Source: Geotoga petraea (GTDB lineage: Bacteria > Thermotogota > Thermotogae > Petrotogales > Petrotogaceae). From it: DNA of 64,000 nt. The stretch covers positions 310,913-374,912 of the forward strand of contig NZ_FMYV01000001.1 of assembly GCF_900102615.1 (NCBI RefSeq). Reading direction: 5' to 3'. Made by a program: the position numbers and the translations under genes. The notes beneath the pieces were generated by a model. That model saw nothing but the letters and a program-made list of their open reading frames with translations. It searched no databases and was not told the DNA's origin. Positions 1 to 64,000 of the stretch are shown here, one piece after another (position 1 is the stretch's first letter; each line of letters opens with the position of its first letter).

Positions 1-183
1 ATTGATAAACTTAGTCCAAACGATAGAATAATATTAAAGTTACGAGAGATAAATAATTATGATTATAAAAAAATATCTAAATTATTAAACATTCCAATTG
101 GAACCGTAAAAAGTAGGATTTTTTATTCCAGAAAAAAAATAAAGAAAATGATAGAGAGTGATAATGGGGGTGAAGAATTATGA
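1..183 (+). CDS. ECF-type RNA polymerase sigma factor, C-terminal part only (partial)
   Basis: The window opens inside a reading frame whose last 60 residues form a sigma-70 region 4 helix-turn-helix. Visible hallmarks are LSPNDRIILKLRE followed by YKKISKLLNIPIGTVKSRIF, the usual ECF pattern in which the IPIGTVKSR helix contacts the -35 element. The tail is lysine-rich and ends at a TGA that overlaps the next start codon in an ATGA, so the downstream RseC-like gene is probably translationally coupled. No anti-sigma factor is visible after it. The N-terminal region 2 lies outside the window, so the subgroup cannot be assigned. Confidence 0.85.
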   Translation: MDKLSPNDRIILKLREINNYDYKKISKLLNIPIGTVKSRIFYSRKKIKKMIESDNGGEEL

Positions 184-608
184 GAGAATTAATGACTGTA
201 AAAAAAATGGATAATAAATATGTATATTTAAAAACTAATAGAGCTTCAGAATGTTCAACTTGTTCTATTAGCGGAGCTTGTAGTTTAACAGGTACTCCCG
301 ATATTGAGTTAAAAGCTATGAGAGAAGAGTCATACATACCAGGTGAAAAAGTATTAGTTGAACTACCACAAGTCCCATTGGCAAAGATAGCTATGTTGGT
401 TTATGGTTTTCCATTATTAGTTTTCTTAGCTTTGGCTATTTTAAGTTATGGAATTGGATTAAACGATCTTTTTTCTTTTTCTATCGCTATAGGTGGTATG
501 GCTGTTAGTTATTTTATACTATCTATTTTAGACAAAAAGAAGTTTAAAGATATGTACTTGCCTAAAATAATTAAAAAAGTAAAAAACGAAATAAAAATAA
601 ACGATTAG
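180..608 (+). CDS. rseC: RseC/MucC-family membrane protein (SoxR-reducing type)
   Basis: A 142-residue protein with the RseC layout: an N-terminal cytoplasmic segment with a cysteine cluster (Cys25, Cys28, Cys34 in ECSTCSISGAC), then two membrane helices at about residues 65-85 and 95-112, then a basic tail. RseC proteins modulate sigma-E activity in proteobacteria, and relatives take part in reducing SoxR together with Rnf-type electron transport. Here the gene follows an ECF sigma factor with an ATGA overlap and a GGGGGTGAAG ribosome binding site, which fits a sigma regulatory role. The family assignment rests on the cysteine cluster and topology; the function in this phylum is inferred. 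A strong terminator follows immediately. Confidence 0.75.
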   Translation: MRELMTVKKMDNKYVYLKTNRASECSTCSISGACSLTGTPDIELKAMREESYIPGEKVLVELPQVPLAKIAMLVYGFPLLVFLALAILSYGIGLNDLFSFSIAIGGMAVSYFILSILDKKKFKDMYLPKIIKKVKNEIKIND

Positions 609-640
609 AAGAAGCTGTTTTCATAGCTTCTTCTTTTTTT
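607..640 (+). terminator. Rho-independent terminator after rseC
   Basis: A 10-bp perfect inverted repeat (AGAAGAAGCT at 607-616 and AGCTTCTTCT at 625-634) with an 8-base loop is followed by a run of T. It overlaps the rseC stop codon and ends the sigma factor operon. Confidence 0.9.
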
Positions 641-701
641 GAAAAATTTTTCGTGAAATATTTTTCATAGTAATGGGGAATATAAATATAAATCAGTTTA
701 A

Positions 702-731
702 TTAACTCTAATTCATTATAAATGATATACA
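702..731 (+). promoter_or_regulatory. Probable promoter of the glutamate dehydrogenase gene
   Basis: TTAACT at 702-707 and TATACA at 726-731 are 18 bases apart, with a TG one base before the -10 (extended -10). It would give a leader of about 90 bases that contains an A/T hairpin (744-770). This is a pattern match only. Confidence 0.45.
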
Positions 732-828
732 TTAAATTTAATCGAACTTTATTTTTTATATAAAAAGTTCTAAAATAAAGGTGTATGAAAAAATATTCCC
801 CAACCATTATTAAGGGAGGTTATTGAGT

Positions 829-2106
829 ATGAGCTTATATGAAAATGCAGTAAGGCAGTTTAACAAGGCTGCTGATATTATGAACTTAGAAAAAGATCTA
901 AAAGACGTTTTAACAAAACCAAAAAGAGAACTAACTGTTAATTTCCCAGTTAGAATGGATGACGGTACAGTAAGAGTATTTACCGGGTATAGAGTTCAAC
1001 ATAATGTTGCAAGAGGTCCCGCTAAAGGTGGGATAAGATTTCATTCAGAAGTTACTCTTGATGAAGTAAAAGCATTAGCATTTTGGATGACATGGAAAGC
1101 GGCAGTTGTTGATATTCCATATGGTGGAGGAAAAGGTGGAATAACAGTTAATCCTAAAGAACTATCAGATGGTGAATTAGAAAGAATGTCAAGAAGATTC
1201 TTCTCAGAAATTCAAATAATAATAGGAGAAGAGAAAGATATTCCTGCTCCAGATGTCAATACAAATGGTCAAATAATGGCTTGGTTTATGGATACTTATT
1301 CAATGAATGTTGGAAGAACCGAATTAGGTATAGTTACTGGTAAACCTTTAGAAATTGGTGGATCAGAAGGAAGAACTGAAGCCACAGGAAGAGGAGTTAG
1401 AATTTGTATTGAAGAAGGAATAAATTACATGAGAAAACTTGGGAAAATTACTAAAGAAAATAAAGATTTAACAGTTGCTGTCCACGGTTTTGGTAACGTA
1501 GGAACCTATGCATCTATTTTAACAGCAGAAGAAGTTGGAATGAAAGTTGTAGCTGTTTCTGATTCATCTGGTGGGCTTTATAATGCAGAAGGTTTTTCAC
1601 CAGCTGAATTAAAAGAATTAAGTGAAAAGACATTATCAAGAAAATCCAGCTTACATGATGTTAACGATGGTAAATACAAAACAATAACAAATGATGAAAT
1701 AATTTCTTTAGATGTAGATATTTTCTCTCCTTGTGCTATAGAAAACACTATTACTATGGATAATGTTGATAGTGTAAAAGCAAAATTAATTGTAGAAGGT
1801 GCTAATGGACCATTAACACCAGAAGCTGATGAAAAATTAACAGAAAAAGGAGTATTTATTGTTCCGGACTTTTTAGCAAATGCCGGTGGAGTTACAGTAT
1901 CTTATTTTGAATGGGTACAAGGCTTGCAATGGAACTTCTGGGAGTTAGAAGACGTAAGAGAAGCTTTACATAGAAAAATGACAAAAGCCTTCTATGATGT
2001 TATTGAAACAATGGAAGAATACAAAACAGATATGAGAACTGCTGCTTATATTAATGCTGTTAGAAGAGTAGCAACGGCAACAAAATTAAGAGGAATCTAT
2101 CCTTGA
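829..2106 (+). CDS. gdhA: Glutamate dehydrogenase
   Basis: Glu/Leu/Phe/Val dehydrogenase of 425 residues that interconverts glutamate with 2-oxoglutarate and ammonia in the cytoplasm. The N-terminal substrate domain shows GPAKGGIRFH, the YGGGKGGI loop with the catalytic lysine, and PAPDVNTNGQ; the Rossmann domain begins at about residue 219 with GFGNVG. The length is normal for the hexameric NAD(P) enzymes. I place the start at the ATG at 829 because the GGGAGGT at 814-820 is 8 bases away, whereas the in-frame TTG at 823 is only 2 bases from it. The gene stands alone between two terminators. Coenzyme preference cannot be read from the sequence. Confidence 0.97.
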   Translation: MSLYENAVRQFNKAADIMNLEKDLKDVLTKPKRELTVNFPVRMDDGTVRVFTGYRVQHNVARGPAKGGIRFHSEVTLDEVKALAFWMTWKAAVVDIPYGGGKGGITVNPKELSDGELERMSRRFFSEIQIIIGEEKDIPAPDVNTNGQIMAWFMDTYSMNVGRTELGIVTGKPLEIGGSEGRTEATGRGVRICIEEGINYMRKLGKITKENKDLTVAVHGFGNVGTYASILTAEEVGMKVVAVSDSSGGLYNAEGFSPAELKELSEKTLSRKSSLHDVNDGKYKTITNDEIISLDVDIFSPCAIENTITMDNVDSVKAKLIVEGANGPLTPEADEKLTEKGVFIVPDFLANAGGVTVSYFEWVQGLQWNFWELEDVREALHRKMTKAFYDVIETMEEYKTDMRTAAYINAVRRVATATKLRGIYP

Positions 2107-2121
2107 TCAAAATTATAATTT

Positions 2122-2150
2122 AAAGGCCCTTTTTGGGGCCTTTTTTAATT
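2122..2150 (+). terminator. Rho-independent terminator after gdhA
   Basis: AAAGGCCC (2122-2129) and GGGCCTTT (2136-2143) form an 8-bp stem with a 6-base loop, followed by a T-rich tail. Confidence 0.92.
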
Positions 2151-2204
2151 TTTTTATTTATGATAAAATAGATTGTCAATATTCTATTTTAAAGGAGAGA
2201 GAAA

Positions 2205-2642
2205 ATGGCTTATTTAATTGCTTCTTTGCTTATCAACTACATTGCTGGTTTCATTTTTATCAATTTGAATTTTTGGTATTTTATGTTGATCATACCAATA
2301 TTAATGATTTTTTTATCTTTAAAAACTAAAAAAGAAAGTAATATAACCAATATATTTTTGATTATTTCAGCTTTATTTACAGCAATTGGATTTATTCAAG
2401 ATTTTGATCCAACGTATTTTTATTTGATTATGAATTTTTCTGCTTTTCTATCTTATTTAAATGCTATCATGTCTAAAAAAATATTGTTATTTGTTTCTTG
2501 GTTAATGAATTCATTTGGAATAGGATATTTAATAGCTGAATTGAGGACTTTAAATTTAGGGATTATATTTGGGGTCATAATTTTTGCCATTGGTTTTAGA
2601 GAAATAATCTCTAAAAGCATTAAAGAAAAGGGAGGCCAATAA
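2205..2642 (+). CDS. Small hydrophobic membrane protein of unknown function
   Basis: I do not recognise a family. The 145-residue protein is almost entirely hydrophobic, with about four to five predicted membrane helices (roughly residues 3-20, 23-40, 48-64, 70-105, 112-133), short loops and a basic C-terminus. It has a good ribosome binding site (AAAGGAGAG) before the ATG. Its stop overlaps the purB start in a TAATG, so it heads the purB-purA operon and is translated at a coupled level. A transport or envelope role linked to purine supply is possible, but the context is the only hint. Confidence 0.75.
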   Translation: MAYLIASLLINYIAGFIFINLNFWYFMLIIPILMIFLSLKTKKESNITNIFLIISALFTAIGFIQDFDPTYFYLIMNFSAFLSYLNAIMSKKILLFVSWLMNSFGIGYLIAELRTLNLGIIFGVIIFAIGFREIISKSIKEKGGQ

Positions 2643-3931
2643 TGATAGAAAGATATTCTTTATCTCCAGTGAGGGATATTTGGACTTTGGAAAAACAGTA
2701 TGAAAGATGGTTGAAAATTGAGATTGCAGTTGTAGAAGCTTTTGAAGAAAAAGGAATTGCCCCTGAAGGTACCGCTAAAAAAATTAGGGAAAAAGCAAAA
2801 ATAAATGTTGAAAGAATTTTAGAAATTGAAGAGGAAGTTGATCATGATGTGATTGCTTTTATTAAAGGAGTTACAGAAAATATGGGAGATGAAGCGAGAT
2901 ACTTTCATATGGGGTTAACTTCATCAGACGTTGTAGATACTGCGTGGGCAATAGGTATGAAAGAAGCAACAAAAATGATTTTAGAAGAGTTAAAATCATT
3001 TATAAAGTCTTTAGAAAATATTAGCTTGAAACACAAAAAAACTTTAACAGTTGGAAGAAGTCACGGAGTTCATGCAGAGCCAACATCTTTTGGATTAAAA
3101 ATGTTGACATTTTTGGCTGAAATGAAAAGAAATTATACAAGGTTAAAAAGAGCGTATGAAGGAATAAAAGTAGGTAAATTAAGTGGAGCTGTTGGTAACT
3201 ATGCCAATATCTCACCAGAGATAGAGAAATTAGCCTTAAATAAACTTGGACTAAGACCAACTGAAATATCTACACAGATTGTTCCAAGAGATATTCATGC
3301 TGAATTATTTTCTGTTTTTGCATTAATAGGATCTGGGTTAGATAGACTGGCAACAGAGATAAGGCACCTTCAAAAAACAGAAGTTCTTGAATTACAAGAA
3401 CCTTTTAAAAAGGGACAAAGAGGGTCATCTGCAATGCCACATAAAAAAAATCCAATAATTTGTGAACGGTTATCAGGAATGGCTAGATTATTAAGATCAT
3501 ACACAATACCGGCTTATGAAAATATTGTATTGTGGCATGAGAGGGACATATCCCACTCATCAGTAGAAAGAGTAAACATTCCAGATGCAACTATGATTAT
3601 GTTCTATATGTTAGAAAAATCAATATATTTAATAGATAATTTGGTCGTTGACAAAGAAAGAATGCTTGAAACATTTAAAAGAAGTTATAATTTAGTGTAT
3701 TCTCAAAGAGTTTTATTAGGATTAATTGGGAAAGGCCTTTCAAGAGAAGATTCATATAAAATAGTGCAAGAAAATGCTTTAAAAGCTTGGGAGGAGAAAA
3801 AAGATTTCAAATTATTTATTAATTCAGATAAAAGAATAACTGATCATATGTCAGAAAAAGAAATAGACGAACTATTTTCAAACGAGTATTTTTTAAAAAA
3901 TGTAGATGAAGTGTATAAAAGATTTTTCTGA
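2642..3931 (+). CDS. purB: Adenylosuccinate lyase
   Basis: A 429-residue member of the fumarase/aspartase superfamily that catalyses two fumarate-releasing steps: SAICAR to AICAR, and adenylosuccinate to AMP. Superfamily signatures visible are the MGLTSSDVVDTAWA region, the GRSHGVHAEPTSFG catalytic histidine segment and the signature loop GSSAMPHKKNP. The length is typical of the shorter bacterial PurB proteins. It begins one base inside the preceding stop (TAATG) and lies 16 bases before purA, so the two AMP-forming steps from IMP are encoded side by side. Confidence 0.97.
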   Translation: MIERYSLSPVRDIWTLEKQYERWLKIEIAVVEAFEEKGIAPEGTAKKIREKAKINVERILEIEEEVDHDVIAFIKGVTENMGDEARYFHMGLTSSDVVDTAWAIGMKEATKMILEELKSFIKSLENISLKHKKTLTVGRSHGVHAEPTSFGLKMLTFLAEMKRNYTRLKRAYEGIKVGKLSGAVGNYANISPEIEKLALNKLGLRPTEISTQIVPRDIHAELFSVFALIGSGLDRLATEIRHLQKTEVLELQEPFKKGQRGSSAMPHKKNPIICERLSGMARLLRSYTIPAYENIVLWHERDISHSSVERVNIPDATMIMFYMLEKSIYLIDNLVVDKERMLETFKRSYNLVYSQRVLLGLIGKGLSREDSYKIVQENALKAWEEKKDFKLFINSDKRITDHMSEKEIDELFSNEYFLKNVDEVYKRFF

Positions 3932-3947
3932 TTAGGAGGAATTCATT

Positions 3948-5207
3948 ATGAAAAGAGTGGCAATTGTTGGTTCTCAATGGGGAGACGAAGGAAAGGGAAA
4001 GGTAGTAAACTACTTTTCAAAAAATTACGAATGGATAGTCAGGTATTCTGGAGGTGCCAACGCTGGTCATACAATTTATATTGATGGGAAAAAATATGTA
4101 AATCACTTATTACCTTCAATAACTCCTAATGGTTATTCAAAAGGGTTTTTAGGGGCTGGTATGGTGATAGACCTTGAACAGTTAATCAACGAATTAAAAA
4201 TATTGGAAGCCGATTTTCCAGGAATTTCTTCTAAAATTTATATAGATTATGAGACTTTTTTAGTGCTGCCATGGCATAAAGAAGAAGATGAGTTGAGAGA
4301 AAGTATGAGGAAAAATCCGATTGGAACCACTAAGAAGGGGATAGGCCCGGCTTATACAGATAAAGTTTCAAGGGAAGGCATCAAACTTTACAATATTTTC
4401 GATGAAAAACTGTTAAAAGAAAGGTTATCAGAAATATATTATCTCAAAAACAAAATATATTCAGGAAAAATAAAGAGTACTGATAAAGACGTGTTTGAAT
4501 ATCTTTTAAAAGTTAAAAGAGACTTAGATAAATTAAATGTTAATTTTGCTAGCGCAGTAAAAATGGGAGATGTTTTTAGAAGCACATCAGTTCTTTTTGA
4601 AGGAGCACAAGGAGTACTACTTGACCTTGATTTTGGTACGTATCCTTTTGTTACCTCTGGTTCAACCATGGCTCACGGTGTATCTTCTGTAGGGTTTTCA
4701 ACTTTTGAGCTTGATAAAGTTATGGGAGTTCTAAAAGCCTATACGACAAGGGTTGGTTCAGGGCCTTTTCCAACAGAGCTGTTTGATGAAACCGGGGGAA
4801 AAATAGCAAAATTAGGAAATGAATTTGGAGCTACAACTGGAAGGCCAAGAAGAGTCGGTTGGTTAGATCTGCCTGCTTTGAGATATGCCAAAATAAGAAG
4901 TGGCTTGAATGAATTTGTTATAACCAAAGCGGATGTACTGGATGGTTTTGATGAGGTGAAAATATGTACAAAATATGATGTAGAAGGTAAAATAAAAGAA
5001 ATCCCTGACTCATCATATGATTTTTATAAAGCTAAACCAATATATGAGACTTTAAAGGGTTGGAAATCTACGAATGATGTGAACTTCTTGAAATATATGG
5101 CCTTTATAGAAGAATTTACAGGTGTGAAGATAAACTATATTTCATATGGTCCAAAAACAGAAGAAATGTGTACAAAAAATAATATGATAATGAGAATAAA
5201 AGGATAA
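3948..5207 (+). CDS. purA: Adenylosuccinate synthetase
   Basis: Converts IMP, aspartate and GTP to adenylosuccinate, the first committed step to AMP. The N-terminal GTP loop SQWGDEGKGKVVN, the GGANAGHT segment with the catalytic His, GTTKKGIGPAY and the C-terminal base-binding TKADVLDGFDEV region are all present. At 419 residues it is close to the usual length. The ribosome binding site is AGGAGGAATT. The terminator directly downstream shows that the operon ends here. Confidence 0.97.
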   Translation: MKRVAIVGSQWGDEGKGKVVNYFSKNYEWIVRYSGGANAGHTIYIDGKKYVNHLLPSITPNGYSKGFLGAGMVIDLEQLINELKILEADFPGISSKIYIDYETFLVLPWHKEEDELRESMRKNPIGTTKKGIGPAYTDKVSREGIKLYNIFDEKLLKERLSEIYYLKNKIYSGKIKSTDKDVFEYLLKVKRDLDKLNVNFASAVKMGDVFRSTSVLFEGAQGVLLDLDFGTYPFVTSGSTMAHGVSSVGFSTFELDKVMGVLKAYTTRVGSGPFPTELFDETGGKIAKLGNEFGATTGRPRRVGWLDLPALRYAKIRSGLNEFVITKADVLDGFDEVKICTKYDVEGKIKEIPDSSYDFYKAKPIYETLKGWKSTNDVNFLKYMAFIEEFTGVKINYISYGPKTEEMCTKNNMIMRIKG

Positions 5208-5213
5208 ATTAAT

Positions 5214-5240
5214 CGGGCTTTTTTAAGCCCGTTTCTTTTT
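5214..5240 (+). terminator. Rho-independent terminator after purA
   Basis: CGGGCTT (5214-5220) and AAGCCCG (5225-5231) flank TTTT and are followed by a T-rich tract. Confidence 0.93.
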
Positions 5241-5269
5241 GTTATAATATAACATTAGGGGGGATTTTT

Positions 5270-6724
5270 ATGTATATTGTAAATTCAAAAGAAATGAAAA
5301 ATATTGATGAATTAACAATTTCAAAAGGCCTTCAAGAAAGTATTTTGATGGAACAAGCAGCTTTTTCAGTTAAAGAAATAGTCGAAGATTTAAATCCAAA
5401 AAAAATTTTGGTTATGGCTGGTACTGGAAATAATGGGGGAGATGGACTTGCTGTAGCAAGACTTCTGAAAAATGATGGTTATGATGTTCAGGTTTATATA
5501 ATAGGAAATGAAGAGAATGCATCTTACGGCTTTGTTAACCAAAAAGACATATGTAAAGAATATCAAGTAGATTTTATTGATGAAATTAAAGATTTAAATA
5601 ATTTTGATGTTTTAGTTGATGGCATAATAGGTGTAGGATTGGCTGGTGAGATAAAAGGAGAACTTTTGGACATAATAGATCATGTAAACTCTTGTAATTG
5701 CAAAGTAGTTTCAATAGACATACCAACTGGAATTTCTTCTGATACAGGAAAAATAATGAAAAAAGCAATAAAAGCTGATATAACTGTAACTTTTGGTTAT
5801 TTAAAAATAGGACATCTACTATATCCGGGGAGGAGTTATTCTGGAGAAATCAAACTTAGCCAAATGTCTTTTTATAAAGGGTATGAAAAAAATTTAAAAA
5901 GGTTTTTATTAACAGAAGAAAAGATTAGAGATATTTTACCAAAAAGGCCAAAAGACTCACACAAATATAACTTTGGTTCTATTGCAGTAATTGCAGGGAG
6001 TAAAGAGTATTCAGGAGCTCCTATATTATCAGCTTTAGGAGCACAATTAAGTGGTGCAGGAATGGTCTATTTAATCACCCCTTCTTATACTCCCATATTG
6101 GAGCATGAGCCTTCAGTAATTTATACAGATTTTAACAAAAACTACTTTGAAAAAAACGATTTGATAAAAATAAAAGGCAAAATTGAAAAAAGTGATGTAA
6201 TATTAATAGGGCCTGGTATAGGGCAAAATTCAAACGATTTTATAAAAGAAATATTAGAAAAATATTCTCATAAAAAGATTGTGATTGATGCTGATGCAAT
6301 AGGAGTTATAAAAAAAGTAAAGACTAATAAAAATATGTTAATAACACCTCATGCTGGAGAGTTTCAAAAATTATTAAAAAAAGAAATAGAAAGTATTGAA
6401 GATATAGAAAATTATTCTTTAGAAAAAAATATAAACGTTCTCTATAAAAGCACAACATCGTTAATAACAGATGGTGATAATAGTTATTTTAATGTATTTG
6501 GAAACGACGCCCTTTCAAAAGGTGGAACCGGTGATCTTGTTTCAGGAGTTATTGCTTCTTATATAGCCCAAGGTTGTACTGTAATAGATTCTACATTGAT
6601 TGCCACATATTTAGTTTATAAAACAGGGTATGACTTGGGAATAGAAAACACCAATTTTACTGTAACTCCTTTACAAATAGCAAAAAATTTAAACAGAGAA
6701 TTAATAAAATTAAGAGGTGATTGA
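5270..6724 (+). CDS. nnr: Bifunctional NAD(P)H-hydrate epimerase / ADP-dependent NAD(P)H-hydrate dehydratase
   Basis: A metabolite-repair enzyme of 484 residues that epimerises and dehydrates damaged NAD(P)HX. The N-terminal half (about residues 1-210) is the YjeF/NnrE epimerase domain with GTGNNGGDGLAVARLL. The C-terminal half (about 220-480) is the ribokinase-like NnrD domain, with KYNFGSIAVIAGS, GPGIGQ, TPHAGEF and the ATP/ADP-site motif GNDALSKGGTGDLVSG. Both domains look intact. The stop overlaps the TTG start of the next gene in a TTGA, so translation is coupled. This opens a five-gene operon running to engB. Confidence 0.95.
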   Translation: MYIVNSKEMKNIDELTISKGLQESILMEQAAFSVKEIVEDLNPKKILVMAGTGNNGGDGLAVARLLKNDGYDVQVYIIGNEENASYGFVNQKDICKEYQVDFIDEIKDLNNFDVLVDGIIGVGLAGEIKGELLDIIDHVNSCNCKVVSIDIPTGISSDTGKIMKKAIKADITVTFGYLKIGHLLYPGRSYSGEIKLSQMSFYKGYEKNLKRFLLTEEKIRDILPKRPKDSHKYNFGSIAVIAGSKEYSGAPILSALGAQLSGAGMVYLITPSYTPILEHEPSVIYTDFNKNYFEKNDLIKIKGKIEKSDVILIGPGIGQNSNDFIKEILEKYSHKKIVIDADAIGVIKKVKTNKNMLITPHAGEFQKLLKKEIESIEDIENYSLEKNINVLYKSTTSLITDGDNSYFNVFGNDALSKGGTGDLVSGVIASYIAQGCTVIDSTLIATYLVYKTGYDLGIENTNFTVTPLQIAKNLNRELIKLRGD

Positions 6725-7368
6725 AAATTAAAGCGTATATAATTTCAGGAGGGGATAAAACAAAAGATTTATCTTTTTATGAAGAAAATTTATTAAAAAC
6801 AGATGTAAAAATCGCCTCTGATTCTGGGATAAAAATATTTAAAAAATTAAATATAAAGCCTGATTATCTAATAGGAGACTTAGATTCAGCAAGTAATGAA
6901 GATATACAATGGGCAAAACAAAATGACGTACAGATTTTAAAATATCCCGTACAAAAAAATGAGATTGATTCTGAACTTGCAATAATGAAAGCCCAACAGC
7001 TTGGATGTAAAAAAGTATTTTTATCCTCAATTACTGGATCCAGAATAGACCACACCTTAGCGGGGATTTACCTACTTGGTAAATATTCAAAATTAGATCC
7101 AGAAATTATTGAGGAAGAGTATAGTATAGGTATAGTAAAAAAATATAAAAACATATTAACAAAAAAGAATAATTCGTGGGCCATACTACCTTTGGGTGAA
7201 AAAGTAGAGGGACTTACCTTAAAAGGGTTTAAATACAATTTATTTGAAAAAAATATAGATAAATACGATTCCATAGGAGTTAGTAACAAGTCTAAAGAAG
7301 AGAACGTCACTATATCTATAAAAAAAGGTATTGTTTTATACATACATTACAAAAAAACAGTGAGGTGA
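6721..7368 (+). CDS. thiN: Thiamine pyrophosphokinase
   Basis: Transfers pyrophosphate from ATP to thiamine to make thiamine diphosphate. The 215-residue protein has the family motifs SDSGIKIFKK, PDYLIGDLDSAS (metal and ATP binding aspartates) and GSRIDHTLAGIYLL (thiamine site, paired with the smaller C-terminal beta domain). The only suitable start is TTG at 6721, which overlaps the upstream stop as TTGA with an AGAGGTGA ribosome binding site just before it. The family assignment is firm from the two aspartate motifs. Confidence 0.93.
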   Translation: MKIKAYIISGGDKTKDLSFYEENLLKTDVKIASDSGIKIFKKLNIKPDYLIGDLDSASNEDIQWAKQNDVQILKYPVQKNEIDSELAIMKAQQLGCKKVFLSSITGSRIDHTLAGIYLLGKYSKLDPEIIEEEYSIGIVKKYKNILTKKNNSWAILPLGEKVEGLTLKGFKYNLFEKNIDKYDSIGVSNKSKEENVTISIKKGIVLYIHYKKTVR

Positions 7369-7373
7369 AAAAT

Positions 7374-7850
7374 ATGTGGATGATTATTTCAGATACTCAC
7401 GATAACGTTGAAAAATTGAAAAAAGTAAAACAAATAGTTAAAGAAAATGATGTAGATACAATATTTCATTGTGGTGATTATGTTGCGCCTTTTAGTTTAC
7501 CTTACATAATAATTGATGGTGTACAATTTTTTGGTATTTATGGAAATAATGACGGTGAAATTTTGGGGTTAAATAAAAAATCAAATGGTATTATCACTCA
7601 TGGGCCTAAATCTTTTGAACATCAAGGACATAAAATATACATGATGCATGAGCCTTATTCACTAAAAGCCGCTGAAAATTCAAGTTTATATGATTTTATA
7701 TTTTTTGGGCATACTCACGAGATAGTTACCAGAAAGTCTGTTAAGAGTTTGATTATTAACCCAGGAGAAGCATGTGGCTATTTAACTGGTAAGTCAACTT
7801 TATGCATCCTAAATCCAGAAAATAAAGAATACAAAATAATTGAATTATAA
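7374..7850 (+). CDS. YfcE/MJ0936-type metallophosphoesterase
   Basis: A compact 158-residue calcineurin-like phosphodiesterase. All metal-binding blocks are visible: SDTHDN, HCGDYV, GNNDG, a histidine in MMHEP, and GHTHE. Members hydrolyse phosphodiester bonds in vitro, but the natural substrate is usually unknown. I chose the ATG at 7374 because GAGGTG (7362-7367) sits at the right distance; the upstream GTG at 7365 lies inside that ribosome binding site. It is in the nnr-thiN-lon-engB operon, with no gap to its neighbours beyond a few bases. Confidence 0.92.
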   Translation: MWMIISDTHDNVEKLKKVKQIVKENDVDTIFHCGDYVAPFSLPYIIIDGVQFFGIYGNNDGEILGLNKKSNGIITHGPKSFEHQGHKIYMMHEPYSLKAAENSSLYDFIFFGHTHEIVTRKSVKSLIINPGEACGYLTGKSTLCILNPENKEYKIIEL

Positions 7851-7862
7851 ATGGAGGAAAAT

Positions 7863-10238
7863 ATGGTTGAAAAAAATGATTATATAGAAAAATTTATAGA
7901 TGAATCGAACAAAAAAAACATTCCCGAACAATTGCCAGCAATAGCAACAAGGTCAAAAATGATAATATATCCTAATTCAGTGATACCTATGTTTGTTGGT
8001 AGGGAAAAATCTTTAAAAGCATTGGAAGTAGCTTTAGAAAAACATGATAACTATATTTTTTTAGTTTCACAAAAGAAACTTGAAGATGAAAAACCAAAGG
8101 TATCTGATCTTTACAGAGTTGGAACAATTGCAAAGATAGTACAAGTTTCTAAACTTCCAAATGGGGATTTAAAAGTTGTTGTTGAAGGAGTAAAAAGAGG
8201 AAAGATAAAAAAAACAGTGCAAGATAAAAAATATTTTATGTTCAATGTAATTCAAATAGATTTAGAAATAAAAAGTACTAAAAAGTTAGAGGCTTTGGCT
8301 AGGAAGATAAAAGATCTCTTACAAAATTATATGGAACTAACTAAAAAGTTTCCCCAAGAAGCTATAATGGCTATAGAAGAAACTTCTGATCCAGAAATTA
8401 TAAGTGATCTTGTTGCTTCAATTATGCCTTTAGAATTAAAAGAAAAACAAAACTTATTAGAAATAACCGTTACAGAAAAAAGATTGAAAACCGAATTAGA
8501 AATATTAACAAGAGAAATAGAACTTTTAGAAATAGAGGAAAATTTAGAAACTACAGTAAAAGAAAAAATACAAAAAAATCAAAGAGAATATTATTTAAGA
8601 GAAAAGATGAACGTTATTAAAGAGGAATTATCAGATGAAGATGATGAAGATATAAAAGAAATAAAAGAAAAAATTAAAACGGGAGACTATCCAAAAGAAG
8701 TTAAAGAAAAAGTAGAAAATGAAATAGAGAGGCTTAATAAAATGTCTCCGTATTCTCCTGAAGCCAATGTAATAAGAACCTATTTAGATTGGTTGATAGA
8801 AATACCCTGGAATAAAAAAACAGAAGATAACATAAATATAAAAAAAGCTGAAGAAATTTTAGAGAAAAATCATTATGGATTAGAAGAGCCAAAAGAAAGA
8901 ATTATGGAATTTTTATCAGTCAGAAAACTTGCAAAAAATTCAAAGGCCCCTATTTTATGTTTTGTAGGAGCTCCTGGTGTTGGCAAAACAACCCTTGGAA
9001 AATCAATTGCAGAAGCTACTGGGCGAAAGTTTGGCCGATTGTCTCTTGGGGGTGTAAGAGATGAATCAGAGATAAGAGGGCATAGAAGAACTTATGTAGG
9101 GGCTATGCCAGGTAGAATAGTTCAAAAAATAAGGAAGCTACAATCCATGAACCCCGTTATTGTTTTAGATGAGATAGACAAATTAGGAGTCTCTTTTCAA
9201 GGGGACCCAGGTGCGGCTTTGTTAGAGGTATTAGATCCTGAACAAAATGTTGATTTTGTAGATCACTACCTTGAATTACCTATAGATCTATCTGAAACGA
9301 TATTTGTTACAACAGCAAATGTAATGCATACTATTCCACCAGCTTTAAAAGACAGAATGGAAATAATATACATATCTGGTTATACTGATATAGAAAAGTA
9401 TAAAATAGCACAAAACTATATAATTCCAAAGTTACTGAAAGAACATGGACTTTCCGAAAAGACTTTTAATATTTCTTATAAAGCAGTAAAAGATTTGATA
9501 TCAAAATATACAAGAGAAGCTGGAGTTAGAGAGCTTGAAAAGAAAATAGCAAAAATAATGAGAAAATCCGCATTAAAATATTCAGAGAATGAAAAGAGAG
9601 TTAAAGTCGGGGCTAACAATCTTCACAATTTTCTTGGAGCACCTCCTTATTTCGATTCGGAAAAAAATGAAAAACCTGAAGTAGGTTCTGTGACAGGCTT
9701 AGCTTGGACTGCTTATGGTGGTACAATATTACATGTGGAAGTTCTTTCTTTATCTGGGAAAGGAAGGCTTATAACAACTGGACAATTAGGAGATGTAATG
9801 AAAGAATCTGCAAAAATAGCCCTATCTCTTTCAAGAAAATTAGTTGAATCAAAACACACAGAAAAGGGAACCTTATTTGAAAAAAAAGATTTTCATATTC
9901 ATTTACCAGAAGGGGCAGTACCAAAAGATGGCCCATCAGCAGGGGTCACTTTAACGACAGCCTTGATTTCTGTAGTTTTGAATAAAGAGATAAGAAATGA
10001 TATAGCTATGACAGGTGAAACAACATTAAGAGGCAAGGTTCTGCCAGTGGGAGGAATAAAAGAAAAAGTATTATCAGCTTACAGATCAGGTATTAAAGAA
10101 GTTATTCTTCCTAAAGCAAATGAAAAAGATGTTGAAAAAATACCTGAAGAAATTAGAAAAAATATTAAATTCGATTTTGTGAGTCAAATAGAAGAAGTGT
10201 TAAAAATAGCTTTGATAGGTAGTGATTTTAATGATTAA
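7863..10238 (+). CDS. lon: ATP-dependent protease Lon
   Basis: A LonA protease of about 791 residues that degrades damaged and regulatory proteins in the cytoplasm. Order of domains: N-terminal substrate-binding LAN domain with a coiled coil (to about residue 290), AAA+ domain with Walker A GAPGVGKTTLGKS near residue 370 and Walker B VIVLDEIDKLG, then the protease domain with PKDGPSAGVTL holding the catalytic Ser and GGIKEKVLSA holding the catalytic Lys. The ATG at 7863 is preceded by GGAGG at 7853-7857; an in-frame ATG at 7851 overlaps that site and is less likely. The end overlaps engB by 8 bases. Confidence 0.97.
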   Translation: MVEKNDYIEKFIDESNKKNIPEQLPAIATRSKMIIYPNSVIPMFVGREKSLKALEVALEKHDNYIFLVSQKKLEDEKPKVSDLYRVGTIAKIVQVSKLPNGDLKVVVEGVKRGKIKKTVQDKKYFMFNVIQIDLEIKSTKKLEALARKIKDLLQNYMELTKKFPQEAIMAIEETSDPEIISDLVASIMPLELKEKQNLLEITVTEKRLKTELEILTREIELLEIEENLETTVKEKIQKNQREYYLREKMNVIKEELSDEDDEDIKEIKEKIKTGDYPKEVKEKVENEIERLNKMSPYSPEANVIRTYLDWLIEIPWNKKTEDNINIKKAEEILEKNHYGLEEPKERIMEFLSVRKLAKNSKAPILCFVGAPGVGKTTLGKSIAEATGRKFGRLSLGGVRDESEIRGHRRTYVGAMPGRIVQKIRKLQSMNPVIVLDEIDKLGVSFQGDPGAALLEVLDPEQNVDFVDHYLELPIDLSETIFVTTANVMHTIPPALKDRMEIIYISGYTDIEKYKIAQNYIIPKLLKEHGLSEKTFNISYKAVKDLISKYTREAGVRELEKKIAKIMRKSALKYSENEKRVKVGANNLHNFLGAPPYFDSEKNEKPEVGSVTGLAWTAYGGTILHVEVLSLSGKGRLITTGQLGDVMKESAKIALSLSRKLVESKHTEKGTLFEKKDFHIHLPEGAVPKDGPSAGVTLTTALISVVLNKEIRNDIAMTGETTLRGKVLPVGGIKEKVLSAYRSGIKEVILPKANEKDVEKIPEEIRKNIKFDFVSQIEEVLKIALIGSDFND

Positions 10239-10809
10239 GAAAGCAGAACTTTATAAAACAGTTTATAGAATAGACCAATTACCACCAGAAGACAAACCAG
10301 AAGTGGCGTTTGCAGGAAGATCAAATGTAGGTAAATCAAGTCTTTTAAATTCTTTAATGAAAATAAAGATAGCAAAAACAAGTTCAAAACCAGGTAAAAC
10401 TCGTTCTATAAACTATTATTTAGTCAATGATAATTATTATTTTGTTGACCTACCTGGATATGGATTTGCTTCTGTAGCTAAGACAGAAAGAGAAAAGTGG
10501 AATGAACTCATGAACAATTATTTTATTAACAGAATGAACCTAAAAATGGTTTATGTTTTGATAGATCATAGGCATAAGCCACAAAAAAATGATCATATGA
10601 TGATTCAATGGCTAAAAAGCCTCAACATGCCTTTTATGATAGTTTTAACAAAATCAGATAAATTAAATCAAAGTGAAAAAATAAAAAAATTGAATGAAAT
10701 AAAAAATGAATTATCAGTTTATGGAGAATACATCTATTTTCAAACATCTGCTAATAAAAATAAAGGAATAGAAGAATTAACTAATTCTATACTAGCATTC
10801 TTGAAATAA
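10231..10809 (+). CDS. engB: Ribosome biogenesis GTP-binding protein EngB/YsxC
   Basis: A 192-residue TrmE-Era-EngA-like GTPase needed for large ribosomal subunit assembly. Motifs: G1 GRSNVGKSSLLNSL, G2 in KPGKTRSINYY, G3 DLPGYGFA, G4 TKSDK and a G5-like TSANK. The ATG at 10231 is preferred; an in-frame GTG at 10222 has no spaced ribosome binding site. Overlap with lon is a common arrangement (lon-ysxC in Firmicutes), so the pairing is conserved between phyla. A terminator follows. Confidence 0.96.
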   Translation: MIKKAELYKTVYRIDQLPPEDKPEVAFAGRSNVGKSSLLNSLMKIKIAKTSSKPGKTRSINYYLVNDNYYFVDLPGYGFASVAKTEREKWNELMNNYFINRMNLKMVYVLIDHRHKPQKNDHMMIQWLKSLNMPFMIVLTKSDKLNQSEKIKKLNEIKNELSVYGEYIYFQTSANKNKGIEELTNSILAFLK

Positions 10810-10835
10810 ACCGGCTTAATGTCGGTTTTTTCTTT
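10808..10835 (+). terminator. Rho-independent terminator after engB
   Basis: AAACCGGC (10808-10815) pairs with GTCGGTTT (10821-10828) with one G-T pair and a 5-base loop, followed by T-rich sequence. It closes the nnr-to-engB operon. Confidence 0.88.
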
Positions 10836-10851
10836 ATAGTTGGATTTGTGA

Positions 10852-10857
10852 TATAAT
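10852..10857 (+). promoter_or_regulatory. Probable -10 element for the PEPCK-like gene
   Basis: A perfect TATAAT lies between the engB terminator and the next start, 45 bases upstream of the ATG. No convincing -35 hexamer is present at the usual spacing. Confidence 0.5.
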
Positions 10858-10902
10858 GTTTAATGGAAGAAGTTTTATATATTTTACATTGGAGGGAAAA
10901 GT

Positions 10903-12675
10903 ATGAGAAGTGTAATGATTGACGGAAGTATATCTTATAATTCTAATTCTCAAATTCTTAATTCTGAGTACTTTAAAGAAATAATATGTGAATTGATTCT
11001 CGATAGCGAAGAAAAAAGAACTTCTTTACTTCCTTTTTTTGAAAAATTCAAGAAATCAAATGATGTAGTTGATGTTAGAAAGAAGTACGACATTGATGCA
11101 TTGATTCAATTGATGATAGCTTTATCAGTTAATAGTGTAGAACATGTTGATGCATCTCCATATTATGGGTTTCCTAAAATGAGCAATAGAAAAGAAACTT
11201 TAATAATTTTTATTGAAAGTATTTTTAATATTTGGAGAAATAAACATAGATTCATGATAAAAAATGATACGTTTACACAGACCTCTTATAATAGAATTAA
11301 TAAACAAATGATGCTTGTAAAAAATAATTCCGATTTGAAAAGTTTAGTCTTAAGCCTTTATAGACAAATTTTAGTTAATATTTCAGATACAAAATTAAAA
11401 GTTTTAAGACAATTACCATCTGGGGCTCAGGTGGGTTTTCTTATAGATCATCCTAATATTAAAGATGAAGCAAAATTAAATTGTGAATGGATATACGATA
11501 CTAAATTTGTTTGGAGTACTGTATTTGAACCTCCTGTAATCTTTTATACAAGATCAAATAAAAGAAGAGGGTTATTCAAAGTAAAAGACAAACCAATATT
11601 AAATAATATAAAAGTTGAAAATCCTGAAGACTGGTTGATGTTTCCCATACACGTTAATTCAAAATTAATATATATTCTTGTATATAAGGAATATTTATCT
11701 TTAGCAGCAGGATTAGGTAATCTTTTTGAGTTTGCAAGCTTTAATATAGTTGAAAACACAAAACCAGATGGAATTTATTTTTTTGGAGTTTCAAAAGAAA
11801 ATTTTGAATCAGAAGAAGATTATAATGGAATTATATATAAAGAAAAAGATGGCACATATGTTGGAATGGTTGGCGATGATCCTTCTATAGACTATTTTGG
11901 CTATATGAAGAAGATGATTCTTACAATCCATAATTTGACAGTTATTGATGAGTCAAGATTACCAATTCACGGAGCATTAGCTCAAATTAAATTAATGGAT
12001 GGTAGATCTGCAAATGTTATGATTATGGGAGATTCTGGCGCAGGTAAATCAGAAACATTAGATGCTTTGAACAGATTAAAAAAGCAAGTTTCAGAAGTAA
12101 ATATATTAATAGATGATATGGGATCTCTTGACATATTAGCAGACGGTACAGTTGTTGCATATGGTACAGAAACCGGAGCTTTTGTAAGACTGGATGACTT
12201 ACAACCAGGATACGCTTACTCTGCTATGGATAGAAGCATATTCATGAATCCGAATGAAGTTAATGCAAGAGTAATTGTTCCTTATTCAAATTATGACGAA
12301 ATAATAAAACCAACGAAAGTAGACTACTTTTTGTATGCAAATAATTATGTTGAAATCAAAGAAAACGAAAAGCCTTTACATTTTTTTGATAATGCAGAAG
12401 AAGCTTATGAGATATTTTCTAAAGGGGCAAGAATGGCAAAAGGAACAACAGCCGAAAAAGGACTAACATATAGTTATTTTGCGAATCCTTTTGGGGCAAT
12501 TCAAAGAAAAGAAAAACATGAAAAAATTGCAAAACATTATATGAGCCAAATGATTAAAAATGGAGTTAAAGTAGGAGAATTAAGAACTCAACTTGGAATA
12601 AATGGCTTTGAAGAAGAAGGGCCTATTATAGCGGCTAAAAATTTATTATCGTTATTGACTGAAGAATTAGAATGA
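10903..12675 (+). CDS. PEPCK/HPr-kinase-superfamily P-loop protein of unknown substrate
   Basis: A 590-residue protein with an unassigned N-terminal half and a C-terminal half built like the catalytic core of phosphoenolpyruvate carboxykinase. Visible core elements are the kinase-1a loop MGDSGAGKSETLDAL (about residues 380-395), an ILIDDMGS kinase-2-like segment, GTETGAFVRLDDLQPGYAYS, and a C-terminal part (GLTYSYFANPFG, then GVKVGELRTQLG) that resembles the PEPCK C-terminus. It differs from classic ATP-PEPCK (about 530 residues) and PPi-PEPCK (about 1100 residues). It may be a divergent PEPCK or a kinase on a small molecule or protein. GGAGGG precedes the ATG. A sirtuin gene follows after 9 bases. 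Confidence 0.7.
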   Translation: MRSVMIDGSISYNSNSQILNSEYFKEIICELILDSEEKRTSLLPFFEKFKKSNDVVDVRKKYDIDALIQLMIALSVNSVEHVDASPYYGFPKMSNRKETLIIFIESIFNIWRNKHRFMIKNDTFTQTSYNRINKQMMLVKNNSDLKSLVLSLYRQILVNISDTKLKVLRQLPSGAQVGFLIDHPNIKDEAKLNCEWIYDTKFVWSTVFEPPVIFYTRSNKRRGLFKVKDKPILNNIKVENPEDWLMFPIHVNSKLIYILVYKEYLSLAAGLGNLFEFASFNIVENTKPDGIYFFGVSKENFESEEDYNGIIYKEKDGTYVGMVGDDPSIDYFGYMKKMILTIHNLTVIDESRLPIHGALAQIKLMDGRSANVMIMGDSGAGKSETLDALNRLKKQVSEVNILIDDMGSLDILADGTVVAYGTETGAFVRLDDLQPGYAYSAMDRSIFMNPNEVNARVIVPYSNYDEIIKPTKVDYFLYANNYVEIKENEKPLHFFDNAEEAYEIFSKGARMAKGTTAEKGLTYSYFANPFGAIQRKEKHEKIAKHYMSQMIKNGVKVGELRTQLGINGFEEEGPIIAAKNLLSLLTEELE

Positions 12676-12684
12676 GGATTTAAA

Positions 12685-13422
12685 TTGAATAAATATGAAA
12701 AATTAAAAGAATTTATAAATAAATCAGAGAAAATCGTAATTTTGTCAGGTGCTGGTATATCTACTAATACAGGCATACCGGATTTTAGAGGTAAAAATGG
12801 GATTTATACAAATGCAGAAATTGAAAATCCTGAACTAATATTTGATTATTATTATTTTAAAGATAATCCTGAATTATTTTATAGATTTCATAAAAAATTT
12901 TTAGAATATGTTGAAAAAGCTGAACCCACATTTGCTTACAGAAAGATTTATGAACTTGAAAAGCAAAATAAATTGTTAGGAATTATAACTCAGAATATAG
13001 ATTCTCTACATAAAATAGCTGGAAATAAAAAAGTATACGAAATTCATGGCGGTTTATACGATAATCATTGTTTAAATTGTGGAAGAAATTATAGTTATGA
13101 TCAAGTAAAGAAGAAAATGGATAAAAGTATTGTTGCAAGATGTGATATATGTAATTCAATAATAAAACCAGACATAGTTTTCTTTGGAGAAGCTGTCAAA
13201 CATTTGGATGAATCAGTAGAAATTATGCAGAAATCCGATCTACTATTAATATTAGGTTCTTCCCTTATGGTTACTCCAGCTGCTTATTTACCAATGTATT
13301 CAGATGCAGATATAGTGATTATTAACAAAGGCGAGTTTTCTAAGTCGTATTTAAAAGAAGAGAATATTAAATTGATCTTCAACGAAGATATAGACGAAGT
13401 TTTCAAAGAGATTTATAAATAA
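12685..13422 (+). CDS. cobB: Sir2-family NAD-dependent protein deacylase
   Basis: A sirtuin of 245 residues that removes acyl groups from lysines using NAD+. Hallmarks: GAGISTNTGIPDFRG (NAD binding), TQNIDSLHKIAG, EIHGG with the catalytic histidine, four zinc cysteines (CLNCG and CDIC), KPDIVFFGEAV and GSSLMVTPA. The start is TTG at 12685, 6 bases after GAGGA. It forms a two-gene unit with the PEPCK-like gene, and a metabolic enzyme under acetylation control would fit, but that link is an inference from adjacency only. Confidence 0.95.
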   Translation: MNKYEKLKEFINKSEKIVILSGAGISTNTGIPDFRGKNGIYTNAEIENPELIFDYYYFKDNPELFYRFHKKFLEYVEKAEPTFAYRKIYELEKQNKLLGIITQNIDSLHKIAGNKKVYEIHGGLYDNHCLNCGRNYSYDQVKKKMDKSIVARCDICNSIIKPDIVFFGEAVKHLDESVEIMQKSDLLLILGSSLMVTPAAYLPMYSDADIVIINKGEFSKSYLKEENIKLIFNEDIDEVFKEIYK

Positions 13423-13454
13423 AAAATGCCAAAACTAAAAGTTTGGCATTTTTT
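13421..13454. terminator. Bidirectional terminator between cobB and tig
   Basis: A 13-bp arm AAAAAATGCCAAA (13421-13433) pairs with TTTGGCATTTTTT (13442-13454). A and T runs on either side let it work on both strands for these convergent genes. Confidence 0.92.
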
Positions 13455-13464
13455 ATTTATAGAG

Positions 13465-14757
13465 TTATTCTTCTTCGTTAATACCATTATTGTCATTTTT
13501 TTCAAATTTTTCAGCATCAACTTCTTCAATTTTTACCTTATCTTTGATCACATCTACAACTTTATTTTTTAATGTGTCCCATACTACATCGTTTAATAAT
13601 TTTTGGTTTGAATAAATAGCTTCTCTTGTCCTTTCGTATGGCATTTGCCACATTTGAGAAATATTTTTTATCGCGTTTGTTATTTCTTCATCTGAAACTT
13701 CTATGTTGTTTTCTTTTGCAAGTTCATCAACTACAACCAATTCTTTGATCCATCTTAAAGAAGAGTCTTTTACATTCTCTTTTAATTTTTCCACATCATT
13801 GTCATTTTTTTGTAATTCTTCTTCGTATTTTTCCTCTTTTTTTAATTGGGCAATATAATTTTCACAATATTCTTCTATTGTTTGGCCTGATATTTCAATT
13901 TCTGTATGGTCAGGCAATTCACCGATAATGTAATTTCTTATAAAATCCTGATTCCAAGATTCATATTGTTCTTTTCCTTCAGATCTGAATTTATTTTTTA
14001 AATCTTCTAATGATTGCACATCTGAATCTAACTCTTTAACAAATTCTTCTGTCAATTCAGGCATTTTCCTTAAATAAATATCTTCCAAGTTAACTTTATA
14101 GAAATATTTTTTATCTTCAAACTCTTTTTCATATTCTATTACATCGCCTTTTGACTTTCCAACAACCTCTGTAACTATAGGTCTATTGTCATCTTCTCTT
14201 AAAGTATATTCATTTTCTTTATCTTCTTGAAGAACTTTACCATCTTGATTTTTAACAGTATATGTTACTCTTACAAAATCTCCATATTCCGCATTGCCTT
14301 CTTTAGGTTCTAAAATTGCGTTTTGTTCTAAAAGTTCATTGATTTTATCTTCAACAAATTTTTCGATTATTGATTCTGATTTTGGTATTTCTACTTTTAT
14401 ATTTTCAAAATCTGTACTTTTTACTTTAGGGTATGTATGAACAGTGATTTCAACTTCAAAAATTCCTCCGTCGTTTGCTGTTGAATCAACTTTTGGTGGG
14501 AATAAAGTTTTTTCATTGTTTTGAATTTCTTGAATGGCATCTTCTAAAAGAATGTCGTTAACCCAATTATCATAATTTTCACCCAATTTCATTTTTATTA
14601 TACCTACAGGGGCTTTACCCTTTCTAAAACCTGGAAATTTGTAATTTTTATTAACTTCTTTTACAACGTCATTTTCTGCTTTTTTGTACTCATTTTCTTC
14701 AAACTTTACTAAAAACTTTTTTAAATTTTTATCTTCCGATATTAACTGCTTATCCAT
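13465..14757 (-). CDS. tig: Trigger factor
   Basis: A ribosome-associated chaperone of 430 residues that binds nascent chains at the tunnel exit. The N-terminal ribosome-docking signature GFRKGKAP is near residue 46. A peptidyl-prolyl isomerase-type middle domain follows (EYGDFVRVTYTVKNQDGKVL) but looks short and divergent, so isomerase activity is uncertain. The C-terminal part is the long helical substrate cradle, rich in charged residues. The start is the ATG at 14755-14757, which has GGAGG at good spacing; the longer frame to 14790 would include that ribosome binding site. Transcribed alone, ending in the shared terminator. Confidence 0.95.
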   Translation of the reverse strand: MDKQLISEDKNLKKFLVKFEENEYKKAENDVVKEVNKNYKFPGFRKGKAPVGIIKMKLGENYDNWVNDILLEDAIQEIQNNEKTLFPPKVDSTANDGGIFEVEITVHTYPKVKSTDFENIKVEIPKSESIIEKFVEDKINELLEQNAILEPKEGNAEYGDFVRVTYTVKNQDGKVLQEDKENEYTLREDDNRPIVTEVVGKSKGDVIEYEKEFEDKKYFYKVNLEDIYLRKMPELTEEFVKELDSDVQSLEDLKNKFRSEGKEQYESWNQDFIRNYIIGELPDHTEIEISGQTIEEYCENYIAQLKKEEKYEEELQKNDNDVEKLKENVKDSSLRWIKELVVVDELAKENNIEVSDEEITNAIKNISQMWQMPYERTREAIYSNQKLLNDVVWDTLKNKVVDVIKDKVKIEEVDAEKFEKNDNNGINEEE

Positions 14758-15072
14758 TTCGATACCTCCATAAACTTTTTTAATCAACATGCTTTAAATA
14801 TTATACATTTTTAATACTTTTATTTTGTTAAAATAAAGTCAAATTTAATTTATAAGGTAAAAAATAGGTGTCAACAGTACAAAAAAATTTCTAAGTATGA
14901 TTTTTTATATGCCTATCAAATATGGTATGATTTATATATAAAGAGTTTTTACTTTAATTTTAATTAATTATAATGTTTAGTTATAATTAAAAATGGTAAA
15001 ATATTAAGTGATAATAAAATTTATCCTACTTTATGATTAACGTTTAATATAATTTTGAGGTGAGTCAATTTA
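14758..15072. promoter_or_regulatory. Divergent intergenic region between tig and the TagA-type gene
   Basis: This A/T-rich spacer of about 315 bases holds no credible gene. On the + strand an extended -10 (TGGTATGAT, 14923-14931) is the best candidate for the glycosyltransferase gene. On the - strand ATTATA at 14800-14805 reads as TATAAT upstream of tig, with only weak -35 candidates. Short A/T inverted repeats around 14968-14990 may be chance. Confidence 0.4.
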
Positions 15073-15789
15073 ATGATTACAGAAAATTTTATAGAGGGAG
15101 CAAATGTTCTTTATGGTGAAAAAAATGAGATTTTAAATTCAATTTATAAACGTTTTGAAAATAATCAAAAAACTTGGATAATTACTTTGAATACTTTAAT
15201 GTATATGGAATATTTTAAAAACGATGTTTATAAGAATTCATTTCATAAAGCTGATATTTTAATCCCTGATGGAATAGGTATAGTTAAATATATGAATAAA
15301 AAAGGTTTGAAAACAGAAAGATGTCCAGGTATTGAAACTATGAAATATTTTTGTGAAATTTCCGGAAAGAACGACAAAGGTATTTTTCTTTTAGGAAGTA
15401 GAGACGAAGTATTAAAAAAGGCAAGTATAAATATAGAAAAAGAATTTGTTACAAAAATTAATGGTTATCAAAATGGTTACTTTTCTAAAGAAAGAGATAG
15501 TGAAATAGTAGATATAATAAATTTTTCAAATGCTGATTTTCTCTTCGTTGGCATGGGAATACCAAGACAAGAAGAATTTATTTTGAACAATTATGAAAAA
15601 CTTAAACCAAAAATCATAATGGGGGTAGGAGGAAGTATTGACGTTTTTGCTGGAGAAGTTAAACGAGCGCCTATACTATACCAAAAACTTGGTATAGAAT
15701 GGTTCTATAGAATGCTAAAAGAGCCAAAGAGATTTAACAAATTTCCAGAGTTAATCAAATTTTATTTAAAGTATTATTTAAAGAGATAA
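15073..15789 (+). CDS. WecG/TagA/CpsF-family glycosyltransferase
   Basis: A 238-residue GT26-family enzyme. Members add N-acetylmannosamine(uronate) or similar sugars to lipid-linked carriers in wall or capsule polymer synthesis. Family features visible: TLNTLMYMEYFKND, the acidic ADILIPDGIGIV, RCPGIETM, LLGSRDEV, and the C-terminal VGMGIPRQEEFI followed by GVGGSIDVFAGEVKRAP. The ribosome binding site is GAGGTGA. It is 15 bases from the next gene. There is no other surface-sugar gene in the window, so the polymer it serves is unknown. Confidence 0.9.
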   Translation: MITENFIEGANVLYGEKNEILNSIYKRFENNQKTWIITLNTLMYMEYFKNDVYKNSFHKADILIPDGIGIVKYMNKKGLKTERCPGIETMKYFCEISGKNDKGIFLLGSRDEVLKKASINIEKEFVTKINGYQNGYFSKERDSEIVDIINFSNADFLFVGMGIPRQEEFILNNYEKLKPKIIMGVGGSIDVFAGEVKRAPILYQKLGIEWFYRMLKEPKRFNKFPELIKFYLKYYLKR

Positions 15790-15804
15790 ATCGGAGGTGT
15801 TAAG

Positions 15805-17097
15805 GTGATTTTAAAAAATTGTACACTATTAACTGGGGCTATTGGTGAAGTGATAGAGAATGGTGCCGTATATGTTCAAGATGGTAAGGTTATAGATGTT
15901 GGTTCTGCAGAAAAAATTCTAGAGAAATACGGTGTTGAAGAAAAAAATATTAGGGATTTAAATAAAAAAATATTATTACCTGGGTTAACAAATCCATATA
16001 CAAGCTACTATATTAACGAATTAAATTTAAATAGCAAATTGAGAGATTCAAATTTACCTCCATATGAAAAATTTTCTAAAATAGTTAATTTTGCACTAAA
16101 TAAATCAGATGAAACTGAATTGTTCAAAGACATAATGACATTGGGAAGTTTCAAATCTTTGATAAATGGTGTAACTTCTTCAATTGTATCATTACCATAC
16201 AGTAAGAATATAACCTATGTTAAAGAAATTGCAGAACAAATAGGAGTAAGGGTAAAACCATCACCAATTTTACTAACAGAAAATGGAATTGCAAGGAATA
16301 TAAGAGACGATATCTTGGAGAACAGAGATATAAAATCTTTAACAATTTTGGGCGTTTGGGGGTTAGAAAAAGAAGATTATGACTTCCTTGAGAAATTTTT
16401 GAATGATGACAGAAGGTTGAGAATTGCCATCGTTGATTTTCAACAAGAAGAAAGATACGCTATGCTCAAACATGGTAAAGAACTAATGAACATTATAAGA
16501 GAAAATAATTTATTATCAAAAAAAGTTGATGTTATCTATGCAGGTAATGTCACTGCTGAAGTCATGGATTATTTTGCTTCTAAAGGAGTAAGGCTTATTA
16601 AAAGTGTAAGAACGGAATTAATGGAAATAAACACATCTCCTAATCTCTTGGATATGTTGGGAAGAGGTATGAAAGTTGCTATTGGTTCAGGCCTTATTGA
16701 TTATTCTTTATTCAATGAAGCCAAAACACTTTTAATAACAGAAAAATTCAACAACAAAGCTAAACACAATATTTTGTATAACGAAGTAGAAAGAACTATA
16801 TTTATGAGCAATTATCAGTTTTCCTCAGAAGAGTTTGATTTGCAATTAGGTCAAATTAGTTCTGGAAAAGAGGCAGATTTTACTATTTTAAGTTCAAGAA
16901 CAGGTGACTATATTTTCAACACTAATACACCTTTTACCGAAATATCTTTTAGAATGGGAAATGAAATAGAAGTTTCTGGAGCAGTTGTAGGTGGAGAAAT
17001 AAGCCTATGGGATAGGGAACCTCAAAAAGCGGACACAAAAGAAATAAGGAGAATACAAAAGAAAATAAATGATTACGTAAGAAATTTGGTTATATAA
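15805..17097 (+). CDS. Amidohydrolase-like protein lacking the usual metal ligands
   Basis: A 430-residue protein with the frame of the amidohydrolase superfamily: a small N-terminal beta domain (ILKNCTLLTGAIGEVIENGAV), the strand leading to PGLTNPYTS, a TIM-barrel-like middle and the C-terminal GKEADFTILS strand that rebuilds the beta domain. In active relatives the first motif is PGLxNxHxH and later blocks carry a His, a His/Glu pair and an Asp. Here PGLTNPYTS has no histidine, and the late block reads AIGSGLIDYSLFNEA without the usual Asp. It is probably a non-catalytic or differently acting homologue. Start GTG 15805 follows GGAGGT. A terminator follows. Confidence 0.75.
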   Translation: MILKNCTLLTGAIGEVIENGAVYVQDGKVIDVGSAEKILEKYGVEEKNIRDLNKKILLPGLTNPYTSYYINELNLNSKLRDSNLPPYEKFSKIVNFALNKSDETELFKDIMTLGSFKSLINGVTSSIVSLPYSKNITYVKEIAEQIGVRVKPSPILLTENGIARNIRDDILENRDIKSLTILGVWGLEKEDYDFLEKFLNDDRRLRIAIVDFQQEERYAMLKHGKELMNIIRENNLLSKKVDVIYAGNVTAEVMDYFASKGVRLIKSVRTELMEINTSPNLLDMLGRGMKVAIGSGLIDYSLFNEAKTLLITEKFNNKAKHNILYNEVERTIFMSNYQFSSEEFDLQLGQISSGKEADFTILSSRTGDYIFNTNTPFTEISFRMGNEIEVSGAVVGGEISLWDREPQKADTKEIRRIQKKINDYVRNLVI

Positions 17098-17125
17098 AAA
17101 AGCGAGCTTAAAGCTCGCTTTTTTA
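17096..17125. terminator. Bidirectional terminator between convergent operons
   Basis: AGCGAGCTT (17101-17109) and AAGCTCGCT (17111-17119) form a near-perfect palindrome flanked by A and T runs. It serves the amidohydrolase-like gene (+) and the membrane-protein operon (-). Confidence 0.9.
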
Positions 17126-18073
17126 TATAAGCTGAATACTCAGTCTGCTCATATCTGAAGAAATATTCAAATAGCAAGTATACTCTGCTTCTGAAAAATT
17201 TGCTGAAATATAAGAACCATCTTCTCTTTCAATTAACCCTTCAAAAGTTCTGAGATTAAGTTCACCTACTTGATTCAATACAAGGCCAACATTATCAGGT
17301 AACTTTACTGTTAAGGTAGATATTTCAAGGTCGGCATCTATTGAACTATCCTTTGTATTTGAAGGGATTAGCACTATTTTTGATGCTGTAGAATTAATAA
17401 TAACATTATCGGGAAAAGATTTTCTCATATCTATAAAAACATCAGAAACACTTAAATTCAATAAATAATTGTATTTTAAATCTTCTCTTATCCAAGAAGT
17501 CATTTTAGATCTTTCTGGAACTTTTATATTAGAAACTTTTAATTTGTTTTCAACCTTAAGCTCGTTGTCATTCCAATCAAAGGATCTTTTAAAAATATCT
17601 CCATCTGATAAAGAATCAATTTTAACGTTATAATTTTCAGATGAAGCAGAAACCAAAGATAACTTAGTCCAGTCAAGGTTGTAACTCAAATTATATTTAT
17701 TTCTATTAAATGGTACTTTGATTTTCATGTGGTCATCTTTTATCTTGTTACTTTTAATACTTAAAAATCTGTTAGATGTAAAAATTGAATATATGCCCCA
17801 GCCTATTAGGTAAGAAGCTATAAGTAAAAGAATTATTTGCCAAAATCCAATATTTTGTTTAAATATTCCAAAGGCATCTATCAAAAGAATTGAACCAAAA
17901 ATGATACTTCCTACCTTGTCACTTTTAGGATTTTTAAACACTTTTAACCCATCAGCTAAAAATATTACACCAAAAAATATTTCGACAGCTATTGAAAAGC
18001 TTATGGTTATTTCAAATACAACACCTAATAAAATAATTATACCAATTAATATTGAAACTAAAGCACCACTCAA
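17123..18073 (-). CDS. Membrane protein with LiaF-like N-terminal helices and soluble beta-rich domain
   Basis: A 316-residue protein. The first 110 residues form about four membrane helices with the glycine-rich, short-loop style of the LiaF/DUF5668 region. Residues about 115-316 are soluble, strand-rich and resemble the LiaF C-terminal or DUF4097 type of domain. It is the last gene of a four-gene operon and starts with TTG in a TTGA overlap, with GGAGGA upstream. LiaF proteins control envelope-stress signalling in Firmicutes; a similar role here is inferred from topology and neighbours, since no LiaRS-type kinase or regulator pair is nearby. Confidence 0.6.
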   Translation of the reverse strand: MSGALVSILIGIIILLGVVFEITISFSIAVEIFFGVIFLADGLKVFKNPKSDKVGSIIFGSILLIDAFGIFKQNIGFWQIILLLIASYLIGWGIYSIFTSNRFLSIKSNKIKDDHMKIKVPFNRNKYNLSYNLDWTKLSLVSASSENYNVKIDSLSDGDIFKRSFDWNDNELKVENKLKVSNIKVPERSKMTSWIREDLKYNYLLNLSVSDVFIDMRKSFPDNVIINSTASKIVLIPSNTKDSSIDADLEISTLTVKLPDNVGLVLNQVGELNLRTFEGLIEREDGSYISANFSEAEYTCYLNISSDMSRLSIQLI

Positions 18074-18582
18074 TTTTTTCTCCTCCTATCTGGTATTAAT
18101 GAGCTTATTCCAGAAGTCAAGAGGAATGAACCGATTAATACTAAAAGAAATTCCCAAAAATTGAAATTTAATCCAAATAATGATAATGAATCCAGAAAAA
18201 GAATGACTCCTGAAGTTAATCCAAAAAGTGTTCTTCTTACTATTTTTTTAATATCTTTTCTCTTTATAAAACTATTTCTTGCTACATGTATTGAACCTTT
18301 GGCTATTTTTCTTGCAAATTCTGGCATATCTTTTTCAGATTCTATTTCTTCTTCCGCATAATTTAGTTGCTCGTTTGCATAATGTATTTCATTTTGATCA
18401 GAACCATCAATTACTTTTCCATTTATATTTATTGATGGTTTAATTAATCCAATACCACTTGCAATTAATATTATTGATATGATAAGCTCTAAAATTCTCC
18501 AAAAACTTAAAGACAGGTCCAAGAAAACAGAAAGAAACAGCAATGTACCAACAACTATCATTATAACAGCAATTTTTCTCAT
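18070..18582 (-). CDS. Small membrane protein of the DUF2089/DUF4097 operon
   Basis: A 170-residue protein with two pairs of membrane helices (about residues 4-22 and 27-45, then 118-135 and 140-158) separated by a charged cytoplasmic linker that contains a coiled-coil-like stretch (NEQLNYAEEEIESEKD). No motif gives a function. The repeated two-helix unit with a central SFWRILELI / NFWEFLLVLIG pattern suggests an internal duplication, and the same FW...LLLI pattern appears in the next gene. It starts in an ATGA overlap with the DUF4097 gene. Confidence 0.65.
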   Translation of the reverse strand: MRKIAVIMIVVGTLLFLSVFLDLSLSFWRILELIISIILIASGIGLIKPSININGKVIDGSDQNEIHYANEQLNYAEEEIESEKDMPEFARKIAKGSIHVARNSFIKRKDIKKIVRRTLFGLTSGVILFLDSLSLFGLNFNFWEFLLVLIGSFLLTSGISSLIPDRRRKN

Positions 18583-19574
18583 TTGCTTGCACCTCTTTTT
18601 TTCAAAAATTTTTCGGCGTCATCCTTATTATATCCAATTTCTGATAGGAGTTCTATGGCAAAATCATAAGATATTTTTTCTTGCTTAAAAAGTTCCAATA
18701 TTTTCTTTTCTTCTTGTGTTAAAAAATCATCAGAAATAATTTTTTCTTCAGTATTAGTAGAGTTAAAATGTTTTTCATCATTCTTTTGTTTTGTAAAGTG
18801 TTTAGATTCTATACCTCGGATCTTTAGGTTACCTGTAATTACTTTAACAACCATTCTCCTTTTTTCAAAAGATAACTCAACATCTTGTTTTTCTATGAGA
18901 TCTACATTGGATTTTAAGGTTGACGAATAAGGAGTTAATTTTTTTGTTATGTAAATAGGTTCTTTACCACAAATATTAACCATAGCCTCACCTGTAATTA
19001 CTGTAATTTTCATCAAATCAAAGTCAGAATTCATTTTACTTATATCTAAATTACCTGTTATTAGGTGGCAATCAATATTTTGTATTTTAGAATCCTCATA
19101 TTTTATATTACCTGTTGTAACCGATATTTCATCATTTAAAAAGTCAGAGTTTTCAGAAAGAAAATTTCCTGTTATTAATTTTGATTTATGGTTTTTTATC
19201 TTAGATTTTTTAATCCTCGTATTTCCAGTAATTATCTTATTTTCAAAATAATTTAAATTTACATCTTTAATGTTCACGTCACCTTGAACAAAATTGACTT
19301 TTAATTCTTCAAAATTATCGGCCAAATATAGGTTAACATGTAAAGTTTTATTAGATATAAACCCAAAAAACTTGTTGAGAAAAGAATCGTTACTTCTTGA
19401 AAATCTTATAAAATAGCCATCTTCTCCAATTTTTCCGTGTGGGAAACCTTCTTCAAGATCTTCTTCTAATTCAAAATATGATTTTTCTGATTTTGTGACA
19501 TTTAACTTTATTTCATCATGTTTTGATTCAATGTTTATTCTTTTTATTCCTTCTAAATTAATAGTTTTAGACAT
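18579..19574 (-). CDS. DUF4097-type beta-helix protein
   Basis: A 331-residue protein whose middle (about residues 75-250) is a series of short strands that repeat a TGN signature about every 20 residues: IITGNT, LITGNF, VTTGNI, LITGNL, VITGEA, VITGNL. That is the signature of DUF4097 (YvlB-like) right-handed beta-helix proteins. The C-terminus (about 285-331) is a helical SHOCT/UBA-like module (LTQEEKKILELFKQEKIS) that resembles the tail of the DUF2089 regulator next door. No signal peptide is present, so it is probably cytoplasmic or membrane-associated through partners. RBS AGGGGG. Confidence 0.75.
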   Translation of the reverse strand: MSKTINLEGIKRINIESKHDEIKLNVTKSEKSYFELEEDLEEGFPHGKIGEDGYFIRFSRSNDSFLNKFFGFISNKTLHVNLYLADNFEELKVNFVQGDVNIKDVNLNYFENKIITGNTRIKKSKIKNHKSKLITGNFLSENSDFLNDEISVTTGNIKYEDSKIQNIDCHLITGNLDISKMNSDFDLMKITVITGEAMVNICGKEPIYITKKLTPYSSTLKSNVDLIEKQDVELSFEKRRMVVKVITGNLKIRGIESKHFTKQKNDEKHFNSTNTEEKIISDDFLTQEEKKILELFKQEKISYDFAIELLSEIGYNKDDAEKFLKKRGASK

Positions 19575-19650
19575 TTTAAAATCCCCCTTATTTTAAAATT
19601 ATTAATTGTCCCTCATATTTTTGGTTACTTTATCTTATTGTTGATGAAGT

Positions 19651-20025
19651 TTAGTTATTTTTGTATTTTTTCAATATGGTTTTAGCTTCTTCAGGAGTTA
19701 TTTCTCCTTTTTCAATTTTTTCTAAAATTTCCATAGTTTTTTTTCGGTTATCCTCTTCAGATTCATATCCTAATGCTTTTACCAATTCTTCTAATCTGGC
19801 TTTAGCTGTTGGATATGAAATACTTAATTCTTTTTGAAGCTCAGATAAATTTCCTCTGTTTTTTATAAAAATCTTCAAAAATATTAGTTGTTCGTCTGTT
19901 AATTGTGCGAATTCTTCTATTTGGAAATTCCCGGTAATTTCAGTTGCGCATTTTTCACATTTATACTTCTGAATGTTTAACCTTCCCCCGCAAACTGGAC
20001 AGGTAGTTAATCTTCTTTTATACAT
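19651..20025 (-). CDS. DUF2089-type zinc-ribbon HTH regulator
   Basis: A 124-residue protein of three parts: a zinc ribbon (CPVCGGRL and CEKC), a helix-turn-helix (LSELQKELSISYPTAKARLEEL) and a short C-terminal helical pair (KIEKGEITPEEAKTILKKY). DUF2089 proteins are probable transcription regulators usually encoded with DUF4097 and membrane proteins, as here. The ATG at 20023-20025 is chosen because GAGGAGG lies at 6-base spacing; the longer frame to 20112 would run across the ribosome binding site and promoter. As first gene of the operon it may control its own promoter. Confidence 0.85.
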   Translation of the reverse strand: MYKRRLTTCPVCGGRLNIQKYKCEKCATEITGNFQIEEFAQLTDEQLIFLKIFIKNRGNLSELQKELSISYPTAKARLEELVKALGYESEEDNRKKTMEILEKIEKGEITPEEAKTILKKYKNN

Positions 20026-20100
20026 TTTAATCCTCCTCATATATTTAATTTTTATATTAAAAATATTGAATAAAATACAAAAATATTTAATCTCAAAAAA

Positions 20101-20129
20101 ATTATACAACATAAAATTAAAAATGTCAA
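20101..20129 (-). promoter_or_regulatory. Perfect consensus promoter of the DUF2089 operon
   Basis: On the - strand TTGACA (20129-20124) and TATAAT (20106-20101) are exactly 17 bases apart. Transcription should start near 20094, giving a leader of about 70 bases before the ATG at 20025. The surrounding A/T-rich DNA has repeated AAATTAAAA words that could be regulator sites. Confidence 0.9.
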
Positions 20130-20280
20130 TAATAAATTAAAAATAAATTCAATAATATCAAATTAAAAGTTAAAAATATTAATATGTATATAAAATTTTA
20201 TTATTAATCATTTCCATTATGTTATTAAAAAAGAAGAAATAATAAAATAGTATTATTGTAGATGAGAAAGGAGGATTAAT

Positions 20281-21561
20281 ATGACAAATAAGTTTAACGA
20301 ACTGAAAAATAAAGTAATATATGAAATATTTCTAAGAAATTATTCAAAATCTGGAACATTTAACGAAGTTTACTGCGACCTTGAAAGAATTAAAAAACTT
20401 GGGGTAGATATTATTTGGTTTATGCCTTTTTACCCTATAGGAAAAAAGAATAGAAAAGGTAATTATGGATCTCCTTATTCTATTTCAAAGTACGACGAAA
20501 TATCTTATGAATATGGAGGTATAGATCAATTCAAAAAAATAATCAAAAAATCAAAAGAACTTGGTATGCAAGTTATGATAGATATAGTTTTTAATCATAC
20601 TTCGAATGATTCATATATTTCAAAAAATCATAAAGATTGGTTTATTTTGAATGATGATGGGGATTTTTTTAGGAAGGAGCCAGATTGGTTTGATATAGCT
20701 GATTTGAATTTTAAAAATAGTGAATTGTGGGATTATTTGATAAATATTTTAAAATTTTGGAAAGATATTGGTGTCGAAGGATTTAGATGTGATGTAGCCT
20801 CTCTTATTCCTTTAAATTTTTGGGAAAAGGCCAGAAGTCAAGTTGATCCAGAAAAAAAACTTATATGGTTGGCCGAAAGTATGGAACCAGAGTATCTACG
20901 GGCTCTTAGAAAAGAGGGATATGATGTAGTTTCTGATACAGAATTATATAGAGTTTTTGATTATACTTACGATTATGATGGATACGAAAAAATACATAAA
21001 TATTTTAAAGGTGAAATAGAATTATCTGGTATAGTAGAATATATAAAAACACAACAAACAATTTACCCAAGGGAATCTTTGAAGATGAGGTTTTTAGAAA
21101 ATCACGACAAACCCAGAATAGCAAGTTTAATTTCTTCCAAACAGAGATTAAAGAATTGGACGACATTTTATATGACTTTACCTGGATCTTCCTTAATTTA
21201 TGCTGGACAGGAAATAAAAGATGATAAGTACCCAGATTTATTTGAAAAAACGTCTATAAATTGGGATGATGGAGATTACGAATTTTTAAATTTTATAAAA
21301 AAAATAATAGTTATTTCAAAAGAAATTAAAGCTGAATCAAAATATTTTGAAATCAATGAAGTTAAAAAAGGTGTTGTAGAAGTTAAATGGACTGGAGAAA
21401 AATATGATTATCTTATTATTTTGAATTTAGAAGAAAAATATGGAAATATTTTTTTAAATAATTTTTATGAAGGATATGATATGATTAATAAAGAAAAAAT
21501 TAAATTAAATAAAAAATATAAATTACAAAAAGAACCACTGATTATAAAGTCTATAAAATAG
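20281..21561 (+). CDS. GH13-family alpha-glucan-acting enzyme
   Basis: A 426-residue alpha-amylase-superfamily protein. The four conserved regions are visible: MIDIVFNHT, GFRCDVASL with the nucleophile Asp, LAESM with the acid/base Glu, and FLENHDKPR with the transition-state Asp. The barrel begins with VIYEIFLRNYSKSGTF and there is a short C-terminal beta domain. No signal peptide, so it acts in the cytoplasm, probably on imported maltooligosaccharides or related glucosides. Substrate cannot be fixed from motifs alone. AAAGGAGG precedes the ATG. The 255-base region upstream is A/T-rich and holds the divergent DUF2089 promoter. Confidence 0.92.
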   Translation: MTNKFNELKNKVIYEIFLRNYSKSGTFNEVYCDLERIKKLGVDIIWFMPFYPIGKKNRKGNYGSPYSISKYDEISYEYGGIDQFKKIIKKSKELGMQVMIDIVFNHTSNDSYISKNHKDWFILNDDGDFFRKEPDWFDIADLNFKNSELWDYLINILKFWKDIGVEGFRCDVASLIPLNFWEKARSQVDPEKKLIWLAESMEPEYLRALRKEGYDVVSDTELYRVFDYTYDYDGYEKIHKYFKGEIELSGIVEYIKTQQTIYPRESLKMRFLENHDKPRIASLISSKQRLKNWTTFYMTLPGSSLIYAGQEIKDDKYPDLFEKTSINWDDGDYEFLNFIKKIIVISKEIKAESKYFEINEVKKGVVEVKWTGEKYDYLIILNLEEKYGNIFLNNFYEGYDMINKEKIKLNKKYKLQKEPLIIKSIK

Positions 21562-21565
21562 CTTC

Positions 21566-21595
21566 TAAAACTGATAAAAGTTTTATTTTTCAACC
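21566..21595 (+). terminator. Weak terminator-like hairpin after the GH13 gene
   Basis: TAAAACT (21566-21572) can pair with AGTTTTA (21579-21585), followed by a T-rich stretch. The stem is short and A/T-rich. Confidence 0.45.
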
Positions 21596-21604
21596 AAAAA
21601 ATGT

Positions 21605-21610
21605 TATAAT
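21605..21610 (+). promoter_or_regulatory. Probable -10 element for ftsY operon
   Basis: TATAAT lies 36 bases before the ftsY ATG. The best -35 at 17-base spacing is TTTATT (21582-21587), which is weak. Confidence 0.45.
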
Positions 21611-21646
21611 TTTTAAAGTATAAATAATTTTCTTCGGAGGTGTATA

Positions 21647-22555
21647 ATGGGGCTTTTTGATAAATTAAAAAAAGGGTTATCTAAAACAAGAGAAACATTT
21701 TTTGGAGGGATAAAAACCCTTTTCGCGGGTAAAAAATTGGATGATGAAGTCCTTGAAGAGTTAGAAGAGATATTGATAATGTCAGACATGGGTATGGAAA
21801 CCGTTGAAAAAATATTAGATGATCTAAAAAGTGAATATAAAAAACAAGAACCAGATGATCCTTTGTTATTGTTAAGAGATATTATGGTGTCTAACCTTGA
21901 ATCAGAGGGATTTAATGCAAATCCACAGCAAAATCCATACATCATTTTTGTAGTTGGAGTGAATGGTAGCGGGAAAACCACTACAATTGCAAAGTTGTCT
22001 AAAAAATATATAAGTGAAGGTAAAAAAGTTGCTATAGCGGCTGCTGATACCTTTAGAGCTGCTGCTATTGAGCAAATAAAACATTGGGGAGAAAAAATTG
22101 GAGCTACCGTTATTGCACACGAACATGGTTCTGATGCTGCAGCTGTGGTTTTTGACACTCTTAAACATGCAAAATCAAAAGGTAAAGAAATCGTTATTGT
22201 AGATACAGCTGGAAGACTACATAATAAGAGCCATCTAATGGAAGAATTAAAAAAAATTAAAAGAGTTATAGAAAAAGAAACAGATGGCCCACATGAAACC
22301 TTGTTAGTTTTAGATGGAACGACTGGACAAAATGGTGTACAACAGGCGAAAGCTTTCAAAGATTCTGTCGATATAACAGGCGTTGTTGTTACGAAGTTAG
22401 ATGGTACTGCAAAGGGAGGAATAGCTTTTTCTATAAATAATCAGTTAAATATACCTATAAAAATGATAGGTGTAGGAGAAAAAGAAGACGACCTTCAAAT
22501 GTTTGACCCAAAATCTTACGTAAATGCACTTCTTGGGGTTGAAGATGATGGCTGA
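21647..22555 (+). CDS. ftsY: Signal recognition particle receptor FtsY
   Basis: A 302-residue SRP-family GTPase that receives ribosome-SRP complexes at the membrane. It has only the NG domains, with a short basic amphipathic N-terminus (MGLFDKLKKGLSKTRETFF) in place of the long acidic A domain of E. coli. Motifs: G1 GVNGSGKTTTIAKLS, insertion box DTFRAAAIEQ, G3 DTAGRLHNKSHLM, G4 TKLDGTAKGG and GVGEKEDDLQMF. It opens a six-gene overlapping chain with DUF2225, an envelope lipoprotein, Rrf2, mnmA and coaD. RBS CGGAGG. Confidence 0.96.
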   Translation: MGLFDKLKKGLSKTRETFFGGIKTLFAGKKLDDEVLEELEEILIMSDMGMETVEKILDDLKSEYKKQEPDDPLLLLRDIMVSNLESEGFNANPQQNPYIIFVVGVNGSGKTTTIAKLSKKYISEGKKVAIAAADTFRAAAIEQIKHWGEKIGATVIAHEHGSDAAAVVFDTLKHAKSKGKEIVIVDTAGRLHNKSHLMEELKKIKRVIEKETDGPHETLLVLDGTTGQNGVQQAKAFKDSVDITGVVVTKLDGTAKGGIAFSINNQLNIPIKMIGVGEKEDDLQMFDPKSYVNALLGVEDDG

Positions 22556-23213
22556 TTTTTGGAAAGATACAGTCAAATGTCCGATTTGTGGAAATGAATT
22601 TATGTTTAGTAAGGTATCTAGTCAAGCTATAAAGGTTAAAGAAAGGGATATAGATTTAAAACCTATTTATAAAGGCGTCAATCCATTAAAATATTCTTTG
22701 ATAACTTGCCCCCACTGCTACTTTACATTTAATGAAAAAGATGCCGAAAATATAAAAAATGAAATCAAGGAATTACACTTTTCAAAAATACAGGATTTTT
22801 TGAAAACTCTTTCTGAAAAAGATATGAAGGGTTTAGATAATTATGATACAAAGGATTTGGATTTTTATAAAAAGCAAATAGTGATAGCTTCAGAGATATA
22901 TTCTATTTTAGAAAAACCTTTTGAAGTTTCCAGATTGCTTTTAAAATTATCTTGGGTTTATAGGGAAGAAAACGATGAAAAGAGAGAACTAAAGATTTTA
23001 AACAACATACTCAAAATAAATAACAAATTCTATGAATCAGCAGATAACGATAGGGAAACAATATTTTTACTATTTTATGATTCATATATTAATTATAGAT
23101 TAGGTAAAAAAGAAGAAGCTGCGAAAAATATTGAACGATTAGTGAGAAATTATTCTAAAACCAAATCTCCTTATATAAAAGCAGCAAAAGAATTACGGGG
23201 TGAACTCAAATGA
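22545..23213 (+). CDS. DUF2225 family protein
   Basis: A 222-residue protein that starts with a zinc-ribbon-like domain (WKDTVKCPICGNEFMFSKV, then LITCPHCYFTFNEKD), the defining part of DUF2225. The C-terminal half is helical and TPR-like (about residues 110-220). Its function is unknown; the family is common in Firmicutes and Thermotogota. The ATG at 22545 lies inside the end of ftsY with GGGG six bases upstream, and a second ATG at 22548 is equally possible. The stop overlaps the lipoprotein start in an ATGA. Confidence 0.85.
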   Translation: MMADFWKDTVKCPICGNEFMFSKVSSQAIKVKERDIDLKPIYKGVNPLKYSLITCPHCYFTFNEKDAENIKNEIKELHFSKIQDFLKTLSEKDMKGLDNYDTKDLDFYKKQIVIASEIYSILEKPFEVSRLLLKLSWVYREENDEKRELKILNNILKINNKFYESADNDRETIFLLFYDSYINYRLGKKEEAAKNIERLVRNYSKTKSPYIKAAKELRGELK

Positions 23214-24997
23214 AAAAGATATTATTATTTTTGGTATTAATTATGATTATCTTTATTTTTTCTGGCTGTTCTATGTTTTCACAACAAGAAGAACCAAAAT
23301 TGCCAGATCAAGATATACAAGAGTTACAAGAATCGATTAATCAATTAAACGAAAAATTAACTAAAATGGAAAAAGATATTAACCAATTATCCGACGAATT
23401 TTATCAGAATAAAAGGAAAGAGAGTTATGATTATAGTGTAATAACCGATTTGAAAACTCAATTTTCTTCCATGAAAGAAAGGTTGACATTGATAGAAGGC
23501 TTAATTTATAAAGGTGAAAGTTCTGATAAAGTTGAAAAAATATTGAATTTAAACAAAAGAGTTGAAAACATAGAAAAATCGATAACTTCTATTGAAACTG
23601 GTGGGACTTCAAGTTCTTCAACAGTTATAGGTGAAAAAGTAGGAAATATTGAAGAAGAAATAAATATGTTGAAATCTGAAATTTCAGATATTAAAAATAA
23701 CCAAGAAGATATATACATATTAAACAAAATAAGTGAAATAAATGAAAGATTGGACTCTATAGAAAAGCAAAAATCTTCATCGAACATTGAATTTAATGAA
23801 GATGAAATAAGAGCTTTAATTGACAAAACGATAAAGAATATGGATTTGAGTACGTATCTTGAAGATACTATAGAGTACAAAGCTGAGCAAGCTATATCCA
23901 AGCTCTATTATGGGTCTCAAAGTGAAAGCCTTATTAAAATAAACGAATTATCAGAAAATGTTTTAAAGCTTGAAGAACAAATTCAAAATCTTGAATATCA
24001 ATTTCAAACATTGTCTTCAAAACCTTCAAATAGCTTACAAGAAAGGTATTTAAGTGAAATTACTGATTTGGAAAAAAAGATAAATGCAGCACTGTTTTCA
24101 ATAGGTGATTCGCAGTTAAGATCATTGTATGAAAACCAAGAAGAAATAGTTTATACTGTTAAATCAGGTGATTATCTTGGAAAAATATCAAATGCATTTT
24201 CTTTAGGTCCTAATGGCGTTGATATAATTATGGCTGCAAACAACATTGAAGATCCAAAATATATAAGAGTTGGTCAAAAATTGACAATTCCTGTTGGAAA
24301 TATTGAGAATTATATAGAATGGCCTTTAAAATCCACAAAATCATCTGAATATAATAGAATAGTTATAAAGTTTGGCCAAAGGACAGAAAATGGGATTTCT
24401 TCCGGTATAGGAGTTCTGCCAGCAAAAAATGAGCAGGTTTACCCTCTATTACCAGGAAGAGTTATTGAAACTGGCACTGCTATGAATGGCAATTGGTATG
24501 TAAAAATAGATCATGGAAATTCTATTGTTAGTATGATTAGTAATATAAGGACTATATATGTTAAAGAGGGAGATTGGGTTAATAACGAAAGCTCTCTTGG
24601 CTTAGTTGAAAAAGATAAAATCGTATCGCTTGAATTGTGGAAGAGTGGAGAACCGAAAGATCCGTTAAAATTATTCTTCAAAATTTCAGGAGATTTTATG
24701 GCTACATATTATACTGAGTGGGACGATAAGTACGTTCACTATCCTACTTTTAGAATAACTAAATCAGGAAAAATTCCAACTGTTTGGAAAACCATTGCTG
24801 CTGACCCTGATGTATTACCTATAGGAACCGTTGTTTATATACCAGAGTTAAAAGAACTGCCTAATGGCGGTTTTTTTGTAGTAGAAGATACTGGTGGAAA
24901 GGTAATCGGAAAAAAAATTGATATTTATGTTAATGATGTAAGACTCGCCCAAAAAACAGAAGACGTTACCATATATATAGTTGGTAAGGAGGGTTAA
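23210..24997 (+). CDS. Envelope lipoprotein with coiled coil, LysM, degenerate M23-like domain and 3D domain
   Basis: A 595-residue protein. A lipoprotein signal (hydrophobic residues 3-17, lipobox FSGC) is followed by a long coiled coil (about 27-310), then a LysM peptidoglycan-binding domain (YTVKSGDYLGKISNAF to RVGQKLTIPVG, about 318-364). Residues about 370-490 follow the M23/LytM beta pattern (PLLPGRVIETG, VKIDHGNSIVSM, VKEGDWVNNESSLGLV), but the HxxxD and HxH zinc motifs are absent. The C-terminus is a 3D-type double-psi barrel (AADPDVLPIGTVVYIP, VVEDTGGKVIGKKIDIYV), as in MltA-like glycan-cutting proteins. Probable role: binding, cutting or regulating peptidoglycan under the outer sheath. 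It overlaps DUF2225 by ATGA. Confidence 0.88.
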   Translation: MKKILLFLVLIMIIFIFSGCSMFSQQEEPKLPDQDIQELQESINQLNEKLTKMEKDINQLSDEFYQNKRKESYDYSVITDLKTQFSSMKERLTLIEGLIYKGESSDKVEKILNLNKRVENIEKSITSIETGGTSSSSTVIGEKVGNIEEEINMLKSEISDIKNNQEDIYILNKISEINERLDSIEKQKSSSNIEFNEDEIRALIDKTIKNMDLSTYLEDTIEYKAEQAISKLYYGSQSESLIKINELSENVLKLEEQIQNLEYQFQTLSSKPSNSLQERYLSEITDLEKKINAALFSIGDSQLRSLYENQEEIVYTVKSGDYLGKISNAFSLGPNGVDIIMAANNIEDPKYIRVGQKLTIPVGNIENYIEWPLKSTKSSEYNRIVIKFGQRTENGISSGIGVLPAKNEQVYPLLPGRVIETGTAMNGNWYVKIDHGNSIVSMISNIRTIYVKEGDWVNNESSLGLVEKDKIVSLELWKSGEPKDPLKLFFKISGDFMATYYTEWDDKYVHYPTFRITKSGKIPTVWKTIAADPDVLPIGTVVYIPELKELPNGGFFVVEDTGGKVIGKKIDIYVNDVRLAQKTEDVTIYIVGKEG

Positions 24998-24999
24998 TG

Positions 25000-25455
25000 A
25001 TGGGATTAACGGTAAAAAGTAGCTATGCAATGAGAGCTCTTTTTGAATTGGCTCTTTTGAATAAAGATGGTGTTAAAAAAGTTTCCATATCTGAATTATC
25101 TCAGAGACAACAAATACCAAAAGACTTTTTGGAAAAGATTTTTTCAGAACTTAGAGATGCAGGTATTTTGAAATCTATAAGAGGTAGATATGGTGGTTAT
25201 GTTTTATTAAAAGAACCAAAAAATATTAGATTAAGTGAAATAGTAAATATATTAGATAAACCGCTACAATCTTATGAATGTGTTAGTGGAGAATGTAATT
25301 TAGAAATTAGTTGTGCAGTAGAGTTTGTATGGAAGAGGGTTCACAATATAATGATGTTGGAACTGGACAAGATGACTTTACAAGATATTATGGATTATGG
25401 AATGAAATTGTCAAAATTGAGCAATAATGGAGATGTACAAAAAAATGTCGAATAA
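25000..25455 (+). CDS. Rrf2/IscR-family transcriptional regulator
   Basis: A 151-residue winged-helix regulator. The N-terminal HTH region is typical (KSSYAMRALFELALL, ISELSQRQQIPKDFLEKIF, the wing SIRGRYGGYVLLK), and three cysteines in ECVSGECNLEISC match the Fe-S cluster ligand position of IscR-type sensors. It may sense iron-sulfur status. Of two tandem ATGs I chose 25000, which is 7 bases from AGGAGG; the one at 24997 is only 4 bases away. It precedes mnmA with an 11-base overlap, but no cysteine desulfurase gene is adjacent, unlike many related loci. Confidence 0.9.
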   Translation: MGLTVKSSYAMRALFELALLNKDGVKKVSISELSQRQQIPKDFLEKIFSELRDAGILKSIRGRYGGYVLLKEPKNIRLSEIVNILDKPLQSYECVSGECNLEISCAVEFVWKRVHNIMMLELDKMTLQDIMDYGMKLSKLSNNGDVQKNVE

Positions 25456-26545
25456 AAGAGCAATTATGTTGATGAGTGGAGGTGTGGACAGTTCAGTCGC
25501 AGCATATTTACTAAAGAAAGAAGGTTATGAAGTAATAGCTGTTCATTTTAAAACAGTCAAAGATGAAGTGTTTTCATTGATTCCAGAAAAAAAGAAGGTA
25601 TGTTGTAGTCCTTCAGATACGATAGATGCTATCAATGTTTCAAAAAAATTAGAATTGGACGATTTTAAAATTGTAGATATACAACAAGAATTTAAAGAAA
25701 AAATTATAGATTATTTTATAAAAGAATACAACGATGGTAAAACCCCAAATCCTTGTATGCTGTGCAACCGTTTTTTCAAGTTTGGTAAGGCAATCGAAAT
25801 GGCAGAAGAAATGAATGCAGATGTTGTTGTAAGTGGCCATTACGTTATTTCTGAATATTCTAATGAGCATCAAAATTGGGTTATTAAAAAAGGAGTTGAC
25901 AATTACAAGGATCAATCGTATTTTTTATCAATGGTTAAACCTGAATATTTGAAAAAAATGTACTTCCCTTTGGGAAAAATGAAAAAGGTCGAAATAAGGA
26001 AAATAGCTGAAGATCTAAACTTATCTGTTGCGGACAAACCTGATAGTCAAGAGCTATGCTTTATACCCGATAATGATTACAAAAGATATTTAGTAGATGC
26101 TGGAATAGAAACTTCTAAAGGGAAAGTATATGACTTTAAAGGTGAACACATAGGATATCATACTGGTTATACTGATTATACAATAGGTCAAAGAGCCGGT
26201 ATTGAATATATAAAAAATCAGAACCAAAGGTTGCATGTATACAAAATAAACTCTCAAGATAATTCAATAACAGTTGCACCAACTGAAAAAGTTCATTTTA
26301 AAGGCTTAATTGCAAAGAATATGAACAAATTTGTAGATTTTGAAGATGAGTTTAGCGCTGTTTGCAGGATTAGAAAAAGATCTGAAGAAAAACCAGCAAA
26401 AATAAAAAAAATTTCTGAAAATGAATATCAAATCGTATTCGAAGAACCTATATTTGCAGTGACTCCAGGTCAATTTGCAACAATATACGATGAATCAGGA
26501 ATTGTTTTGGGATGTGGAGTTATAGATAAATATTTGGAGGATTGA
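25445..26545 (+). CDS. mnmA: tRNA-specific 2-thiouridylase MnmA
   Basis: Adds sulfur to U34 of tRNAs for Lys, Glu and Gln. The 366-residue protein has the PP-loop ATP site (MSGGVDSSVAAYLL), the first catalytic cysteine in NPCMLCNRFFKF, the second in SQELCFIPD, and the barrel segment TIGQRAGI. I use the ATG at 25445, which has GGAGATG nine bases upstream; the earlier in-frame ATGs at 25427 and 25433 lie within that site. The next start, coaD, is two bases beyond the stop. Confidence 0.95.
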   Translation: MSNKRAIMLMSGGVDSSVAAYLLKKEGYEVIAVHFKTVKDEVFSLIPEKKKVCCSPSDTIDAINVSKKLELDDFKIVDIQQEFKEKIIDYFIKEYNDGKTPNPCMLCNRFFKFGKAIEMAEEMNADVVVSGHYVISEYSNEHQNWVIKKGVDNYKDQSYFLSMVKPEYLKKMYFPLGKMKKVEIRKIAEDLNLSVADKPDSQELCFIPDNDYKRYLVDAGIETSKGKVYDFKGEHIGYHTGYTDYTIGQRAGIEYIKNQNQRLHVYKINSQDNSITVAPTEKVHFKGLIAKNMNKFVDFEDEFSAVCRIRKRSEEKPAKIKKISENEYQIVFEEPIFAVTPGQFATIYDESGIVLGCGVIDKYLED

Positions 26546-26547
26546 CT

Positions 26548-27036
26548 ATGGATAAAAGAACAGCAGTTTACCCAGGAAGTTTTGATCCAATAACATATGG
26601 ACATATTAATTTAGTCGAAAGAGCATCTGAAAGGTTCGATAAAATATATGTCTCTGTAATGAACAACATGCAAAAAAAATATTTATTTGATTTAGATGAG
26701 AGAGTTGAGATGACAAGACAAAATCTTTCTCATATACCAAATATTGAAGTAGATAGCTTTTCTGGCCTTTTAGTTCAATACTGTAAAAAAAAGAAGATCT
26801 ATACTGTATTGAGAGGACTAAGAGCCGTTACAGACTTTGAATACGAATTACAGATGGCTAATGGGAATAGATCTTTGTTTCCTGAATTGGAAATATTTTT
26901 TTTGATGGCTGATATAGCTCATTCATTTATATCTTCTTCTATGGTAAAAGAAGTATCGAAACATGGAGGAGATGTGAGCACTTGGGTTCCACCAAATGTT
27001 GAAGAAGCATTGATTAAGAAATTTAAAAAACATTAA
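26548..27036 (+). CDS. coaD: Phosphopantetheine adenylyltransferase
   Basis: Catalyses the penultimate step of coenzyme A synthesis, from 4'-phosphopantetheine and ATP to dephospho-CoA. The 162-residue protein shows the nucleotidyltransferase HxGH motif in YPGSFDPITYGHINLVERA, the RGLRAVTDFEYELQMA region and the C-terminal ISSSMVKEV signature. ATG 26548 follows GGAGG by 7 bases; the TTG at 26542 lies too close to it. It ends the ftsY chain; no clear terminator is visible before the tsf promoter. Confidence 0.97.
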   Translation: MDKRTAVYPGSFDPITYGHINLVERASERFDKIYVSVMNNMQKKYLFDLDERVEMTRQNLSHIPNIEVDSFSGLLVQYCKKKKIYTVLRGLRAVTDFEYELQMANGNRSLFPELEIFFLMADIAHSFISSSMVKEVSKHGGDVSTWVPPNVEEALIKKFKKH

Positions 27037-27047
27037 AAATATCTTTA

Positions 27048-27076
27048 TTGAATTGTACTTTCTTATATGATACAAT
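27048..27076 (+). promoter_or_regulatory. Promoter of tsf
   Basis: TTGAAT (27048-27053) and TACAAT (27071-27076) are 17 bases apart. The start would be near 27083, giving a leader of about 34 bases with a AAGGAGGGA ribosome binding site. Confidence 0.72.
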
Positions 27077-27116
27077 ATATTGGTTTAATTAAAAAACACA
27101 CAAGGAGGGACAACAT

Positions 27117-27710
27117 ATGGCCGTAAGCACGGAATTGATCAAAAAATTAAGATCACAAACTGGTGCAGGAATGCTTGATTGTAAAAAAGCATTAGATGAA
27201 ACAAATGGAGATTTAGATGCTGCAGTTGATTATTTGAGAAAAAGAGGTGCAGCAAAAGCAGCTAAAAAAGCTGATAGAGAGACAAAAGAAGGTATTGTAT
27301 ATTCATATATTCATCATAATGAAAAAATTGGAGTATTATTATTATTAGGTTGTGAAACTGACTTTGTTGCTAAAACGGATGAATTTCATGAATTAGCAAA
27401 TAAAATCAGCTTACAAATTGCATCAATGAATCCTAAATATATTTCAAGAGAAAATGTACCAGAAGAAATTATAGAAAAAGAAAAATCCATTTATGTTGAT
27501 GAAGTAAAATCTTCAGGTAAGCCAGAACATATTGTAGAAAAAATAGTTGAAAATAAAGTAGAAAAATATTTTGAAGAGAATTGTTTATTAGAGCAAGAAT
27601 ATGTTTTTGGAAAAGGTGAAAAAATTAAAGATATGATCACACAAGCAATTGCTAAAATTGGTGAAAATATTACTGTTGATAATTTTTCAAGATTTGCAAT
27701 TGGTGAATAA
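27117..27710 (+). CDS. tsf: Elongation factor Ts
   Basis: Nucleotide exchange factor for EF-Tu. The 197-residue form is the short type seen in Thermus and Thermotoga relatives, with the UBA-like N-terminus (ELIKKLRSQTGAGMLDCKKAL), the linker AAVDYLRKRGAAKAAKKADRETKEG, and the core TDFVAKTDEFHELA. In most bacteria tsf follows rpsB; no rpsB lies in this window. A terminator sits right after the stop, before pyrH. Confidence 0.97.
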   Translation: MAVSTELIKKLRSQTGAGMLDCKKALDETNGDLDAAVDYLRKRGAAKAAKKADRETKEGIVYSYIHHNEKIGVLLLLGCETDFVAKTDEFHELANKISLQIASMNPKYISRENVPEEIIEKEKSIYVDEVKSSGKPEHIVEKIVENKVEKYFEENCLLEQEYVFGKGEKIKDMITQAIAKIGENITVDNFSRFAIGE

Positions 27711-27712
27711 TT

Positions 27713-27740
27713 AAAGGGGGGGTAATCCCCCCTTTTTTTT
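27713..27740 (+). terminator. G/C-rich terminator between tsf and pyrH
   Basis: AAAGGGGGGG (27713-27722) and CCCCCCTTT (27727-27735) form a very stable stem with a TAAT loop and a run of eight T. The pyrH ribosome binding site begins at the next base, so there is no room for a separate promoter. Confidence 0.92.
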
Positions 27741-27757
27741 GAGGGAGGGGTAAAAAA

Positions 27758-28456
27758 ATGTATAGAAGAATAATGTTAAAACTTAGTGGAGAAGTTTTAT
27801 CTGGTATAGGTAACAAAGGATTTAATTCTGAAAATGTAAAATACTTATCTGAAGAAATTAAAAAAGTATCTCAGCATGGAATGAACGTGGGAATGGTTAT
27901 TGGTGCGGGTAATATTTTTAGAGGCAAAGAATTAACTGGTGTGACAAATAGCATTGCAGATCATATAGGAATGCTTGGAACAGTTAGCAATGCATTATAT
28001 TTAAAAGACTACTTCGAAAAAAATGGAATCAAGACAATTGTTGTTTCGCAAATTGTTAACTTGCCATCAGTTAGAAATATATACTATGATGACATAGAAC
28101 TTTATTTTAACTCTGGCTATGTTGTTATTTTTGCTGGGGGAACTTCAAACCCTTTTTTTACGACAGATACTGCTGCAGCACTAAGAGCTGTAGAAATGAA
28201 AGCAGAGGTGCTGATAAAAGCTACCAAGGTTGAAGGAATATACGATAAAGACCCTAAAATATTTACAGATGCTGTGAAATATGATACAATTAAATATGAT
28301 GACGCAATCGCTAAAAGTTTAAAAATAATGGATACAGAAGCTTTTGCTATTTGTCAAAGGTATGAGATGCCTATTACAGTTTTAGACTTCTTTAAAAAAG
28401 ATAATCTTTTAAATGCAGTTTTAAATAAAAATGTGGGGACAAAAGTTATACCTTAA
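27758..28456 (+). CDS. pyrH: Uridylate kinase
   Basis: Phosphorylates UMP to UDP. The 232-residue amino acid kinase family protein shows MLKLSGEVLSG, IGAGNIFRG, the GTSNPFFTTDTAA loop, and KATKVEGIYDKDPK. The ribosome binding site is GAGGGAGGGG. Gene order tsf-pyrH is widely conserved, but here a strong terminator stands between them, and frr is not next; eno follows instead after 33 bases. Confidence 0.97.
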   Translation: MYRRIMLKLSGEVLSGIGNKGFNSENVKYLSEEIKKVSQHGMNVGMVIGAGNIFRGKELTGVTNSIADHIGMLGTVSNALYLKDYFEKNGIKTIVVSQIVNLPSVRNIYYDDIELYFNSGYVVIFAGGTSNPFFTTDTAAALRAVEMKAEVLIKATKVEGIYDKDPKIFTDAVKYDTIKYDDAIAKSLKIMDTEAFAICQRYEMPITVLDFFKKDNLLNAVLNKNVGTKVIP

Positions 28457-29788
<1,332 letters not shown>

Positions 29789-29795
29789 AGGATAA

Positions 29796-29832
29796 AAATT
29801 TCCCGGCTAGTTAGATAAGCCGGGATTTTTTT
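29796..29832. terminator. Bidirectional terminator between eno and the ABC importer operon
   Basis: TCCCGGCT (29801-29808) and AGCCGGGA (29818-29825) with a 9-base loop, with A/T runs on both sides. It can stop eno (+) and the importer operon (-). Confidence 0.9.
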
Positions 29833-30598
29833 AAAATAAAATTTGTGGAACGTGTTTAACAGGATGATCTATTATATGTCCTTCAAAATCATATGCCTCT
29901 TTAATAACTCCTTTTGTAATAACTTCTTTTGGTGAGCCATCCTTAAAAACTCTACCATTTTTCATTACTATTATTCTTTTTGAAAAAATGGAAGCTAAGT
30001 TTATATCATGAAAAATAGAAATAACAGTCTTATTCATTGAATCAGAAAATTCCTCAACTAATTTCATCAAAAGGTCTGTATGTCCTGGATCAAGATGTGA
30101 AGTGAATTCATCTAATAACAATATGTCAGCTTCTTGGGCAAAAGCTCTTGCAATCATAACCCTTTGTTTTTCTCCTCCAGAAAGATTAGAAAATATTTTA
30201 TTTTTCATGTTTTCCAAATCTGCATATTGTAAAGATTTTTCTATAATATTTCTATCTTCATAATTTTCAAAAAAAGAAAATCTTTTAGAGTATGGAAGCC
30301 TAGCTGTAGATATGATGCTCTCCACATCGTAATTAAATATTGTGTTAAATTCTTGTGGAACTACAGCCAAATACCTCGATAATTCTTTATTAGTATATTT
30401 GTTTAGATATTTTCCTTTTATTGAAATTTTTCCTTGATAATTTGAAATCAACTTTGAAATTATTTTTATTAAAGTTGATTTGCCAGAACCATTAGGGCCT
30501 ATTATAGAAACTCTTTCTCCACTTTTAATAAGCAAATTGTTAATTTTTAAATTAAAATTATCACCATAAGTAAATTCTAAATTTTCAATTTTAATCAT
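29831..30598 (-). CDS. btuD: B12-type ABC transporter ATP-binding protein
   Basis: A 255-residue ATPase subunit of an iron-chelate/cobalamin importer. Walker A is GPNGSGKSTLIKII, the signature motif is LSGGEKQRVMIARAF, Walker B is ADILLLDEFTSHLD and the switch His is in ISIFHDINLA. The ATG overlaps the permease stop in an ATGA. The cobalamin riboswitch in front of the operon makes cobalamin or another corrinoid the likely cargo, though sequence alone would also fit heme or siderophore uptake. Confidence 0.93.
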   Translation of the reverse strand: MIKIENLEFTYGDNFNLKINNLLIKSGERVSIIGPNGSGKSTLIKIISKLISNYQGKISIKGKYLNKYTNKELSRYLAVVPQEFNTIFNYDVESIISTARLPYSKRFSFFENYEDRNIIEKSLQYADLENMKNKIFSNLSGGEKQRVMIARAFAQEADILLLDEFTSHLDPGHTDLLMKLVEEFSDSMNKTVISIFHDINLASIFSKRIIVMKNGRVFKDGSPKEVITKGVIKEAYDFEGHIIDHPVKHVPQILF

Positions 30599-31611
30599 GA
30601 TTTATTCCTACTTTTTTTCATAACGTATATAAATAAAGGAGCTCCTGCTAAGGAGGTAATAACCCCGATTGGGAGTTCAGAAGGAGCAAAAATTGTTCTT
30701 GAAATATAATCACAAATCATCAAGAATATTCCACCCAAAAAAAGGTTGTATAACGATGAAAGTCGGGAATGAGGTCCCTTTATCATTCTAACTATATGTG
30801 GAATAATCAATCCTACAAATCCTATTATTCCAGCTTTTGCAACAGCTGCTGAAACAGCAAGCACACTTATAACGATCAATAAAATTTTAATTTTTTCTGG
30901 ATTTATTCCAGAAAAAACTGCTAAATTATCTCCCATAGAGAGTACATTTAACTCTTTAGAAAAGAAAAAAATTGTTGATACTAAGACTGTTAAAACAATA
31001 AAAAGAATAATATTATCGTTCCAACCTATGTCGCCTGTAGATCCCATAAGCCATAAATTAACATGAATTAAGTTACGCCAATACATAACAGTTAACAAAG
31101 TGGATAGTGAATTAAATAAGAAGCTGATTATAACACCACTTAATATCAATGAGAGAATAGGTATTTTCTTTCCTTCACGGGAAATGTACAATACAATGAA
31201 GGTAGTTGCCATTGCAAATGCAAAAGAGAAAAATTCTATTCCAAATATTAATGTTATGCCGAAAACAGAACTTAATGCTGTGTATAAAACTGCTCCAAAA
31301 CTTGCTCCAGAAGATATCCCTATTATATAAGGATCTGCAAGCGGATTTTGTATTATTAATTGTAAAATATTTCCAGATATAGCCAAAATACTACCAACTA
31401 AAAAACTTCCTATGACTCTTGGTAGTCTTAAATCTAATATTAAAGTTTTATACATGGGGTTGGCTTCATCGGTGAATATTTTTATTATTTCTTCAAAAGG
31501 TATTTTTACAGATCCAAACGATGTAAAAATAATCACTAAAATAAAACTTATGATTATGGTTAATAGTAAAAGAAGGGGAGAAAATCCCCCCATATGACTT
31601 TTTTTTGTCAT
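30595..31611 (-). CDS. btuC: FecCD-family permease of a B12-type importer
   Basis: A 338-residue permease with about ten membrane helices. Family segments visible are LRLPRVIGSFLVGSILAISGNILQ near residue 50, NPLADPYIIGISSGASFGA, and GIIGFVGLIIPHIVRMIKGPHSR, which includes the coupling region for the ATPase. The start overlaps the binding protein stop in an ATGA, with AAGGAA as ribosome binding site. Cargo is inferred from the riboswitch. Confidence 0.94.
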   Translation of the reverse strand: MTKKSHMGGFSPLLLLLTIIISFILVIIFTSFGSVKIPFEEIIKIFTDEANPMYKTLILDLRLPRVIGSFLVGSILAISGNILQLIIQNPLADPYIIGISSGASFGAVLYTALSSVFGITLIFGIEFFSFAFAMATTFIVLYISREGKKIPILSLILSGVIISFLFNSLSTLLTVMYWRNLIHVNLWLMGSTGDIGWNDNIILFIVLTVLVSTIFFFSKELNVLSMGDNLAVFSGINPEKIKILLIVISVLAVSAAVAKAGIIGFVGLIIPHIVRMIKGPHSRLSSLYNLFLGGIFLMICDYISRTIFAPSELPIGVITSLAGAPLFIYVMKKSRNKS

Positions 31612-32486
31612 TTTGTTTCCTTAAAATATTCATACATTTTTTCTATCACATCTAAAATTGATGGCGATGCTTGTGAAGCCTTATCGTTATTTATAGTTAA
31701 AATATTTTCATTCTTAACAGCCTTTAAAGAACTGAATTGTTCGGTTCTGTTGATTGTATCAACTAAAGAGTTGTCTCCGGTAAAATAAGATGGAACTATT
31801 ATTATATCTGGATTTTCTTTTAAAAGATATTCTGGCCCAACAGATAGCCACCCATTATTTCCCGTTAAAGGAGCGGCCACGTTTAAACCCCCAGCCAGTG
31901 AGATTGCCTCATTTAAAAATGAACCAGTTCCAGTTGTCCAAATCTCTGATATGTTTTGAACTGAGATCATGGCATAAAAAACTCTTGGTTTATCTTTCCA
32001 TAAAGAAGTTTTTTTACCAATATCACTTATAGTTTTTCTGAAATCAGCTGAAATGTTTTGAGCCAAATTTCTTTTCTCAAGTATTATTCCCAACTTTTGA
32101 ACTACTTGTGGGATATCGTTTAAAGAAGTTGGATTAACTACGAATGTTTTAATTCCAAATTCTTCAAGTCTTTCAACTTCCGGTTCTTGGAATCCCCCTG
32201 TTAAAAAAACTACATCTGGGTTTAAAGAAATTATTTTTTCCATATTCAATGGGTAAACATTTCCAATTTTTTCTGCTTCTATGTGTACATCCCAATCTGT
32301 AACCCCAACGACTTTATCTTCGCTTTTTAAATGCACTAAATAGTCTGAAACTAAAGGAGCAGCAGAAACTATCCTTTCAACAGGGCTTTCGAATTCAACC
32401 ACTCTTCCAAGATCGTCTACCAATGTGATTGAAAAAGAAAGAACAAAGAACAAGCTTAAAATACTAACCAACAAAAGTTTTTTCAT
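31608..32486 (-). CDS. btuF: B12-type ABC transporter substrate-binding protein
   Basis: A 292-residue periplasmic-binding-protein-like protein. The first 20 residues are a signal peptide (MKKLLLVSILSLFFVLSFS) with no lipobox cysteine, so it should be soluble between inner membrane and outer sheath, not lipid-anchored as in Gram-positives. Then comes VDDLGRVVEFESPVERIVSAAP and the EKIISLNPDVVFLTGG segment typical of BtuF/FhuD proteins. First gene of the importer operon; RBS AGGAGG. Confidence 0.92.
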   Translation of the reverse strand: MKKLLLVSILSLFFVLSFSITLVDDLGRVVEFESPVERIVSAAPLVSDYLVHLKSEDKVVGVTDWDVHIEAEKIGNVYPLNMEKIISLNPDVVFLTGGFQEPEVERLEEFGIKTFVVNPTSLNDIPQVVQKLGIILEKRNLAQNISADFRKTISDIGKKTSLWKDKPRVFYAMISVQNISEIWTTGTGSFLNEAISLAGGLNVAAPLTGNNGWLSVGPEYLLKENPDIIIVPSYFTGDNSLVDTINRTEQFSSLKAVKNENILTINNDKASQASPSILDVIEKMYEYFKETK

Positions 32487-32516
32487 AAAAATCCTCCTAA
32501 AAATGTATTACGCCAT

Positions 32517-32555
32517 AAAAAAATCCCCATCATCTTTGGCGCGAAGAGATGAAGG
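32517..32555 (-). terminator. Riboswitch expression-platform terminator
   Basis: On the - strand CCTTCATCTCTT pairs with AAGATGATGGGG (two G-T pairs and one bulge) around the loop CGCGCCA, then seven T. It lies between the cobalamin aptamer and btuF, so B12 binding probably decides whether it forms. Confidence 0.82.
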
Positions 32556-32562
32556 TATCCTA

Positions 32563-32702
32563 TTTTTTTGGAGAATATCCCGACTTATGAGCTGCCTACT
32601 AACTGAACCTTCCCAGTAAAACCAGTGGTCTAAATCAGCTTTCGTTCTCAATCACGGTGGCGCGACCGTAACAGATTTTCACTGTTTTCCTCTCCAAAAA
32701 AA
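32563..32702 (-). promoter_or_regulatory. Cobalamin (B12) riboswitch aptamer
   Basis: Read on the - strand the region holds the B12 core: GTGAAAATCTGTTACGGTCG, CGCGCCACCGTGA, GACCACTGG, CTGGGAAGG, GGCAGCTCATAAGTCGGGAT. The two ends form a perfect 12-bp P1 stem: TTTTTTTGGAGA (32702-32691 region) with TCTCCAAAAAAA (32574-32563 region). Position in front of a BtuFCD-like operon supports the assignment. Confidence 0.93.
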
Positions 32703-32737
32703 TGGAGGAATTATTAACTTATATATCTTATATAAAA

Positions 32738-32766
32738 ATTATATCAGAATACTTGTCCAAATCCAA
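32738..32766 (-). promoter_or_regulatory. Promoter of the B12 importer operon, inside the end of bamA
   Basis: On the - strand TTGGAT (32766-32761) and TATAAT (32743-32738) are 17 bases apart. The -35 lies inside the last codons of bamA and the start is near 32731, about 30 bases before the aptamer. Confidence 0.72.
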
Positions 32767-34990
32767 ATGTAAATCCACCTATTAATTCTTTATTCCAGCC
32801 ATACTCAAATCTTAATTGGCCCAAGAAAGGCACTGTTAATTTTACACCGGCTCCAAAGGAATAAAGAGGATCGTTTAATAGTTTGGTGAAGTCATTTTCA
32901 GCATTTCCGTAATCAAAAAATGTAAAAAGGTCTATTGGTACAGGAGTTTTAGCAACTTCATACATGAGCTCTGTGTTGAATAAGAAATTCGTATCCCCTC
33001 TTTTTGCAGAGGTATAAGTTCTAACAGAGTTCATACCACCTACTAAGTATCCAAATAAGTCGTTAGCTGTAGAGTCGTTTGCGTATCCAACTTTTAACCT
33101 TGTACCACTTGTAAATTTATAGAAACTTCTGAAGAATTTTCCTTCCAAGTTTAAACCATAATAGTTGTTAGAAAAATTTTCAAAGTTTGCAGCACCAAAA
33201 ACACTTGAAGAGAAATACTCTCCATTATAAGGCCTATAAGGACTATCCAAACTATTATAGAGATAACCAATGGATCCACTACCCTGGCTTATATCACCTT
33301 TATCTTTTGTGTTGTAATAATCATAAGAAACACTATTTGTGATATATGAAAAATCAGAAATCTGATATCTTGGTGAAACATTAAAAGAGATTTGATTTGT
33401 AACTGTTGCATTCAAAGTATCGTTGAATAGTCCCTTAGGTGTATATTTGTAATCAAATCCTACACCCAAATTGACATCAGATTTAAACAACTTTATAACG
33501 TCATAAGTTAGTCCAACTTTATATTCTTCTTTTAAAGGGTTGATTTCCGTATTGATACCAAAGGTTTGGCCATAACCAAAAGGATTAGGCATATTAACTT
33601 CAGCATAACCCGAGAAGCCATAATACCATGGTTTTTCTTTTGGCATTTCCCAGTTTATTCCCCCCATGAGTTTACCTCTCTTAGTAGATTCTATAGGTTT
33701 TAAAGAGAAGTTGACATATTCTTCTTCCATGGAAGTTGGGAGTAATTCTACATCTTCGTAAAATCCTGAGCCTGTAAAAGCTGTAACTGTATTTCTGAGA
33801 TATTTAGAGTTGGCAGGGTCATCTTTTTTCATGTGTACAAAAGAATCAACAATATAATCTTGAGTTTTTGCTGTAGCTTCTTTTGTTATTTCCACATTTC
33901 CAATTTTTTTCTCTTTTATATTAAAAGTAAGTATTTTATCCAAATAATCTATTTGTACTTCTGTAAATAAATATTCATTTTCTTTGTAAAGTTGGTTGAT
34001 TTTATCTATAGATTTTAAAACATCTAAGTTTGAAATTGTTGCATTATCTGTTATTTCTAAATTATCTCTAATTCTAAAATCTTCAATGTAATTGTTCCCT
34101 TCTATATTGATAGAATCGAGTTGTTTTTCTCCATCTAAAAATTTTGGCATTTCTCCGCCAATAACAAGCAAAAGCTCTCCTCCAATATTGTCTTCAATAT
34201 CTATTTCTTCAAAATTTATAGTTGTATTTTCAGAAAAATATGGCATTTCCCTTAATGTACCTATTAATTTTTGCATTGATTCATTTGAAGGGTATGTTTC
34301 TTTTTTTGGAGACCTAAAAAGGAAGAATTTGTCCTTCCAGTCTTTTCTGAAATTAAACTGAACTCTATTTTTTATCTCTTCTTTGTCCAAATATTGAAAA
34401 TCATCTGTTAATTTTAAATCCCAAAGAGAATACTCTTTGATGATTAAAACCAGTGTGTCAGACGAATATTTTGTGTCTTTTGTCTCATATTCATCAAGTG
34501 ATAAGTTGTCTCCTGAAAGATTTAAGTTAGAATCTATAGAAATATATGGATATCCCTTACTACTATATAAATTGTTAATTTGTTTCAAAATATCCTTATA
34601 ATTATTGACATTTAATGGTAGTCCAGTCTGAACTTCTATGCTATCTTTTATGATATCTTTATTAACTAATTTATCACCATCTATTTCAATTGCATAATCT
34701 CTTATGATGGGATTATAAGTTATTAAAAATTTTAATAAGCCTTGCTCTTCATTTAATATAAAATCAATAGACGAAAAATATCCCAAATTCCCCATCTGCC
34801 TTATAGCAAGTTTTATATCGATTTCACCAACATATTTTCCTTCTTCAATATCGTAATCTTCTAAAATAGAATTAACACTTGTGGCTGTGAAGCTTATATC
34901 TTTGTCAAATTCAATAGTTTCAAGTTTTGTGATTGAAAATGATATCACTACAACCATCAATAGAGTTAAAAGCAGTAAAAATTTCTTCAT
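32744..34990 (-). CDS. bamA: BamA/Omp85-family outer membrane assembly protein
   Basis: A 748-residue protein that inserts beta-barrel proteins into the outer membrane. A signal peptide (MKKFLLLLTLLMVVVISFS) is followed by several POTRA-like repeats (about residues 20-420, each ending in a pattern like LKFLITYNPIIRD or LTFNIKEKKIG), then a 16-stranded barrel domain (about 430-748) with the surface-antigen region (GSIGYLYNSLDSPYRPYNGEYF, GGMNSVRTY). The C-terminus is FTFGFGQVF, with the terminal Phe typical of barrel proteins. It supports an outer membrane (toga). It is the last gene of the 20-gene run. Confidence 0.92.
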   Translation of the reverse strand: MKKFLLLLTLLMVVVISFSITKLETIEFDKDISFTATSVNSILEDYDIEEGKYVGEIDIKLAIRQMGNLGYFSSIDFILNEEQGLLKFLITYNPIIRDYAIEIDGDKLVNKDIIKDSIEVQTGLPLNVNNYKDILKQINNLYSSKGYPYISIDSNLNLSGDNLSLDEYETKDTKYSSDTLVLIIKEYSLWDLKLTDDFQYLDKEEIKNRVQFNFRKDWKDKFFLFRSPKKETYPSNESMQKLIGTLREMPYFSENTTINFEEIDIEDNIGGELLLVIGGEMPKFLDGEKQLDSINIEGNNYIEDFRIRDNLEITDNATISNLDVLKSIDKINQLYKENEYLFTEVQIDYLDKILTFNIKEKKIGNVEITKEATAKTQDYIVDSFVHMKKDDPANSKYLRNTVTAFTGSGFYEDVELLPTSMEEEYVNFSLKPIESTKRGKLMGGINWEMPKEKPWYYGFSGYAEVNMPNPFGYGQTFGINTEINPLKEEYKVGLTYDVIKLFKSDVNLGVGFDYKYTPKGLFNDTLNATVTNQISFNVSPRYQISDFSYITNSVSYDYYNTKDKGDISQGSGSIGYLYNSLDSPYRPYNGEYFSSSVFGAANFENFSNNYYGLNLEGKFFRSFYKFTSGTRLKVGYANDSTANDLFGYLVGGMNSVRTYTSAKRGDTNFLFNTELMYEVAKTPVPIDLFTFFDYGNAENDFTKLLNDPLYSFGAGVKLTVPFLGQLRFEYGWNKELIGGFTFGFGQVF

Positions 34991-34991
34991 T

Positions 34992-35543
34992 TTATATATC
35001 CTCCCTAATTTTATTTTCTAATGAAATTATTAATTCTTTAATTTCTTTCATAATTGATATTTTATTTAAATCATCTATAAATTTTTTCAAATTTTTAGTA
35101 TTCAGATTATATTCATTATCTTTATAACATCTTTTAATAACCCAATCTACATCATTATTTAAATATATTACACTGAATATAGTAGAACCCAAATCACCAA
35201 TTGGTTGACAATCTATATGATTTTTTTTAAACTTACATTTTATAGTTGTTCCCTTGTCTTTTTTTGAATCAATTTTGAAATAACCTCCCGTTATCTCTGA
35301 AGAATATTTTAAAAAAGGCAGTCCAAAACCAATTTTTTTAACTCTTTCTTTTTTAGTTGTAAAAAAAGGATCTAAAGCCAAATTTTTAGTTTCGTCATCC
35401 ATCCCTTTTCCATCATCTTCAACAATAAATTCAAAATTTTCTTCATCCTCATAAATTTCGAGTTTACAATTGCTGGATTTTGCATATGCAGCATTTTCAC
35501 AAATATCCAAAATATGATCTGATATGTTAGTTAGTGTTGCCAT
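34992..35543 (-). CDS. HATPase-domain protein of the DRTGG/CBS/PHP block
   Basis: A 183-residue GHKL ATPase-like protein without a sensor or dimerisation domain. The N-box is in ILDICENAAYA, the G1 box is EDDGKGMDDE, the G2 box is KKIGFGLPFLK, and TTIKCKF closes the fold. The last 80 residues have no recognised domain. Homologous genes lie near hydrogenase loci in Thermotogales and clostridia, together with PHP and DRTGG genes. It might be a protein kinase or anti-sigma-like factor. Its start overlaps the PHP gene by 13 bases. Confidence 0.8.
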   Translation of the reverse strand: MATLTNISDHILDICENAAYAKSSNCKLEIYEDEENFEFIVEDDGKGMDDETKNLALDPFFTTKKERVKKIGFGLPFLKYSSEITGGYFKIDSKKDKGTTIKCKFKKNHIDCQPIGDLGSTIFSVIYLNNDVDWVIKRCYKDNEYNLNTKNLKKFIDDLNKISIMKEIKELIISLENKIREDI

Positions 35544-36259
35544 ATAGGGTACACCTTCTTATTGTATATCGCTTCTTTTAACGCTATAAAAGATCTATTT
35601 TTAGCTCTTACTTGGCATGAAAAATGGTTAAGTTCATCAGGAGTATGCGCATCATTTCCAAAGATAAAATTGCTAAATCCAAGGTCTTTTGCAAATTCAA
35701 TTTCTTTTTCATTTTTAACTTCTACTGCATCAAATTCAATATCTTTTGGTGGTAACCCTAATTGAGTTATAAGTCCAAAAGCTCTGAATATGTGGGCAGG
35801 AAAAACAATAGTTTCATATTTTTTTGCTTCCATAACAAGTTTATTTATACTATATTTTGAAGAACTACCCAAATAAGGGTTTTCTAATATATATTCAAAA
35901 TCACCTTCACCATTTAAACAAATTTGATATCCAAATTTTTCAGGATCGTATTTGTTAATAATGAGAGAACTTTCTATAAATTTTCCGAATTTTTCTGCTT
36001 CATCCAGTTTGTTAAAAAGAATTATTACATGAACCTCTTCAATAGTCTGTACTTCTATTCCAGGAACTATTTTAATATCAGTATTACTAAAATAATTAAT
36101 AAATGGCCTGATATTTCTAGTAGAGTTGTGATCTGTAATAGCTAACCAATTAATATTGCTTTTTAGCAACAACTCTTTGTATAGATCTGAAGACATTGAG
36201 ATATCAGCGCATGGAGATAATACTGTATGATTATGAAATGAACAATTAAATAGAGCCAT
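35531..36259 (-). CDS. PHP-domain phosphoesterase-like protein
   Basis: A 242-residue PHP protein. Metal-binding motifs are SFHNHTVLSPCAD (H9, H11), LAITDHN, GIEVQT, PAHIFRAFG and FGNDAH. This subtype sits with DRTGG and HATPase genes in hydrogenase-linked clusters and its substrate is not known. It overlaps both neighbours by 13-14 bases. The ribosome binding site is weak, suggesting translation coupled to the preceding DRTGG gene. Confidence 0.9.
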   Translation of the reverse strand: MALFNCSFHNHTVLSPCADISMSSDLYKELLLKSNINWLAITDHNSTRNIRPFINYFSNTDIKIVPGIEVQTIEEVHVIILFNKLDEAEKFGKFIESSLIINKYDPEKFGYQICLNGEGDFEYILENPYLGSSSKYSINKLVMEAKKYETIVFPAHIFRAFGLITQLGLPPKDIEFDAVEVKNEKEIEFAKDLGFSNFIFGNDAHTPDELNHFSCQVRAKNRSFIALKEAIYNKKVYPIWQH

Positions 36260-36590
36260 TATCTTTTAAAATTTTGTATATTTTTCCAGTTATTTCAAAA
36301 CCAGATAATTCGGTTTTTAAAAGATTAATTCTCATATCCTTAGCTCTTTCTAATGTTTCTGGCAAGTAATTAAGATTTTCAGGAATAAGAATCGCTTTTG
36401 CCCCTATAACTTCTGCTACTGCTATTATATTTTGGTGAGTTTGATGGGTTATCCATATGCAATTTTCTTTACCATTTCTCATTACTTCAGATAATAGATC
36501 GCCGATAACTCCAGCATTTATTTTAACTTTTAAATTACCTTCATTTACTAATTCCAAGTTAAACTCAGAAATAATGTCTTCTAATATCAA
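36246..36590 (-). CDS. DRTGG-domain protein (second copy)
   Basis: A 114-residue single-domain DRTGG protein with the alternating strand and helix pattern INAGVIGDLLSEVMRNG, IWITHQTHQNIIAVAEVIGAKAILIPENL. The first copy (37546-37914) has the same core. DRTGG domains occur beside CBS domains in phosphotransacetylase and pyrophosphatase and can bind nucleotides. Starts with TTG, with GGGGGAT upstream, two bases after the CBS gene stop. Confidence 0.82.
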   Translation of the reverse strand: MILEDIISEFNLELVNEGNLKVKINAGVIGDLLSEVMRNGKENCIWITHQTHQNIIAVAEVIGAKAILIPENLNYLPETLERAKDMRINLLKTELSGFEITGKIYKILKDNGSI

Positions 36591-36592
36591 TG

Positions 36593-37549
36593 TTATCCCC
36601 CCTGATCATTTAAATAAAATAACATTTCAAGTTTTACCCCTTTATTCAGACTCGATATCAAGGTCATCCTGTCAGAAAATCTTTTCATATTTGGTAATCC
36701 CATGCCAGCTCCAAATCCTTTTTCTCTTACGTTTTCTGGTGCCGTTGAATAACCTTCAGTCAATGCAGTTTCAATATCTTCTATTCCTTTACCCCTATCT
36801 TCTATAAAAACCTTTATATGGTCTTCATTTATCCAGCAATAAATACATCCTTCAGAGTTAGAATGTATTACTATATTTGCCTCGCCCTCATATGTTGAAA
36901 TAGATATTTTTCTAACTAAATCTTGTTTTATACCTTTTTCAATCAAAAATTTTTTCAATTTTGTAGCACCTAATCCGACCATTTCAACAGATTTATAGTT
37001 AACTTTGAATTTAAAATCAGAATTTTCTCTATTTACTTCTTCACCTGTAATAGAAGAAACAAATTGTTTATTCAAAGTTTTATACCTTCGGTCATCATGA
37101 ACATATATATATCCAAGTTTCTTGAACATCCACTCTAAAATATCCAACTTGGTTACTACCCCAACAACTTTACCCGAATCATTACAAACTGGGTATCTAC
37201 CAAATTTTTTTGAATCATTTAATTCCAAAAACTTCATTATAGTGTCAGTGTTAGAGAGGTAAACAACATCTTTTGTCATCCATTTATCAACACGATCGTT
37301 TAGATCCCCACTTTCAAAAACTTTGATTATATCTTCAATGGAAAGTATACCAGCTAACTTTAAATTTCGCTTAATTACAGGCATGCCAGAAATACCCTTT
37401 ATTCTCATAACTTCCTTAGCATATTTAATTTTGGTTTCTTCAGTAACTACTATGGGAGGAGAACTCATAATATTTTCTATTGAAGTATTAGAGAAAACTT
37501 TTGATAAGATATTCACAAGCTTATCTACATCATTATGAGGGCTGATCAT
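36593..37549 (-). CDS. CBS-domain pair fused to a HATPase domain
   Basis: A 318-residue fusion. Residues about 25-145 form two CBS domains (MSSPPIVVTEETKIKYAKE, MTKDVVYLSNTDTIMKF), a module that often binds adenine nucleotides. A linker with HDDRRYK leads to a GHKL ATPase domain (about 185-318) with EDRGKGIED and GFGAGMGLPNMKRF. This suggests a nucleotide-sensing protein kinase or anti-sigma factor. It overlaps the preceding DRTGG gene by ATGA. In relatives this gene order accompanies the bifurcating hydrogenase; no hydrogenase is in this window. Confidence 0.85.
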   Translation of the reverse strand: MISPHNDVDKLVNILSKVFSNTSIENIMSSPPIVVTEETKIKYAKEVMRIKGISGMPVIKRNLKLAGILSIEDIIKVFESGDLNDRVDKWMTKDVVYLSNTDTIMKFLELNDSKKFGRYPVCNDSGKVVGVVTKLDILEWMFKKLGYIYVHDDRRYKTLNKQFVSSITGEEVNRENSDFKFKVNYKSVEMVGLGATKLKKFLIEKGIKQDLVRKISISTYEGEANIVIHSNSEGCIYCWINEDHIKVFIEDRGKGIEDIETALTEGYSTAPENVREKGFGAGMGLPNMKRFSDRMTLISSLNKGVKLEMLFYLNDQGG

Positions 37550-37914
37550 TTCAATGCCTCATCTGTTCCCATAGAGTCTTTAAGACCATTATTATAAAGA
37601 ACTGCACAAGCTACATACATAGACAAATTTGATTTTAATATTGTAATATCAAGATCTTTAGCAATTTTAATAATATTTTCTTTTATTTCTTTACCTCTAA
37701 CAAATATTATTCCTTTTGCTCCTATTACAGCTGCTGTAGTAATTGTTTGAGGGCTAGTTAATCCTGTTATAAGGAACATATTCTCTTTTGAAAAAGCAAG
37801 AAAATCTGACATTAAGTCAGAAGCCCCAGCGTATTCTATGTCAAATTCATTTATATTATCAGATTTGGTAATTACTTTGGATTTTGTTAGTTCTATAAGT
37901 TTGTCTAAATTCAT
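37546..37914 (-). CDS. DRTGG-domain protein (first copy)
   Basis: A 122-residue DRTGG protein: EYAGASDLMSDFLAFS, NMFLITGLTSPQTITTAAVIGAKGIIFVRGK. It shares the core with the second copy four genes' length downstream, and the pair flanks the CBS-ATPase gene. The ATG follows AAGGGGTGA. Likely a partner or sensor for the CBS-ATPase; no enzyme activity is evident. Confidence 0.82.
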   Translation of the reverse strand: MNLDKLIELTKSKVITKSDNINEFDIEYAGASDLMSDFLAFSKENMFLITGLTSPQTITTAAVIGAKGIIFVRGKEIKENIIKIAKDLDITILKSNLSMYVACAVLYNNGLKDSMGTDEALK

Positions 37915-37924
37915 GTTTCACCCC

Positions 37925-38617
37925 TTAATCTAATATATTTCCTTTGTAATCGTTTTTAATGAAAGATTCATAAGTCCAAGGGCATTTTTCTTTAAAAACC
38001 TCGGCAATTGCTTTGGCGTATTCCTGAATTTCCCATTGTGCATGTGAATCAGCCCTTAAATCAAGAAAATGCATTATAGCCCTTGCATTTGTAGTAAGAT
38101 AAAATTCAGTATACTGACCAACAGGCAATACAGTTCTTGCCATTTCTCTCGCAACTCCCATATCCAGTAATTCTTTGTACACTGAATAAGTTTCATCGTA
38201 AATCTTTTCAATTTTATTTATGGCTTTTTGAGTTAGTTCTTTATCATCGGTTTTAAAACTTCCCTGTTTATTTTTTGTGTCCTGTATTCTAATATGATCT
38301 GGAAGATAAAATTCATCTGCTTGCTTGCTGGTATATCTTCTACTTATTTCATTTGGAGACATTCCTATTCTATGTCTAAACCATTGTCTGACAACAAAAA
38401 TAGGGGCTTTGACATGGAAAGTAAAAGAAATATGTTCAAAAGGTGAAAAATGTCCATGTTTTAAAAGATAATTGATCAACTTTTTATCTTTTTCTTCGGT
38501 AGATAGTTCTTTTCCATATGAAACTCTTGCAGCTCTAACGGCAGATCTATCATCTCCCATACAATCTACAAGATGTACAAAACCTTTATCTAAAACATTA
38601 ATTTTCATGTTCTTCAT
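37925..38617 (-). CDS. thyX: FAD-dependent thymidylate synthase ThyX
   Basis: Makes dTMP from dUMP using FAD and methylenetetrahydrofolate. The 230-residue protein carries the ThyX motif ([16 protein letters not shown]), preceded by [19 protein letters not shown], and the substrate-binding ending [15 protein letters not shown]. No thyA is present here, in line with Thermotogota. The start is uncertain: ATG 38617 overlaps the TPR gene by 20 bases, and a second ATG at 38608 is possible. Confidence 0.96.
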
Positions 38618-39776
38618 CAGAGATTTCAGTCCTTTCTTTTGGTGATTTTTTTATCAATAAATAGTATGTAAAGAAAAAAACAAATGAAAAAAATAAAAAA
38701 TAAGGTAATATGTTGATTAAAAAATTTTCAACCATAAAATCAAAATTTATTTTTTTTAACAACAATTGAGCTTCCTTGTTGTCTTTATTAAAATGTAATG
38801 ATTTTTGAAGTAATATTCTTACCATATTCAAATTTTTCTTTTTATCCTCTTCATAATAAGAATTGGCCAATTTAAAAAGAGAGTTTGGATTTTGTGGGTC
38901 ATAATCTAAAGAAGTCTTATAATATAATATTTTTTGCGAATTGGTATTTGATATGTCTCCCATTAATTCATAAGAAGAAGAAAGGACATACTTATTATTT
39001 GATTGTTCTATTACATTTTCCAGAATTTTAATAGATTGAGAGTTGTTTTCTAACTTTTGAAATCCTTTTGCAAAAATCAACATAGTTCTATCATTCTTTT
39101 CTATGAAGTTTGTGTAAATTTCGTATAGGTTTTTTAAATCTTCATAGCGTTGAGATTCGAAGGATATAGTTGTCAGAAGCTCTATTATAGATTTATTTTC
39201 AGGAAAATTTTTGTATATATTGTTTAATTTTGTAAAAGATTCTCCAGGTTCGGCTATATATTTTGAATACCATTTTATGTAAGAAAAATAATATGCCGAT
39301 AAAGGGTTTAATCCTATATTTTCTTCAATTTTTTTTGTTTTTTCTATTATAGTTTGTTCCAAAGAAAGGCTTCTTTCTTTTTCCCAAATTCTAAAAGAGA
39401 AAGTAGTGAAAAGAGAGTTTAAAATAACCGAGTTATCATAATTGTTCAAGGCATTTCTCAACCTATTTTGTATAAAACTATAGTTATAAGGCATACTTTC
39501 AGAAAGAATATTTAAAGCTATAGAATCATCTGAACTCAAACTTTCCATATTTTCTGACCTTAACATATTAGCAGTATTTTTATAGGCTTGATTCCCCGTT
39601 TCTATGTATTTCAAATACAATCCCAGGGCATTTAAGTTTTTATCTGATTTTCTTATTAGCTCATCAGGTTCAAAAGAATAAACATAATTATCCAATTTTG
39701 TAGAAAATAAGCTGACCGACATTAAAAGAATAATAAAAAAAATAAAAATATGTTTTAGTTCATTCATTTTCCTCAT
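38598..39776 (-). CDS. Membrane-anchored TPR-like protein
   Basis: A 392-residue protein with an N-terminal signal or membrane helix ([17 protein letters not shown]), a long helical region that reads as TPR-like repeats (for example [18 protein letters not shown], then [11 protein letters not shown]), and a C-terminal membrane helix ([20 protein letters not shown]) followed by a charged tail. The repeats probably face the periplasm. Unknown function; likely a scaffold. It overlaps FapA-like DUF342 by 17 bases and thyX by 20. Confidence 0.75.
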
Positions 39777-41133
39777 TATAACCTCTCATAATAATTTTGT
39801 CTTCATGTAAAACAAATCTGACTTTTGTTATCTCTTTGTTTGGGAAAAACTTTTTCTTATGTATCATTATTTCTGCACCAGGATATATGACTTCTTTTGC
39901 TATGATTTCTCCACCTTCTTTAGAATTATCAATAGATTTTTGAAGTCTTTCTAAATGTATTTCATTTTTTGATAAATTGCTTTTTAATTCTTTAGCAGTT
40001 TGTACAGTTTTTCTATATTGTTCAACCTTATCTTCTGTAAGCTTATTTTCTTTTTTCAATTTCATCAAACCCTTTAAGATAATTGATAACTTTTTTAGAT
40101 TTTGAACATCTAAGGCTATTTGACTTTCCAATACCGTCATTTCTTCATTTAAAGTTGGAGGGACCCCTACCTCACAGCTTGTTTTTACACTCATTCTACT
40201 CCCAATATAGGGGGCAGAAATTAAATTTCCTGCCATTAATGTTCCTCCAGATATTCTGCCATTCTTATCAATTATTTCTATTTTTTCTCCAGCTTTTATC
40301 AGGGAATTTATTGAAGACTGATTGATTATAACATCTTTTTCAACCTCAATATCTGCATTTTCCACATAGTTAGTTTCCAAGTATTCAGCTTTTATAATAC
40401 CTTTGTTTCCACCCTTTATGCCATTTACTTTTATAGTTCCTCCAGATATTAATGTTGCGGCTTCTACTACTCCATCTATTATAATATCTTCTTCAGCTTC
40501 TACAATAAATCCTGGCTTAACATTTCCTTTTATTATAACTTTTCCTGGAAACCTAACGTTCCCAGTTGAATAGTCAACATCGCCTTTTATTGTGTGTACT
40601 TTAGACACATCTATATAAAAAGTATTTTGATTTTCTTTTTTAAAAATCAACTCACCTGGAATTGATGAATATATCTTTCCATTTTCTACCCTTGTGTTTT
40701 TACCAGTTACAACTTTTGGGTCTTCGCCTTTAAGTCCTTCTATCTCGTTACCATAAACATCTTTACCAGGTTCTCCCTTTTTTGCAGGAATAATTTCCGC
40801 AATTAACTCTCCTTCTTCCAAAGAAATTATGTTTGACCTTTCTCTCATGTTCATATATCTTTCAGATGATAAATTTTTTTTCTTTTTAACATGTAATTGC
40901 AATCTTCCTTTTTCACCATTCTTTGGACCCACTCCATAAGCCACAGAATATTCCTTTTCATAAATGGGATTGTTAACTATGCTATTAATAACATCTTCTT
41001 GAATTCCATATACAATTTCGTTGCTATGTAAAACTGAGTGTATTTCTTCTTTATTTGGTTTTGCCCCATCATCAGTTAAGATTATGTTCGCAACCATATT
41101 ATCCCCTGAAACCTTAATTTTGTATTTAGCCAT
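39760..41133 (-). CDS. FapA/DUF342 family protein
   Basis: A 457-residue protein of the DUF342 (FapA) family: an N-terminal domain with NEIVYGIQEDVINSIV and LIAEIIPAKKGEPGKDVYGNEI, then a right-handed beta-helix of short repeats (PGKVIIKGNVKPGFIVEAEE, IIIDGVVEAATLISGG) and a C-terminal coiled coil. FapA proteins in other bacteria affect envelope or flagellar placement, and some are polar. The neighbouring RsbW-like and TPR genes fit a signalling or envelope role. RBS GGAGG. Confidence 0.88.
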   Translation of the reverse strand: MAKYKIKVSGDNMVANIILTDDGAKPNKEEIHSVLHSNEIVYGIQEDVINSIVNNPIYEKEYSVAYGVGPKNGEKGRLQLHVKKKKNLSSERYMNMRERSNIISLEEGELIAEIIPAKKGEPGKDVYGNEIEGLKGEDPKVVTGKNTRVENGKIYSSIPGELIFKKENQNTFYIDVSKVHTIKGDVDYSTGNVRFPGKVIIKGNVKPGFIVEAEEDIIIDGVVEAATLISGGTIKVNGIKGGNKGIIKAEYLETNYVENADIEVEKDVIINQSSINSLIKAGEKIEIIDKNGRISGGTLMAGNLISAPYIGSRMSVKTSCEVGVPPTLNEEMTVLESQIALDVQNLKKLSIILKGLMKLKKENKLTEDKVEQYRKTVQTAKELKSNLSKNEIHLERLQKSIDNSKEGGEIIAKEVIYPGAEIMIHKKKFFPNKEITKVRFVLHEDKIIMRGYNEENE

Positions 41134-41148
41134 AAATAAACCTCCAGA

Positions 41149-41553
41149 TTAAACTAAAGTTTTTGAAAGTATTTGCATATTTCCCCCATCAATATCTATC
41201 CATTCAATACTATCAAAAACACTTTTTATAATGAAAACTCCTAAGCCACTATCTTGATAATCTTCTAAATCTCTATGTTTTATATTATCAACATTTATCT
41301 TTGGACCTTCATCTTTAATAGAAACTGTTAATTTATTTTTTTCTAAATTTATCTCAAGATAAATGTTGTTTTTTTCTTCAAAATTGTAAGTATGTTCTAT
41401 AATGTTTGCGATAGCTTCATTAATAGCCAATTCAATCATAAAAATTTCTTCTGAATTGTCATAATTGTTTAACTTTAAAAATTCTTTTAATGTGGATCTA
41501 ACCAAGCGTATATATTTTTTATCAGATAATATTCCCAAAGTAATTTTTTGCAT
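41149..41553 (-). CDS. RsbW/SpoIIAB-like anti-sigma factor kinase
   Basis: A 134-residue stand-alone GHKL ATPase of the anti-sigma type. The N-box is IELAINEAIANIIEHTY, the G1 box IKDEGPKIN, and the G2 box SGLGVFIIKSVFD. These proteins bind and phosphorylate a STAS antagonist; a STAS gene is six genes upstream in the same run (46016-46303). The sigma factor or other target is not in the window. Confidence 0.88.
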   Translation of the reverse strand: MQKITLGILSDKKYIRLVRSTLKEFLKLNNYDNSEEIFMIELAINEAIANIIEHTYNFEEKNNIYLEINLEKNKLTVSIKDEGPKINVDNIKHRDLEDYQDSGLGVFIIKSVFDSIEWIDIDGGNMQILSKTLV

Positions 41554-41562
41554 TAATCACCA

Positions 41563-42360
41563 TCACCAAATTAAGAATTTTGCCTTCCATCTATTTATTT
41601 TAACACGGCCTGATTCGAGATTAAAATCTTCTGCGATATTCTTCTTCATCAAAATCATTACAGGTTTTAAAGTTTTTATAACCTCTAATCCTCCATGATA
41701 AATGTATTTTGGAGCTAAGTCTTCAGGTATTTTCAAAATTTCTTTTTTATAAAGCGAAAAAACTATTTTAGCGTCATCCTCACCAATAATATTTGTTAAC
41801 TCATTAAAATTTTTATTTCTTGAAATTTCTTCTAATTCTTTTGCTTCATTTAATGAATATGAACAACCACAATATTTTTGTCTATAAATATCATATGTTC
41901 TACAAATTTCTGATGCCCTTTTTACTCCATTGTTTGATCTAAAATTAACGTATAAAAATTTTATACCATAATAATCTGCAAAATAATCTCCCCATTTTTT
42001 TATGGTAGAATGTGATTTTCTTGGAGAAGCTAATAAAGTTGTTGAATAAAAATCAAAGTTTAATTCTTTTGCTTTTTTTGCTGATTCTTCTAATCTAAAT
42101 TTTATACATTCTTCACATCTATTATTCAAATTGTTTTTTATTTTAGAATAAAAAATTTTTGGGTCATAATTATCATCAACAATTTCAAAGCCCCATTTAT
42201 TTGATAATTTAATTAACTCTTTTTTCCTTTTATTATATTCTTTTTCTGGATATATATTTGGGTTGTAAAAAAAAGTTTTTGGTTGGTACCCCTGGGTTAA
42301 TAACCTTTCAAAAGAAATAGTTAAATCAGGTGCGCAACAAACATGAAGAAAAATTTTCAA
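41563..42360 (-). CDS. queH: Epoxyqueuosine reductase QueH
   Basis: The last step of queuosine synthesis in tRNA, the QueH (DUF208) alternative to QueG. Of 265 residues. Cysteine motifs: HVCCAPDL near the N-terminus, RCEECIKFR near residue 78, and YCGCSYS near residue 160, matching the Fe-S and metal ligands of the family. SPRKSHSTIKKWG also fits. The start is TTG at 42360 in a TTGA overlap with comEA-like gene. Confidence 0.93.
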   Translation of the reverse strand: MKIFLHVCCAPDLTISFERLLTQGYQPKTFFYNPNIYPEKEYNKRKKELIKLSNKWGFEIVDDNYDPKIFYSKIKNNLNNRCEECIKFRLEESAKKAKELNFDFYSTTLLASPRKSHSTIKKWGDYFADYYGIKFLYVNFRSNNGVKRASEICRTYDIYRQKYCGCSYSLNEAKELEEISRNKNFNELTNIIGEDDAKIVFSLYKKEILKIPEDLAPKYIYHGGLEVIKTLKPVMILMKKNIAEDFNLESGRVKINRWKAKFLIW

Positions 42361-42857
42361 AAATCTATCATTCCTTCCAAATTACTCAAAATTGTTCTTT
42401 TTAGTCCAATATTGTACAAATCTTCAAAATTTTCTATCTTTTTATATAATCTGTAGTTAACAATTTTTTCAGCAGTTGTTTTTCCTATACCGGGAAGACT
42501 TTCAAGTTCAGATATTGTTGCTTTATTTACATTAATTTTTTCATCATTTAATTTAATTATTTTTTCACTCACATAAATATAGTTTTTAATTTTATTGTAG
42601 GTAGCTTTCCCTATACCACTTACTTTCATTACGTCTTCTTTTTTGGTGAAATTATATTTATTTCTGTAATCAATTATATTCTTTGCTTTGGCTTCACCAA
42701 TACCAGGAATATTGACCAAATCATAAACTGTACAATTAATTAAATCAACTTTAACAATAGAAGATTCAAAAACAAGATTGTTCTTTTCTTTTATTGTGAA
42801 TCCTATTGCAAAAACAACTATAATAAATAACAATGAAAAAAGCATTTTTAGTTTCAT
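42357..42857 (-). CDS. comEA: ComEA-like helix-hairpin-helix DNA-binding protein
   Basis: A 166-residue protein with an N-terminal membrane helix (LFSLLFIIVVFAIGFTI) and two helix-hairpin-helix modules, each with an INxA-type lead and PGIGxxxAxxIxxYR: DLVNIPGIGEAKAKNIIDYR and ELESLPGIGKTTAEKIVNYR. ComEA binds incoming DNA at the membrane in natural transformation. ComEC is not in the window, so a DNA uptake role is inferred from the family only. Confidence 0.85.
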   Translation of the reverse strand: MKLKMLFSLLFIIVVFAIGFTIKEKNNLVFESSIVKVDLINCTVYDLVNIPGIGEAKAKNIIDYRNKYNFTKKEDVMKVSGIGKATYNKIKNYIYVSEKIIKLNDEKINVNKATISELESLPGIGKTTAEKIVNYRLYKKIENFEDLYNIGLKRTILSNLEGMIDF

Positions 42858-42860
42858 TTT

Positions 42861-43589
42861 TTAACCCTCATCAGAATAAAAAGTTATTGATTTTAAAAAT
42901 CTATCTTTTATACTTAACCCTGTTAAATTTTGGAATCTATTTTCATCCATATTTTTGAGATAATCAAGAGCTTCAGAATATTCTTCAAAAATCCCAGCCA
43001 TTATAGCAAAATATTCATTATTACTCTGTGTATAGGAATTTAAAATGTAAACAGGTAGTCCTGATTTTCTCAAAGTATTAGCCGGAAGATAAGCTGGAGC
43101 TTGGTCAAAATAAAGATACAACTGAACAGCATACATTTTTTGTTCTTCTTCATTTTTGTAGTCTTCTCTATAGAGATAATATTTATCATTGTTTATAAAA
43201 ATATAGTATAAAATATCTTCTTCATAAGCCTCTACAGCATTTTCTAATAATTCTTGCCTTGTTTCAAAAACTTTCACAGCGCCTCTATTGTTTTGATATA
43301 AAGTATTAGTGGATCTTTGAAGTAAACTATAATAATTAAGTTCTTGCAATTCTATATTAGACGTATTAGGCTTAATTTCAAGTTTAGGTAGTTTAATTTC
43401 AACTGTTTCTGTAATTGCCTCAGTTGAATTTTCTTTGGGAGAAGTTTTTAAATCATTTATGCTAATTTCTAAGTTGTTCATCTGTTGCTTCAAGTATATA
43501 GAATAAGAGGTTAAAAGAAAGGCTATAAATGGTAGTATAAAGACAAATATTACTACGACCATAAAACCTTTATTAGATTTTTCATTCAA
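42861..43589 (-). CDS. Membrane-anchored protein with a possible SPOR-like C-terminus
   Basis: A 242-residue protein with one N-terminal membrane helix (VVVIFVFILPFIAFLLTSYSIYL), a low-complexity coiled and Thr/Pro/Glu-rich linker, and a folded C-terminal region (about 170-242) with GLPVYILNSYTQSNNEYFAIMAGIF, EEYSEALDYLKNM. The last part resembles the alpha-beta pattern of SPOR domains that bind denuded peptidoglycan, but the match is weak. Start is TTG in a TTGA overlap with the AroB-like gene; RBS GAGGTGA. Confidence 0.6.
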   Translation of the reverse strand: MNEKSNKGFMVVVIFVFILPFIAFLLTSYSIYLKQQMNNLEISINDLKTSPKENSTEAITETVEIKLPKLEIKPNTSNIELQELNYYSLLQRSTNTLYQNNRGAVKVFETRQELLENAVEAYEEDILYYIFINNDKYYLYREDYKNEEEQKMYAVQLYLYFDQAPAYLPANTLRKSGLPVYILNSYTQSNNEYFAIMAGIFEEYSEALDYLKNMDENRFQNLTGLSIKDRFLKSITFYSDEG

Positions 43590-44578
43590 AACAATTCACC
43601 TCTTAAAAATATCAAGAATTCTTCCAAATGATTTTTGAGTTCTTGATATGTTATTGTTATTTGTTTGCACTTGCCTTTTTCTATGATAATATCTTTTGTA
43701 GATTTTGTGTTGTTTATAACATCAACTTGTTTTATCAAATTTGTTAGATTAAAACCCAAATAATTCAAAAAAGATAAAAATTGTTCTACTTTTTCTATAG
43801 AAATAAATCCATTTAAATAGCTTATGAACAAGATAAATAAAAATATAAATCCGTCTATTTCAACTATATCATTTTTAAATAAAATATTTTTTCTAAAAAT
43901 TTTGCTTTTTATTCTATCTCCTGGAAAATATCCATAAGAGGATAAAAGAGATATAGAAAAACTTAGACCATTATTTATAAAATCAAAAAAGTCCAAATCA
44001 TTATTTCTTTTAACATAATTCTTGGTAAGATCTGAATATTTACTTTCATTTATATACCCTAAAAAAAATGGGTATATAAATGTTTTTTTATCAGTTAATT
44101 TAGGATTTTCTGTTATCAAAAGAGGATCGATATAAAGAAAATCTGGATATCCATCTACTTGTAAAAAATCTTCTTGAAAATTCATGTTTAAGTTAAATGA
44201 ACCTTTTAAGGGTGGAACTATCATTGTTTTTAAATTGGTTGGTATAAAAATCAACAAGTTTTTGTTAAAGCCTACAGAATTATATGTATAACCAGCTAAA
44301 CTCAAAACTTCATTTCCACCAAAACAAATTAAATTTGAAATATTGTCTTTATTGATTTTATCTGATAAATCTAAAAATTTATCCAATGATTTTGCATCTT
44401 TTCCTGAACGAATGAATTTTTGATTTTTAATTTTAAAAACATCTCTAAGATTGGATTCAAATACCATCAAAGATGAATAATAGTCTTGATACTTATTTAA
44501 AATTTTTTTGGATATGTTATCTTCAATAAAAATATTGATTTCTTTTTCAAAAGAAGTAGAATATAAATAATTTTTCAA
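43586..44578 (-). CDS. Degenerate dehydroquinate-synthase-like protein
   Basis: A 330-residue protein that follows the dehydroquinate synthase (AroB) fold order without its active site. CFGGNEVLSLAGYTYNSV (residues 85-102) fits the GGGVVGDLAGF nucleotide loop; IPTNLKTMIVPPLKGSFNLN fits PTTLLAQVDSSVGGKTGIN; FLYIDPLLI fits the following strand; [22 protein letters not shown] and EQFLSFLNYLGFN fit the C-terminal helices. The metal-binding NxGHTxGHAxE block of AroB is missing, with only hydrophobic sequence at that place. It is unlikely to catalyse the shikimate reaction. TTG start, coupled to the SPOR-like gene. My alignment is by eye. Confidence 0.6.
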   Translation of the reverse strand: MKNYLYSTSFEKEINIFIEDNISKKILNKYQDYYSSLMVFESNLRDVFKIKNQKFIRSGKDAKSLDKFLDLSDKINKDNISNLICFGGNEVLSLAGYTYNSVGFNKNLLIFIPTNLKTMIVPPLKGSFNLNMNFQEDFLQVDGYPDFLYIDPLLITENPKLTDKKTFIYPFFLGYINESKYSDLTKNYVKRNNDLDFFDFINNGLSFSISLLSSYGYFPGDRIKSKIFRKNILFKNDIVEIDGFIFLFILFISYLNGFISIEKVEQFLSFLNYLGFNLTNLIKQVDVINNTKSTKDIIIEKGKCKQITITYQELKNHLEEFLIFLRGELF

Positions 44579-44587
44579 AATATCACC

Positions 44588-45553
44588 TTACTCAAAAGTT
44601 GAAATAAAATTTGAAACTGTTTCGTTATTTCTTTCATTTGTACCATTTTCATATATAATTAATTTTTTGTATGTAGTTGAAGATAACATTTTACCTATTT
44701 CAACTAAATCAGAATTTGATAAGTTCAATTTCGCTTCAGAACTAACAGTATCAAGGTTGTTTCCCAAGGTAATTATCAAGAAATCAGGTTCAAAGTTATC
44801 TATTTCTAATATGGCTTTTTCTAAAACTCTTTTAAAAGTTCTTCCATCTGATCCTCTGTCAATCGGGAAATTAATGTTATAACTTCTTCCTTCCTCTTCA
44901 CCGATTTCCCATTCAAAACCACAGGTATAAGGGAAATTATCTACAGGATTAATATGTATACTAATAGTTAAAACATTACTGTCATTGTAAAAAATTTCCT
45001 GTGTCCCATTTGCATGGTTTAAATTCAAATTTAAAATGGCAATGAAACCATTTGTTTTAGATTGTATATATCTTGCTGCAAGTGCAGCATTATTTAAATA
45101 ACACCCTCCGCCAGCAATACTTATACCTGCATGTATTCCTCCAGGTCTTGTTAAAGAAAATACTGATGTTTCTGGATATTTCAACAACAAATCTGCTCCA
45201 GTTAAGGCATTTTTAACTGAAATCCAAGCCATTTCAAAAGTATTAGACATTATAGGAGTTTGATTATCATAAACACGGTCATATCCAAAAACTTTCGGAA
45301 AATACTCTTCTCCACTGCTCAGGGATTTTGATTTGTTTTTTAGCCAAAAAATATAATCAGCCTCGTGAACTAAATACAAATAAGATCTTGGGAAATCTTT
45401 AGGCTTGATAAAATTTTCTTTATAACCAATAGAAAGAGTGCTGATCAAATTTTCGATACATTCAGATGTATCGTGATGATCTACAAATTTGTTATTTTCT
45501 ATTTTGCTTTTTGGTGTATAAAAAACATGTCGAGGATCATAAATTATTTTCAT
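44588..45553 (-). CDS. Histone-deacetylase-like protein without zinc ligands (probable pseudoenzyme)
   Basis: A 321-residue member of the HDAC/acetylpolyamine amidohydrolase family by order of motifs: RPGGIHAG (136-143), GGGCYLNNAALAAR, AILNLNLNHANGTQEIFYND (172-191), LTISIHINPVDNFPY, and FLIITLGNNLD (258-268). Active relatives read RPPGHHAG, ILDVDYHHGNGTQ and LGVDTF. Here the zinc Asp, His and Asp all became Asn (N177, N179, N266) and the first His of the GHH pair is Ile. It should not be a zinc deacetylase. ATGA overlap with rpiB; RBS GGAGG. Confidence 0.82.
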   Translation of the reverse strand: MKIIYDPRHVFYTPKSKIENNKFVDHHDTSECIENLISTLSIGYKENFIKPKDFPRSYLYLVHEADYIFWLKNKSKSLSSGEEYFPKVFGYDRVYDNQTPIMSNTFEMAWISVKNALTGADLLLKYPETSVFSLTRPGGIHAGISIAGGGCYLNNAALAARYIQSKTNGFIAILNLNLNHANGTQEIFYNDSNVLTISIHINPVDNFPYTCGFEWEIGEEEGRSYNINFPIDRGSDGRTFKRVLEKAILEIDNFEPDFLIITLGNNLDTVSSEAKLNLSNSDLVEIGKMLSSTTYKKLIIYENGTNERNNETVSNFISTFE

Positions 45554-45996
45554 AAATTATCCTCCATAGAGCTGATTTTATCAACCCTTCTTTTATGTCT
45601 TCCCCCTTCAAATTCAGTTTCCAAAAATTTATCTACCGTCCATTCAGCAAGATCTGGACCAGTTAGCCTTCCAGCCATAACTAAAACATTTGCGTTATTA
45701 TGTTTTCTGGCATATTCTGCCATAGTTGGATATAGGCATAATGCCCCTCTAATGCCTTTTACTTTATTAACAGCTATTGACATTCCAAGCCCAGTGCCAC
45801 ACATAGCTATCCCAATATCAGATTCTTTACTTGATACATGTTCACCCAGTTTTTTTGCATAATCTGGATAATCTGTACTTTCTTTATTATACGTTCCAAG
45901 ATCAATTACTTCTACATCTTTTTTGTTTTCTAAATATTTTCTTAAATGTTCTTTCAATTCAAAAGATGCATGATCTGAAGCTAAAGAAATTTTCAT
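45550..45996 (-). CDS. rpiB: Ribose-5-phosphate isomerase B
   Basis: Interconverts ribose-5-phosphate and ribulose-5-phosphate. The 148-residue LacAB/RpiB-fold protein has SDHASFELKEHL, the STDYPDYA segment, the GIAMCGTGLGMSIAVNKVKGIRGAL loop with the catalytic Cys, and RKHNNANVLVMAGR. The ATG follows GGGGATTAT. Stop overlaps the HDAC-like gene (ATGA). Confidence 0.96.
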   Translation of the reverse strand: MKISLASDHASFELKEHLRKYLENKKDVEVIDLGTYNKESTDYPDYAKKLGEHVSSKESDIGIAMCGTGLGMSIAVNKVKGIRGALCLYPTMAEYARKHNNANVLVMAGRLTGPDLAEWTVDKFLETEFEGGRHKRRVDKISSMEDNL

Positions 45997-46015
45997 ATAA
46001 TCCCCCTTTTTAAAA

Positions 46016-46303
46016 TTAAGAAATATTCATTAATTTTGATAAACCTACCATTTCAAAAAGTTCTTTAATCTTCTTATCGATATTTATAATGGTTAAAGAG
46101 CCACTCTTGTTTTGTAAATCTTTATGAATAGATATTAAAGCTCCAATACCTGCAGAATCAAGATAACTAACTTCTTTGAAATCCATCACTATGTTGTTGT
46201 TATTCATTTTTTTAACTTCTTCTTTAAGTTTTTTAGAATTATTTAGATCAATTTCGCCCTTGATCTTCAAAATATTATTTTTTTTGTCCAATAGTATTTC
46301 CAT
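46016..46303 (-). CDS. STAS-domain anti-anti-sigma factor
   Basis: A 95-residue single STAS domain of the SpoIIAA/RsbV type. KGEIDLNNSKKLKEEV and IVMDFKEVSYLDSAGIGALISIH match the fold, with Ser50 in DSAGIG at the site phosphorylated by RsbW-type kinases. A cognate-looking kinase lies downstream in the same run at 41149-41553. Partner-switch output is unknown. Confidence 0.92.
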   Translation of the reverse strand: MEILLDKKNNILKIKGEIDLNNSKKLKEEVKKMNNNNIVMDFKEVSYLDSAGIGALISIHKDLQNKSGSLTIINIDKKIKELFEMVGLSKLMNIS

Positions 46304-46313
46304 ATTTTCCTCC

Positions 46314-46931
46314 TCACATGGTTCTTATTAATCCAACCATTTTTCCTTGTATTTTCAAAATTTTTGGATCAACTTCTATAATTTCCATTTCAGAATTTTC
46401 TGGTACAAGATGAATTAACCTATCACTTATTTTCTTAAAAGTTTTCAATGTTGCGTAGTTATTTTCAAGCAAAGCAACTATAATATCTCCATCATCAGCA
46501 TAATTTTGTTTTTTAATAATGACATGATCACCTGACTTAATGTGAGCTTCAATCATAGAATTTCCTTCAACAATTAAAGCGAAATATTCATTGTTTTTCG
46601 GAAAATAGTTTACTGGTAAAGTTACCCTATCTCTTATTTCCTCAACTGCTTCTATAGCAGCCCCAGCTGCTATTTTGCCAATTACTGGAACTAAGGTTTC
46701 CCTGGTAAAAATTTCTCCTGATTTTTCCGTTAATCTTATTCCTCTTGACACTCCCTTTCTTTCGATATAGCCTTTTTCTTCAAGCGTAATTAAATGTTTG
46801 TGAGCTGCTCTGGGACTTTTAAAACCAAAATGTTTCATGATATCTCTTACACTTGGAGCATAACTATTTTTCTCCATATATTCCTTTAAATACTGTAAAA
46901 TTTGGGATTGCCTACTTGTCAATTCCTTCAT
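46314..46931 (-). CDS. lexA: LexA repressor
   Basis: The SOS repressor, 205 residues. The N-terminal winged helix has SVRDIMKHFGFKSPRAAHKHL. The self-cleavage bond is A89-G90 in IAAGAAIE; the catalytic Ser125 is in EGNSMIEAHI and Lys163 in YATLKTF. Placing it between gyrA and a STAS gene could tie DNA topology to damage response. uvrA is also in the window, but I saw no clear LexA operator. Confidence 0.96.
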   Translation of the reverse strand: MKELTSRQSQILQYLKEYMEKNSYAPSVRDIMKHFGFKSPRAAHKHLITLEEKGYIERKGVSRGIRLTEKSGEIFTRETLVPVIGKIAAGAAIEAVEEIRDRVTLPVNYFPKNNEYFALIVEGNSMIEAHIKSGDHVIIKKQNYADDGDIIVALLENNYATLKTFKKISDRLIHLVPENSEMEIIEVDPKILKIQGKMVGLIRTM

Positions 46932-46943
46932 TTTCTATCCCCC

Positions 46944-49421
46944 TTAAATATTTTCATCATCTTCATCTACTTTTACAACTATCATGCCGACAACCTCATC
47001 GTCGGGAGATAGCCTAACAGTTATCACACCTTGAGTTACCCTATTCAAAACGCTAATGTTATCTATGGTAGTTCTAATAGCTTTACCATTTTTTGTGAAA
47101 ATCAATATATCTGAGCCATCATTAATTGATAAAGCTGATACGATTGTACCTATTTTTGTAATGTCCCTAACAGTCTTAATTCCAATGCCGCCTCTATTTT
47201 GCCTTCTATAGGAAGAAAATTTTGTTCTCTTCCCATAACCTTTTGAAGTTATGATCATTAGTTTTTTATCATGCTCTACTAAAACTGCGTTTACTACTTC
47301 GTCATTCTTTCTCAACTTTATAGAATTAACCCCAGAGGCTCCTCTACCCATATTTCTAACATCTTTAGAACTAAATCTAAGAGACATCCCATTTTTTGTC
47401 ACTAACAAGACATCATCATCAAGACTGTTCATAACTAAAGCATCAACAACCATATCATCATCTCTTAAATTTATAGCTCTTATGCCTTTTGTCCTTGCAT
47501 TTGCAAATTCAGATAAAGATGTTTTTTTAACTTTTCCTTTTTTTGTAAAAATCATGATATCTTTTTCATAATCACCTTTAAGAGAAACAGTGGTAATTGC
47601 CTTAATACTTTCGTCTTCTGTCAAGTCAAGATAATTTGCAATGTGTTTACCTTTTGTAGTTTTTTGAGACATATCTATTTCATATGCAGGTAGTTGATAA
47701 GCCTTACCAGCAGAGGTGATGATCATTAATTTAGATAATCTGTTGGTGTACAATATTTCCAACACACTGTCATTATCAGAGATTTTTAATCCTTTAACCC
47801 CTTTACCTCCTCTTCCTTGAGCTTTATATTGAGAAGAAGGAATGGCTTTTATATATCCCCACTTTGTCAAAACTATTATAATGTCTTCATCTTCAATTAA
47901 TTCTTCATATTTTTTCAAATCTGATTTATATTTAAGTATTTTTGTTCTTCTGTCATCGCCAAATTTATTTTTTATTTCGTCTAATTCTTCTTTTATAATA
48001 TCATTTAACACATTTTGGTTTTGAAGAATTGTATTACAATAACTGATTTTTTCTGTTAATTGTTTTAATTCAGAAGTTAGCTTGTTGATTTCTAATTTAG
48101 AAAGACTAATTAACCTCATTTCAGATATAGCTTTAGCTTGCTCTTCGGATACGTCTATTGTAGCCTGAAGGTTTGCCAAGGCATCTTCAACTCCATCAGA
48201 ATTTCTTATTATTTCTATTACTGTATCAATTCCATCAACTGCTTTAATTAAACCTTCTACAATATGAGCTCTTTTTTTTGCTTTTTGTAAATCGTATTCA
48301 GTTCTCTTTGTTATAACATCGACTCTATGTTCTAAGAATGCTTGGATTAGACCTTTAAGGTTCATCAAAGAAGGTTTACCTTTGTTGATAACATTCATTT
48401 GAACTGAAAAAGATGATTGTAATGATGTATGCTTTAGAAGATCGTTAATCAATCTTTTAATATTTGCATTTTTTTTGAGTTCTATAACTAACCTCATACC
48501 TCTTTTATCAGTTTCGTCTCGAACATCTTTTATACCAGAATCTTTTTTGTTTTCTTTCTTTCTAACGGCATAGGCAACTATTTGGTCTATAATGTCAACC
48601 TTTGAAACAGCATAAGGTATTTCAGAAACAATAATAGAAGAACCATTATTATCTTCAACAATTTCGTATTTTGATCTGATAGTGACTTTTCCCCTACCAG
48701 TTTCATACATATCTTGAATGTTTTCGCCATCAACAATTATTCCACCAGTGGGGAAGTCAGGGCCCTTAATGAACTCCATTAATTCTTCAGCTTCTGCTTC
48801 TGGATGGTCTATAAAATGTTTTATTCCATCGACAAGTTCAGTTAGATTATGAGGTGGAATACTTGTTGCCATACCAACAGCAATACCTGAAACTCCATTC
48901 ATAAGTAATGCGGGCATTCTTGTAGGTAGAACAACAGGTTCTTTCAAAGAACCATCAAAATTGTCTATGTAATCAACTGTGTTTTTATCTATATCTTTGA
49001 GCATGAATTCAGATTCTTCGAACATTCTTGCTTCTGTATATCTCATTGCAGCAGCGGGATCTTTGTCTATGGAACCAAAGTTACCTTGCCCATTTACAAG
49101 CATGTATCTCATTGAAAAAGGTTGAGCCATTCTAACTAAAGCATCATATATTGAAGAGTCTCCATGAGGATGATATTTACCCATAACTTCTCCAACAATA
49201 CGAGCAGATTTTTTATAACTTGATGTATGCTTCAATCCTAATTCATTCATTGAGTACAAAATTCTTCTTTGAACAGGTTTTAGTCCATCTCTAACATCTG
49301 GAATTGCCCTACTAACTATTACTGAAAGTGAATAAAGAAGATATGAAGTTCTAAGTTCATCAACAAATCTTTGATCTTCGTGTCCACCGTGTATTATTTT
49401 ATCGTTGTTTTCTTCGCTCAC
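46944..49421 (-). CDS. gyrA: DNA gyrase subunit A
   Basis: A type IIA topoisomerase subunit of 825 residues. The winged-helix breakage domain includes the [13 protein letters not shown] region and the catalytic tyrosine in [10 protein letters not shown]; the C-terminal wrapping domain starts after about residue 500, and the GyrA-box is [11 protein letters not shown], which supports negative-supercoiling gyrase over topoisomerase IV. Start is GTG at 49421 with GGAGG upstream. The gene lies between metG and lexA. Confidence 0.95.
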
Positions 49422-49435
49422 AAAAATACCTCCAA

Positions 49436-51361
49436 TTAAGAAACTCTTAGTCCAGGTTCAATATCTCTATCAACTGTCAATACAGTTAATTCTTCCTCAT
49501 TTTTAGCAGCTAAAAGCATACCTTGAGATTCAATCCCCATAAGTTTAGCTGGTTTTAAATTTGCTACAATAATTATTTTTTTACCAACTAAATCTTCTGG
49601 TGAGTAATATTTTTTAATACCAGCTACTATCTGTCTTTTCCCTAATTCTCCAACGTCTAATTTTAATTTTAAAAGTTTATTTGATTTAACAATATCTTCT
49701 GCCTCTTCAATTTTTGCTACTCTTAAATCCACCTTTTTAAAATCAGGAAATTCTATTAATTCAACTACATTGTCTTCTGGCAATTTTTTCTCCTCCTCTT
49801 TATTCATAACAATCACTTTTTCCCATTTTTTTGTATCAATTCTTTGAAAAACTGGTTCTCCAATTGTTGTCTTTTGATTTGATTTTAATTTATTTAACCC
49901 TAAATTTTTTTCATTTATATGATTTTGCGAATATCCCAATTTTTCAATTATTTTTACAGAACTTTCGGGCATAATAGGATAAATCATAATAGCAATATTT
50001 CTAATCGAATCCAAAAGGTTGTACAAGACTGTAGAAAGCCTATCTTTTTTAGATTCATCATTACCTAAAATCCATGGTTCAGTTATGTCGATATATTTAT
50101 TGGAAAATCTAACAATTTCCCATAACTTTTCCAAAGCTTGCGTGAATTTTAGATCATCCATGTTATCAAAAAATTCTTTAATATTTGTTTCTATTAGAGA
50201 ATAAAGTTGTTGGTCTACATCCTCTGATTTTCCTTTAGGTTGAATAACACCATCAAAATATTTAGAAAGCATTGAAAGAGTTCTATGAACTAAATTTGAA
50301 AGATCGTTGGCTAAATCAGAGTTGTATCTTGTTATGAGGTTATCCTCGGAAAAATCTCCATCTCTACCAAAATTAATATCTCTCATTAAATAGTATCTCA
50401 CTGCATCTTTAGAATAAGCATTCATAAGTAATCTTGGATCAATGGCATTACCTAAAGATTTTGATATTTTCTGCCCATTAACCGTTAACCATCCATGGGC
50501 AAAAACCTTTTTTGGTAATTCTATGCCTATTGACATCAACATTGCAGGCCAAATTATTGAATGGAACCTATTGATTTCTTTGCCTATCAAATGCAAGTCA
50601 GCTGGCCAATATTTTTCAAAATTTTCACTATTATGAATGTAACCCAAAGCACTTATATAATTTATCAGTGCATCAACCCAAACGTAAACTATATGTTCGG
50701 GATCATCAGATAAAGGTACTCCCCAATCAAATGTCGTTCTAGTTATGGAAAGATCTTTTAATCCGGATTTTAATATTTGGTACATTTCATTTCTTCTGAA
50801 ATCTGGTTGCATAAATTCAGGATTTTCCTCATATAATTTTAAAAGGGCATCGTTGTATTTTGAAAGTTTGAAAAAATAATTTTCTTCTTCAACCCATTTT
50901 AACTCTCTGCCACACTCTGGACATACTTTTTTTCCACCTTTTTCTTCAATTTCTTCATCAGAAAAAAAAGATTCATCTGGAATGCAGTACCAACCTTCAT
51001 ATTTCCCCTTATAAATATCGCCATTATTTTTCATTTTTAGAACAACTGATTGAACGGTTTTTTCATGTTCTTCATCTGTAGTTCTTACAAAATAATCGTG
51101 AGTTAAACCCATATCTTCCCAAAGCGTTTTAAATTTATTTGAAAGATCATCAACTAATTCTTTTGGAGTGATGCCTTTTTCTTTAGCAGATTGCATGATT
51201 TTTTGACCATGTTCATCAGTACCAGTCAAAAAGAACACGTCAAAATTTCTCATTCTCTTGTATCTCGCTACAATATCAGCAACTATTGTTGTATATGCAG
51301 AACCTATATGAGGTTCTGAGTTTACATAATATATTGGCGTTGTTACATAATACTTTTCCAT
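49436..51361 (-). CDS. metG: Methionyl-tRNA synthetase
   Basis: Charges tRNA-Met. The 641-residue class I enzyme has HIGH as [10 protein letters not shown], a single zinc knuckle (CPECGREL plus upstream [10 protein letters not shown]), KMSKS-type motif KISKSLG, and a C-terminal EMAP/tRNA-binding domain (about 540-641: [21 protein letters not shown]). The start ATG follows GGAGG. An extended -10 promoter is just upstream, so this is the head of the 20-gene run. Confidence 0.97.
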
Positions 51362-51391
51362 TAGAGCACCTCCATTATCTTTTCAAGTGAT

Positions 51392-51400
51392 ATTATACCA
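51392..51400 (-). promoter_or_regulatory. Extended -10 promoter of the metG run
   Basis: On the - strand TGGTATAAT reads as an extended -10 (TGn plus TATAAT, 51397-51392) about 30 bases before the metG ATG. No good -35 at 17 bases, as often with extended -10 sites. Confidence 0.62.
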
Positions 51401-51533
51401 TAAATCAAGGTATTCAAAAATGTACTTAATCATCTTTTAATGCTTTTATCATAGATAATTGAATAAAAACATAATTATTCATGTTTATATATATATTTTA
51501 ATATATTTTTTAATTATTTAAACTTCTATATGA

Positions 51534-51539
51534 TATAAT
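51534..51539 (+). promoter_or_regulatory. Probable -10 element of proS
   Basis: TATAAT lies 32 bases before the proS ATG and 9 bases after a run of A/T; no clear -35 at normal spacing. Confidence 0.45.
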
Positions 51540-51570
51540 TATTTGATAAATAAAAAATGGAGGTTATACA

Positions 51571-53304
51571 ATGAAGTTCTCGAGATTATATGCACCTACA
51601 TTAAAAGAAACCCCTGCTGATTCTGATATAAAAAGTCAAGAACTTTTGATCAGGGGTGGGTTTATAAGGAAAGCCGCGTCAGGAATTTATTCTTATTTAC
51701 CACTTGGTTGGAAAGTTGTGAGAAATATAGAGAAAATAGTTAGAGAAGAAATGGAAAAAATAGAAGCTCAAGAGATTCTACTTCCTGTTATTCAATCTTC
51801 TGATATATGGAAAGAATCAGAAAGATGGTTTGATTACGGACCTGAAATGATGAAGTTTGAAGATAGGCATGGCAGAGAATTTGCATTAGGTCCTACACAT
51901 GAAGAAATGATAACTTCAACTATAAAAAATGAACTTAATTCATATAAACAACTTCCGATGAATCTCTATCAGATAACAACTAAGTATAGAGACGAAATAA
52001 GGCCAAGATTTGGAGTGTTAAGAGCAAGAGAATTTATAATGAAGGATGGTTACAGCTTTCATAAAACTGATGAAAGTTTAAATGAAACTTATCAGGACTA
52101 CTATAAAGCATATGAAAAAATATTAGAAAGAATGAATGCAAAATATGTTGTAGTTGAAGCAGATAATGGCACTATGGGTGGAAACGAATCACATGAATTT
52201 CAAATTTTAGCTGAAAACGGGGAATCTATTATAGTTTATTGTGAAGAATGTGGATATTCTGCTACTATAGAAAAAGCAACATCTAATGAAGTTTTTTCTT
52301 ATGAAGAAGAGGAATTAAAAGACAAAGAAATAGTAAGTACACCAAACGTTAAAACTATAGACGAAGTAACAGAATTTTTAAATTTACCAAAAGAGAAAAT
52401 TGTAAAATCAATACTGTTAAGAGGAAGAGATAAAGATATATTGGCTTTAATAAGAGGAGATCAAACAATCAACATTTCAAAATTAAGAAATCTTATAGGA
52501 GATCAAACTATTCAAATGTTTGAACCAGAAGAAGTAAAAAAAGAATATGGAATTGAAACGGGATTTATTGGTCCAATTGATATAAAAGATGTTTATATAA
52601 TTGCTGATCAATCATTGAAAGGTATTAAAAATTTTGTTGTAGGGTCTATGAAAAAAGATTTTCATATAATTAATGCGAACGTAGATAGAGATTTTAAAGT
52701 AGAAGAATTCGCTGATATAAGAGAAGTAAAATCAGGGGAAAAGTGCCCCAACTGTAGTTCAAAAATAAATTTTAAAAAAGGTATAGAAGTTGGGCAAGTG
52801 TTCAAATTGGGGACAAAATATTCCGAAAAGTTAAATGCGACATTTACAGACCAAGATGGCAAAAACAAACCTTTCAAAATGGGTTGTTATGGTTGGGGTA
52901 TTTCAAGAACTCTCGGAGCTATTGTTGAACAATTTCATGATGAAAACGGTATGATTTGGCCTTTAAGTTTAGCACCTTTCCAAATAGAAATCATACAAAT
53001 CACTGACAAAGATAAAGAAATAGTAGAATCATCAAATGAAATTTACGAAATGCTTAAAGAAAATTACGATGTGGTATTAGATGATAGAAAAGTTTCTGCA
53101 GGATTTAAGTTTAAAGATAGTGATCTCATAGGGGTTCCATTAAAAGTTGTAATAGGGAAAACACTTAAAGAAGGGAAAATAGAATTAAAACTACGTGGCC
53201 AAAAAAATGGCGAGCTTGTAAGTATAGAAAAAAAGATATTAGAAGAGAAAATTAAAGAAAAATTAGAAGAATACAATAATTACATAAAAGATTTTGGTAA
53301 ATAA
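51571..53304 (+). CDS. proS: Prolyl-tRNA synthetase
   Basis: A class II prokaryotic-type enzyme of 577 residues that charges tRNA-Pro. Motif 2 is in [23 protein letters not shown] with the conserved arginine; motif 3 is in [14 protein letters not shown]. The editing (INS) domain that clears Ala-tRNA-Pro lies at about 230-390. The C-terminal anticodon domain is the last 110 residues. RBS GGAGG. It stands alone, followed by the tRNA promoter. Confidence 0.96.
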
Positions 53305-53322
53305 TAAAAAGTAGTATGCTCC

Positions 53323-53351
53323 TTGACAGAATAAAACAAGCATGATATAAT
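53323..53351 (+). promoter_or_regulatory. Perfect consensus promoter of the tRNA pair
   Basis: TTGACA (53323-53328) and TATAAT (53346-53351) are exactly 17 bases apart. The start would be near 53358, 16 bases before tRNA-Ser. Confidence 0.95.
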
Positions 53352-53373
53352 AACTTCAGTCATAAATATTGAC

Positions 53374-53467
<94 letters not shown>

Positions 53468-53489
53468 TTTTTTATCAATTTTTAGATGA

Positions 53490-53566
53490 GTACCCGTGGC
53501 TCAAATGGATAGAGCGTTGGACTGCGGATCCGAAGATTACCGGTTCGAATCCGGTCGGGTACGCCA
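53490..53566 (+). tRNA. tRNA-Arg(GCG)
   Basis: A 77-base tRNA. Acceptor GTACCCG pairs with CGGGTAC, discriminator G, encoded CCA. The anticodon loop is CTGCGGA between TTGGA and TCCGA, so the anticodon is GCG, with G at position 34 where most bacteria carry A that is edited to inosine. It should read CGC and CGU. A 24-base spacer separates it from tRNA-Ser. Confidence 0.95.
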
Positions 53567-53604
53567 ATAAAGGAGACAGAGTTGTTAACTCTGTCTCCTT
53601 TATT
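53566..53604. terminator. Strong terminator after the tRNA pair
   Basis: An 18-bp perfect inverted repeat with loop GTT (arms 53566-53583 and 53587-53604). The first arm base is the last A of the tRNA-Arg CCA. A/T runs on both ends suit the convergent permease gene too. Confidence 0.9.
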
Positions 53605-53623
53605 AGATTATATCTATTAATTA

Positions 53624-54952
53624 CTATCTTAAATACATTAAATATAAAACAAATAATATAGCAAGAATCCATGTAAACCAATGAATATTTTTGCCTTTTC
53701 CTCCAAAGAATTTTATTACAGGATAAGCGATCATACCAAGTGTAATACCAGTGGCTATTGAATAAGTAAAAGGCATCATGATAAGAGTTATAAAAGCTGG
53801 TAGGCCTTCTGTTGAATCATCCCAATCGATTTCCTTTAAACCTTTCATCATCAAAGATCCAACAAAAATCAATGCTGGAGCCGTTGCTGCAGATGGAATG
53901 GAAGATGCTAACGGAGAAAAGAAAAGCATCGAAAGCATCAAGATTGAAGTAACCACTGAAGCTAAGCCAGTTCTGGCACCTTGGGCTATACCAGCACCAG
54001 ATTCAACATATGAAGTAACCGTAGAAGTCCCGAAAATAGAACCAACCACAGTACCAGTTGCATCTGCCATATAAGCTTTTTTAGATCTTGGTAAACTACC
54101 ATCTTTTCTTGCAAATCCTGCAGACTGAGCTAAACCCATTAAGGTTCCAGTGGTGTCAAAAAAATCGACAAAAAAGAAAGTTAATACTATTATCCAAAAT
54201 GTAGGTTCTAATAAATTGTCCAAGCTTAGTTGTAATTTTCCAAAAGTTGGAGCCACATCAGGTATTTTGCCAACTATACCATGAAATTCTGTTACTCCTA
54301 CAAAACTTCCAAATAGTGTTGATGAGACAATACCTATTAAGACGGATCCAGGTACTTTAAGAGTGTATAAAATAGCGATAATAAATAATCCAATAATAGT
54401 TGTCAAAGCTTCTGGAGAGGTTATATTACCCAAAGCTATAAAAGTAGCGTCATCAGCGACTATTATTCCAGAACCTTTTAATCCTATAAAAGATATAAAT
54501 AAACCTATACCTGCGCCAGTAGCTATTTTTATAGTTTTTGGGATGGCATTACCAATAAAAGTCCTTACCCCAGTTAACGTGATAATGATAAATATTACAC
54601 CTTCAACAAAAACAGCGCCAAGAGCAGTTCTCCAATCTACTCCCATATTTAAAACAACTGTATACGTAAAATATGCATTCAGCCCCATTCCAGGTGCTAA
54701 AGCAAACGGGTAATTGGCAAATAATCCCATTAATAGGGTTGCTGTTGCCCCCCCTAAAATTGTAGCAACCATTATAGCGCCAAAGAATTGTTCGTACAGT
54801 AAAGGGTTAGTTGCAGTTCCAGGAATAGCATCAACTAAAATTGAAGGGTTAACGAAAATAATGTAAGCCATGGTTAGAAAAGTTGCAATACCTCCATATA
54901 TTTCTTTTCTAACAGAACTTCCAGATTTAGAAATCCCAAAAAACTTGTCCAA
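53624..54952 (-). CDS. NCS2-family purine permease (hypoxanthine/guanine type)
   Basis: A 442-residue membrane transporter of the AzgA/PbuG type, with about 12-14 helices. Family segments: EIYGGIATFLTMAYIIFVNPSIL, FALAPGMGLNAYFTYTVV, FFFVDFFDTTGTLMGLAQ, and FGTSTVTSYVESGAGIAQGARTG. The start is TTG at 54950-54952, 8 bases from AAGGAGGT; a longer frame to 55096 would translate the riboswitch and is not real. Guanine riboswitch control indicates purine uptake. Confidence 0.93.
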   Translation of the reverse strand: MDKFFGISKSGSSVRKEIYGGIATFLTMAYIIFVNPSILVDAIPGTATNPLLYEQFFGAIMVATILGGATATLLMGLFANYPFALAPGMGLNAYFTYTVVLNMGVDWRTALGAVFVEGVIFIIITLTGVRTFIGNAIPKTIKIATGAGIGLFISFIGLKGSGIIVADDATFIALGNITSPEALTTIIGLFIIAILYTLKVPGSVLIGIVSSTLFGSFVGVTEFHGIVGKIPDVAPTFGKLQLSLDNLLEPTFWIIVLTFFFVDFFDTTGTLMGLAQSAGFARKDGSLPRSKKAYMADATGTVVGSIFGTSTVTSYVESGAGIAQGARTGLASVVTSILMLSMLFFSPLASSIPSAATAPALIFVGSLMMKGLKEIDWDDSTEGLPAFITLIMMPFTYSIATGITLGMIAYPVIKFFGGKGKNIHWFTWILAILFVLYLMYLR

Positions 54953-54979
54953 CTTAAAGACCTCCTTAAGATGATGAAA

Positions 54980-55025
54980 AATAAAAATAGAAAACCCTTC
55001 TCCTATTAAAATAAGGAGAAGGGCT
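54980..55025 (-). terminator. Expression-platform terminator of the guanine riboswitch
   Basis: On the - strand CCCTTCTCCT (55023-55014) pairs with AGGAGAAGGG (55004-54995), followed by TTTTCTATTTTT. It lies between aptamer and permease start. Confidence 0.92.
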
Positions 55026-55048
55026 AATTTATTTAAAAAAACTCTTCT

Positions 55049-55115
55049 CCTATAGTCAGATAATTTACGGTTATCTGGTAGAAACTCTCGATCCATATTA
55101 TCGAGATTATATAGG
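55049..55115 (-). promoter_or_regulatory. Purine riboswitch aptamer, guanine class
   Basis: On the - strand: P1 arms CCTATA and TATAGG, then the core ATAATCTCGATAATATGG, GTTTCTACC, CCGTAAA, ATCTGACTATA. The specificity base in GACTAT is C, as in guanine riboswitches (U in adenine ones). Confidence 0.95.
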
Positions 55116-55395
55116 ATTCGTAGAAATAATATTTAATTTTTTACATAAATATTCTAACAGAAAATAAAAATATTATTTTTAAAATAAAGAACTTAAAAAA
55201 TTTCAAGTATGTTAAGATGCAATCAGCAAATTAGTATTAATCGTTAATAACCATATTTAATTATCTTTATAATACTTTCACTATATTTTTATAAAAAAGA
55301 AATATTTGTTTTGTAAAAATAATTGTAAAATTGTCTTATAAAAAATATAGTAAAATATATTCAGTAAATGTATGTATAATGAGCGGAGGGATATA
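55116..55395. promoter_or_regulatory. Divergent promoter region between the purine permease and uvrA
   Basis: No gene is seen. On the - strand TGTTAGAAT (-10 at 55156-55151) is an extended -10 about 35 bases before the aptamer. On the + strand TTGTAA (55323-55328) and TATAGT (55346-55351), 17 bases apart, may serve uvrA. The middle is very A/T-rich. Confidence 0.5.
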
Positions 55396-58227
55396 ATGCA
55401 AAATGAAATAAAGATTGTAGGCGCTAAAGAACATAATTTAAAAAATATTGATGTTTCTATTCCAAAAAATAAAATAACTGTGATTAGTGGGATGTCTGGT
55501 TCTGGAAAATCCACATTGGCGTTAGATACAATATATGCTGAAGGACAGAGAAGGTATTTAGAATCTGTATCCTCTTATGCCAGACAATTTTTAGGGGACT
55601 TAAAAAAACCTGATGTAGAATCAATCGAAGGGTTGTCTCCTGCAATTGCAATTGAACAAAAAACAGTTTCAAACAATCCAAGGTCAACTGTTGGTACAGT
55701 TACTGAAATTTACGATTATATGAGAGTTTTATATGCAAGAGTTGGTAAAGCATACTGCCCAAAATGTGGGACGCTTCTTGTCAGCTCTACTGTAGATGAA
55801 ATCATTGAAAGCATATACAGAGAGTTTGAAGAAGATTCGAGAATATATATTTTTTCTCCAATTGCCAAAGAGAAAAAAGGAGAATTCAAAAAAGAGATCA
55901 AAAATCTAAAAACTTCTGGTTTTAGGTTGTTAGAAATAGATGGTGAAATGCTAGATTTAGATGAAGTTGATTCTTTAAAGAAGAGTTTCAGGCATAACAT
56001 AAATTTGTTAGTTGATAGGTTAAAACTTAAAAAAGACAATTTTGAAAGATTATACGAAGCAATAGAAATAGCTTTAAAAGAATCTGGAGGTTTTGTAGAT
56101 ATCAGAGAAATGGATAAGAAAGAAAATGTATTAAAATCAAAACAGTTCTCTGAAATCCTTGCATGTCCTGAGGATGGATATAGTTTTCCAGAAATAAATC
56201 CAAAATTATTTTCTTTTAATAGTCCATATGGGGCTTGTGAAGATTGTCATGGGTTAGGTTTTAAGCTTGAGGTACAACCGGATTATATATTTGATTTAGA
56301 GAAACCACTAAACAATGGTGGAGTTTTAAACATGGGCAAAGATACTTATATGGTAAAAATAATGACACAAATTTTAGAAGAGTATAATGAAGATCCTTCT
56401 AAGCCAATGAAAGAATTACCTGACAAGTTAATAAACATTTTACTATATGGAAGCTCAAAAGAAATTGATTTTGAATTGGAATCAAAAGAAGGTAAATTAC
56501 ATAAATTTTCAAGAGCTTTTGAAGGTATGGTTAATTGGTACAATAGAAGATATTACGAGACAAATTCAAAAGATATCAAAGAATGGATAGAAAAAAACTT
56601 TATGATTCAAACAACATGTCAAACATGTGGGGGACATAGGTTGAGAGAAGAAGCTTTATCAGTAAAGATTGAAGATCAGAATATTTTTGAACTTACTAAT
56701 AAACCCATTGATGATATTGCAAAGTTTTTTGAAAGTATTCAATTGAGTGATTTTAATAAAGAAGTAGCAAAAGAACTTTTAAGAGAAATTAAGTTGAGAC
56801 TTCAGTTTTTAAAAGATGTTGGATTGGGTTATCTATCACTGTCCAGAACTTCGGGAACTTTATCTGGAGGGGAATCTCAAAGGGTAAGACTTGCGACTCA
56901 AATTGGTTCTGGTTTGACAGGTGTTACATACGTTTTGGATGAACCAACAATAGGCTTGCATTCAAGAGACAATGACAGATTAATAGAGACACTTCATAAA
57001 TTGAAAGATTTGGGAAATACTGTGATTATAGTAGAACATGATGAAGAAATCATAAAAAATTCGGATTATATTGTAGATTTAGGTCCAGCTGCCGGTATAA
57101 ATGGTGGTGAAGTTATCTTTGAAGGTACTGTTCAAGATATTCTCAAGAAACCAGGAAAATCATTAACAGGTAAATATCTTACTGGAAAAGCAAAAATAGA
57201 ATTTTTGGAGAAAAAAAGAGAAAAAAATACTAAGGAAATATCAATAAAAGGAGCAACTCATAATAATTTAAAGAGTGTAGATATAGATTTTCCTTTGGGA
57301 AAATTTATAGTGGTGACTGGAGTTTCTGGTTCTGGTAAGTCTTCTTTAGTTATGGATACTCTATATCCTGCTCTTCAAAAAGAGATTAATAGATCACGAG
57401 TTGTCCCAGGATATTACAAAGAAATTAAAGGTTTAGAGTATGTTGATAAGATCATTTCTATTGATCAAAGCCCAATTGGAAGAACGCCAAGAAGTAATCC
57501 CGCTACGTATACGGGAGTTTTTGATTTCATAAGAGACATTTTTTCTCAAACAAAAGAATCAAAAATCAGAGGTTATGATAAAGGTAGATTTAGTTTTAAC
57601 GTTAAGGGTGGAAGGTGTGAGTCTTGTAAAGGGCATGGAGTTAAAAAAATCGAAATGCAATTTCTTCCAGATGTATATGTCACTTGTGATGTTTGTAAAG
57701 GACAGAGGTATAATAAAGAGACTTTGAAAGTAAAATACAAAGGTAAGACAATTTCAGATGTTTTGGAAATGAGCATTGATGAAGCTTCTGAGTTTTTCAA
57801 AAATGTTTCTTTTATCAGTAGAATATTGGAACTATTAAAAGAAGTTGGTTTGGGTTATTTGAAACTTGGGCAACCTGCTACAACTTTATCAGGGGGGGAA
57901 GCACAAAGAATAAAACTAACTTCTGAGCTTAGGAAAAGATCAACTGGTAAAACTTTTTATATATTAGACGAACCAACTACGGGATTACATTTTGAAGATG
58001 TGAAAAAGCTATTGAAAGTTTTAGATATGTTGGTTGAAAAGGGGAATACTGTAGTAGTTATAGAACATAATATGGATGTTATTAAAAATGCAGATCACAT
58101 AATAGATTTGGGGCCAGAAGGCGGCAAAAATGGTGGAAAGATAATTGCAGAAGGTTCACCAGAAGAAATTATAAAACAAGGTGGTTATACAGCCAATTAT
58201 TTGAAGTATTTTTTAAATCATAAGTAA
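55396..58227 (+). CDS. uvrA: UvrABC excision nuclease subunit A
   Basis: The damage-recognition ATPase of nucleotide excision repair, 943 residues. Two ABC modules with Walker [15 protein letters not shown] and [14 protein letters not shown], signatures [12 protein letters not shown] and [12 protein letters not shown], Walker [11 protein letters not shown] and [10 protein letters not shown], and two zinc-binding sites (CPKCG and [15 protein letters not shown] with CDVCKG). The ATG at 55396 follows GGAGGG; the longer frame start lies in the promoter. Its last 10 bases overlap the convergent DUF402 gene. Confidence 0.97.
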
Positions 58228-58745
58228 TTATTAGTTAACCAGTCTATCGGTTCTTCTCCAGCTATTTCATAGAGAGTTTCCATAACTCCTTTGTTGGAAA
58301 AATTATTAATGGTTTTTTCTAAGGTGAGTAATATCTTTTTAATTTCTTCATTAGAAATTTTAGAATTTTCATAGGAATCAAAAAGTTCATCCATATCAAG
58401 AATTTCAAAAGAAAAATCTTTTTTTATTAATATATCAAGCTCCAAGTCGTGAAATAAAATATAATTTTTAGTTTGTTTGTATTTCCCAAAATCGATATAA
58501 ATTAAATAATTAGATTTTTCTCCATATTCATCGTGAAAATAGGAAAGCATCAGATTGGTTTGAGGAATTAAAAGTCTCTTTACAAACTTTATAGAATTAT
58601 GAGAAAATAACTTTTCCCACGGTCTTTTATAACCAAAAACATGCATGTTAAATTCTCGAAATTCTGTAAAATCAAATTTTGCATCGTTTATATGGGTTTT
58701 TATTTTTTCGTATTTATTTTTTATGTCAAATTTATATTGTTTCAT
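58218..58745 (-). CDS. DUF402-domain protein
   Basis: A 175-residue protein in which the middle (about residues 75-140) has the DUF402 barrel pattern: [41 protein letters not shown]. Members include phosphatase-like proteins acting on nucleoside diphosphates, but activity here is unknown. It ends convergent with uvrA and overlaps it by 10 bases, with no terminator between the two. RBS AGGAGG. Confidence 0.8.
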
Positions 58746-58765
58746 AATATCCTCCTAAATGATAA

Positions 58766-58799
58766 TTAAAAAAAGGTGACTCTGCTGTAGAGTCACCTT
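58766..58799 (-). terminator. Terminator after the phoH-to-DUF1015 operon
   Basis: An 11-bp perfect stem AAGGTGACTCT / AGAGTCACCTT (58799-58789 with 58783-58773) followed on the - strand by a T run. Confidence 0.93.
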
Positions 58800-58815
58800 C
58801 AATTATATCATAAGG

Positions 58816-60060
58816 TTATATTTTATGTATTACTAATCCTGACCTCAATTTTGGTTCAAACCAAGTTGATTTTGGTGGCATTATTTTTCCTGCGTCAGCA
58901 ACATCTATTAACTGTTTTAATGGTGTTGCATACATAGAAAACGCAATTTTCCAATCTTTTGTGTCAACCCATTTAGAAAGAGCACCTACACCTCTTATAC
59001 CTCCTAAAAAGTGAATTCTTGAATCCTTTCTTGGATCTCCTATTCCTAAAGTCGCGGCCAATAAATGTTCTTGTAAAATGTAAACATCTAAAACTTTTAC
59101 TGGATCAGATTCATCTACTATTTCAGGTTTGGCTTTCAAAATGTACCAATTCTTGTCTAAATACATTCCAAATTCATGAAGTGACTTAGGAGAATAAGGA
59201 CTTTCTGGAGCATCAGAAATTTCAAATTTTTCTTTAACTTTAGAAAAAAATTCTTCTTTAGACAAGCCGTTTAAATCTTTAACTACTCTGTTATAATCTA
59301 AAACCCTCAATTCATCGTCTGGAAATATAGCGGCTAAGAAATAGTTGTATTCTTCGTTACCTGTATGGTTTGAATTTTCTTCTTTTTTAATTTTTCTTGT
59401 TCTTGAAGCTGCAGCAGCCCTATGATGACCATCAGCAATATATAAGTTATCTATACTTTCAAAAGCAGATTTTATTTTACTTACTTTGTTTTCGTCGTTA
59501 ATTAACCATAATTCTTGTCTTACTTCATTTTCATCAACAAAATCAGCAATTTTAGCTGATTCATCAATAGAGTTTTTTAATAATTTTTTAATATCATCAT
59601 TTGATTTAAAAGTCAGAAAAACTGGGCCCGATTGAGCACCCAATAAAGTAATATGTCTAGTTCTATCATCTTCCTTATCTTGCCTTGTTAATTCATGTTT
59701 TTTAATTTTTCCTTGATCGTATTCGTCTACAGAAACTGTGGCAAATAAGCCAAGTTGAGATTTATCTTTCCAAGTTTCTCTGTAAATGTAATAAGAAGGT
59801 TTTTCGTCATTTATTAAAATTCCTTCATCCTCAAATTTTTTTAAATTTTCACCAGCTTTTTTATAGACTTCGTCGGAATGGGGGTCAACATCTCTTTTAA
59901 AATCTACCTCAGCCCTTGTTACTCTTAAAAAACTTTTTGGATTTTTTGATACAATTTTTTCTACTTCATCACTTTCAAGAACATCATAAGGTGGACATGA
60001 AAAATTTTCAATGTGTTCTTTTTTTGGTCTTAATCCTTTGAAAGGCCTTACTAAAGACAA
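58816..60060 (-). CDS. DUF1015 family protein
   Basis: A 414-residue protein of the DUF1015 family, which is common in Thermotogota and clostridia and has no settled function. Visible family features: VRPFKGLRP, the FSCPPYDVLESDEV segment, KPSYYIYRETW, KKHELTRQDKEDDRTRH, the YIADGHHRAAAA motif near residue 210, and HFLGGIRGVGALSKWVDT. GHHRAAA looks like a nucleotide or metal site. It is the last gene in the phoH operon, two bases after ybeY. Confidence 0.9.
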   Translation of the reverse strand: MSLVRPFKGLRPKKEHIENFSCPPYDVLESDEVEKIVSKNPKSFLRVTRAEVDFKRDVDPHSDEVYKKAGENLKKFEDEGILINDEKPSYYIYRETWKDKSQLGLFATVSVDEYDQGKIKKHELTRQDKEDDRTRHITLLGAQSGPVFLTFKSNDDIKKLLKNSIDESAKIADFVDENEVRQELWLINDENKVSKIKSAFESIDNLYIADGHHRAAAASRTRKIKKEENSNHTGNEEYNYFLAAIFPDDELRVLDYNRVVKDLNGLSKEEFFSKVKEKFEISDAPESPYSPKSLHEFGMYLDKNWYILKAKPEIVDESDPVKVLDVYILQEHLLAATLGIGDPRKDSRIHFLGGIRGVGALSKWVDTKDWKIAFSMYATPLKQLIDVADAGKIMPPKSTWFEPKLRSGLVIHKI

Positions 60061-60062
60061 GG

Positions 60063-60488
60063 CTATCCCTCCTCATAATACTTTTTAAAATATTTATTTT
60101 GAATTTTGAACATTTCTTCTTCTTGATCATCAGTATTGGTGTGATCATATCCTAAAATATGTAGTACACCGTGTATTAAAATATAAAAAAACTCTTCTTC
60201 AAAAGTGTTGTTGAAGTTTTTTGCTTGCTCTTTAATCATTTCGATCGATATAACTATATCACCTATGATTTCCTCTTTCAAGCCGTATTCAAAGGAAAGA
60301 ACGTCGGTAGGGATTGATTTTCCTCGAAATTTTGAATTATACTCTTCAATGGTCTTGTTATCTGTCAAAAAAATATTCAGTTCAAAATTTCCATCTTGAT
60401 ATTCTTCTTTTATAATTTGCTTAACAATTTTATTTATTTTTTTTATATTTACAAAATTATCAGTATTATTGCTTACATTTATTACCAT
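60063..60488 (-). CDS. ybeY: Endoribonuclease YbeY
   Basis: A 141-residue zinc endoribonuclease that matures 16S rRNA and clears faulty ribosomes. The zinc motif is HGVLHILGYDHTNTDD, and the upstream DVLSFEYG and GDIVISIEM segments are conserved. In many bacteria it is encoded after phoH, and here it follows a HD phosphodiesterase gene after 5 bases. Confidence 0.95.
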   Translation of the reverse strand: MVINVSNNTDNFVNIKKINKIVKQIIKEEYQDGNFELNIFLTDNKTIEEYNSKFRGKSIPTDVLSFEYGLKEEIIGDIVISIEMIKEQAKNFNNTFEEEFFYILIHGVLHILGYDHTNTDDQEEEMFKIQNKYFKKYYEEG

Positions 60489-60493
60489 TTAAA

Positions 60494-61885
60494 TCACCTT
60501 TTCAGCTCTTTTTGATCTATTTTTGGATATTTTATTCGTTTATGGTTCATCTCCATTATAGTTCTTATGATTTTACCTTTGATCATTTGTAATTCTCTTA
60601 AAGATAAACCAGAATCATCTAACTGACCTTCGAAAAACAAGGATTGTATTAGATCATCCAATTTTTCGTTTAGTACGCTCGCATTTACATCTTTCATTGA
60701 TCTGGTTATTGCCTCAGTTACATCGCATATCATTAAAATAGCTGATTCTTTGAATTGAGGTATGGGGCCAGGATATTTGAAGAGATCTGTGTTTTGGATC
60801 CCAGTTTCATCGTAATATTTTTTATAAAAAAACTGTTTTATTCTTGTACCTTGATGTTGTATTATCATATCTTCTATTAAAATTGGTAGTCTATATTCTT
60901 TTGCCATTTGTTTACCGTAATTTACGTGATTATCCAATATTAATGAACTCATTTTGGGACTGATGTTGTCGTGAGGATTAACTCCTCTCTGGTTTTCTGT
61001 AAAAAATTGAGGTCTCCAGGTTTTACCAATATCATGAAAATAAGCTCCTACTCTAGCTAAAATAGAGTTTCCATTTATATGCTCTGTTGCACTTTCCGCT
61101 ATATTAGAAATAATCATACTATGATAATAAGTACCTGCAGCATGTAGAGTCATTTTTTTTAGAGCTGGGTGGTTCAAATTACCTAACTCTAAAAGACCGA
61201 GATCTGAATAAACTCTTGTTATGTACTCGAAAAATGGTAGTATACCCATAGATATAAGCATTGTGAAAAAATTAATCAAAAGTATTGTCAACAGTTCGTT
61301 TGTGTCGTTTGTATATCTAAATAGCAACATCAAAGCTATTTGTAAGACACTTGATATAATAAATGGTAAAAATATTTCTATCCTTCTAACAATCTTTTTG
61401 GAAACCCAGGCTACCAGTGTTGAAGGTAAAAATATTATCATCATATAAGTTATATCAAAACCATATATAATTCCAAAAAAAAGAGAAAATGAAAGTGAAG
61501 ATAATATTCCGACGTCAAAATCAATAAGCATTGTTATGAGTAATGTACTCAACAAAGCCGTAACAGAATATAAACTTAAGTACTTATAAATAAATGAATT
61601 TAACATTATAGCTGAAATAAGTGGTATCATAAAAGCCGCCCAGTAGTTCAATGGATGTAGTTGAAACATCTTTTTCTTTTCTATGTACATCTCAACTATA
61701 AAAAACCAATAAGTTTGAAATACTACGTTGAATTTTACCTGGAAATCAAAAGATAGCCTTCTCCAGATTACAAATTCCACTATAAATCCAACAACTGCGA
61801 AAATAAGCATTCTCAGTAAAATAGATTCTAAACTTTGGGGAGCTTTTTTAGATCCCTTTTTTCTCATATTATTATTTTTTTTCAA
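60494..61885 (-). CDS. Shortened PgpH-type HDIG membrane phosphodiesterase
   Basis: A 463-residue protein of six or seven membrane helices (about 20-240) and a C-terminal HD domain. Motifs: HAAGTYYHSMIISNIAE, GAYFHDIGKTWRP, FTENQRGVNPHDNISP, IIQHQGT, KYPGPIPQFKESAILMICDVTEAITR, all as in the c-di-AMP phosphodiesterase PgpH. The large extracellular 7TMR-HDED domain of PgpH (usual length about 700) is absent. I start at TTG 61885, 7 bases from GGAG; GTG 61894 lies in that site. Confidence 0.88.
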   Translation of the reverse strand: MKKNNNMRKKGSKKAPQSLESILLRMLIFAVVGFIVEFVIWRRLSFDFQVKFNVVFQTYWFFIVEMYIEKKKMFQLHPLNYWAAFMIPLISAIMLNSFIYKYLSLYSVTALLSTLLITMLIDFDVGILSSLSFSLFFGIIYGFDITYMMIIFLPSTLVAWVSKKIVRRIEIFLPFIISSVLQIALMLLFRYTNDTNELLTILLINFFTMLISMGILPFFEYITRVYSDLGLLELGNLNHPALKKMTLHAAGTYYHSMIISNIAESATEHINGNSILARVGAYFHDIGKTWRPQFFTENQRGVNPHDNISPKMSSLILDNHVNYGKQMAKEYRLPILIEDMIIQHQGTRIKQFFYKKYYDETGIQNTDLFKYPGPIPQFKESAILMICDVTEAITRSMKDVNASVLNEKLDDLIQSLFFEGQLDDSGLSLRELQMIKGKIIRTIMEMNHKRIKYPKIDQKELKR

Positions 61886-61890
61886 AAGAA

Positions 61891-62856
61891 TCACTCCGTG
61901 TCATTTTCGAAAACTTCGTAAGCGTTAATAATCTCTTTCACTAAAGGATTTCTTACAACATCCGATTTTTTTAATTCATTAAATTTAATTCCCTTTATAT
62001 TAGTCAAAAATTTGCTAACAGCAAGTAGCCCTGAATCTTTTTTCTTTTCAAGATCAATCTGTGTTATATCTCCGGTTACAACGACTCGAGAATTGAATCC
62101 AATTCTGGTTAAAAACATTTTCATTTGTTGATAAGTGCTGTTCTGGGCTTCGTCTAAAATAATAAAAGAATTATTCAAAGTTCTACCTCTCATATATGCC
62201 AAAGGTACAATTTCAATTATCCCTTTTTCTTTGTAAAAATTAACCTTTTCAATTCCTAAAAAGTCTATTAAAGAATCATATAAGGGCTTTAGATAAGGAT
62301 CGACTTTTTCATACAGTGTTCCTGGTAAAAAACCTAATTTTTCACCAGCTTCAACAGCAGGTCTTGTTAAAATTAACCTTTGAACTTTTCCTTTTTTTAA
62401 ATAATCAACAGCCATTGCTACCGCAAGGTATGTTTTTCCAGTACCAGCAGGACCAATAGAAAAAACTATTTCATTATTTTTGAGATCTTCTATATATTGT
62501 GCTTGACCTTCTGTTTTTGCAGATATCTTAACGCCATTAATAGTAGTGTTTACCACTTCTTTCATCGATTTTGGGTTATTGATATCTTCACCCGTATTCC
62601 TGGATATAATGTATAGAAATTGATTCCATTCCAGTAGGTGTCCATCTTCTAAAATATCTATCAGTTCGTTAAAAATTTTTTTAACGGTTTTGTTATTTTT
62701 TTCTGATTCAGAATTTATTGTTATTTTATTGTTTTTTAAATAAATATCCACGTTGAATTTTTTTGAAAGGTATTTAACTCTTTTATTGTAAGCCCCGAAA
62801 ATTTCAACAGGTTCTAAATCTTTAGGCATGTTTATAAAAGTTTTCAGTAGAATCAT
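61891..62856 (-). CDS. phoH: PhoH-family ATPase
   Basis: An ATPase of about 310-321 residues with SIGPAGTGKTYLAVAMAV (Walker A), RLILTRPAVEAGEKLGFLPGTL and SFIILDEAQNSTYQQM (Walker B region), after a KH-like N-terminal domain. It often accompanies ybeY and is linked to RNA metabolism. The start is uncertain: the ATG at 62856 lies inside the best Shine-Dalgarno-like sequence (AAGGAGATGATTC), so a CTG at 62847 or ATG at 62829 may be real. Overlap with the next gene depends on this. Confidence 0.93.
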   Translation of the reverse strand: MILLKTFINMPKDLEPVEIFGAYNKRVKYLSKKFNVDIYLKNNKITINSESEKNNKTVKKIFNELIDILEDGHLLEWNQFLYIISRNTGEDINNPKSMKEVVNTTINGVKISAKTEGQAQYIEDLKNNEIVFSIGPAGTGKTYLAVAMAVDYLKKGKVQRLILTRPAVEAGEKLGFLPGTLYEKVDPYLKPLYDSLIDFLGIEKVNFYKEKGIIEIVPLAYMRGRTLNNSFIILDEAQNSTYQQMKMFLTRIGFNSRVVVTGDITQIDLEKKKDSGLLAVSKFLTNIKGIKFNELKKSDVVRNPLVKEIINAYEVFENDTE

Positions 62857-62925
62857 CTCCTTATTTATGATAAAATCTATATGTTGTGATATTTATATAC
62901 ATCAATATATATATTTTAACATATT

Positions 62926-62943
62926 TTATCTTATATAAGATAA
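62926..62943. repeat. 18-bp perfect palindrome between phoH and ylqF
   Basis: TTATCTTATATAAGATAA reads the same on both strands. It ends 15 bases before the ylqF ATG and sits in the divergent promoter region, so it may be an operator or an mRNA hairpin. Confidence 0.7.
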
Positions 62944-62958
62944 CTTGGAGGCAAAAAC

Positions 62959-63786
62959 ATGTGGTATCCGGGCCATATAAAAAAAGCAAAGGAAAGTATA
63001 AAGAAAAATTTGAAAATTGTGGATGCAGTCTTAGAACTTTTAGATGCAAGAGCCCCTTACGCTTCGAGAGCATACGAATACGAAAGTTTGTTTAGAAACA
63101 AACAGAAAATTTTGATAATGAATAAATATGATATTTGTGATCAGGAAAAAACAGAAAAATGGATTGATTTATATAAAGAAAAAGGATACGTAGTTTTGAA
63201 AACAAATTTAAAATCTGAAAATATAAAGAAATTTCTTGAAAATAAAGTAGCAAAGCATATTCCTCTTAACTACAAAGAAAAAAGAGCAATTATCGTTGGA
63301 GTACCTAATGTTGGAAAATCAACTTTTATAAATCGTTTCAAAGGTAAAAAATCAACTACAATTGGTAATACTCCAGGAGTTACAAAAGGTGTTCAATGGA
63401 TTACAGTTAATAAAGAAATTAAAATATTGGACACCCCAGGAATTTTGTTTCCTGAATTATATAATAAAAGTATTAAAAACAAATTGATGGCAATAGGGTC
63501 TATAAAAGGTGATGATGTAACAAAAGATGATGCTGTTTTTTATATTTTTGATTATTTGAAGGTTAATTATCCACACTACCTTGACAATATTGTAGAAAAA
63601 GGATCTTCAAAAGAAAATGCATATGAATTTATACTTGAGTTTGCAAAAAAGAGAAACTTCATTAAAAAAGGTGGAATAGGTGATTATTATAGAGGGAGAA
63701 ACACTTTTTTGAAAGATTTTAATGATGGAATATTTGGAAGGGTAACTCTTGAATCTCCAGAAGACTATGAACAAATTAAAATATAG
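62959..63786 (+). CDS. rbgA: Ribosome biogenesis GTPase YlqF/RbgA
   Basis: A 275-residue circularly permuted GTPase that promotes late assembly of the large ribosomal subunit. The G4 motif NKYDICD comes first (near residue 55), then G1 GVPNVGKSTFINRF, G2 and G3 in GNTPGVTKGVQ and DTPGIL. The N-terminus WYPGHIKKAKESIKKNL is typical. ATG at 62959 follows GGAGG. The 3' end overlaps the next gene by 20 bases. Confidence 0.96.
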   Translation: MWYPGHIKKAKESIKKNLKIVDAVLELLDARAPYASRAYEYESLFRNKQKILIMNKYDICDQEKTEKWIDLYKEKGYVVLKTNLKSENIKKFLENKVAKHIPLNYKEKRAIIVGVPNVGKSTFINRFKGKKSTTIGNTPGVTKGVQWITVNKEIKILDTPGILFPELYNKSIKNKLMAIGSIKGDDVTKDDAVFYIFDYLKVNYPHYLDNIVEKGSSKENAYEFILEFAKKRNFIKKGGIGDYYRGRNTFLKDFNDGIFGRVTLESPEDYEQIKI

Positions 63787-64000
63787 TTTTTTATTAATTA
63801 ATTTAATTTCAATCATTTCTTTTTCGTATGAAGTTTTTTCAAATGGGGAATATTTTAAAATTTTTTTGGAAAATAAAATAAAACTTTCAAAAGAGATAAA
63901 AATTGTTACATACAGTATGGACGACACTCTAACAAATATTTTAGTAGACAAAAATCATCATATAATTTTAGACCCTAGTGCAAATAGGTCAAAAAAAGAT
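63767..64000 (+). CDS. Secreted phospholipase-D-like protein, N-terminal part (partial)
   Basis: An open frame of 78 codons running off the window. It begins with a signal peptide (MNKLKYSFLLINLISIISFSYEVFS) and continues KLSKEIKIVTYSMDDTLTNILV, then HHIILDPSANRSKKD, which resembles the first strand and turn of phospholipase-D-fold proteins (IKIASYSMD...). It starts inside ylqF, with a weak ribosome binding site. The family call is tentative because the HKD motif is not in the window. Confidence 0.65.
   Translation, partial: MNKLKYSFLLINLISIISFSYEVFSNGEYFKIFLENKIKLSKEIKIVTYSMDDTLTNILVDKNHHIILDPSANRSKKD

Follow-up and report, generated by a model that had tools for sequence, protein, structure and literature searches.

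A candidate DUF2089-autoregulated, PspA-free membrane-stress operon in Geotoga petraea

We consider the chances even that a four-gene operon of Geotoga petraea is a PspA-free, lia/PSP-like membrane-stress operon, in which the regulator DUF2089 would act as a one-component autoregulator with a single target and a toastrack protein would link DUF2089 to the membrane proteins. The operon belongs to a published, predicted kind, the DUF2089-toastrack operons. New in the present analysis are the LiaF-like identity of the fourth gene product (MP4), the near-universal presence of DUF2089 in a mostly PspA-free phylum, the linkage to exporters and exact candidate operators. If the proposal is true, a predicted analogue of the phage shock protein (PSP) system becomes a defined regulator whose target is defined as well, and Thermotogota acquire a candidate membrane-stress circuit.

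The operon and its proteins

The window is a 64,000-nt stretch of G. petraea DNA (GCF_900102615.1, NZ_FMYV01000001.1, 310,913-374,912), and all positions follow its numbering. The operon occupies the minus strand and consists of the genes for DUF2089, DUF4097, MP3 and MP4, with a promoter on the 5' side and a terminator on the 3' side:

20101..20129, minus strand: core promoter TTGACA-17-TATAAT, an exact match and one of 27 in the genome
20107..20123, minus strand: spacer of 17 bp, TTTTTAATTTTATGTTG, which may form part of a regulator site, ranked first of 27 by the spacer model
20032-20037, minus strand: ribosome-binding site AGGAGG of the DUF2089 gene
19651..20025, minus strand: DUF2089 regulator, 124 aa, with zinc ribbon (residues 9-40), HTH (42-88) and SHOCT-like helices (98-123), three domains above the Pfam cut-offs
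18579..19574, minus strand: DUF4097 toastrack beta-helix protein, 331 aa, from Pfam, fold and hhalign
18070..18582, minus strand: MP3, LiaI-LiaF-TM-like membrane protein of 170 aa with two homologous helix pairs, from a weak LiaF-TM match and half-to-half similarity
17123..18073, minus strand: MP4, 316 aa, TTG start, four transmembrane helices and a C-terminal toastrack domain, from the 4QRK match, AlphaFold and Foldseek
17090..17130, minus strand: intrinsic terminator, stem GCGAGC/GCTCGC with A/T tracts (-23.8 kcal/mol, z -8.7)

A sequence-only reading of this DNA had described a four-gene operon behind a perfect promoter, and this outline is correct: the operon is real and is closed by the terminator, which is probably bidirectional and was absent from that reading. 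The MP3 gene overlaps the upstream DUF4097 gene by 4 nt, as the MP4 gene does the MP3 gene, and no Rfam RNA was found in the operon. An alpha-amylase-family gene (20281-21561, plus strand) diverges from the operon, and in six related genomes the DUF2089 locus has an alpha-amylase-family homologue beside DUF2089.

The assignment of the first gene product as a zinc-ribbon HTH regulator holds, with matches to PF09862 (1e-21), the zinc ribbon PF22747 (2.2e-13) and the SHOCT-like PF22746 (4.3e-8); a sequence search returned no solved structure that convincingly resembles it. The DUF4097 identity of the second product is likewise confirmed by PF13349 (E=3.4e-9), an AlphaFold model (pLDDT 84.6) and Foldseek matches to toastrack structures. 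Six TGN repeats had been counted in this protein; six TG repeats are present, but only five of them are TGN and the sixth is TGE.

What do the regulator and the toastrack protein have in common? A C-terminal helical module had been noticed in both, and hhalign aligns the DUF2089 C-terminus with the C-terminal 70 residues of the DUF4097 protein (probability 95, E=3.9e-8) and finds no match to the rest of that protein (0.1). The SHOCT-like helices of the DUF4097 protein lie at its C-terminus, at about residues 287-325. Furthermore, the Pfam family SHOCT-like_DUF2089-C matches 5 of the 18 members of the DUF4097 alignment, as well as additional small proteins that DUF2089 operons of other phyla encode, while on the window's own DUF4097 protein it scores 14 bits, below the cut-off of 27.

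MP3 and MP4 had been described as two small membrane proteins with duplicated helix pairs. The duplication stands for MP3, whose halves align with each other at a score that 0 of 1000 shuffles reach, and the helices of MP3 and MP4 match half to half. MP4, however, is not small, as its four transmembrane helices are followed by a toastrack domain of about 200 aa. Its last 200 residues match PDB 4QRK in a profile comparison (E=1.4e-13), and its AlphaFold model (pLDDT 78.9) contains four helices and then a beta-rich/beta-helix domain for which Foldseek returns 4qrk (5.9e-13, TMt 0.75). 4QRK is a toastrack example named in the accessible text of Ravi et al. 2024 (PMC11237479). The LiaF-TM family scores 18.4 bits on MP3 and 13.8 bits on MP4, both below the cut-off of 27, and its best match in relatives is weak (0.0012); Pfam finds no PspC domain in the operon proteins. 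Given the MP4 toastrack domain and the similarity of the MP3 and MP4 helices, two proteins of the operon carry a toastrack domain and two contain a LiaI/LiaF-type membrane unit. The architecture of MP4, as modelled, is LiaF-like, with a LiaI/LiaF-type membrane unit fused to a toastrack domain.

The promoter and candidate operators in relatives

The exact TTGACA-17-TATAAT promoter is confirmed on the minus strand at 20129-20101, with a 17-bp spacer. The genome contains 27 exact consensus promoters versus 3 matches to the reversed pattern, so such promoters are real but not rare. Among those followed by a recognizable gene are the promoters of rpmG, rpmF-plsX, rpsO, rsmH, acpP, trpS, infC and an hsp20 gene (names read from translations). 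The argument that a perfect promoter usually needs a repressor therefore fails: a perfect promoter does not imply a repressor, because many of the 27 drive housekeeping genes, rpmG, rpmF-plsX, rpsO, acpP, trpS and infC among them.

The DUF2089 promoters nevertheless share features across the phylum. Near-consensus promoters occur at 75% of Thermotogota DUF2089 loci versus 30% of other operon starts, and the spacer is 17 bp in 48 of 54 promoters, a length that contrasts with the long spacers on which MerR-type activators depend. Held-out spacer models, trained either on other families or on different genera of the window's family, rank the window promoter first among the 27 perfect promoters. 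Two of the 11 same-family loci outside the Marinitoga-like genus (L045 and L046) have no good promoter beside DUF2089.

Two other genera carry candidate operators. In the seven genomes of genus g4, called Marinitoga-like because its gene neighbours match the Marinitoga lauensis locus L122, a 33-bp palindrome, ATACCACTTGACTTTTTTAAAGTTAAGTGGTAT, spans -35 to -10 and encloses the core promoter. All 36 columns over this palindrome are conserved in at least six of the seven genomes versus 19 of 74 columns outside it, and its 27-bp core has exactly one site per genome in 7 of 7, with none for the reversed-pattern control. The Mesotoga-like genus g12 has a different palindrome, CTTAAATATATTTAAG, located just upstream of -35, with one site per genome in 8 of 10 genomes; these are all eight readable ones, as the remaining two have the site masked or truncated at a contig end. 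The two genera thus have palindromes that differ in both sequence and position. For a strictly local autoregulator one expects just this pattern, with a single site in each genome, located at the promoter of the regulator itself, and these single-copy palindromes are exact, testable candidate binding sites.

The comparison of orthologous intergenic regions, which had been suggested as a check, yielded a conserved spacer and single-copy palindromes in two other genera, but no significant palindrome in the window. Because its own genus is sampled by one genome and no palindrome in it rises above chance, the claim for the window promoter rests on the spacer motif and homology. The inverted repeats present in the intergenic region of the window are AT-rich and do not exceed chance expectation. 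Direct repeats pooled over the DUF2089 promoters give a marginal 21-bp excess (8 promoters versus 2.0 expected, z 3.5, 31 lags), and the window promoter is not among the 8. As a possible second target in the same genome, a near-identical promoter with one mismatch (contig C5, 60413-60441) precedes a 124-aa protein and an acylphosphatase-like gene; this look-alike is likely due to chance, as the homologues of the gene in relatives do not share it.

Control of the operon by DUF2089

In our account, the identification of DUF2089 as the binding protein is inferred, as are the direction of regulation, the nature of the membrane signal and the contacts between the proteins. DUF2089 would bind its own promoter and control only this operon. 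The DUF4097 toastrack protein, presumably cytosolic, would join DUF2089 to the LiaI/LiaF-type MP3 and MP4 through the SHOCT-like helices. A disturbance of the membrane may then shift this complex and alter DUF2089 occupancy at the promoter. The likelier sign would be repression that overlaps the core promoter and is relieved by stress, and it is favoured by the Marinitoga-like site over -35 to -10 together with the optimal 17-bp spacing. Given the conserved control sequences at DUF2089 promoters, the operon is probably adjusted through DUF2089 alone. The earlier suggestion that DUF2089 may repress its own operon thus retains its autoregulatory part on comparative grounds, from the conserved spacer and the single-copy palindromes of two other genera, but not on the perfect-promoter argument.

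Several observations count against the proposal: no palindrome in the window exceeds chance, the palindromes of the two genera differ, and two same-family loci have no good promoter beside DUF2089. Against repression in particular, the Mesotoga-like site is upstream of -35, which is the place of an activator or an UP element and not of a repressor, and its position suggests that activation would also suit. Accounts in which DUF2089 is an activator that binds near the promoter and is switched on by membrane stress draw on this unique palindrome, located where class I/II activators bind, and on the general behaviour of lia-type systems, which stress switches on. The promoters are, however, already near consensus with 17-bp spacers, and DUF2089 bound to the Marinitoga-like palindrome would block polymerase, as this palindrome covers both -35 and -10. 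We regard activation as unlikely. Repression is about twice as likely as activation, and the remaining weight falls on no direct control or on another regulator.

The 27 perfect promoters, many at housekeeping genes, and the lack of a palindrome in the window are compatible with a strong constitutive promoter, with DUF2089 acting elsewhere or in a complex and the spacer conservation reflecting an intrinsic promoter property. This account is unlikely, given that the spacer motif sets the window promoter apart from the other 26 and that the palindromes are unique to DUF2089 promoters in two genera. It is also improbable that the promoter element is the site of a regulator other than DUF2089, as the difference between the elements of the two genera might suggest, because a site found once per genome suggests a local regulator, and the HTH protein encoded directly downstream of it is DUF2089.

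Relation to known systems and stress function

Ravi et al. 2024 (PMC11237479) describe, in the accessible text, four-gene contexts of DUF2089 (zinc ribbon, HTH, SHOCT-like), toastrack and LiaI-LiaF-TM proteins, and present the DUF2089-toastrack contexts as possible PSP analogues with a predicted lia-like role in membrane stress. The window operon resembles these contexts in its zinc ribbon-HTH-SHOCT-like regulator, its toastrack protein and its LiaI-LiaF-TM-type proteins: all three DUF2089 domains are present, the toastrack gene is adjacent, and the LiaI-LiaF-TM/B-box/PspC-type partner is recognizable by architecture (four helices plus toastrack), although weak by Pfam score. It differs in that it has two membrane proteins, one of them fused to toastrack, and that its relatives include exporter-linked variants. 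The same text gives no promoter or operator for the DUF2089 contexts. The operon had been called a response not yet described in this phylum, which is narrowly correct, in that the main text of neither Ravi et al. nor another PSP survey contains Thermotogota by name ('Thermotog...'); the operon type itself is published (PMC11237479). The accessible literature that names the family mentions DUF2089 solely as a family designation or as a prediction, and no experimental work on a DUF2089 protein was found there.

With the B. subtilis liaIH-liaGFSR and Enterococcus LiaFSR-LiaX systems, in which LiaF and LiaG carry toastrack domains, the operon shares LiaI-LiaF-TM helices and toastrack domains. Unlike these systems, it encodes no histidine kinase or response regulator, as no kinase or receiver domain was found in it, and the genome has no match to PspA/LiaH (PspA/IM30, PF04012), which also separates it from PSP proper. 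B. subtilis yvlABCD similarly places a toastrack-SHOCT-like protein (YvlB) beside membrane proteins, including the PspC protein YvlC, whereas the window operon has its own regulator, DUF2089, and no PspC domain was found in it.

DUF2089 is present in 98 of 103 Thermotogota genomes, covering all 38 genera, and PspA (PF04012) exceeds the cut-off in 7 of the 103, all of genus g12. The gene order of the operon is similar across the window's family and order, and across phyla DUF2089 is the first gene of runs that also encode small membrane proteins and proteins of the toastrack and SHOCT-like types. In 29 of 109 DUF2089 loci these runs include exporters, which belong to three superfamilies (MFS, MATE and ABC) and account for 41 of 304 run genes versus 22 of 731 background genes; this linkage is supportive but not precise, because a few genomes entered the count twice and most of the ABC cases come from related Acholeplasmataceae. 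From the published PSP/lia family assignment and the exporter linkage, an envelope-stress role of the operon is plausible by analogy.

The exporters, of MFS_3, MATE or ABC type, could also indicate that the operon serves the sensing and export of membrane-active drugs or bacteriocins and not general envelope stress, as could the DUF2089-family genes reported in leaderless bacteriocin clusters in the accessible text of two papers (PMC7332713, PMC10707071). Such a specialized role is nonetheless unlikely: neither the window operon nor the operons of its family contain an exporter, many of the ABC cases are from related Acholeplasmataceae, and the data fit general membrane stress as well. Beyond the single operon, we suggest more tentatively, at less than an even chance, that DUF2089-toastrack-LiaF may be the general PspA-independent membrane-stress system of Thermotogota, namely, a strictly local one-component autoregulator with one target per genome that SHOCT-like helices connect to membrane proteins and that in other lineages is coupled to different exporter superfamilies.

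Several neighbouring arrangements were also observed. In four Marinitoga-like loci (L047, L051, L053 and L055), the operon has no LiaF-like genes and instead encodes a protein of ~870 aa with one predicted transmembrane segment, and these genomes carry a second DUF2089 paralogue elsewhere. In loci L148, L153-L160, L166 and L170, mostly from the wall-less Acholeplasmataceae, DUF2089 and a SHOCT-like protein are followed by a pair of ABC half-exporters, an arrangement that recurs in these bacteria. On contig C1 (L065:6901-7941), the G. petraea genome has a further, stand-alone DUF4097 gene, with a strong match (1.7e-38) and a 347-aa product, beside a cluster of ABC transporter genes. On contig C9 (L066:7940-10741), consecutive genes for a HisKA_3 histidine kinase, a response regulator of the LuxR type and a DUF4097 protein that probably carries a signal peptide form a second, two-component, lia-like toastrack cluster.
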